Positions 1-30,190 of a stretch of DNA of 30,190 nucleotides are shown piece by piece. The stretch comes from a virus, in the IMG/VR virus record IMGVR_UViG_3300022939_000088, positions 1 through 30,190 of that record; one strand, given 5' to 3'. The notes under the pieces are model-generated. The model was not told where the DNA came from. It did not search any database and was given only the letters and a program-made list of their open reading frames with translations. Each line of letters opens with the position of its first letter. The first letter of the stretch is position 1. The position numbers and the translations under genes were made by a program.

Positions 1-1
1 C

Positions 2-3000
2 GCAGGTGGGGCAGTACGTGAGTTTGGCCCACCAATTCTTAAAAGAGCAAACTCTCAAACTAAAATAAGAACACCAGAACTTATCGCAGCGGGCAATGTT
101 ACAGCTGGATCTAATATGTATGCACAACGTTATTATGATAGTAATAATACTGCATATTATGGTGACTTTGGATCAACATCTCATATTAATGATATTAGAA
201 CAAATGTTATTTACGATCGCGGAGATACTACATATTTCTGGAACGGTAACGCTGATCACTCAATGCGAGTATACGGTGAAATCTCAAACTCCAACTACGC
301 AAATGGCAATTTACAGCCCGGCGCTTTAAACATTGGGCGTACTGATACAGATTATCGTTGGGATGGAACAACATGGTCTTCTGATGTCCGTGTCGGTCTT
401 CTTGCTAATGCCAGTGAATATTGGGAATTTGCGATTCACGACTCTGGTGATGAAGTTAACTCATTCTTGTATTATGACGGAACAAACGATCTATATATCG
501 GCCGTGATATTGGCTGGGGTACAATGAATGTATGGATGCCTGGTGATGCATATGCTCCACGTTTCTACGACCAAAATAACACTGCTTACTATGGCGATTT
601 TGCATCTACTTCTAAGTTAAATTATTTAGACACAGCAAATTATGTAACCGTTGGCGGCGGTACAACACAAGACTCAAATAACCCATACAATACTGTATCA
701 TCAACAAGGTTACTATTTGGCTCTCGCGACTCAAATGCTGTTGGTAACTACTTTATTGGTACCAACATGGAGAACTACGGTGGGAACTACACTAAACTAG
801 ATCTTCGTTGGCATACTGGTATTCGCATGGGTGCCCAAGCAGTTTATGGCGGTACGCGCATCTTTAACAACGAAGATTTAACTACTCTATTATTCTCGGT
901 TGGTAGAGGTGATACAAATACAAGAGTTGAGTCTGGTAGTTTTTATTCTAACATTATGTATGATAGAGACGATACAAACTTCTATTCAGATCCAGCAAGT
1001 ACATCTCGTTTAAACACCATCGATATTAACGAAGGTTATAACTACGGCTGGTGGAGAAATAGAGAATCGGGCGAAGGTCTATATAACGAAGCAACCACTC
1101 AACATTTCTATTCAGACGGTGATGATGGTTGGAACGTAGCAGGGGGCACGGCCGCAAACTGGATTCGTTTCCGTGATGAATACGCTGGAACAATTCGTGG
1201 ATATGTTTATGCGGAAAATAATAACAACATTGGTTTCTTAAATAACGGTGGTGGTTGGGCTCTACGCACTAATAACTCTACTACGGAAGTTTATGGCGAC
1301 TTGTATGCTAACATTATGTATGATCGCAATGATACTGCCTATTATATAGATCCAGCGGGTACGTCTCGTCTTGCAAACATAACAATGAACTTCTTAGAGT
1401 TTGACGATGGATGGGATATCTACGATGATGATTCTGATTCATTAACAATTCGTTCAAACAACAACGATCACGGTGAAATTCTATTCCGTGATTCTGACTC
1501 TACGGTTTGTGGTGAGATTTACTTTGATGATGATAATCACTGGGGCCTCAAAACACCAAGCGACGAATGGGCAGTATATATTGAGCGTGATGCTCGAGTT
1601 TATACTTACTATAATGGCACTTGGGAGGAAAGAACAAATAATGGTTATATGGAAGCCCGCGGTTCTTACCGTGCTCCTATTTTCTACGATTCAAATAACA
1701 CATCGTTCTATGTAAATCCAGATGCTAGTGGTTCGTATGGTAGAGATGGTGGTATATCAGCTTATTTCAGAGGCGGATTAGCATTTGAAGCTTATCAAGT
1801 AAATAACAACGCTAGAATTTTTTACGGTGATGATACAACGGCCGGTGGCGGTAATGGTGACTCAGATGTTTATAACTACGGTCGTCAAAACTCCGGTCAA
1901 AACGCGTATGGCTTAATATTGGAAGCCGGATATGGCGGTGATACTGGATTTATTAAAATTACTGACGACGGTGTAATGATCGGTGGTGCCGGTGATGAAA
2001 ACCTATTCATATGGTACGATGAAGATTTCAGATATAATCGTGGTGTTGTTGACAACTCAGGTAACTTGATTTTCTACACCTCTATGCGAGCACCTATTTT
2101 CTACGATTATAATAACACTGGTTATTACATGAATCCAGCCGGTAATTCTAATATTTCCACAATGGATTTTGATAGACTTGATGGTCCGTCAAACAGTTCA
2201 TATGATAAGATTCGTCTTTATGATAGCTCATCCTATGCCATAGGCATGGTTTCTGGTATTACTCACGGGGCTCTAAACGACTGGGCTATGACGTTCTCAT
2301 TTAATGACGAGGATGATCGTGGTTGGGTATTCCGTGACACTAGCCACTCAGTATCTGGTGCGGCGATGTCATTGACTACTAACGGTAACATGTCGGTTTC
2401 TCGCGCCATGAATATCGGTTATGGTGAAGATAATACAAGCTTTGGTACGTCTTACACCTTACAAGTAAGTGGCACAGCATATGCATCATCATATATGATT
2501 TCGCCTGTATTCTATGATTCAAATGATAGTGCGTTCCGTTTTAACGGTGCATCTGAACACGATACAAGGTTTCGAGGCGTCCACTATGAAACAATGGCAT
2601 ATATGTCATTGCCTGGTCACACAAGAAACTCTGGTGAATACTATAGAGCTCGCCCGCGTATAACAACTGACACTAACTATTGGACTGGTTCAATGGGCTG
2701 GGGTACAATCGATATGAACACTGTGGCAACATGGGGTTCAGGATTTATTGATTCTTGGTCAAACCCAGGCAACCAGCCTTCAGGTACATCACACTGGGTT
2801 GGTACTCAGGCTTGGCACTATGCAACGGACGATTACCGCTATGGTTGGCAGATGGTCGGTGGTCCAATTGGTAACTTAAGATTCCGTCAGGCTTGGGGCA
2901 ATTCCTTTGGCTCTTGGCGTACTGTTACAATGAACGGTGTTAACAGTGACTCAGGCGGCGCATTATATGCTGGCGCATTCTATGATTCTAATGACACCAA

Positions 3001-4708
3001 CTATTATGTAGATCCAGCAAGTACATCAAACATGTATAACCTTTCTGGTATTAATAATATCGCATTTAATTCTGGATGGGATATTTACGATGCAGACAGT
3101 AATGATTTCTGGGTTCAATCAAACGATAATGATAATGGTGCTTTCCACTTTAAAGAAGGTAACTCGGATAACGGCGGATATCTATATTTTGACGATGATG
3201 GTTCTATTTTTGCTATGTACCACGATAATGGCGAAGCAATTCTTTATTCTGACCAAGACTATATTACTTACTTGTATTATAATGGTACTTGGGAAGGTCG
3301 TACAAGATCTGGTTACTTTGAAGCCCGTGGCTCTTTCCGTGCTCCTATTTTCTATGACCAAAACGATACGAACTATTATTGGGATGGTGCTAGCACTTCG
3401 CGCTCTAATTATCACAGAATTAACAACCTTTTTGACGCGCAAGAACGCAGATATACTTCCCCTAACGGTGGTACATATACTACATCAACCAGCACAGTAA
3501 CTGGTGCCTTCCGTATTAGATTACCGACCAACAGATATAAATCTAATACTATGCTTAAATTTAAAGTTTCGATCTATGAGTATAGTACAGGTCGTACTCA
3601 TGAATTCTTAATTTCAGGGTATAACTACAGTGATTCGGCTGCAACTTGGTATAACGTTTCTGCAACCCAGCTTACTGACGATAACAGAGGTCCCTTTAAT
3701 ATTCGTTGGGGCCACAATGGAACCGATCAAATAGTTTGGATCGGAGATACAGGTACGTCTTGGAGTTATCCTCAGGTTCACGTTCAGTGGGTTGATGTCG
3801 GATATTCCGGTTACTCAACTAACTGGGGTCAAGACTGGATAATTGATGTAGTTACAAGCTTTGATACCATTTCGGTAACCAGAACAGCATCTTTAGTTTA
3901 TACTCTAAACAATAGAGACAATTGGTCTTACGATCTTCGCGCTACTCTCTACTATGATAACAACAACACTGGTTACTATGTAGATCCTTCGTCAACATCA
4001 CTCGTTAATCGTTTGGATGCTGATCAACTCCGTGTAAATGAATATATTTACCACGCAGGTGACACCAACACTTACATTCGTTTCGTAGGTGGCGATGACA
4101 TGCAGCTTGTTGCAGGTGGTCGTCAGATGCTTAGAATGGATGAAGGTACTAATCCTGACAGATTGAGATTTGTTACAGATGACAACTGGACTGACAGTAA
4201 TGGCGATTGGCAAGTGCAGCGAAATATTGATATTCTTGGCGATGCCTCCGCGGCTACTTTTAGTGACATTAGTGATACATCCTACTATTTAGATTTGGAT
4301 GCTACATCTCGTGTTAATTTAATTCAAGCTACTGAATTGCAAGCGTCTGGTAATATTACTGCGTATGTAAGTTATTCAGATATTCGTTATAAAGAAGATG
4401 TAGAAATTATTGAAGATGCAATCGAAAAAGTTAAATCACTTGATGGTATCACTTATAAATACATTGGCGACGAAAAGACATATACAGGTGTCATTGCACA
4501 ACAAGTTGAAAAAGTTCTTCCAGGTGTTGTTTACGAAGTCGATATTCCAGGCACGGATAAAAAGAAAAAGGCTGTTAATTATGGCAATATTGTTGGTCTG
4601 CTTATTCAGTCAACTAAAGAACAGCAAGAAACTATTGAAAAACAGCAAGAAGAGATTGACAGCTTAAAGGAAATGGTATATAATCTACTTGAGAAATTAG
4701 ATAAATAA
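2..4708 (+). CDS. Long tail fibre protein with C-terminal S74 chaperone domain (5' partial)
   Basis: Receptor-binding-type fibre on the virion surface. The frame is open to the left edge, so the start lies outside; at least 1568 residues are present. The body carries about a dozen copies of an F/M-YD-x-N/D-N/D-T-x-YY-x-DPA-x-TS motif, at nt about 131, 206, 565, 953, 1313, 1679, 2099, 2508, 2980, 3350, 3950 and 4258, a spacing typical of repeated shaft units. The last 110 residues match the peptidase S74 / intramolecular chaperone family: the Ser-Asp pair of YSDIRYKEDV lies at nt 4376-4381 and would be the self-cleavage site, followed by GVIAQQVEKVLPG and a terminal coiled coil (nt about 4612-4705). 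In this family the chaperone trimerises the fibre and then cuts itself off. Two 98-99-residue segments inside are duplicates of each other (see repeats). Fibre identity is confident; the receptor is unknown. Confidence 0.88.
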   Translation, partial: AGGAVREFGPPILKRANSQTKIRTPELIAAGNVTAGSNMYAQRYYDSNNTAYYGDFGSTSHINDIRTNVIYDRGDTTYFWNGNADHSMRVYGEISNSNYANGNLQPGALNIGRTDTDYRWDGTTWSSDVRVGLLANASEYWEFAIHDSGDEVNSFLYYDGTNDLYIGRDIGWGTMNVWMPGDAYAPRFYDQNNTAYYGDFASTSKLNYLDTANYVTVGGGTTQDSNNPYNTVSSTRLLFGSRDSNAVGNYFIGTNMENYGGNYTKLDLRWHTGIRMGAQAVYGGTRIFNNEDLTTLLFSVGRGDTNTRVESGSFYSNIMYDRDDTNFYSDPASTSRLNTIDINEGYNYGWWRNRESGEGLYNEATTQHFYSDGDDGWNVAGGTAANWIRFRDEYAGTIRGYVYAENNNNIGFLNNGGGWALRTNNSTTEVYGDLYANIMYDRNDTAYYIDPAGTSRLANITMNFLEFDDGWDIYDDDSDSLTIRSNNNDHGEILFRDSDSTVCGEIYFDDDNHWGLKTPSDEWAVYIERDARVYTYYNGTWEERTNNGYMEARGSYRAPIFYDSNNTSFYVNPDASGSYGRDGGISAYFRGGLAFEAYQVNNNARIFYGDDTTAGGGNGDSDVYNYGRQNSGQNAYGLILEAGYGGDTGFIKITDDGVMIGGAGDENLFIWYDEDFRYNRGVVDNSGNLIFYTSMRAPIFYDYNNTGYYMNPAGNSNISTMDFDRLDGPSNSSYDKIRLYDSSSYAIGMVSGITHGALNDWAMTFSFNDEDDRGWVFRDTSHSVSGAAMSLTTNGNMSVSRAMNIGYGEDNTSFGTSYTLQVSGTAYASSYMISPVFYDSNDSAFRFNGASEHDTRFRGVHYETMAYMSLPGHTRNSGEYYRARPRITTDTNYWTGSMGWGTIDMNTVATWGSGFIDSWSNPGNQPSGTSHWVGTQAWHYATDDYRYGWQMVGGPIGNLRFRQAWGNSFGSWRTVTMNGVNSDSGGALYAGAFYDSNDTNYYVDPASTSNMYNLSGINNIAFNSGWDIYDADSNDFWVQSNDNDNGAFHFKEGNSDNGGYLYFDDDGSIFAMYHDNGEAILYSDQDYITYLYYNGTWEGRTRSGYFEARGSFRAPIFYDQNDTNYYWDGASTSRSNYHRINNLFDAQERRYTSPNGGTYTTSTSTVTGAFRIRLPTNRYKSNTMLKFKVSIYEYSTGRTHEFLISGYNYSDSAATWYNVSATQLTDDNRGPFNIRWGHNGTDQIVWIGDTGTSWSYPQVHVQWVDVGYSGYSTNWGQDWIIDVVTSFDTISVTRTASLVYTLNNRDNWSYDLRATLYYDNNNTGYYVDPSSTSLVNRLDADQLRVNEYIYHAGDTNTYIRFVGGDDMQLVAGGRQMLRMDEGTNPDRLRFVTDDNWTDSNGDWQVQRNIDILGDASAATFSDISDTSYYLDLDATSRVNLIQATELQASGNITAYVSYSDIRYKEDVEIIEDAIEKVKSLDGITYKYIGDEKTYTGVIAQQVEKVLPGVVYEVDIPGTDKKKKAVNYGNIVGLLIQSTKEQQETIEKQQEEIDSLKEMVYNLLEKLDK
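1409..1702 (+). repeat. Fibre internal duplication, copy A
   Basis: Encodes 98 residues starting GWDIYDDDSD and ending RAPIFYDSNNT. It aligns almost end to end with copy B at 3074-3370, with conserved GWDIYD, YFDDD, YYNGTWE, EARGS and RAPIFYD blocks. The middle is diverged, so the duplication is old or under diversifying change. Confidence 0.85.
3074..3370 (+). repeat. Fibre internal duplication, copy B
   Basis: Encodes 99 residues starting GWDIYDADSN and ending RAPIFYDQNDT, homologous to copy A at 1409-1702. It lies 1.4 kb downstream in the same reading frame, so the fibre contains two copies of one shaft module. Confidence 0.85.
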
Positions 4709-4735
4709 TTCTATTAAAACACAGGAGAAATAAAA

Positions 4736-5140
4736 ATGGCTTTAACTTTATCATATGCCGTTAAAAGAATTAAAATCAAAGACGAGACTAATTCTGATGG
4801 CGTACTTTTAGAAAACGCAGTGTGCAATACATACTGGGAAGTAACAGGAACAGATGAGGAAGGACGTACTGCTATGTGGTCTGGTGCAACACCATTCACC
4901 GCTGCTAATGTCCCAGCAGCATCATTTGTAGCATTTGAAGATTTGCAAGAGTCTGATGTTCTTGGTTGGATCACAAATGTTGTCGAAAACGACCCAACTT
5001 ATAAAGCACACATTGAGTCTCAACTTAGAAGACTGATTGAAGACACAGCAGTAGCAGAAGTTACTGGTAGTTCTTTACCTTGGGAGGAAGATGATGTTGC
5101 TCCAGAAGGCGCCAATACAGCAGTTTCAGCAACACCTTAA
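4736..5140 (+). CDS. Small protein of unknown function, paralogue 1
   Basis: 134 residues, soluble, acidic, no signal or membrane segment. The start has a good ribosome site (AGGAG, 4722-4726). I do not recognise a named family. It is clearly related to the next gene: both share the pattern I-x-I, DGV/GDV-L-x-x-AV, a W in a strand, TD-x-x-G, a small-residue turn, FVAFE, and a final W-containing helix. The C-terminal 30 residues here (TAVAEVTG... onward) are an extension absent from the paralogue. Placement directly behind the fibre gene suggests a virion or fibre-associated role, but this is position only. Confidence 0.75.
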   Translation: MALTLSYAVKRIKIKDETNSDGVLLENAVCNTYWEVTGTDEEGRTAMWSGATPFTAANVPAASFVAFEDLQESDVLGWITNVVENDPTYKAHIESQLRRLIEDTAVAEVTGSSLPWEEDDVAPEGANTAVSATP

Positions 5141-5154
5141 TAAAGGAAAAATAA

Positions 5155-5481
5155 ATGAACTACACATGGAATGTTATACAAATTGGAAAAAGAGATGTCA
5201 CTAACATAAATGGTGATGTTTTAACGGACGCTGTAGTTTATGTGGAATGGCAAAAAACAGCTACAGATACTGATGGTACTATAGCTCATTGCACCGGTAA
5301 AACTGATTTAGATTTATCTAATACAGGAGTTGGTGATTTTGTTGCTTTTGAATCTGTAACAAAGGATAATTTAATTACTTGGGTTGAAGCTGCTTTAGGC
5401 GGTCAAACCCAAGCGATTAATAAGACATTAAATAAAAAACTAGACGCAAAAAGAACTACTACTTCTACCTTTGACGGCTAA
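5155..5481 (+). CDS. Small protein of unknown function, paralogue 2
   Basis: 108 residues, 14 bases after the previous stop, with AAAGGAAA as ribosome site. It aligns over about 95 residues with its upstream neighbour (shared DVLTDAVVYVEW-like strand, TDTDG, DFVAFES, LITWVE), so the two arose by tandem duplication. It ends in a Lys/Thr-rich tail. No catalytic motif is visible; function unknown. Confidence 0.75.
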   Translation: MNYTWNVIQIGKRDVTNINGDVLTDAVVYVEWQKTATDTDGTIAHCTGKTDLDLSNTGVGDFVAFESVTKDNLITWVEAALGGQTQAINKTLNKKLDAKRTTTSTFDG

Positions 5482-5510
5482 TTTTTAGCAATTTATAATA
5501 TGGAGGTAAT

Positions 5511-6545
5511 ATGCACGATTTGCATATCGGCGGATTGGCCGCTTATGCCATCAAACGAGGAGGTTCATTATATCCGATAATCGTCCCAAAAGAAGCGTTG
5601 GGAAATGAAACAGGATTAATGAACCCCTCTGTTTTTGTTCACAATGGCAGAATTTTAGTAAACGTACGGCACGTTAATTATATCCTTTATCACAGCGAAG
5701 CCAAAAAGTTTCCACATCAGTGGGGACCGTTGGTTTATGTTCATCCGCAAAATGATGTAACTCTTACCACATACAACGTTATATGCGAATATGACCAAGA
5801 TATGAATTTTATTTCAGCTGGTAGAGTTAACACAAAAGATTTTGATACAAAGCCTACATGGAATTTTATTGGGCTTGAAGATGCTAGATTATTTGCATGG
5901 GATGATCGTTTATTCCTATGTGGTGTGCGCCGTGATTGTTACGATAATAAAGGCAAAGGCCGCATGGAAATGGCCGAAGTTGAATTTATAGACAATGAAT
6001 GGAAAGAAGTATCTAGGAACCCAATTCCAGCTCCTGGCGATGATTTAAGTTATTGTGAAAAGAATTGGATGCCCGTTATGGATATGCCATATCATTTTGT
6101 CAAATGGACAAATCCAACGCAAGTTGTTAAATATGATATTGAAGAAAAAACCACAACTGAAGTTGTTTTAGATGAAAGCAAGTTTATCCAATTTAATAAC
6201 GATTTAAGAGGTGGTTCACAAGTTATTAGAATGAACCCAGATCAAAGGATGACATTCTGCCACCAAACAAATCTACTAAAAGATCCATTTTTGAGAAAAG
6301 ATGGAGATTACTCACACAGGGTTGTTATTTGGGATAATGAATGGAATATTATTCATGCTTCAAAACAATTCTATTTCTTTGGTTCTCATCATGACCATGC
6401 CTCCAGCAATAAATATACCATAGAATTTGTTACTGGTACACAAGTTTTGGGTGACGATATTCTTATTTCTTTTGGCTTAAGTGATAATGCTTGTTATATT
6501 CTAAGAATGCCAGTGAAGGTATTTCTTGAGTTTTTGAAGGTATAA
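5511..6545 (+). CDS. GH130-like beta-propeller glycosidase/phosphorylase family protein
   Basis: 344 residues, preceded by a strong ribosome site (GGAGGT, 5502-5507). Motifs resemble the GH130 / five-bladed propeller family that acts on mannosides: NPSVF (about 38-42), GLEDARLF (121-128, the GxEDPR-type signature), EKNWMPV (183-189), and a His-rich GSHHDHASS (291-299). GH130 enzymes phosphorolyse or hydrolyse beta-mannosides; here the substrate is unknown and the active-site Asp/Glu cannot be proved from sequence alone. It starts a three-gene run with an FkbM methyltransferase and a sugar nucleotidyltransferase, so glycan synthesis or trimming fits. It could also be a binding propeller without catalysis. 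Confidence 0.65.
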   Translation: MHDLHIGGLAAYAIKRGGSLYPIIVPKEALGNETGLMNPSVFVHNGRILVNVRHVNYILYHSEAKKFPHQWGPLVYVHPQNDVTLTTYNVICEYDQDMNFISAGRVNTKDFDTKPTWNFIGLEDARLFAWDDRLFLCGVRRDCYDNKGKGRMEMAEVEFIDNEWKEVSRNPIPAPGDDLSYCEKNWMPVMDMPYHFVKWTNPTQVVKYDIEEKTTTEVVLDESKFIQFNNDLRGGSQVIRMNPDQRMTFCHQTNLLKDPFLRKDGDYSHRVVIWDNEWNIIHASKQFYFFGSHHDHASSNKYTIEFVTGTQVLGDDILISFGLSDNACYILRMPVKVFLEFLKV

Positions 6546-6546
6546 T

Positions 6547-7779
6547 ATGATTAGAGATCTTTTAAACGATTATGTTTTAGACAATAAAAATCCATTTAAA
6601 ATATACAAAGTAGCTCGTGAATACGATCGGCTTCAGCAAGCGGCTGCAGCATTTACGTTTTATATGCGCGCTGCTGAATATAATAATGAAAGTACATTTG
6701 AAGAAAAATGGATCCAGTATAAATCTTTAATCTTTATGGCACTTATCCACCATAGGGAGCAAAACAGAGATGTAACCGCAAGGGGTTTGTTTATGCATGC
6801 AATTTCTGTAATGCCAGAAAGACCTGAAGCTTATTATATATTTTCAGAATGGCTAGCAGATCGTCACGAATGGAGAGAAGCTTTAACATTCTCAAGTATT
6901 GGATTAAATGTAGTTCAAGATTTCATCCCTATTGATAACGATTTAACATATGTTGGTAAATATAATCTTCAATTTGTTCACGCAATTAGTAAATGGAAAA
7001 CTGAAGGTTCAGACAGATCTAAAAATCTTTTGTTTAATTTCAAATATAAAACAAAACACAATGATTACCACGAGGAATTAATTAATCGTTGGATTTCTCA
7101 AGCAGGCTATCCTAGTACACTTGCTTATACAAGAGAAGAAGCAAATCTATATAAATGGCCGTTTGAAGGAATTGAAGATATAGATACCAACTATTCTAGA
7201 CATTTTCAGGACATGTTTGTGTTATCTGTCAATAATGGCAAAAGAAATGGTACCTTTATAGAAATAGGATCTGGCGATCCATATAAGTTTAACAATACTG
7301 CTTTACTAGAAGACTCTTTTGGCTGGACTGGGCTATCACTTGATAATAGTGAGGAAGCCTGTTCTCTTTTTTCAAGAAAAAGAAAATCGACCATTATATT
7401 ATCAGACGCGTTAAATGTCAATTACCAAGATTTATTTAAAATGCATTGCTTTGATAATTACGTAGATTTTTTACGTATTAATTCTGAAGCAACATCATTA
7501 GAAGTTTTAAAAAATATTCCTTGGAACAAGCATGAGTTTGGTGTAATTCAATTCCAACACAATTTCTGCTGGTGGAAAAATGATTTTAGAGATAAATCTA
7601 GAGAAATTCTCAAAAGTATGGGTTACGTTCTTTTTGCTAACGATGTTGCAGTTAGTGAAACAGAAAACTATGAAGATTGGTGGTTACATCCAACGCTTGC
7701 AGCAGCTAATAAAAGAATGAAGACAAAGAAAGATATTAACTTTGCTTGGGAATATATGATGAAGGAGCACAGAGAATGA
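6547..7779 (+). CDS. TPR-like domain fused to FkbM-type methyltransferase
   Basis: 410 residues, starting one base after the previous stop (coupled translation). Residues about 15-150 are helical with TPR-like spacing (YDRLQQAAAAFTFYMRAAEY, then ERPEAYYIFSEWLADRHEWREAL), as seen in proteins that accompany glycosyltransferases. Residues about 222-390 look like an FkbM-family SAM-dependent methyltransferase: GTFIEIGSGDP (235-245, the SAM-binding motif I), NNTALLE, GWTGLSLDNS with acidic D266 for ribose binding, and a late VDFLRINSEA strand. FkbM enzymes O-methylate sugars or macrolides. A role in methylating a phage or host glycan is inferred from its two sugar-related neighbours. Its stop overlaps the next start (ATGA). 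Confidence 0.75.
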   Translation: MIRDLLNDYVLDNKNPFKIYKVAREYDRLQQAAAAFTFYMRAAEYNNESTFEEKWIQYKSLIFMALIHHREQNRDVTARGLFMHAISVMPERPEAYYIFSEWLADRHEWREALTFSSIGLNVVQDFIPIDNDLTYVGKYNLQFVHAISKWKTEGSDRSKNLLFNFKYKTKHNDYHEELINRWISQAGYPSTLAYTREEANLYKWPFEGIEDIDTNYSRHFQDMFVLSVNNGKRNGTFIEIGSGDPYKFNNTALLEDSFGWTGLSLDNSEEACSLFSRKRKSTIILSDALNVNYQDLFKMHCFDNYVDFLRINSEATSLEVLKNIPWNKHEFGVIQFQHNFCWWKNDFRDKSREILKSMGYVLFANDVAVSETENYEDWWLHPTLAAANKRMKTKKDINFAWEYMMKEHRE

Positions 7780-8534
7780 GTACGGTTGTTATAGTTACTG
7801 GTGGATTTGACCCACTTCATTCAGGCCATATTGCATATTTTAAAGCGGCAAAAGAGTTAGGAGATCATTTAGTTGTTGGCGTAAACTCTGACGAGTGGCT
7901 AACACGTAAAAAGGGTAGACCATTCATGCCGTTTGAAGAACGTACCGCGATTATCAAAGAATTAGAATGTGTTGATGAAGTAATAGGTTTTAAAGACGAT
8001 GATGATACCGCTTGTGGTGCTATTTTTCAAGTATTATCTACAAAAGGCTCTCAAACAAAAGTCATTTTTGCTAACGGTGGAGACAGAACTAAAGATAATA
8101 TTCCAGAAATGATGTATCAAGATGTTGAATTTGTTTTTGGCGTTGGCGGTGAAGATAAAAAGAATAGTTCCTCGTGGATCCTTTCAAATTGGGATAAACC
8201 TGAAACTGAAAGGCTGTGGGGTAAATATCGAGACTTAGATCAAAACGGTCATTGGAAAGTTAAAGAATTAACTATTGAGCCAGGAAGATCTTTAAGCGAC
8301 CAACGACATTTCCACCGATCAGAGCATTGGCATATTGTAGACGGTGATCTTGAAATGAATTTGGAATTTTTAAATGGCTATAAAACATCAAAAGTTTATA
8401 AATCAGGTGAAAGCATTGATATTCCTAAAAAGGCTTGGCACCAAGCAACAAATGTCGGTTTTTATCCATGCAAAATAATTGAAGTGTGGATGGGCAGTGT
8501 TTTGTCAGAAGAAGACATAGAAAGACGAGACTGA
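7776..8534 (+). CDS. Nucleotidyltransferase fused to mannose-6-phosphate isomerase-type cupin
   Basis: 252 residues. I place the start at 7776, not at the in-frame TTG 30 bases upstream, because GAAGGAG (7761-7767) sits 8 bases before this ATG, the ATG overlaps the preceding stop as ATGA, and the protein then begins directly with the first beta strand. Residues 1-135: cytidylyltransferase-like fold with GGFDPLHSGH (9-18; HxGH at 15-18) and KNSSSW (129-134) in the place of the usual ISST motif, as in RfaE/TagD-type enzymes. Residues about 155-252: cupin like the type II mannose-6-phosphate isomerase / ManC C-terminus, with RHFHRSEHWHIVDG (177-190) metal-type histidines and a KIIEVWMGSVLSEEDIERRD ending. 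It probably makes a nucleotide-activated sugar or related donor; the substrate is not identifiable. Confidence 0.8.
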   Translation: MSTVVIVTGGFDPLHSGHIAYFKAAKELGDHLVVGVNSDEWLTRKKGRPFMPFEERTAIIKELECVDEVIGFKDDDDTACGAIFQVLSTKGSQTKVIFANGGDRTKDNIPEMMYQDVEFVFGVGGEDKKNSSSWILSNWDKPETERLWGKYRDLDQNGHWKVKELTIEPGRSLSDQRHFHRSEHWHIVDGDLEMNLEFLNGYKTSKVYKSGESIDIPKKAWHQATNVGFYPCKIIEVWMGSVLSEEDIERRD

Positions 8535-8555
8535 TTTTACCTCCCTAAGTAAAAT

Positions 8556-8563
8556 TATAAATA
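8556..8563 (+). promoter_or_regulatory. T4-type late promoter (gp13)
   Basis: TATAAATA, 31 bases before the gp13 start. It is preceded by a small AT-rich hairpin (arms 8534-8540 and 8549-8555). It marks the boundary between the sugar module and the neck genes. Confidence 0.75.
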
Positions 8564-8594
8564 ATAGGAAAGCATAAACCTTAGGGATAAACAT

Positions 8595-9338
8595 ATGGCA
8601 CAGCCTACATCAAGAACCGAATTTAAAAAATATATTCTCAGAAAATTAGGTGATCCGGTAATTCAGATTAACGTATCTGATGAGCAAGTAGATGACCGCG
8701 TAGATGAGGCAATATCTTTTTGGCGCGACTACCATTACAACGGTAGTCAATTGGTTTATCTAAAACATGAGTTAACAGCAGATGATGTAACTAACGGTTA
8801 CATAACGCTTCCAACCGGTCTTTTAGGTATTCAAGGAATTTTCCCACTTAATACATCTTTTTCAACTGGATCTGGAATGTTTAATGTAACCTATCAGTTT
8901 GTATTAAACAACCTTACAGATCTCACAAGTTATAGTGTACAAAATTATTATATGACAATGCAGCATATTCAATTTATGCAAGAGATCTTGGTTGGTAAGC
9001 CAATGATCAGATATAATAAGCATGTTAATAAGCTATATCTTGATGTTGACCAAGATGTATTGAAAGAAGGAAATTATATAATCATTGAAGCATATGACGT
9101 AATTGACGAATCAGATTATCCTGACGTATGGGGTGATCGTTGGCTTCAAAATTACGCTGCAGCATTGGTTAAAGAAAACTGGGGTTCAAATCTTACCAAA
9201 TTCACTGGGATGCAACTTGTAGGAGGTGTATCATTTAATGGTGAAACAATTTTATCGGAAGCCAGGGAAGAAAGAAGAGCAATGGAAGAAGAAGCTGTAG
9301 GTAATCTTCAACCACTCACATATAACTTTATTGGATAA
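8595..9338 (+). CDS. 13: Neck protein gp13
   Basis: 247 residues (T4 gp13 is 309). The N-terminus, MAQPTSRTEFKKYILRKLG followed by a DDRVDEAISFW helix and an LP.G..GI segment, is the conserved start of gp13 in marine T4-like phages. In T4, gp13 and gp14 form the neck that closes the filled head and joins it to the tail. Assignment rests on the N-terminal pattern and on perfect gene order with gp14-gp15-terminase downstream. A ribosome site is weak (TTAGGGAT), but a late promoter lies just upstream. Confidence 0.9.
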   Translation: MAQPTSRTEFKKYILRKLGDPVIQINVSDEQVDDRVDEAISFWRDYHYNGSQLVYLKHELTADDVTNGYITLPTGLLGIQGIFPLNTSFSTGSGMFNVTYQFVLNNLTDLTSYSVQNYYMTMQHIQFMQEILVGKPMIRYNKHVNKLYLDVDQDVLKEGNYIIIEAYDVIDESDYPDVWGDRWLQNYAAALVKENWGSNLTKFTGMQLVGGVSFNGETILSEAREERRAMEEEAVGNLQPLTYNFIG

Positions 9339-9341
9339 GAT

Positions 9342-10016
9342 ATGGCTACAAATCTATATTTTAGAAATTACGATAATATCTACGAGCAAAATTTAATTGA
9401 CGATCTCGTTATTGAGTCAATTCAAATTTATGGTATTGATATTATTTACATCACAAGATCTCTACAAAACGTAGACTATATACGTAATGAAGACGACATC
9501 TCTATATTCGACGAAACTTGGGACTTCGAAGTTTATGTTAAAAACATTGACGGCTTTGAAGGAGAAGGTGATTTCCTAAGTCGCTTTGGATTAGAAATTA
9601 GAGACTCTATGACTCTAAGCGTAGCATTTAGAACCTTTGAACGTTTTGTAACGCGTAACGTTAAAACCAGAAGCAGACCTTACGAAGGCGATCTTATTTA
9701 CTTCCCACTTAATGAAAAAATGTTTAAGATTACTCATGTTGAGCATGAAAGTGTATTCTATCAAACCGGTGCGCTGCAAGTTTATGATTTAAAATGTGAG
9801 TTATTTGAGTATTCTGGAGAACGTTTTGAAACAGGTCGCGATAATATCGATACGTTGTTTGAAGACGAAGATCCAACAAAAGCAACAACACTTAAGAGTG
9901 TTGCTAATACAACGCCTGGTGCTACAAACTGGCAATATGAAACAGTGGCTGATGACATTATCGATTTCTCAGAGATGGATCCATTCAGTGAAGCAATAGA
10001 TATCGGAGATAGTTAA
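9342..10016 (+). CDS. 14: Neck protein gp14
   Basis: 224 residues (T4 gp14 is 256), three bases after the gp13 stop. MATNLYFRNYDNIYEQNLIDDL followed by the YGIDIIYITR strand is the typical gp14 start in this phage group. The family forms the upper neck ring with gp13. The C-terminus is acidic and probably flexible (DIIDFSEMDPFSEAIDIGDS). The stop overlaps the next start as TAATG. Confidence 0.88.
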   Translation: MATNLYFRNYDNIYEQNLIDDLVIESIQIYGIDIIYITRSLQNVDYIRNEDDISIFDETWDFEVYVKNIDGFEGEGDFLSRFGLEIRDSMTLSVAFRTFERFVTRNVKTRSRPYEGDLIYFPLNEKMFKITHVEHESVFYQTGALQVYDLKCELFEYSGERFETGRDNIDTLFEDEDPTKATTLKSVANTTPGATNWQYETVADDIIDFSEMDPFSEAIDIGDS

Positions 10017-11086
10017 TGGCTATTGTCAATTATTTTTATAACGAAACAACAAGGAAGTATGTTGCTTTATTTGGTACTCTATTTAATCAAATAAGAATCG
10101 AAAGAACAAATAGTGCTGGAACGGCTGTACAAAGTATGATTGTGCCGTTATCCTATGGGCCATATCAAAAGTTTTTAGCAAGAATTACACAGGATCCAGG
10201 TTTAAATAGAAAGTCAGCTTTAAATCTGCCTAGGATTTCTTTTGAAATTAATGATATGCAGTACGACCCTGATCGTAAAATCGGCACAACAAAAAGAATG
10301 TTCAAATCTTCAGTTGAAGATAATGGCAAACGCCCCTATGTTTGGTCACCTGCTCCATATAACTTAAATATGTCTCTTTATATTATGGCTAAATACCAGG
10401 ACGACGCATCCAAAATTTTAGAGCAAATTATTCCTTTCTTTCAGCCAGACTGGGTAACCACAGCTAAGCTTATTCCTGACTTAGATCCTATTGACATTCC
10501 TGTTATATTACAAAGTGTAACAACAGATGAAATTTATGAAGGCGCATTTGAAGAGCGCTCAAGCGTTTTATATACATTAACTTTTACTTTAAAGGGTTGG
10601 TATTTTGGTCCTGAAAGAGAAAAGAAAGTTATTAAATTTATCGATATTGATTTTGCCTCTAAGTTAGATGCAACAGACTCAACTAATGGGTTTGAAGAAC
10701 AGATGATTATAAAGGCAGGTTTGACGGCTAATGGAGAACCTGTAACTCTAGAAACTGCAAATGCTTCATTAACAGCTGTTGTATCTAATACATCTATAAC
10801 GAGCATTACAATAGATGATGGTGGTCTTGGATTTAGTAAAGATAATCCACCAGTAATTACCATATCCGCGCCTTCTTCAAACAGTGGAGTAACAGCTACA
10901 GCAACCGCAACAATTGAGAGTGACCTCGGTCCTATAAAGGAAATTCAAATTACAAATAACGGTTCTGGTTATTCATCAGTTCCAACCGTTACAGTTGAGG
11001 CACCTCCAAAATCTTCAATTCTATATACAGATATCGAGTTTGCAGATGACTGGGGAGTTATTAAGGTAATTGAAGAAATAGAATAG
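10016..11086 (+). CDS. 15: Tail completion and sheath stabiliser gp15 with extra C-terminal repeats
   Basis: 356 residues against 272 in T4. Residues 1-240 match the gp15 family (NYFYNETTRKYVALFGTLFN start, then PLSYGPYQKFLARI and the LPRISFEINDMQYDPDRK segment); gp15 caps the tail tube and holds the sheath. The extra length is a beta-rich segment with two related units: ITSITIDDGGLGFS plus PPVITISAP (from residue 261) and IKEIQITNNGSGYS plus VPTVTVEAP (from residue 307). Such glycine-turn repeats are common adhesive or Ig-like inserts in phage structural proteins. The family-like ending (SSILYTDIEFADDWGVIKVIEEIE) follows, so the repeats are an insertion rather than a tail extension. Confidence 0.88.
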   Translation: MAIVNYFYNETTRKYVALFGTLFNQIRIERTNSAGTAVQSMIVPLSYGPYQKFLARITQDPGLNRKSALNLPRISFEINDMQYDPDRKIGTTKRMFKSSVEDNGKRPYVWSPAPYNLNMSLYIMAKYQDDASKILEQIIPFFQPDWVTTAKLIPDLDPIDIPVILQSVTTDEIYEGAFEERSSVLYTLTFTLKGWYFGPEREKKVIKFIDIDFASKLDATDSTNGFEEQMIIKAGLTANGEPVTLETANASLTAVVSNTSITSITIDDGGLGFSKDNPPVITISAPSSNSGVTATATATIESDLGPIKEIQITNNGSGYSSVPTVTVEAPPKSSILYTDIEFADDWGVIKVIEEIE

Positions 11087-11099
11087 TGAGAATTTTAAA

Positions 11100-11549
11100 A
11101 TGAGTAAAGATGATATTTCTAAAGCATTAGGGTTAACTCCATTGTCAGAAATAAAAAACCAAGAAGAAGAAATTAAAGGTGTTGTCGAAATAGATAACAC
11201 TGAAATTGTGCAAATAGAAAAAGGTGAAGTTGTCACAGTAGACGAGGAAAATCTTAACGATTTAGAATTAGCTCGTCAAAATGTTAAAAACATTATTGAA
11301 ATGGGTGATGATGCTGTAAAGGAAATGGTTGAAATTGCAAAACAATCTGAGTCACCCCGTGCCTTTGAAGTTGTATCAACGTTAATGAAAACATTACTCG
11401 ATGCTAACAAAGATTTTGTAGACATTTCGTCAAAAAAGAAATATGCGCAAGAAGATAAATTGCCGCAGGAAACTAACGTAACAAATAACAATTTAATAGT
11501 ATCAACTGCTGATCTGTTAAAAATGTTAAAAGGCGATGATGATGCTTGA
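11100..11549 (+). CDS. 16: Small terminase subunit gp16
   Basis: 149 residues (T4 gp16: 164). MSKDDISKALGLTPLSEIK is the standard start of gp16 in marine T4-like phages. The rest is acidic with a central helical hairpin (residues about 55-115) that builds the ring in this family. Gp16 recognises concatemeric DNA and regulates gp17. Its last 14 bases overlap the gp17 start, so the two are translationally coupled. Confidence 0.88.
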   Translation: MSKDDISKALGLTPLSEIKNQEEEIKGVVEIDNTEIVQIEKGEVVTVDEENLNDLELARQNVKNIIEMGDDAVKEMVEIAKQSESPRAFEVVSTLMKTLLDANKDFVDISSKKKYAQEDKLPQETNVTNNNLIVSTADLLKMLKGDDDA

Positions 11550-13134
11550 AAAAGGTTATCTCGGTAACTTAAATTTAAAACGTATTGGCCAAGGTATAGA
11601 ATGGACTCCTGATTTATTAAAGGAGTTTATGAAGTGTGCCGGTGATCCAGTTTATTTTGCCGCAAAATATATTAAAATTGTAGATGTTGATAAAGGATTG
11701 GTTCCTCTTGACATGTACGAATACCAAAAAGAAATCACAGAAAAAATTAGTAATAATCGACGAGTTGCTGTATTAACTGCTCGGCAGTCCGGTAAAACTA
11801 CAACGGCAACCGCTGTAATTCTTCATTATATTTTATTTAATGAATTTAAAACTGTTGCTGTTCTAGCAAACAAGGGTGATGCTGCCCGAGAAGTTTTGGC
11901 TCGAGTTAAATTGGCATACGAGGCTCTTCCCAAATGGTTACAACAAGGTGTTGAAGAATGGAACAAAGGTAACATTGCTTTAGAAAACGGGTGCCAAGTT
12001 TTGGCTGGTACTACATCTTCTAGCGCTATTCGTGGTAAATCAATTTCATTCCTATATCTCGACGAGGTCGCGTTTATTGAAGGATACGATGAGTTCTTCG
12101 CATCGGTTTATCCAACAATTTCATCAGGTGACTCAACCAAACTACTCATGACTTCTACACCTAATGGATTAAATCATTTTTGGAAAACTTGCAAAGGTGC
12201 AAAGGAAGGTACAAATGGCTATGAATATGTTGAAGTTATGTGGAATGATGTTCCTGGTCGTGATGAAAAATGGAAACAAGAAACTCTTGCTGCACTAGAT
12301 TACGATGAACAAAAATTTAGACAAGAATATTGTTGTGAGTTTTTAGGTAGTTCTGGTACTCTTATTGATGGTTCTAAACTAAAGGCTTTAGCTTACGATA
12401 GACCAATTGCAGAGCAAGAAGGCATTACTCAATACATTAAACCTGTTAAAGGTCATGAATATGTACTTATTGCTGATGTATCCCGCGGCAAAGGCTTAGA
12501 CTATTCAACCTTTAATATTATTGATATTTCTAAAATGCCTTATGAACAAGTATGCGTGTACAGAGATAATTATGTTGGTCCAGTTGATTTTGCTAGCTTT
12601 ATATATAGATTAGGCACAATGTATAATGAGGCTGCAGTTCTAGTGGAAATCAACGATATTGGCGAACAGGTATCCGATACATTGCTAATGGATTATGGTT
12701 ATGAAAATATGCTGTACACGGCAAACCAAGGAGCACGAGGTAAACAAATTTCATCGGGCTTCGGCGGTAAAAGACTAGATAATGGTATTAGAACAACTAA
12801 AACTGTTAAAGCTGTTGGGTGTTCTATTTTAAAAATGTTAGTTGAGCAAGATCAATTAAAATTGAGAGATTACAATACATTACAAGAATTGTCTCGTTTT
12901 TCCAAAAGAGGAAATTCGTATGAGGCAGAACCCGGATCGCACGACGACTTGGTTATGAATTTGGTACTGTTTGGATGGTTATCAGACCAATCCTACTTTA
13001 AAGATATGACGGATATTAATACGTTAATGAAGCTTAGAGAGAAAACGGAAGAGCAAATTGAGGAAGAATTATTACCATTTGGATTTATTGATGTCGGTGA
13101 CGACGAGGTTTACGATGATGGGATTAGACTCTAG
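11536..13134 (+). CDS. 17: Large terminase subunit gp17 (packaging ATPase/nuclease)
   Basis: 532 residues (T4 gp17: 610). ATPase domain: Walker A ARQSGKTT (82-89), Walker B LYLDEVAF (173-180, D176/E177), coupling motif TSTPNG (206-211). Nuclease domain, RNase H fold: D314 in ADVSRGKG, E371 in VEIND, and D470/D471 in the HDD motif, giving the three metal-binding acids of the family. Three consecutive ATGs (11536, 11539, 11542) could each start the protein; AAAAGG at 11527-11532 is closest to the first, but the choice changes only two residues. It cuts and pumps DNA into the head through the portal gp20. Confidence 0.97.
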   Translation: MMMLEKGYLGNLNLKRIGQGIEWTPDLLKEFMKCAGDPVYFAAKYIKIVDVDKGLVPLDMYEYQKEITEKISNNRRVAVLTARQSGKTTTATAVILHYILFNEFKTVAVLANKGDAAREVLARVKLAYEALPKWLQQGVEEWNKGNIALENGCQVLAGTTSSSAIRGKSISFLYLDEVAFIEGYDEFFASVYPTISSGDSTKLLMTSTPNGLNHFWKTCKGAKEGTNGYEYVEVMWNDVPGRDEKWKQETLAALDYDEQKFRQEYCCEFLGSSGTLIDGSKLKALAYDRPIAEQEGITQYIKPVKGHEYVLIADVSRGKGLDYSTFNIIDISKMPYEQVCVYRDNYVGPVDFASFIYRLGTMYNEAAVLVEINDIGEQVSDTLLMDYGYENMLYTANQGARGKQISSGFGGKRLDNGIRTTKTVKAVGCSILKMLVEQDQLKLRDYNTLQELSRFSKRGNSYEAEPGSHDDLVMNLVLFGWLSDQSYFKDMTDINTLMKLREKTEEQIEEELLPFGFIDVGDDEVYDDGIRL

Positions 13135-13154
13135 TCTCAGTAAATCAGATAATT

Positions 13155-13162
13155 TATAAATA
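13155..13162 (+). promoter_or_regulatory. T4-type late promoter (gp18)
   Basis: TATAAATA, 53 bases before the gp18 start, in the 81-base gap after gp17. It lets the abundant sheath protein be transcribed independently of the terminase genes. Confidence 0.75.
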
Positions 13163-13215
13163 GAAACAGTCACTAATATAATTAAACGCGTTTCTAATAC
13201 ACAAAGGAGAAAAAT

Positions 13216-15150
13216 ATGGCTTTTTCCGTAAGTCCTTCCGTTATCGTTCGAGAAGTGGACGCATCGGCATCAGTACCTGCCATTTCGACGCCACCAGCAG
13301 CCATTGCGGGTGTCTTCACTTGGGGTCCTGTAAATGATCCAGTTCTTGTAACTTCGGAAACAGAACTCGTCGGCCGCTTTGGGAAACCAAATGCTGACAA
13401 CTATGAGACGTTCTTCACTGCAGCAGATTACTTAGCATATGCCAATGCGTTGTATGTTGCTCGCGCTGACGACGGGTCAACAAAAGCATCAGCGAACTCT
13501 AGCAGCGGAACAGATATTTTTGAAGCAAAATATCAGGGTGCACTTGGAGATTCAATCAGAGTTGCTTATACTAATACCGGTGGACATACTGACGCAGCAT
13601 TTGCTGTTGGAGATATTCTACAAAACGAAACCTATTATGTAGGTCATGCAAACTCAGCAGTTTCTGCGGATGCACAAACATTTTCATTCAACTCTGCATC
13701 CATTGCGTTCCAAGTTTCAGCAGCTAAGAAGCTTGCTGACGGTGCGATTACCACTGGTGATATTTTAAACATCGGTAACAATACAGTTGGATACCAAGAT
13801 TTAAAGGTTGCTACATTTACAGAGTCATCAATCGACGCAAATGGTGCAGTTACAGCTGTTGCAAATAATGTCGTAGGATATGACTATACGATAGCATTTG
13901 ATGGCGGAAAATATCTATTATCAGAATCAAATCCAAGTAAAATTAAAATTACTAAAAAATGGTTATATAACGGATACTTTAATTCAGCTCCGGAAGCTAA
14001 TCGTGCACACATTGCTGTCGTTGACAGAGATGGAAAAATCACAGGTGCAGCAGATACTGTTATTGAATTATATGAAAACGTATCTACAGATAGTACTGCA
14101 AGATCGGAAAATGGCGACGACAAATACTGGAAAACAGTTATTGAAAATCAATCAAGCTGGGTTTCAGTTAAATCTGCGGCAAATAATACAGTTATTGCAT
14201 CACAAGGCGCTCGCTACGAAGATTTTGATGGAACACCTTCAGCAGACGCTACATCCGAAACTAATGCAACTATTGCAAATATCGGTCCTGCATATGACAC
14301 ATTTAAAAATGCTAATGAAATCGATGTTAGCATGGTTTTAACTGGCAAATCAGATGAATTTGCTCAAACAGCAAACTATGCAATTTCTAACATTGGTGAA
14401 TATAGAAAAGATTGTGTTGTATTCTGCTCACCACATAAAGAAGCTACAGTAAGTGTTTCATCTACTGGCGATCAGCTAGATAATGTTATTGCATATCGTA
14501 ATAACGTTCAAAACTCATCATATTCGTTTATCGATAGCGGATATAAGTATCGTTACGACAAATATAACGATCTATATCGTTGGACTCCATTAAACGGCGA
14601 CATGGCAGGTCTTGCATCTCGTGTTGAAGTATGGGAATCTCCAGCTGGATACAGAAAAGGTGTAATTAAGAACGTTATTAAGCTAGCATACAATCCTAGT
14701 AAAGCTCACAGAGATGCTCTTTATAGCGTAGACGTTAACCCAGTAATGGCTCAAGCAGGTCAAGGTATTCTCCTGTTTGGCGATAAAACAGGTTACGGTG
14801 TAGAAAGTGCATTTAATAGATTGAATGTACGTAGATTGTTTATTGCGGTAGAAAAAGCAATTGCAACAGCGGCACAAGGGTTCCTATTTGAACTTAACGA
14901 CGATTTCACTCAGTCGCAATTCAGAAATATTGTAGATCCATTCTTGAGAGATATTCAAGGAAGACGTGGTATCATTGATTATAGAGTTATTTCAGACTCA
15001 ACAGTCAATACTCCTGCGGTCGTAGATCAAAACAAATTCAGAGCAAACATCTACATCCAGCCTGCACGTTCTATCAACGTTATCGAACTTACATTCGTGG
15101 CTACAAGAACTGGCGTAGAGTTTGACGAAATTGTTGGATCAATTAGGTAA
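13216..15150 (+). CDS. 18: Tail sheath protein gp18
   Basis: 644 residues (T4 gp18: 659). The N-terminus has PSVIVREVD, AAIAGVFTWGP and ETELVGRFGKP, the conserved sheath opening seen in T4 (GKFQWGP...LVNTFGQP). The C-terminal half holds the conserved core: ASRVEVWESPAGYRKG, NPVMAQAGQGILLFGDKT, NRLNVRRLFIAVEKAI, and a final EFDEIVGSIR. The middle (residues about 80-330) is variable and Ala/Asn/Thr rich, as expected for the surface domains. Ribosome site AAAGGAGA. It forms the contractile sheath around the gp19 tube. Confidence 0.97.
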   Translation: MAFSVSPSVIVREVDASASVPAISTPPAAIAGVFTWGPVNDPVLVTSETELVGRFGKPNADNYETFFTAADYLAYANALYVARADDGSTKASANSSSGTDIFEAKYQGALGDSIRVAYTNTGGHTDAAFAVGDILQNETYYVGHANSAVSADAQTFSFNSASIAFQVSAAKKLADGAITTGDILNIGNNTVGYQDLKVATFTESSIDANGAVTAVANNVVGYDYTIAFDGGKYLLSESNPSKIKITKKWLYNGYFNSAPEANRAHIAVVDRDGKITGAADTVIELYENVSTDSTARSENGDDKYWKTVIENQSSWVSVKSAANNTVIASQGARYEDFDGTPSADATSETNATIANIGPAYDTFKNANEIDVSMVLTGKSDEFAQTANYAISNIGEYRKDCVVFCSPHKEATVSVSSTGDQLDNVIAYRNNVQNSSYSFIDSGYKYRYDKYNDLYRWTPLNGDMAGLASRVEVWESPAGYRKGVIKNVIKLAYNPSKAHRDALYSVDVNPVMAQAGQGILLFGDKTGYGVESAFNRLNVRRLFIAVEKAIATAAQGFLFELNDDFTQSQFRNIVDPFLRDIQGRRGIIDYRVISDSTVNTPAVVDQNKFRANIYIQPARSINVIELTFVATRTGVEFDEIVGSIR

Positions 15151-15156
15151 TAAATA
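15149..15156 (+). promoter_or_regulatory. Possible variant late promoter (gp19)
   Basis: AATAAATA, one base off TATAAATA, overlapping the gp18 stop and 22 bases before the gp19 start. Plausible, because tube protein is needed in high amount, but weaker than the other six. Confidence 0.4.
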
Positions 15157-15178
15157 GATTCAAAAAGGAGAATAAAAC

Positions 15179-15712
15179 ATGGCATTTAATATCAATCAGT
15201 TCAAATCAGAACTCGTTGGTGGCGGTGCACGTCCTACGCTCTTCCAAGTTCAAATTACCAACCCAGTTGCTCCGGAAGCTGACTTCAAAGTACCATTTAT
15301 GGTTAATGCTGCTCAGCTTCCTGGCTCGGAACTTGGTTCGTACGTCTTACCATACTTTGGCCGCCAGGTCAAATACGCGGGTGACAGAACTTTTAGTCCT
15401 TGGACGGTCACAGTAATCAACGATGAAGATTTTGCTATTAGAAACGCAATGGAAGCGTGGAGTAACTTTATTAACTCACACGACGCCAACACAAGATCTT
15501 TACCGCAAGATTATAAATCTAACGCGTTAATTACGCAATTTAGTAAAGATGGTTCAGCCCTTCGTACATATGTATTTGAAGGTATGTTCCCAACGGATAT
15601 CGAACCAATTTCAATGTCTTGGGCAACACAAGATACTGTTGAAGAGTTCAGCGTTACGTTCCAATATGATTTATGGAGAGTTGAGGGTGTAACCGGTATT
15701 CCAACCACTTAA
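15179..15712 (+). CDS. 19: Tail tube protein gp19
   Basis: 177 residues (T4 gp19: 163). MAFNINQFKSELVGGGARPTLFQV is the typical tube start, followed by VNAAQLPGSELG, YFGRQVKYAGDRTF, WTVTVINDEDFAIRNAMEAW and a closing EEFSVTFQYDLW. All are conserved in the T4-like tube family. It stacks as hexameric rings under the sheath and carries the DNA. Strong ribosome site AAAGGAG at 15165-15171. Confidence 0.96.
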   Translation: MAFNINQFKSELVGGGARPTLFQVQITNPVAPEADFKVPFMVNAAQLPGSELGSYVLPYFGRQVKYAGDRTFSPWTVTVINDEDFAIRNAMEAWSNFINSHDANTRSLPQDYKSNALITQFSKDGSALRTYVFEGMFPTDIEPISMSWATQDTVEEFSVTFQYDLWRVEGVTGIPTT

Positions 15713-15734
15713 TATATTATGAAGGGATAACCCT

Positions 15735-17261
15735 GTGAAGATTTTTGGATTTGAAATAACTAGAGCCGACGAGGAGGCTGGTGTAGAACCAGTCTCTTTT
15801 GTCGAACCTTCCAACGACGACGGTGCTATTACTGTAGGTAACGCCCTTGGCGGTTTTTATGGAACTATGCTCGATTTAGAAGGCTCTGCTAAAACAGAGT
15901 CTGAATTGGTTACTAAATATCGTAGCATGTCAATGAACCCTGAGGTTACTCAGGCAATTGATGAAATTGTTAACGAAGCAATTAGTATCAATACAGAAAA
16001 TAAAATCGTAGAAATATTATTAGACGAAACAGATTTACCAGACAAAGTCAAAGAAAAAGTTACTGAAGAATTTGAAAACGTAATAGCGTTGTTTGATTTT
16101 TCATCTCAAGCATATGATATTTTCAGTAAATTCTATATCGATGGTAGAATTAACTACCACATTATGATTGATGAAAAAGATCTCAAAAAAGGTATTACAG
16201 AATTAAGGTATGTTGATCCTCGTAAACTTAAATTGATTAGAGAAATTGATAAAAAGACTAGAGATGAACATTCTGGAATTCCTCTGAAAAAAGTTAAAAA
16301 CGAATACTATATGTATTCAGAAAACGGGTTTGGTAACAGTACACTAAACGCTGCAGGCGGTACTGGTGCTCAAGGTTACAGAATTGCTAAAGACTCCGTA
16401 GCTCGAGTTACTTCGGGATTAATGAACGAAAACAATTCTCTTGTTTTATCACATTTACATCCTGCAATTAAACCTCTCAATCAGTTAAAGATGTTAGAAG
16501 ATGCAACAGTCATTTACACTCTTACTAGAGCTCCTGAAAGAAGAGTTTTTTATATCGATGTTGGTAACCTTCCAAAGTCAAAAGCGGAACAATACCTAAG
16601 AGACATGATGACTCGCCATAAGAATAAGTTACAATATAATGCTTCTACTGGTGAAATCAGCGATGCTCGTAAAATGATGACAATGACAGAAGATTTTTGG
16701 TTCCCGCGTCGCGGCGGTGAAAGATCTACAGAAGTTGACACTTTAGCAGGCGGCGCTTCTTCAGCATTATCCACTGATGAGAATATGTCATACTTCCAAC
16801 GTAAGTTATATAAAGCACTTAAGGTTCCTATTACAAGACTAGAACCAGAAAATATGAATGCCTTTGGCCGTAGCACAGAAATTACTCGCGATGAATTAAA
16901 ATTCAGCAAATTCATTGATAGAATGAGAGCAAGGTTTTCAAATCTATTTACAATTGTATTAGAAAAGCAATTAATTCTTAAAGGTATTATGACTCCTGAA
17001 GAGTTTAAAACTATTAAAGGTGATATTCGTTACGATTTTGTTCGTGACAATTACTTTGAAGAATTAAAGGAAGCTGAAATCTTACGCGAAAGAATGCAAA
17101 CACTTCGCGACGTTGAAGATCACGTTGGTGTTTACTATTCAAGAGAATGGGTAATTAAAAATATTCTAATGCTGGGTGAAGATGAAGCAAAAGAGATGAA
17201 AGAACAAATCGCTCAAGAAGCGGCAGAGAATCCTGATCCGGGACCTGACGAAGAAACATAA
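15735..17261 (+). CDS. 20: Portal vertex protein gp20
   Basis: 508 residues (T4 gp20: 524). Starts with GTG; GAAGGG at 15721-15726 sits 8 bases before it. Conserved portal segments: YRSMSMNPEVTQAIDEIVNEAI, DGRINYHIMID, ELRYVDPRKLKLIREI, LNQLKMLEDATVIYTLTRAPERRVFYIDVGNLPK, DFWFPRR, KLYKALKVPITRLEPE. It forms the dodecameric ring through which gp17 loads DNA, and starts prohead assembly at the membrane in T4. The acidic ending (NPDPGPDEET) resembles other marine homologues. Confidence 0.97.
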   Translation: MKIFGFEITRADEEAGVEPVSFVEPSNDDGAITVGNALGGFYGTMLDLEGSAKTESELVTKYRSMSMNPEVTQAIDEIVNEAISINTENKIVEILLDETDLPDKVKEKVTEEFENVIALFDFSSQAYDIFSKFYIDGRINYHIMIDEKDLKKGITELRYVDPRKLKLIREIDKKTRDEHSGIPLKKVKNEYYMYSENGFGNSTLNAAGGTGAQGYRIAKDSVARVTSGLMNENNSLVLSHLHPAIKPLNQLKMLEDATVIYTLTRAPERRVFYIDVGNLPKSKAEQYLRDMMTRHKNKLQYNASTGEISDARKMMTMTEDFWFPRRGGERSTEVDTLAGGASSALSTDENMSYFQRKLYKALKVPITRLEPENMNAFGRSTEITRDELKFSKFIDRMRARFSNLFTIVLEKQLILKGIMTPEEFKTIKGDIRYDFVRDNYFEELKEAEILRERMQTLRDVEDHVGVYYSREWVIKNILMLGEDEAKEMKEQIAQEAAENPDPGPDEET

Positions 17262-17262
17262 T

Positions 17263-17270
17263 TATAAATA
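17263..17270 (+). promoter_or_regulatory. T4-type late promoter (core protein)
   Basis: TATAAATA immediately after the gp20 stop and 30 bases before the next start. Confidence 0.75.
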
Positions 17271-17300
17271 TAATAAAATGAATTTAATAGGAGAAAAGTT

Positions 17301-19889
17301 ATGAAAACTTTTAAAAAATTGTTTTCTGAGGTTGCACAGCCAAAGGCTGGGGAAGAAAAAGCCTTTAAGGACCAGCATACCATTCAGAAATTCGATTATC
17401 CGGTTCAAGGCTCTGATGCTATATTTAAAGGCACTGTCGAAAGAAAGCCTAGATTGGCTGATCAAGACGGTGATGCAAATTACGACAAAGCATATGCTCA
17501 AACATCTGGGGACATTACTTTAACAGGTACACAACGGGAGTCAGCAGAACTAGACGAAGACGCAGAGCAAATCGACGAGATTTCAAAAGACATGGCAGGT
17601 CGTTATATTAAAAAAGCTATGCCACAATATAAGCGCGCTCAAGACAAACAACACGTTGGTCCATTTGGTTCAGCGACGCAAAAAGGCGCTGACGCAAATA
17701 AAGAACGTTTAAGAAAACGCCATAAAGGTATTGGTTCAGTTCATAAACGCTATGGCGGAAACGATCTTACTGATCGAAATCCAGCTCGCAATTCAATGAC
17801 TGGCAAAAAAGCTCCATATCAATACGAGTCAGTAGAGCTTGAAGAAGGTAGTTATGAAAGAGCAGCATATGGTAAAGGCGATGCTTATGATCGTGCTGAA
17901 GCTCACGCAGACGCCGCACGCCACCATTATGATCAAGCCGAAAAACATGAAAAAGCACGCAACTTTGATGCCGCAGATCTTCATATGGCAGCTGCAAAAG
18001 CACACGACAAAGCAGAAATGCGCATGAGTAGTATACATAGTAAACAAGAGAGAGGTAAGAATATCACGCTCTCTAGTAACCTCAGCAAAAGCAGAGATGC
18101 ACATGCCGCATCTGTAAAAGCTAACTCACATAACGAGTCAGCAGAGCAAATCGACGAGATCTCAAAAGATATGGCCCAGCGTTATTATAGTAAATCTTAT
18201 GATGCTCAGAAAAAATCCATGAATACGATGATTGATACAGAAAAAGCTCGTAAGCCTGAAAAGAAGAAAGCATACGACGATGCTCGCGAAACCCTCCGCA
18301 AACGCTTAAAAGGCTCAGACATGGCTGCTAAGCGTTTAGCCTATAAAGGTAAAAATGAAGAAGCAGAGCAAATCGACGAGATTTCAAAAGATCTAGCAGG
18401 TCGTTATATCAAAAAAGCTCAAGTTGATACAGCACACGCAGGCGATCAAATTGCTACAGGAAGCATGGGTCAAATGGGTGCATCTCCTGATGTTAAAAAA
18501 GGTTATGAAAAGCAACGCCAAAAAGGTATTGCTAAACTCGTTCGCCGTCGTATAGGAACGGCAGATGCTGTCCGTAAACTAACAGGGAAAGCTCGTGTAC
18601 CAGCAACTGAGTCATATGATGATAGTCCAGCATCTCCTGATGAAGCTTCAATGGCTAAAAAACAAGCTGAGTTCATTCAATATGTAGCAAGAGAAATCGG
18701 TATGCATATTGATAATGGAAAAGAATTTCCAGAATGGATGCAAAACAAATTGAGTGCTTTACACCAGTCAGCTAAAGATTACCATTCACATCTAGGCGCA
18801 CACGGGACAAATGAAGAAGTTGAACTCGAAGAAAAGAAACTCACAGCTAAGCAAATGAAACAAGCTTTAGCAGGGCTAAAAGTTAAAGGTAAAGAAACTG
18901 TTACCCTGAAAAAAGCACCTTGGGAAAAAGATAAAAATGAAGCTTTAGTTGGTGGACAGAAAAAGTTAGACCATAATAAAAATGGTAAAATTGATGCTCA
19001 TGATTTTAAAATGATGAGGGCTAAAAAAAAGAATGAAGAGGCAGAACTTAGAGAAGGCCACACGCGTATAGATGCAAGTGAGTATCACCATGATATGGCC
19101 GATTACCATGATGATATGCATAAACACTTAAGTAAAAAAGGTACGAAAGAAGCAAAAGCCGCAGCTGAACATCACGCAAATGCCAGGGACGCTCATCATG
19201 AAGCATCGTATGATCATGAATTTAGTAACCGCGGCAGATTTGCAGCATCTACGGTAGCCTATCGTAGATCCGAAGAAGCAAACAAAGCAAGTCGCGGCCA
19301 CACTGATAAAAAGCATATTACTCCTCGACATAGTTTTGGGGACAAAAAACAATATGATGAAAGCGTAGCGCATATTGACGAGATTTCTCAAGAAACTCTT
19401 CGCAGCTATCATGGTAAAGCTGGTGCAGATCTTAGAGCAAAAAGAGAAAAGCTTGACAAAGGTACTCTTACTACAGCAGATCTTAAAAAAGGTCAAAACC
19501 GAGTTAAAGGTTTAAACCGTGCTGCTAATAAAATGGAAGAAGTGGAGCAAGTAGACGAAACAACTCTATCTGCAACTAAAAAAATGGTAAACGTTACCGG
19601 ACCTGACGGTAAAGTACATACTGTTCAAAGACGCGTTAAAGCAAACCGTACTGATGACAAAGGACAGGATGTTATTGCCACAAGAGAATCTATTGACGAA
19701 GCTTATAAGCAAGGTTCCATTAAACTAAAAGATGGAAAAACTGTAAAGCTTTCTAATGAAGACGCAGATAAATTAAATGGGATGATGAAAGGATTAAACT
19801 CTTCTAATCGCCGCAAAATGGAACAAACAATGATGCAATCGCAAAAAGGTTTTAACGAAATCTTATCTTTTGCTAAAACAGTAAGTTAA
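17301..19889 (+). CDS. Large repeat-containing prohead core/internal protein
   Basis: 862 residues between gp20 and gp21, the place of the small core genes 67 and 68 in T4, but far larger. The MKTFKKLFSEVAQPK start and RKPRLADQDGD segment are typical of the core protein at this locus in marine T4-like phages. It contains a recurring AEQIDEISKDMAGRYIKKA-like unit: I91-D-E93, I284-D-E286, I358-D-E360, then diverged copies at I692-E694, V751-E753 and I798-E800. I/L-x-E is the cleavage rule of the T4 gp21 protease, so each unit may be a cutting site. Also present: a canonical EF-hand loop (D557, N559, N561, G562, I564, D568) and two His/Asp/Ala-rich helical segments (about residues 185-260 and 590-650). 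Very Lys/Glu rich, no membrane segment. Probable scaffold core and packaged internal peptides; not proved. Confidence 0.75.
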   Translation: MKTFKKLFSEVAQPKAGEEKAFKDQHTIQKFDYPVQGSDAIFKGTVERKPRLADQDGDANYDKAYAQTSGDITLTGTQRESAELDEDAEQIDEISKDMAGRYIKKAMPQYKRAQDKQHVGPFGSATQKGADANKERLRKRHKGIGSVHKRYGGNDLTDRNPARNSMTGKKAPYQYESVELEEGSYERAAYGKGDAYDRAEAHADAARHHYDQAEKHEKARNFDAADLHMAAAKAHDKAEMRMSSIHSKQERGKNITLSSNLSKSRDAHAASVKANSHNESAEQIDEISKDMAQRYYSKSYDAQKKSMNTMIDTEKARKPEKKKAYDDARETLRKRLKGSDMAAKRLAYKGKNEEAEQIDEISKDLAGRYIKKAQVDTAHAGDQIATGSMGQMGASPDVKKGYEKQRQKGIAKLVRRRIGTADAVRKLTGKARVPATESYDDSPASPDEASMAKKQAEFIQYVAREIGMHIDNGKEFPEWMQNKLSALHQSAKDYHSHLGAHGTNEEVELEEKKLTAKQMKQALAGLKVKGKETVTLKKAPWEKDKNEALVGGQKKLDHNKNGKIDAHDFKMMRAKKKNEEAELREGHTRIDASEYHHDMADYHDDMHKHLSKKGTKEAKAAAEHHANARDAHHEASYDHEFSNRGRFAASTVAYRRSEEANKASRGHTDKKHITPRHSFGDKKQYDESVAHIDEISQETLRSYHGKAGADLRAKREKLDKGTLTTADLKKGQNRVKGLNRAANKMEEVEQVDETTLSATKKMVNVTGPDGKVHTVQRRVKANRTDDKGQDVIATRESIDEAYKQGSIKLKDGKTVKLSNEDADKLNGMMKGLNSSNRRKMEQTMMQSQKGFNEILSFAKTVS
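17562..17618 (+). repeat. Core-protein IDE repeat, copy 1
   Basis: 57 bases coding AEQIDEISKDMAGRYIKKA (residues 88-106). It differs from the copy at 18363-18419 by only a few bases, which suggests recent duplication or ongoing gene conversion. Confidence 0.85.
18141..18197 (+). repeat. Core-protein IDE repeat, copy 2
   Basis: Codes AEQIDEISKDMAQRYYSKS (from residue 281). The first 12 residues are identical to copy 1; the end has diverged. Confidence 0.8.
18363..18419 (+). repeat. Core-protein IDE repeat, copy 3
   Basis: Codes AEQIDEISKDLAGRYIKKA (from residue 355), one residue different from copy 1. Confidence 0.85.
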
Positions 19890-19938
19890 CAGCTATTTGG
19901 GGTGAACTTTCTAAGAACTATTACGATGGCTTATAAAT

Positions 19939-19946
19939 TATAAATA
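19939..19946 (+). promoter_or_regulatory. T4-type late promoter (gp21)
   Basis: TATAAATA, 22 bases before the gp21 start; a near-copy TATAAATT overlaps it at 19932-19939. Confidence 0.72.
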
Positions 19947-19968
19947 AGTTTTAAAAAAGGATATAAAA

Positions 19969-20667
19969 ATGAAATTAATTACAGAAGTTGTGGAAGAATG
20001 CTCAGTATCCTCTGTTCTTGACGAGGCCACTGGTAAAAAATCTCACTTCATCGAAGGTATTTTCATGCAAGGGGATTTAAAGAACCGCAATGGGCGTTGG
20101 TATCCTAGTCAGGTTCTTGAAAAAGAGATGGTTCGCTATCAAAAAGATTTCATCGACACAAAACGTGCACTCGGTGAATTGGGTCACCCAGATGGCCCAA
20201 CAATTAATGGCGACCGTGTTTCTCATCTCATTACTGAGATGAAAAGAGATGGTTCTAACTTTATTGGTAAAGCTAAAATCCTTAGCACTCCAATGGGTGA
20301 GATTGTTAAAACATTTATGGATGAAGGCGTAAGGATTGGCGTTTCTACACGTGGCCTTGGTTCTGTAAAACCAACTAAAGACGGCATTATGGAAGTACAA
20401 GACGATTTCCATCTTGCAACTGTTGATATTGTAACTGACCCATCTGGGCCTAATTGCTTTGTCAATGGTATCATGGAGAATATTGAATATTACTATGATA
20501 TTGCTTCTAACTCTTGGTTACCAAAAGCGCAACAACAAGAAGTTGCAGAGGTTGTCGAAGAGATTCAAAAAGAAGTTAAAAGACATTATAAGCGCACAAT
20601 CCATACAATCGATGAGGCATTGGCTTCAAGAATGTTTGAACGTTTTATAAATACGCTGAGAAAATAA
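19969..20667 (+). CDS. 21: Prohead core maturation protease gp21
   Basis: 232 residues (T4 gp21: 212). Serine protease of the phage prohead type: the conserved GELGHPDG holds catalytic His73 and GVSTRGLGS holds nucleophile Ser126, with DFHLATVDIVTDPSGPN after it. LKNRNGRWYPSQVLEKE near residue 40 is also a family signature. In T4 it is built into the prohead, activates itself, cuts the scaffold and core and trims gp23. A TIDE motif (I214-E216) near its own C-terminus fits the I/L-x-E self-cleavage rule. Its neighbours are its substrates: the core protein, gp22 and gp23. Confidence 0.97.
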   Translation: MKLITEVVEECSVSSVLDEATGKKSHFIEGIFMQGDLKNRNGRWYPSQVLEKEMVRYQKDFIDTKRALGELGHPDGPTINGDRVSHLITEMKRDGSNFIGKAKILSTPMGEIVKTFMDEGVRIGVSTRGLGSVKPTKDGIMEVQDDFHLATVDIVTDPSGPNCFVNGIMENIEYYYDIASNSWLPKAQQQEVAEVVEEIQKEVKRHYKRTIHTIDEALASRMFERFINTLRK

Positions 20668-20673
20668 TATTAT

Positions 20674-20681
20674 TATAAATA
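20674..20681 (+). promoter_or_regulatory. T4-type late promoter (gp22)
   Basis: TATAAATA, 36 bases before the gp22 start. A second TATAAATA lies at 20646-20653 inside the end of gp21 and may be a second initiation site or chance. Confidence 0.72.
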
Positions 20682-20717
20682 TGATTACAAATCCACAAAT
20701 AAAAAGGAGAAGCACAT

Positions 20718-21692
20718 ATGTCAGATAATACAGACACATTGGAAGAATTCAAAGCTTCCTTTGGCGATCCATCGACTGCTGCGGAACCTGTAACACCGGA
20801 AGGTGGTGCAGCAAAGCACGGTAAAGACAAAAAGAAACCTGGCGAAAAAGCCGATAAGGTTGACACAGCAACACCTGGTCAAGGTGCTGTTAAAGCAGAA
20901 GAAGTAGAAGCTGAAGAAGCAGATGAAATCATCGAGGAAGAAGTAGTTTCTATCGACGAATCTGTTGCAGCTATGTTTGAAGGCATGGACCTTTCAGAAG
21001 AATTCAAAAATAAAGTTACTGTTGTTTTTGAAGCGGCTGTTAATGAAGCAGCTACAGCAAAAGCAACTGCTATTGTTGAAGAAAAAACTGCTGAACTAGA
21101 AGCATCAATGAATGAGTCAATCGACGCATCTATTGAAACAATGGTTGAAAATCTTGACTCATATCTCGACTACGTAGTAGAAGAGTGGATGAAAGAAAAC
21201 GAACTAGCAGTTGAATCTGGTATCAAAGTTGAAATGGCAGAGTCATTAATGGATGGCCTTCGTAATCTATTCGAAGAGCACAACATTGAAGTTGATGACG
21301 AAGTTGTAGACGTTGTTGCTGGTTTGGAAGAGCAAGTTAACGAACTCAAAGAAGAAGCAAATAAGCAAATCGATGAGAACCTAGCTCTTGCAAAGGAAAT
21401 CGCAGCGTTTAAAGCGGCGAAAGTTTTTGATGAACTAGCAGAAGATCTCACAATGACACAACGTGAGCGTCTAAAAGTTCTTTCTGAAAAGCTTGACTTC
21501 GGCGATGTCGAAGAATATACTTCAAACCTTAACATTCTAAAAGAATCATTCTTCGCTGACGAAAAGCCAATCGTTGAAGAAAACGATGCTGAAGAAGAAG
21601 AGATCATCACAGAAGAAACAGAGGTTAAAAAACCAGCTTCTGACTATTCTTCAATCAATGCTCTCGTTGAGGCTCTTAACGCAAGAAAATAA
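20718..21692 (+). CDS. 22: Prohead scaffolding core protein gp22
   Basis: 324 residues (T4 gp22: 269). Extremely acidic and mostly alpha-helical/coiled coil, as in the gp22 family. The VVSIDESVAAMFEGMDLSEEFKNK segment (I79-E81 is an I-x-E cleavage motif) and the C-terminal SSINALVEALNARK ending are characteristic. The first 60 residues are low-complexity and charged. It forms the inner scaffold around which gp23 assembles and is degraded by gp21 before DNA packaging. Strong ribosome site AAAGGAG (20703-20709). Confidence 0.93.
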   Translation: MSDNTDTLEEFKASFGDPSTAAEPVTPEGGAAKHGKDKKKPGEKADKVDTATPGQGAVKAEEVEAEEADEIIEEEVVSIDESVAAMFEGMDLSEEFKNKVTVVFEAAVNEAATAKATAIVEEKTAELEASMNESIDASIETMVENLDSYLDYVVEEWMKENELAVESGIKVEMAESLMDGLRNLFEEHNIEVDDEVVDVVAGLEEQVNELKEEANKQIDENLALAKEIAAFKAAKVFDELAEDLTMTQRERLKVLSEKLDFGDVEEYTSNLNILKESFFADEKPIVEENDAEEEEIITEETEVKKPASDYSSINALVEALNARK

Positions 21693-21708
21693 TGAAAACT
21701 AAAACTTT

Positions 21709-21716
21709 TATAAATA
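21709..21716 (+). promoter_or_regulatory. T4-type late promoter (gp23)
   Basis: TATAAATA, 34 bases before the capsid start and just after the gp22 stop. Confidence 0.78.
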
Positions 21717-21750
21717 AAAACAGTAAGTCAATCACAAGGAGATAGAATTA

Positions 21751-23058
21751 ATGTCAAACTATCAAAATCTTGTCGAAAAGTGGGGCCCAATCCTTGAGCA
21801 CGAATCTTTTTCGACAATCGCGGACCAACATAAGAAAGCTGTAACAGCTACTATCTTGGAAAACACAGAAAAAGCGTTATTGGAATCTGGCGATCGTCAG
21901 CTTGCAATGAGCTCACTTCTTATGGAATCACCAGCTAACGATGCAAGTACTGGTGGTTTCGGTGCAGGTTCAACAGCAGCTGGTCCAACAGCTGGTTATG
22001 ACCCAATCCTTATTTCATTAGTACGTCGCGCAATGCCAAACCTAATGGCATACGACATTGCTGGTGTTCAGCCAATGACAGGCCCAACAGGCTTGATCTT
22101 CGCAATGCGTTCACGCAAAACTTCACAAGCTGGTGCTGAAGTCTTCTACAACGAAGCAGACACAACACTTGCTGGTACAGGTGCACAAACTGGTTCAACT
22201 GGTGGTGTTTCTAATACAACACTATTCACAACTGGTACAGGTATGGACACAGGTACTGCTGAAGATCTTGGCGACGGCACAACAATGGCAGAAATGGCAT
22301 TCTCAATCGAGAAAGTTGCTGTAACTGCAAAATCAAGAGCGCTAAAAGCTGAGTACACAACTGAATTGGCACAAGACCTTAAAGCAGTTCACGGTCTTGA
22401 CGCTGAAACAGAGCTTGCAAACATTCTTCAATCAGAAATCTTGGTTGAAATCAACCGCGAGCTTGTTCGTACAATTTATCAAACAGCTAAACAAGGCGCA
22501 ACTGGCACATCATCAGCTGGTATCTTTGACTTAGACGTCGACGCAAACGGTCGCTGGTCAGTAGAAAAATTCAAAGGCCTAATGTTCCAAGTTGAGCAAG
22601 AAGCAAACGCAATTGCAAAAGGTACACGTCGCGGTAAAGGTAACATCGTTATCTGTTCTTCAGACGTTGCTTCAGCGTTGCAGATGGCGGGTGTACTTGA
22701 TTACGCTCCAGCACTTAACTCTAACAGCCTTTCAGTTGACGACACAGGCAACACATTCGCTGGTGTTCTTAACGGCCGTTATAAAGTATATGTTGACCCA
22801 TATGCAGGCAGCAACTACATGGTTGTTGGCTACAAAGGTTCTTCAGCGTTTGACGCAGGTCTCTTCTACTGCCCATACGTTCCATTACAAATGGTTCGCG
22901 CAGTTGGTGAGAACAGCTTCCAGCCAAAAATCGGGTTCAAAACTCGCTACGGCATGGTTGCAAACCCATTCGCAGAAGGCACAACACAAGGTCTTGGCGC
23001 ACTTACACGCGACGCAAACGAATACTATCGCAGAGTACGCGTATCTAACCTATTCTAA
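21751..23058 (+). CDS. 23: Major capsid protein gp23
   Basis: 435 residues, shorter than T4 gp23 (521) as in other marine relatives. LVEKWGPILEHE and the helical prodomain are followed by LLMES, where cleavage after E59 fits the gp21 rule and leaves a mature chain of about 376 residues starting SPAND. Conserved HK97-fold blocks: PILISLVRRAMPNLMAYDI, GVQPMTGPTGLIFAMRSR, EKVAVTAKSRALKAEYTTELAQDLKAVHGLDAE, KGNIVICSSDVASAL, YCPYVPLQMVRAVGENSFQPKIGFKTRYGM. Codon use is noticeably richer in C-ending codons than neighbouring genes, as expected for the most highly expressed protein. AAGGAGAT gives a strong ribosome site. Confidence 0.98.
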   Translation: MSNYQNLVEKWGPILEHESFSTIADQHKKAVTATILENTEKALLESGDRQLAMSSLLMESPANDASTGGFGAGSTAAGPTAGYDPILISLVRRAMPNLMAYDIAGVQPMTGPTGLIFAMRSRKTSQAGAEVFYNEADTTLAGTGAQTGSTGGVSNTTLFTTGTGMDTGTAEDLGDGTTMAEMAFSIEKVAVTAKSRALKAEYTTELAQDLKAVHGLDAETELANILQSEILVEINRELVRTIYQTAKQGATGTSSAGIFDLDVDANGRWSVEKFKGLMFQVEQEANAIAKGTRRGKGNIVICSSDVASALQMAGVLDYAPALNSNSLSVDDTGNTFAGVLNGRYKVYVDPYAGSNYMVVGYKGSSAFDAGLFYCPYVPLQMVRAVGENSFQPKIGFKTRYGMVANPFAEGTTQGLGALTRDANEYYRRVRVSNLF

Positions 23059-23090
23059 TAATAAGAGTAAGGTTAACTTACCAATAAACT

Positions 23091-23117
23091 GGGGAGCTTT
23101 TAAGCTCCCCTTTTTTA
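23091..23117 (+). terminator. Rho-independent terminator after gp23
   Basis: GGGGAGCTT and AAGCTCCCC arms with a two-base loop (23091-23110), followed by TTTTTT (23111-23116). It ends the late + strand operon. The - strand gene at 23115-23288 ends inside the T-run, so the two transcription units converge here. Confidence 0.93.
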
Positions 23118-23288
23118 TTCCATTTCTAATTCGTGTTCAATAAACTCTGCTTCTACTTTGCAGTTAGGATATTTACGGTCAAGATAGAGAAGTTCTTCTG
23201 AAGTTGCATAACCAGAATATTCTTCTCCTTTATGAACAACAACTCCGGCTTCGTTAGTAACTGTAATTTTGTAAAATCTTTTCCACAT
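23115..23288 (-). CDS. Small protein of unknown function (57 aa)
   Basis: 57 residues, MWKRFYKITVTNEAGVVV... to ...EFIEHELEME. I accept it as real because the start has a perfect ribosome site (AAAGGAGA, 7 bases before ATG), a sigma70-like promoter lies 20-50 bases upstream, and the frame runs unbroken to the terminator. Predicted mostly beta with an acidic helical end; no known motif. Probably an early small protein; function unknown. Confidence 0.7.
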   Translation of the reverse strand: MWKRFYKITVTNEAGVVVHKGEEYSGYATSEELLYLDRKYPNCKVEAEFIEHELEME

Positions 23289-23314
23289 TCCGTGTCTCCT
23301 TTTGATATAACCAT

Positions 23315-23341
23315 ATTATATCATATGAAAACAAATGTCAA
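23315..23341 (-). promoter_or_regulatory. Sigma70-like early promoter
   Basis: Reading the - strand: TTGACA (23341-23336) and TATAAT (23320-23315), 15 bases apart; TAATAT at 17 bases is an alternative -10. The -35 flank TTAACTATTGACATT resembles TTAACTATGTACATT at 28906-28920. The leader to the 57-residue gene would be about 20 bases. Confidence 0.65.
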
Positions 23342-23375
23342 TAGTTAATTTTACTTTTTTTGTTTACTGGCGTCA

Positions 23376-23618
23376 TTACATTCCTAACGCTTCCATATAC
23401 ATTTGAGTCATTGCATTTTCGTTTTCAACATCATCACGATTGCGTTTACGAATAGCAATAATTTTTTTCATTACTTTAGTATCGTACCCACGACCTTTAG
23501 CTTCAGATAAAACTTCTTTCATTTGGTCCATGATATCTGATTTTTCTTGAGCTAGGTTTTCGTAACGTTCAATAAATTGACGAAGTTCGTCGGCTGTTAC
23601 TGTGTAAGTATCATTCAT
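23376..23618 (-). CDS. GapR/DUF2312-family DNA-binding protein
   Basis: 80 residues, the normal size of the family. Conserved features: the TADELRQFIERYENLAQEKSDI helix, EAKGRGYDTKVMKKIIAIRK (the DNA-contacting second helix), and the MYMEALGM ending shared with alphaproteobacterial GapR proteins. GapR tetramers clamp overtwisted AT-rich DNA ahead of forks and polymerases and stimulate topoisomerases; a phage copy could act on phage or host DNA. Ribosome site AGGAGA. Family call is confident from the sequence; the role in the phage is inference. It is the best host clue in the window, since the family is centred on Alphaproteobacteria. Confidence 0.87.
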   Translation of the reverse strand: MNDTYTVTADELRQFIERYENLAQEKSDIMDQMKEVLSEAKGRGYDTKVMKKIIAIRKRNRDDVENENAMTQMYMEALGM

Positions 23619-23627
23619 AATATTCTC

Positions 23628-24212
23628 CTATTTTTCAAAATTTAGCCAACCAGTTAAAATATATTTGTCTCGTGTTTGAGAAACAACTCCTCGATGAAAA
23701 TGTGTCCACATTGAAGGCCATATAACAGTACGACCTTGAACCGCATCCAATGTTAAATTTTGGTATTGAAATTCAGTTCCCCCATCTTCTACCGTGTTAA
23801 GATATGTCATAAAAACCAAATGTCTTAAACCTCTTTCTGGCTCAGGATTACATGCAACCTCGCAATGCCATTGTTTAAACCCAGCGCCAGGAGGATACCA
23901 TTGCATATTAAAAAATTCTCTAGCAGAAAATGGGACCATTGCACCAGCGTTTCTATACTTAGAAACATATTTACTTACGCAAGAGCTGATTGTTTCTTCT
24001 AAGTAATGATGTACAAATTGACCAGGCATGTTATATGAAGATAAATCTTTTGAGTCTTTAAACTCTTTATTTACATGAGATCCCTTTTCCGCATTATACA
24101 TTGATCCATCTTTAGTTAAATCCGGATTGTCGTGAAAATATTTTATAAATCTTTCACATTTATTTTTAGATAATGAATAATCATAATACTCAATAAAGTT
24201 ATAATTTTCCAT
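23628..24212 (-). CDS. 2OG-Fe(II) oxygenase, prolyl-hydroxylase-like
   Basis: 194 residues. Double-stranded beta-helix motif in order: WHCE with H116 and E118 as first iron ligands (H-x-E rather than the commoner H-x-D), HLVFMTYLNTVEDGGTEFQ, then HFHRG with H173 as the third ligand, and K183 in DKYILTGWLNF for 2-oxoglutarate. This matches P4H-like enzymes, widespread in marine T4-like phages, where substrates are mostly unknown. Its start overlaps the end of the upstream nucleotidyltransferase by 14 bases; GAGGGA lies 4 bases before ATG. Confidence 0.88.
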   Translation of the reverse strand: MENYNFIEYYDYSLSKNKCERFIKYFHDNPDLTKDGSMYNAEKGSHVNKEFKDSKDLSSYNMPGQFVHHYLEETISSCVSKYVSKYRNAGAMVPFSAREFFNMQWYPPGAGFKQWHCEVACNPEPERGLRHLVFMTYLNTVEDGGTEFQYQNLTLDAVQGRTVIWPSMWTHFHRGVVSQTRDKYILTGWLNFEK

Positions 24213-24621
24213 CTTCCCTCATTTTAGCTCTAATTTTTGTAGCGCTAATATCGTGAATTTTTTGACCTAGGTCGTGTTGTGTAAAGGTATAACCCACACC
24301 CCGTCCATAGCTAATATCAACAATATTAGGTACTTCCATGATTATGTATTCGTAGCCGTCGTGATATCCTTCTTTTTCTAATGCGGCTTTCATATTATCA
24401 ATAACTTGTATTACACCAAAAGGATTGTCAGTTTGAGCTGCAGTACGACCAGCACCAGCATCGCCGTCAAAGTTAAACACATCACGAATCATAATAGCAA
24501 CTTGTCCGGTTTCAGATAAACAGCGCTTGAATAACTCAGTATGTCCGTCATGCCAAGGTTGCCATCGTCCTAACATTTGTGTAGTTGGTTTTTTCCAATC
24601 AAATCGTGGCTTATCATACAT
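24199..24621 (-). CDS. HxGH-type nucleotidyltransferase
   Basis: 140 residues. LGRWQPWHDGHTELF has the catalytic H-x-G-H (24-27), and ISATKIR (125-131) is the C-terminal nucleotide-binding motif of adenylyl/cytidylyltransferases such as NadM and sulfurylase-like enzymes. Between them RDVFNFDGDAGAGRTAAQTDNPF is unusual and may bind the second substrate. The gene overlaps the kinase upstream by 8 bases, suggesting the two act on one compound: kinase phosphorylates, transferase adds a nucleotide. Ribosome site AAAGGAGA. The exact substrate is not visible. Confidence 0.82.
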   Translation of the reverse strand: MYDKPRFDWKKPTTQMLGRWQPWHDGHTELFKRCLSETGQVAIMIRDVFNFDGDAGAGRTAAQTDNPFGVIQVIDNMKAALEKEGYHDGYEYIIMEVPNIVDISYGRGVGYTFTQHDLGQKIHDISATKIRAKMREDGKL

Positions 24622-25033
24622 TATGCTTCTCCTTTAATAAGTTAGCAAATTCAATAATCTCTTCGTCTGATTGAAAACCTTGAACGTGGTAATCTACTTC
24701 ATCGGGCCGTTCAAATACCTTATTAGTATCCTCATAACGTCCGGCGGTGATAGTATCCATCCAAATAGTAATGTCTGCATTAAACTGCTTACGTGTTTCG
24801 CCAGTTGGACATACAAAATCACAAATAACAGTACGTGCACGTGTTGCTTCAAAAGTAGCAATCATATTCATACGTTCGCTTTGCCTACGACGACCAGCAT
24901 CGCTGAAATCCCAGTCATTAGCCATTTCGCGAACTTTATCTGCATTATACCATGCACAGTTTAAATGCACTTGTAATCGTTTTGCCAGGTGAGTTTTACC
25001 AGCACCCGGCAATCCCATAATTAAAATTTTCAT
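24614..25033 (-). CDS. APS-kinase-like P-loop kinase
   Basis: 139 residues. Walker A GLPGAGKT (7-14), then WYNADKVREMANDWDFS with GRRRQSERM, the pattern of adenylylsulfate kinase (DGDNVR...DLGFS...DR...NIRR). VICDFVCPTGETRKQF (69-84) corresponds to the A-x-ISP-R strand of that family. It is shorter than bacterial CysC (about 200), lacking the usual C-terminal lid length, so APS may not be the substrate. Overlaps the membrane-protein gene upstream by 4 bases (ATGA) and the nucleotidyltransferase downstream by 8. Confidence 0.8.
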   Translation of the reverse strand: MKILIMGLPGAGKTHLAKRLQVHLNCAWYNADKVREMANDWDFSDAGRRRQSERMNMIATFEATRARTVICDFVCPTGETRKQFNADITIWMDTITAGRYEDTNKVFERPDEVDYHVQGFQSDEEIIEFANLLKEKHNV

Positions 25034-25389
25034 TCTTCTTCATTTTCCTCTCCGTAAAAGTATGCCCATGTTTTAAGTATAGCCCATACTGTTACTAAAA
25101 TCATAAAGTAAGCTGCACCTGCAAACAATTGATAACCTACGGTATACATCATGTATGCTGTAATTGCAGCTCCTAATTGTTGTACTAATTTAAGTCGTGA
25201 TGGCACATCATCAAACTCTATTTCAATTTCACCAGGACTTAAGATTGTCCCGACTGCATTAATAAAATTAATCATAGACCAACAAATTAATGCAACCCCA
25301 GGAAAAAGCCAATACTCATTCTCTGTATATTGAAAAGCAAGTACACCAGAAAGGTGTACTGCTGAAACTATGAAATAACTATTTAGCAT
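25030..25389 (-). CDS. Multi-pass membrane protein of unknown function
   Basis: 119 residues with three to four hydrophobic segments: about 3-20, 26-47, 68-86 and 89-110. A charged loop (PGEIEIEFDDVPSRLK, about 52-67) separates the two pairs; the tail is acidic (YGEENEEE). No family recognised. It starts on the stop codon of the 43-residue gene upstream (TAATG), so the two membrane proteins are probably made together. Confidence 0.75.
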   Translation of the reverse strand: MLNSYFIVSAVHLSGVLAFQYTENEYWLFPGVALICWSMINFINAVGTILSPGEIEIEFDDVPSRLKLVQQLGAAITAYMMYTVGYQLFAGAAYFMILVTVWAILKTWAYFYGEENEEE

Positions 25390-25520
25390 TAAAAGCCCCG
25401 AATGATTGCAAGTGGATCAATCCAAATTAAAATCATTCCTAGAATTAGTCCATAAAGGACTACTTCAATTGGCTTAAGGTTACGAATATGAGTATCAAAG
25501 TCTTTTAGTAATTTAAGCAT
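25389..25520 (-). CDS. Small single-pass membrane protein (43 aa)
   Basis: 43 residues: a charged N-terminus (MLKLLKDFDTHIRNLKP) and a hydrophobic helix at about 18-35, then IDPLAIIRGF. I accept it because its ATG overlaps the end of the DUF932 gene, GGAG lies 8 bases upstream within that gene, and its stop overlaps the next start. Looks like a partner of the four-helix protein downstream. Function unknown. Confidence 0.68.
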   Translation of the reverse strand: MLKLLKDFDTHIRNLKPIEVVLYGLILGMILIWIDPLAIIRGF

Positions 25521-26466
25521 CTGCCATCTCCAATGCTAGATCTAGTGCGTTAATATTGCGTTTGGCGTTTCCACCAAACCATACGGATGATAGGCGGCTA
25601 TCGTTTGAGCGGCCTAGTTTGTGGTTAGTCATATATGTAACCGCGTTATAAGCGTTCCACCATGTACCAGGTGCAAAGTGATCGCCGGGTTGATTTTCTA
25701 CTAGAGCCATAGCATCTTTTGCGCGAGTGGCAAGATCTTCTTTTTCTTTAGTAGATTTGCCAAATACAACGCCAAAGAACTCTGTAAGCTTTTCGTCGGT
25801 ATAACGCTTTGAGCCAAGGAACTCAGCTGCTTCTTTGAACTTCTCAACCTTGTTGTGACCAAGGCCAAGGATTTCTTTTACAGCTTCAGCATTAAACTCT
25901 GAACGGTGGCTAACACGAACAGAAGGCTGACCCTGCTCGTTAAGTGCTACAGCCAAGGTGTTATTGCAAACAACACGTTCCATAACGAACTTGATATCGA
26001 TTGCTTTACCATACTGGTGGGGGTTAGAGAATAGTAGATAACCATTGACTTCGTCACCATTGAATAGTGAGAAACCATCTTTGACGTCTGCCAAAGCCCA
26101 TACCAATTTGCCGTCTTTTAGAGAACCGGCTGTGTCCATAACCATGTCGCCATTAGAAACAAAGTCAGTAAAGAAATCAAATGCTTCTGAGTTTTGTACT
26201 GGGTTCCAACCAGGTCCTACTTGAGTAAGGATCTTACCGTCTGTAGAACGGACTAGAGCCTGTTGACCAGTAGAATGGTTATCACCCTTATAACGATAAA
26301 AGGTATCTACTTTTTCTACGTCCCAGTCTAGACCAGCGACTTCCATCATTTGCTGGGGTGTCATGTCATCGCTGACAGGTACGCCAAGTCCATGCCAAGG
26401 CTTACCTTGTGACTCGCGATATGCCATTTGTGCTTGACCGTTGATAATTTCCAATTCGTGTGCCAT
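25513..26466 (-). CDS. DUF932-family phage/plasmid protein
   Basis: 317 residues, the usual size. Signature pieces: PWHGLGVPV near residue 23-31, TQVGPGWNPVQNSEAFDFF, ERVVCNNTLAVAL, RVSHRS, and the closing TWWNAYNAVTYMTNH. This family is common on plasmids and phages and has no established biochemical role; it is often early-expressed. Its own promoter-like sequence lies in the 77-base gap upstream. Ribosome site AAAGGA 10 bases before ATG. Confidence 0.9.
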   Translation of the reverse strand: MAHELEIINGQAQMAYRESQGKPWHGLGVPVSDDMTPQQMMEVAGLDWDVEKVDTFYRYKGDNHSTGQQALVRSTDGKILTQVGPGWNPVQNSEAFDFFTDFVSNGDMVMDTAGSLKDGKLVWALADVKDGFSLFNGDEVNGYLLFSNPHQYGKAIDIKFVMERVVCNNTLAVALNEQGQPSVRVSHRSEFNAEAVKEILGLGHNKVEKFKEAAEFLGSKRYTDEKLTEFFGVVFGKSTKEKEDLATRAKDAMALVENQPGDHFAPGTWWNAYNAVTYMTNHKLGRSNDSRLSSVWFGGNAKRNINALDLALEMADA

Positions 26467-26499
26467 AATATAACATCCTTTGTTTGATTTGATATAATC

Positions 26500-26528
26500 A
26501 ATATAAACTGATTCTATTCATATGTACA
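26500..26528 (-). promoter_or_regulatory. Conserved early/middle promoter (DUF932 operon)
   Basis: - strand: TGTACA (26528-26523), 17 bases, TATATT (26505-26500). The surrounding 53 bases (26491-26543) match 28876-28928 at roughly 44 positions. Leader about 27 bases. Confidence 0.65.
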
Positions 26529-26543
26529 TAGTAAAAATGATTT

Positions 26544-26864
26544 TTAATGAATTGTTTCACTAATTTCTAATCCATCAATCATATCAAAGGTGAATAGTTC
26601 ATAACCCGATTTTAATAAATCTACCAAGTCAACGTACTTATCTTTTGAGTCAACCTGGCCAACAAAGATGTTAGGACGGTCACTCAAAAAAGTTCTGATA
26701 TAAAGCATTGCATCTTTTTTGCTTTCAAAAGAAAAAGCTTTTGTGAGTTGGAAAAAATTTGTAGCAGACCATAGAGGAACTGTGGTCCCCATAGGGCCAT
26801 ACATTTTAGTCTTATGTGTTCCTAAAAATACCCCAGCTTCTGGGTCTAATATTACGTACCTCAT
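26544..26864 (-). CDS. Protein of unknown function (106 aa)
   Basis: 106 residues, begins MRYVILDPEAGVFLGTHK, a beta-hairpin; a central helix around SKKDAMLYIRTFLSD; acidic C-terminus. The opening resembles small phage proteins of mixed alpha/beta fold, but I know no family. It starts 8 bases after the stop of the upstream gene without a clear ribosome site, so translation is probably coupled. Confidence 0.7.
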   Translation of the reverse strand: MRYVILDPEAGVFLGTHKTKMYGPMGTTVPLWSATNFFQLTKAFSFESKKDAMLYIRTFLSDRPNIFVGQVDSKDKYVDLVDLLKSGYELFTFDMIDGLEISETIH

Positions 26865-26872
26865 ACGTTTAT

Positions 26873-27442
26873 TTATGCTGCTTTACCTTTATAACCTTCC
26901 CACCAAATAGGAGCGGGGCGCCCTTTTTCCCATTTGGCGAAAGACTTTGCTACGTGGTAATAATTGCGGTATGCCTGGACAGCATCACCTTTTACAATAC
27001 ACTCAGGATAATGGTTCATTGCCTGAGCAAACTCTGTTAGTCCAATATCTGGTATATTCTGTGGAGGGCTAGATAAAATGTCTTTAAGCTTATCATATGT
27101 CATATGTTGCTTATTAAACCGCACTAGAAATTCACTACAGAGTGCTAGTAGGTGGTCGTAGTGCCACATATAGTTATCCTTGGATTCCATTGTCCATTTA
27201 GTACATGGATGGCCGTGGTGAACAGCCTTGTAAAGAACTTCTTCCATATTAGAATTGGGATGGACATAATAATTTACAAGGCGTTTACCGGACTTTGATG
27301 GCCGTTTTTCTAACTTACCATCGAGCATACGATGGGCTGTCGAGAGCATTTGGCCTGCCTCGACAATCATCTTTGGAATGTGCTTGTCACACATCATTTG
27401 AGCAGAAGTTACAGGACTTTCGTCAAGTACGAATATGTTCAT
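26873..27442 (-). CDS. Conserved phage protein of unknown function (MNIFVLD...CDKH type)
   Basis: 189 residues. MNIFVLDESPVTSAQMMCDKHIPKMIVEAGQMLSTAHRMLDG is an opening I have seen as typical of a conserved phage family. Other invariant-looking parts: HHGHPCTKWTMESKDNYMW, and YRNYYHVAKSFAKW with a final PIWW. Cys18/His21 and the His-rich centre could bind a metal. Start overlaps the end of the upstream oxygenase by 20 bases, with GAGGA inside that gene as ribosome site. Function unknown. Confidence 0.75.
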   Translation of the reverse strand: MNIFVLDESPVTSAQMMCDKHIPKMIVEAGQMLSTAHRMLDGKLEKRPSKSGKRLVNYYVHPNSNMEEVLYKAVHHGHPCTKWTMESKDNYMWHYDHLLALCSEFLVRFNKQHMTYDKLKDILSSPPQNIPDIGLTEFAQAMNHYPECIVKGDAVQAYRNYYHVAKSFAKWEKGRPAPIWWEGYKGKAA

Positions 27443-28157
27443 GTGCTAGGGTATCCTCAATATTACCGGTAGTAGACCATCCAATTAAAGCTCTTTTTTC
27501 AAACAAACCATTTTCTGGAAAATTACAGCTAGAGTGGAAAGAATGGCGGGACATGGCTAAAAGGTTTCCTTTTTTCCAATGAAACTGAGTATCAATAGAA
27601 AAGAGATCTATGATTTCTCTTTTTTCATGAGTAAAATGCTTTTCGTACATTTCATCATCTATTTCATATACTGGCTGATGGCCTGTACGTTTAGCCCACA
27701 CACCCGGTGCTTTAACAAAATCACTCCATTCATTGAAAACAAAAGTATGGGCATCATAGTCAGCCAATGGAATTAAAAAAGTCCAAGCATAATCTTGATC
27801 TTCGTGTATTCTTGTAGCTTCTGGATCTAGCTCATCATAGGAGTCACTATGAACACCATAAGGTTTAAATGCATTTAGTATGTGCCAATTCCAACATTGG
27901 ATTTCTTGTCCAAAGCGCTCTCTAATTTTAGCATTACAATAGTCATTAAGCCAGTTACCCATACTTGGGCCTGGATACCAGTAATGAGAACGGGCTGGGA
28001 CACTTTTTCGCTCGGTTGAATCACTCATGTAAACACCATGTGATTCAACTTGAATATCGACGTCAGAAAATTCTCTAAATCTTTTTTCTACTTCAAAAAT
28101 TTCGTCGTCACTGAAAAAATTTTCAATGACTTGAGCCTTTGGATTAAATATTGTCAT
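27423..28157 (-). CDS. 2OG-Fe(II) oxygenase-like protein
   Basis: 244 residues. Likely iron ligands: H103 and D105 in YGVHSDSYD (H-x-D), and H208 in RHSFHSSCNF; R222 in KRALIGWS would hold 2-oxoglutarate. An insertion (about 143-180, KRTGHQPVYEIDDEMYEKHF) lies before the final strands. The family is plausible by motif order and spacing but less clear than the other oxygenase at 23628-24212, and the two are not close paralogues. Ribosome site GAGAGG; the ATG overlaps the previous stop as ATGA. Confidence 0.72.
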   Translation of the reverse strand: MTIFNPKAQVIENFFSDDEIFEVEKRFREFSDVDIQVESHGVYMSDSTERKSVPARSHYWYPGPSMGNWLNDYCNAKIRERFGQEIQCWNWHILNAFKPYGVHSDSYDELDPEATRIHEDQDYAWTFLIPLADYDAHTFVFNEWSDFVKAPGVWAKRTGHQPVYEIDDEMYEKHFTHEKREIIDLFSIDTQFHWKKGNLLAMSRHSFHSSCNFPENGLFEKRALIGWSTTGNIEDTLAHEHIRT

Positions 28158-28414
28158 AGAACCTCTCTTTTAAAATAATTATTCATTGTGTTGCGATACC
28201 ATGCATAATTAGCGTCGCGAAGAATTGCAACTGGAGCACTGTCTTTAAGTGCTGCAAAATAAGTTGAAGGAGAATGATTAGCAATCAATTCTTTTAAAAA
28301 TTTGGCTTTAGTGATAGGACCGCGATGCTTAAAGCGAGCAACAAATTTGCGATCTGAACCATAAGTTAGATACATGCCGTCATAGTTAAATTCAGATTTG
28401 ATAAACTTTTCCAT
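28154..28414 (-). CDS. Protein of unknown function (86 aa)
   Basis: 86 residues with the start I chose, MEKFIKSEFNYDG. An in-frame ATG exists 12 bases upstream, but GGAGG (28424-28420) sits 5 bases before this one and would fall inside the longer version, and the promoter would leave only a few leader bases before the upstream ATG. Basic, with a helical C-terminal half (YAWYRNTMNNYFKREVL). No family recognised. First gene of the group running down to 26544. Confidence 0.72.
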   Translation of the reverse strand: MEKFIKSEFNYDGMYLTYGSDRKFVARFKHRGPITKAKFLKELIANHSPSTYFAALKDSAPVAILRDANYAWYRNTMNNYFKREVL

Positions 28415-28439
28415 ACTTTCCTCCATTGGATATATATAC

Positions 28440-28468
28440 AGTATAAACTGATTCTAAGGGGATGTCAA
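28440..28468 (-). promoter_or_regulatory. Strong sigma70-like promoter with hairpin at -35
   Basis: - strand: TTGACA (28468-28463), exactly 17 bases, TATACT (28445-28440). The -35 hexamer lies in the loop of an AAGGGG/CCCCTT inverted repeat. The -10 side (28441-28456) matches 26501-26516 at 15 of 16 bases. Leader to the 86-residue gene is about 19 bases. Confidence 0.8.
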
Positions 28469-28493
28469 CCCCCTTATGCCATTTCCACATCAA
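28466..28493. repeat. 28-bp direct repeat, copy 1
   Basis: Identical over 28 bases to 28602-28629. It overlaps the stop codon of the 36-residue gene and ends at the TTG of the -35 hexamer. Confidence 0.95.
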
Positions 28494-28600
28494 AAAAGGA
28501 AAATTAATACAGAAACAACTATCATTCCAATAATAATCATAGGACATGCAATACTTGTGTTATTTCCTTCGATAGGTGGAAATTGTTCAAAGTCGTTCAT
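28490..28600 (-). CDS. Small single-pass membrane protein (36 aa)
   Basis: 36 residues: MNDFEQFPPIEGNNTSIACP, then a hydrophobic helix (21-36, ending at the C-terminus). AAGGGGG lies just before the ATG as a possible ribosome site, 9 bases after the stop of the 80-residue gene. A topology with a short outside N-terminus and a C-terminal anchor is likely. It sits exactly between the two 28-bp direct repeats. Function unknown; small size keeps confidence moderate. Confidence 0.6.
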   Translation of the reverse strand: MNDFEQFPPIEGNNTSIACPMIIIGMIVVSVLIFLF

Positions 28601-28601
28601 A

Positions 28602-28629
28602 CAACCCCCTTATGCCATTTCCACATCAA
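28602..28629. repeat. 28-bp direct repeat, copy 2
   Basis: Identical to 28466-28493. It codes the last residues (DVEMA, stop) of the 80-residue gene and supplies the AAGGGGG before the 36-residue gene. Confidence 0.95.
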
Positions 28630-28852
28630 TAAAGTATAATCCTTCTTCGTCAATTTCTTCATCGTCGAGATATAGATCGTCAGATAAGAAATTACGGCAG
28701 TTAACATAAGATCCTTCAAAGGTAATATTTGGGTTTCCACCACCAGGACCAATTGCAGTGAAATCAACCATTTTTAAGTTGTGTTTCTCAAGAAGTTCTA
28801 AGAATTCCCCAAGGTTGCAATCGTGTGCGATGTCAACGTTGATTTTAGCCAT
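28610..28852 (-). CDS. Protein of unknown function (80 aa)
   Basis: 80 residues, acidic. A beta strand (MAKINVDIAH), a helix (LGEFLELLEKHNL), a GPGGGNPNITFEG turn-strand and an acidic end (DDLYLDDEEIDEEGLYFIDVEMA). Looks like a small compact alpha/beta fold. Ribosome site AAGGAAA; promoter element upstream. No family recognised. Its last codons and stop are duplicated 136 bases downstream. Confidence 0.72.
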   Translation of the reverse strand: MAKINVDIAHDCNLGEFLELLEKHNLKMVDFTAIGPGGGNPNITFEGSYVNCRNFLSDDLYLDDEEIDEEGLYFIDVEMA

Positions 28853-28884
28853 GATATAGTTTCCTTTTTATTTTGTATATTATC

Positions 28885-28913
28885 AATCTATACTGATTCT
28901 ATATCAATGTACA
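28885..28913 (-). promoter_or_regulatory. Conserved early/middle promoter (80-aa gene)
   Basis: - strand: TGTACA (28913-28908), 17 bases, TAGATT (28890-28885), embedded in the 53-base module shared with 26491-26543. Leader about 26 bases. Confidence 0.6.
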
Positions 28914-28926
28914 TAGTTAAAATGAT

Positions 28927-29592
28927 TTATTCGTAAATTTCTGCGTATTTTTTTCTTACAGCTTTATAGTGCGCTAAGTACTCATATGTTGGTACTTTAA
29001 ACACCTGGGGTTCATGGTCATCAACCGCTATTAGGATTACACCTTGTTTAATTGGAATACCAGTTTGTTCGTAAAAAGCAGCCGCATAGAATGAAGCCTG
29101 GATAAAATAATTTAAAATCCATTCTTCCTCTTTTGGCTTACGTGAAGTTTTAAAATCAACTACTGATAACTCACCGTCCCATTCTGCAATACAATCAACT
29201 TGCCCACCAGCTTTTAAACGATCGCTGTAGAGAAATTCTTCTTGGAAATAAACATTATCTAAGTGTTTATCCAAAAGTGGTTTAATCGTGTTAAACGTAA
29301 ACAAATTGGAAGGAACATGTTTACCTTTCCAATCTTCGAGGTTATCAATGTAATCTTCACAGAGTTTATGAACTGCGGTACCGCGATTAGCAGCCTGGGT
29401 TGAGATACGATTAGCTTCTTCTTCGCCAACCCGTTCTCTCCATTTTTGAATACTATCACCTTTCATTACTCCCAAAATTGTAGTAATGGATGGGTAAGCG
29501 TTTCCTTCTGGTGTGAAATATTTTCGGCCACTCGTTGTTGTTTGACGAGTGATCTGCGGGAGTACGATCCCGTGGTCTACATGATTAAACAT
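28927..29592 (-). CDS. PD-(D/E)XK exonuclease, RecB/Cas4-like
   Basis: 221 residues. Motifs in order: YPSITTILG, RGTAVHKLCEDYI (His75 region, motif I), GGQVDCIAEW with the metal-binding Asp, VVDFKTSRK (the D-x-K core), and YFIQASFYAAAF (the Q-x-x-x-Y motif). These are the five elements of the RecB-family nuclease domain; there is no Cys cluster, so no iron-sulphur site as in Cas4. Probably degrades or processes DNA during replication or recombination. It follows the PAAR gene by 9 bases on the same strand, an unusual pairing of DNA and tail functions. Confidence 0.87.
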   Translation of the reverse strand: MFNHVDHGIVLPQITRQTTTSGRKYFTPEGNAYPSITTILGVMKGDSIQKWRERVGEEEANRISTQAANRGTAVHKLCEDYIDNLEDWKGKHVPSNLFTFNTIKPLLDKHLDNVYFQEEFLYSDRLKAGGQVDCIAEWDGELSVVDFKTSRKPKEEEWILNYFIQASFYAAAFYEQTGIPIKQGVILIAVDDHEPQVFKVPTYEYLAHYKAVRKKYAEIYE

Positions 29593-29601
29593 AATATAAA
29601 T

Positions 29602-29997
29602 TTATCCGCCTATTAAAACTTTAGATGATCCTGATGTTATTGTGTGGTCAAATGTATGGTCCTTATTAAAGGTGTCACCAATTCTTCCTGCGTTTTCTCC
29701 TTCAAAAAATACTTTTGAAGAATATGTATCAAGTGCAGGTGTGTGATTTTGCGCAGCAGCAACGCAAGGCTCGCCATCTGGGTGGGCCGCCATTACATCG
29801 TCTTTAACTACTGGAAATCTATTCTCGTCAATTTTTACCTTTGTAATGGTAGCAGCACCCGTAGCCGACGTAGGTTTTGCAGCATCCCAATACCACTTAA
29901 TTGCGGTTCCTTCGGAATCTTCTTCACACACGGTTCCTTTTTTACCGTCCGTTATAGTTACGACACTATTGCCGCCTGCGTATGCTGCTCCTGGCAT
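29602..29997 (-). CDS. PAAR-like tail spike tip protein
   Basis: 131 residues from the start I choose, MPGAAYAGGNS; an ORF start 21 bases upstream overlaps the preceding gene and is rejected because GGAG lies 10 bases before this ATG. PAAR features: short opening, GEPCVAAAQNHTPALDTYSS, KVFFEGENAGRIGD, HTFDHTITSGSSKVLIGG, the last two with the metal-binding His pattern. PAAR proteins sharpen the gp5 spike of the baseplate (T4 gp5.4). An insertion at about 18-70 (DGKKGTVCEEDSEGTAIKWYW...) is unusual for the short form. Identification is good; expression class unknown here as its promoter is outside. Confidence 0.85.
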   Translation of the reverse strand: MPGAAYAGGNSVVTITDGKKGTVCEEDSEGTAIKWYWDAAKPTSATGAATITKVKIDENRFPVVKDDVMAAHPDGEPCVAAAQNHTPALDTYSSKVFFEGENAGRIGDTFNKDHTFDHTITSGSSKVLIGG

Positions 29998-29998
29998 T

Positions 29999-30190
29999 TT
30001 ATGCTGCCTCCAATACATTTTCCTTTGCCATTATATATTCTTTTACCAAACCTGAACGAACGATATCATCCACCGTGAAATTAACTACATCAAATGATGG
30101 TATTGCTCTTAAGACTTTGATAAAATTGCATAGGCCAGAAATATCTGCCCTATTTCTAGATTGTTGTAGATCGTCTTGCTTTGTATCACC
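29999..30190 (-). CDS. Unknown protein, 3' end only (5' partial)
   Basis: Open frame from the right edge to a stop at 29999-30001; 63 C-terminal residues seen, GDTKQDDLQQSRNRADISG to KEYIMAKENVLEAA. Helical and charged. Its stop is separated by one base from the PAAR start, so they are in one operon; a baseplate or hub-assembly gene would fit the position but is not supported by any motif I can name. Confidence 0.7.
   Translation of the reverse strand, partial: GDTKQDDLQQSRNRADISGLCNFIKVLRAIPSFDVVNFTVDDIVRSGLVKEYIMAKENVLEAA

Follow-up and report, generated by a model that had tools for sequence, protein, structure and literature searches.

Each internal head protein of T4 is known as the product of its own gene, and only a minority of them have an established role. 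The question raised by the present locus is what is made from the slot between the portal and the prohead protease in a marine T4-like myovirus, where a single stop-free ORF encodes a protein of 862 aa (97 kDa at full length). The window, i.e., the whole stretch of 30,190 nucleotides that was analysed (IMG/VR record IMGVR_UViG_3300022939_000088), has the gene order gp17-18-19-20-ORF-21-22-23, with gp17, gp18 and gp19 annotated as terminase, sheath and tube, respectively. To judge from its sequence and that of its relatives, the ORF probably encodes a capsid-targeted prohead-core polyprotein composed of shuffled cassettes and cut by gp21; a single gene may in this way supply many small internal head proteins.

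The locus and its cassette protein

The genes of the relevant part of the window are as follows:

15735..17261, + strand, gp20 portal protein
17301..19889, + strand, 862-aa cassette polyprotein (putative), prohead core gene in the gp20-gp21 slot
19969..20667, + strand, gp21 prohead protease (Peptidase_S77), with tail IDE codons 214-216 that are kept in relatives
20718..21692, + strand, gp22 scaffold
21751..23058, + strand, gp23 major capsid protein, with the propeptide-type site LLME59

The protease matches Peptidase_S77 with E=3.6e-34. Among annotated gp23 proteins, those of Methylophilales, Sinorhizobium, Stenotrophomonas, cyanobacterial and Pelagibacter phages come nearest, with identities of about 61-66%. 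Upstream of the 862-aa ORF there is a plausible ribosome-binding site, TAATAGGAGAAAAGTTATG. When the 862-aa protein (P0001) was searched against 50,697 phage records at the DNA and the protein level, nothing matched, and its relatives were therefore drawn from IMG/VR. Searches of viral contigs returned 70 loci for the core ORF and 80 for gp21, and the comparison set, analysed by profile searches, comprised 41 non-redundant proteins of 135-862 aa encoded between gp20 and gp21. Residues 1-579 of the window protein recur at 100% identity in two contigs (L006 and L007).

Comparison of these proteins resolves the window protein into the architecture NTD-YIK-HHA-YIK-YIK-PEW-APW-EFh-HHB-YHG-TTS-CTD, i.e., a series of cassettes between conserved N-terminal (NTD) and C-terminal (CTD) domains:

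17301..17495, + strand, conserved NTD, residues 1-65 (weak phrog_26626 match, E=0.0048)
17565..17738, + strand, YIK cassette 1, residues 89-146
17847..18140, + strand, HHA, a His/Ala-rich cassette, residues 183-280, in the analysed set found only here
18144..18326, + strand, YIK cassette 2, residues 282-342, containing IDE286
18366..18536, + strand, YIK cassette 3, residues 356-412, containing IDE360
18639..18791, + strand, PEW cassette, residues 447-497, a predicted two-helix hairpin
18849..18932, + strand, APW cassette, residues 517-544
18939..19034, + strand, EF-hand-loop-like cassette DHNKNGKIDAHD, residues 547-578 (Pfam matches below cut-off)
19050..19370, + strand, HHB, a His-rich cassette, residues 584-690, in the analysed set found only here
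19371..19535, + strand, YHG cassette, residues 691-745, containing IDE694
19551..19688, + strand, TTS cassette, residues 751-796, containing VDE753
19692..19877, + strand, CTD, residues 798-859, containing IDE800

Searches of the whole protein against Pfam, PHROGs and NCBIfam returned weak matches only, of which the EF-hand loop is the sole sensible one. No Pfam or NCBIfam domain scored above cut-off, and nothing recognisable as an enzymatic or defence domain turned up. The CTD is predicted to form a β-hairpin followed by three helices (pLDDT 90.7), and PDB fold searches with this domain and with the PEW cassette gave no meaningful match. Profile matches of the CTD to coronavirus spike chains span 18-19 residues and were taken as chance.

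The two end domains are fixed across the relatives, with the NTD placed first in 39 of the 41 and the CTD last in 37. In between, cassettes of at least 14 types have been gained, lost, duplicated and reordered, despite the adjacent gp20, gp21 and gp23 being mostly 70-87% identical. For example, two relatives whose gp21 is 84% and 86% identical to that of the window carry the arrangements NTD-YIK-APW-TTS-CTD (L078) and NTD-YIK-TTS-APW-CTD (L080), while the smallest member of the family, a 135-aa protein of phiM12, consists of the two end domains only.

Two further features of the interval may be noted. Downstream of the core ORF, positions 19892-19936 of the window retain AIWGELSKNYYDGL-stop, which matches the final part of a gene of 74-95 aa (MAWVxVPGSN...GELSKNYYDARI) present there in many relatives, and which looks like the remnant of a lost small gene. 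In another locus, the core gene region is followed, ahead of gp21, by a 274-aa ORF (L146:5193-6017) whose sequence reads like that of a putative homing endonuclease.

Targeting-like N-termini and stand-alone cassette genes

In T4, a capsid-targeting sequence (CTS) of 10 residues at the start of IPIII is enough for packaging, with positions 4 and 7 important for targeting and positions 8 and 10 for processing (PMC9026906). The window protein begins with a comparable segment:

17301..17330, + strand, capsid-targeting-like N-terminus MKTFKKLFSE, with F4, L7, F8 and E10

These four residues are in register with Y4, F7, I8 and E10 of T4 IPIII, the T4 proteins starting MKTYQEFIAE (IPII and IPIII) and MKTFKEF (IPI). 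The register at positions 4, 7 and 10 fits in 37 of 39 relatives. Further, where the core is split into two genes (L108:4372-5725 and L123:885-3562), each half has a CTS-like start, the second halves beginning MKSFKDIYED or MKTFKNLFVKE. Single cassettes also occur as stand-alone genes behind CTS-like starts, namely a PEW cassette in an 82-aa gene in two loci (L017 and L025) and a GSI cassette in a 64-aa gene from the same genome as the split core of L108.

The association of such starts with the virion could be assessed in cyanophage S-CREM2, the virion proteins of which have been detected by mass spectrometry (PMC10665884). A strict CTS motif was found in 3 of 50 virion-detected ORFs as against none of 167 undetected ones (P=0.012), which, as part of the motif was framed after two of the three matches had been seen, constitutes support and not proof; a looser targeting regular expression gave 4/50 versus 5/167, which is not significant (P=0.13). 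As regards individual S-CREM2 proteins (L195; gp6, gp12 and gp13), a virion-detected SAM hydrolase starts MKDFDSFLEE, gp13 starts MKDLHSFLTE, and a virion-detected protein annotated as Cas9 has LRFASFMAEAA near residue 17. It is possible that these are targeting sequences on anti-host proteins. Additionally, related phages (L018, L024, L027, L032, L033 and L038) have a second operon with several genes starting MxxFxxYxxE, whose products include a DUF6267 protein, nucleotidyltransferase-like proteins and cassette proteins, and which perhaps encodes a set of internal head proteins.

Junction motifs and predicted processing

T4 gp21 reportedly cuts after L/I-x-E and is itself processed at its C-terminus (PMC9026906). 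Six I/V-D-E motifs had been reported in the 862-aa protein by an earlier note on this DNA, and they end exactly as claimed at E93, E286, E360, E694, E753 and E800, as against 0.39 expected from composition, a count of six being reached in none of 5000 shuffles. The motifs that the same note had placed in gp21 (I214-E216), gp22 and gp23 (LLME59) are all present as well. Including four sites beyond its list (LDE86, LEE182, LEE511 and LRE585), the candidates not named above with a cassette or the CTD are:

17550..17558, + strand, LDE86 candidate gp21 site
17571..17579, + strand, IDE93 candidate gp21 site
17838..17846, + strand, LEE182 candidate gp21 site
18825..18833, + strand, LEE511 candidate gp21 site
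19047..19055, + strand, LRE585 candidate gp21 site

The bare T4 motif [IL]-x-E occurs 9 times against 5.6 expected (P=0.10), without clear excess, and hence counts alone do not prove a protease substrate and the case rests on the positions of the motifs. Some candidates carry V at P3 (VDE753, one of the original six), and the site in the protein's own CTS is FSE and not L/I-x-E.

Across the relatives, [ILVM][DNE]E is 3.7-fold enriched in linkers, where it occurs 164 times and local composition predicts 44.7. Cassette interiors have 4 occurrences as against 16.0 expected, a 4-fold depletion. Of the control patterns, [ILV].D, [ILV].Q and [AGST].E showed no linker enrichment, and E.[ILV] was enriched. 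Within 8 aa of the cassette start, [ILVM].E is found at 129 of 162 starts as compared with 28% of random positions. Since the cassette seeds had been drawn by the analyst, the test was repeated using nothing but the endpoints of blastp homology; 43% of homology starts then lay near the motif against 23% at random, a value above all 500 permutations, with the controls flat or lower. Both the linker enrichment and this breakpoint test thus place L/I-x-E sites at exposed junctions, as expected for substrates of gp21 (S77). The EF-hand and APW cassettes are usually without a site at their start.

The near-identical 19-residue repeat unit, of which at least three copies had been claimed, is borne out as EQIDEISKD(M/L)AxRY in three copies (63 nt compared, DNA identity of 100, 76 and 92%), and a further copy reaches 63% at the DNA level. 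This repeat is real and confined to one cassette type, the general feature being the junction motif ahead of many unrelated cassettes. The earlier note had also named homologues that keep the repeat and lose its glutamate as evidence against cleavage; such a pattern was not seen in the homologues, the E at the junction being kept in 18/18 YIK, 18/18 TTS and 12/15 YHG cassettes and in 34/37 CTDs. Further, nearly all the relatives listed also have I/V-D-E in the tail of gp21, and most keep the L-L-x-E propeptide site of gp23.

From these positions and the targeting register, we infer the following course. The first ten residues would act as a T4-type CTS, bringing into the prohead core a chain of small, autonomous cassettes strung between the fixed N- and C-terminal domains. 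During head maturation gp21 would cut after hydrophobic-x-Glu in the acidic linkers, and cuts at E10, 86, 93, 182, 286, 360, 511, 585, 694, 753 and 800 would yield 12 pieces of 0.8-17 kDa, several of them basic (pI 9.4-10.0). The earlier proposal of a polyprotein is supported by the locus, the T4-type N-terminus and the cassettes with gp21-type sites at their junctions; its figure of five to seven peptides is too low, up to about 12 being predicted. Some pieces would stay with the DNA and probably be ejected like the T4 internal proteins, and the rest would leave the head or be degraded.

The most serious alternative, which we regard as rather unlikely, is an expanded scaffold, i.e., a repetitive gp22-like core protein cut by gp21 mainly for clearance, the pieces having no later role. 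In T4, cutting of the core proteins gp22, gp67 and gp68 does indeed give fragments most of which exit the head (PMC9026906; PMC5694885), and each site is the end of an acidic stretch of 12 residues (net -0.225 per residue), as would suit a scaffold. However, the cassettes are on average net positive, the linkers being net negative. The fast turnover of cassettes beside conserved head genes, and the presence of the same cassettes as CTS-tagged genes at other loci, give them the look of cargo rather than of scaffold.

The composition of the sites bears on a second, distinctly unlikely alternative, in which the I/V-D-E linker stays uncut and serves for docking, either to the core or to gp21 itself. 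The linkers mostly have D/N at P2 and the gp21 tail has D there, but the gp23 propeptide site has M/S/T; cutting thus does not require D, which might instead have to do with binding. Against this, no position varies less than E, P3 is hydrophobic in almost every case and A is the commonest residue following E, resembling the Glu-Ala cut site reported for T4 gp22 (PMC9026906), and the gp21 gene adjoins the core gene. Finally, that I-D-E-I-S merely caps the first turn of a helix (capping box) in a helical domain that is repeated, and is kept for folding, is highly improbable, as the motif, although it stands in YIK cassettes directly ahead of helical-looking SKDxAxRYIKKA (read by eye), also precedes the unrelated TTS, β-hairpin CTD, MYK, RRK and GSI with nothing common after it, and is depleted inside cassettes.

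Under the preferred reading of a gp21-cut polyprotein, the junctions might have a further consequence. The junction DNA is itself repeated, a 26-nt unit occurring at six places with 73-96% identity to the reference, and could permit recombination between cassettes, such that near-identical linker DNA at each junction would allow cassettes to be swapped. More tentatively, the protein could constitute an exchangeable arsenal, in which one CTS brings in a gp21-cut chain whose pieces are ejected into the host, with recombination at the linkers reshuffling the set faster than the head evolves. Reshuffling faster than the rest of the head is what would be expected of anti-host or anti-defence factors, although we consider this larger picture possible rather than likely.

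Relation to known head proteins

A link to T4 genes 67 and 68 had previously been suggested. It holds with respect to position beside the protease: like T4 gp67 and gp68 (and gp22), the 862-aa protein combines the gp20-gp21 slot, a predicted core location and several L/I-x-E sites. It differs in its cassette architecture and in its size (up to 862 aa versus 80 and 141 aa). Homology did not follow. An hhalign comparison of the CTD with T4 gp68 gave a probability of 0.2%, i.e., no homology, and a gp67 HMM that found gp67 in T4-like controls had no significant match in either the window or the relatives; hence the protein should not be filed as either. A gp67-like gene is present in T4, phiM12, DLP6, Melnitz, HTVC008M and cyanophages and is missing from the gp20-gp21 interval of the window's clade; none was found in a 170-kb contig (G002).

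On the basis of the shared NTD and CTD at gp20-gp21, the 862-aa protein is instead assigned to the phiM12-type family at the gene-68 position (phrog_26626). The Sinorhizobium phage phiM12 protein AB690_gp058 (135 aa, hypothetical) has homologous NTD and CTD (E=4.5e-6 for the CTD) in the same slot, but is cassette-free and preceded by a separate gp67-like gene. The N-terminal CTS register is shared with the CTS-tagged, cleaved and ejected IPI, IPII and IPIII of T4, which are encoded by one gene per protein, whereas the window protein joins many cassettes behind one CTS in a single chain. It would work like a T4 core protein and the T4 internal protein set joined in one chain.

The closest concept in published work is that of the polyvalent proteins of phages and conjugative elements, multi-domain proteins delivered with the DNA and likened by their authors to viral polyproteins (PMC5512222). 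These have an embedded metallopeptidase and known enzyme domains; the window protein has neither, its cutter would be gp21 in trans, and with no Pfam or NCBIfam domain above cut-off it was not placed among them. The literature covered, which is incomplete, yielded no account of a cassette polyprotein at the gp20-gp21 position.

If the proposal is correct, it would represent a new way of loading the head with many proteins by means of one targeting signal and one protease, and the sequence rule of a CTS motif at the start and hydrophobic-x-Glu at the junctions could predict internal proteins across T4-like phages. Similar proteins, all annotated as hypothetical, are carried by isolated phages, such that both the idea and the purpose of internal proteins can be tested in cultured relatives:

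L190:2909-4957, Cr30 (Caulobacter phage) gp064, IDE-delimited cassette chain, 682 aa
L191:2480-4528, S-SKS1 SWZG_00082, IDE-delimited cassette chain, 682 aa
L192:1847-4867, P-TIM68 gp159, IDE-delimited cassette chain, 1006 aa

These chains resemble the window protein in their YIK-type cassette and in their E-x(I/L)(D/N)E junctions. They are encoded at a different locus, which in Cr30 and P-TIM68 lies near a cytidylyltransferase gene, and neither the NTD nor the CTD of the window's family was seen in them. The cytidylyltransferase class bears a CTS-like start in S-CREM2 and P-TIM68, and S-SM1 virions contain a cytidylyltransferase (PMC3037559).
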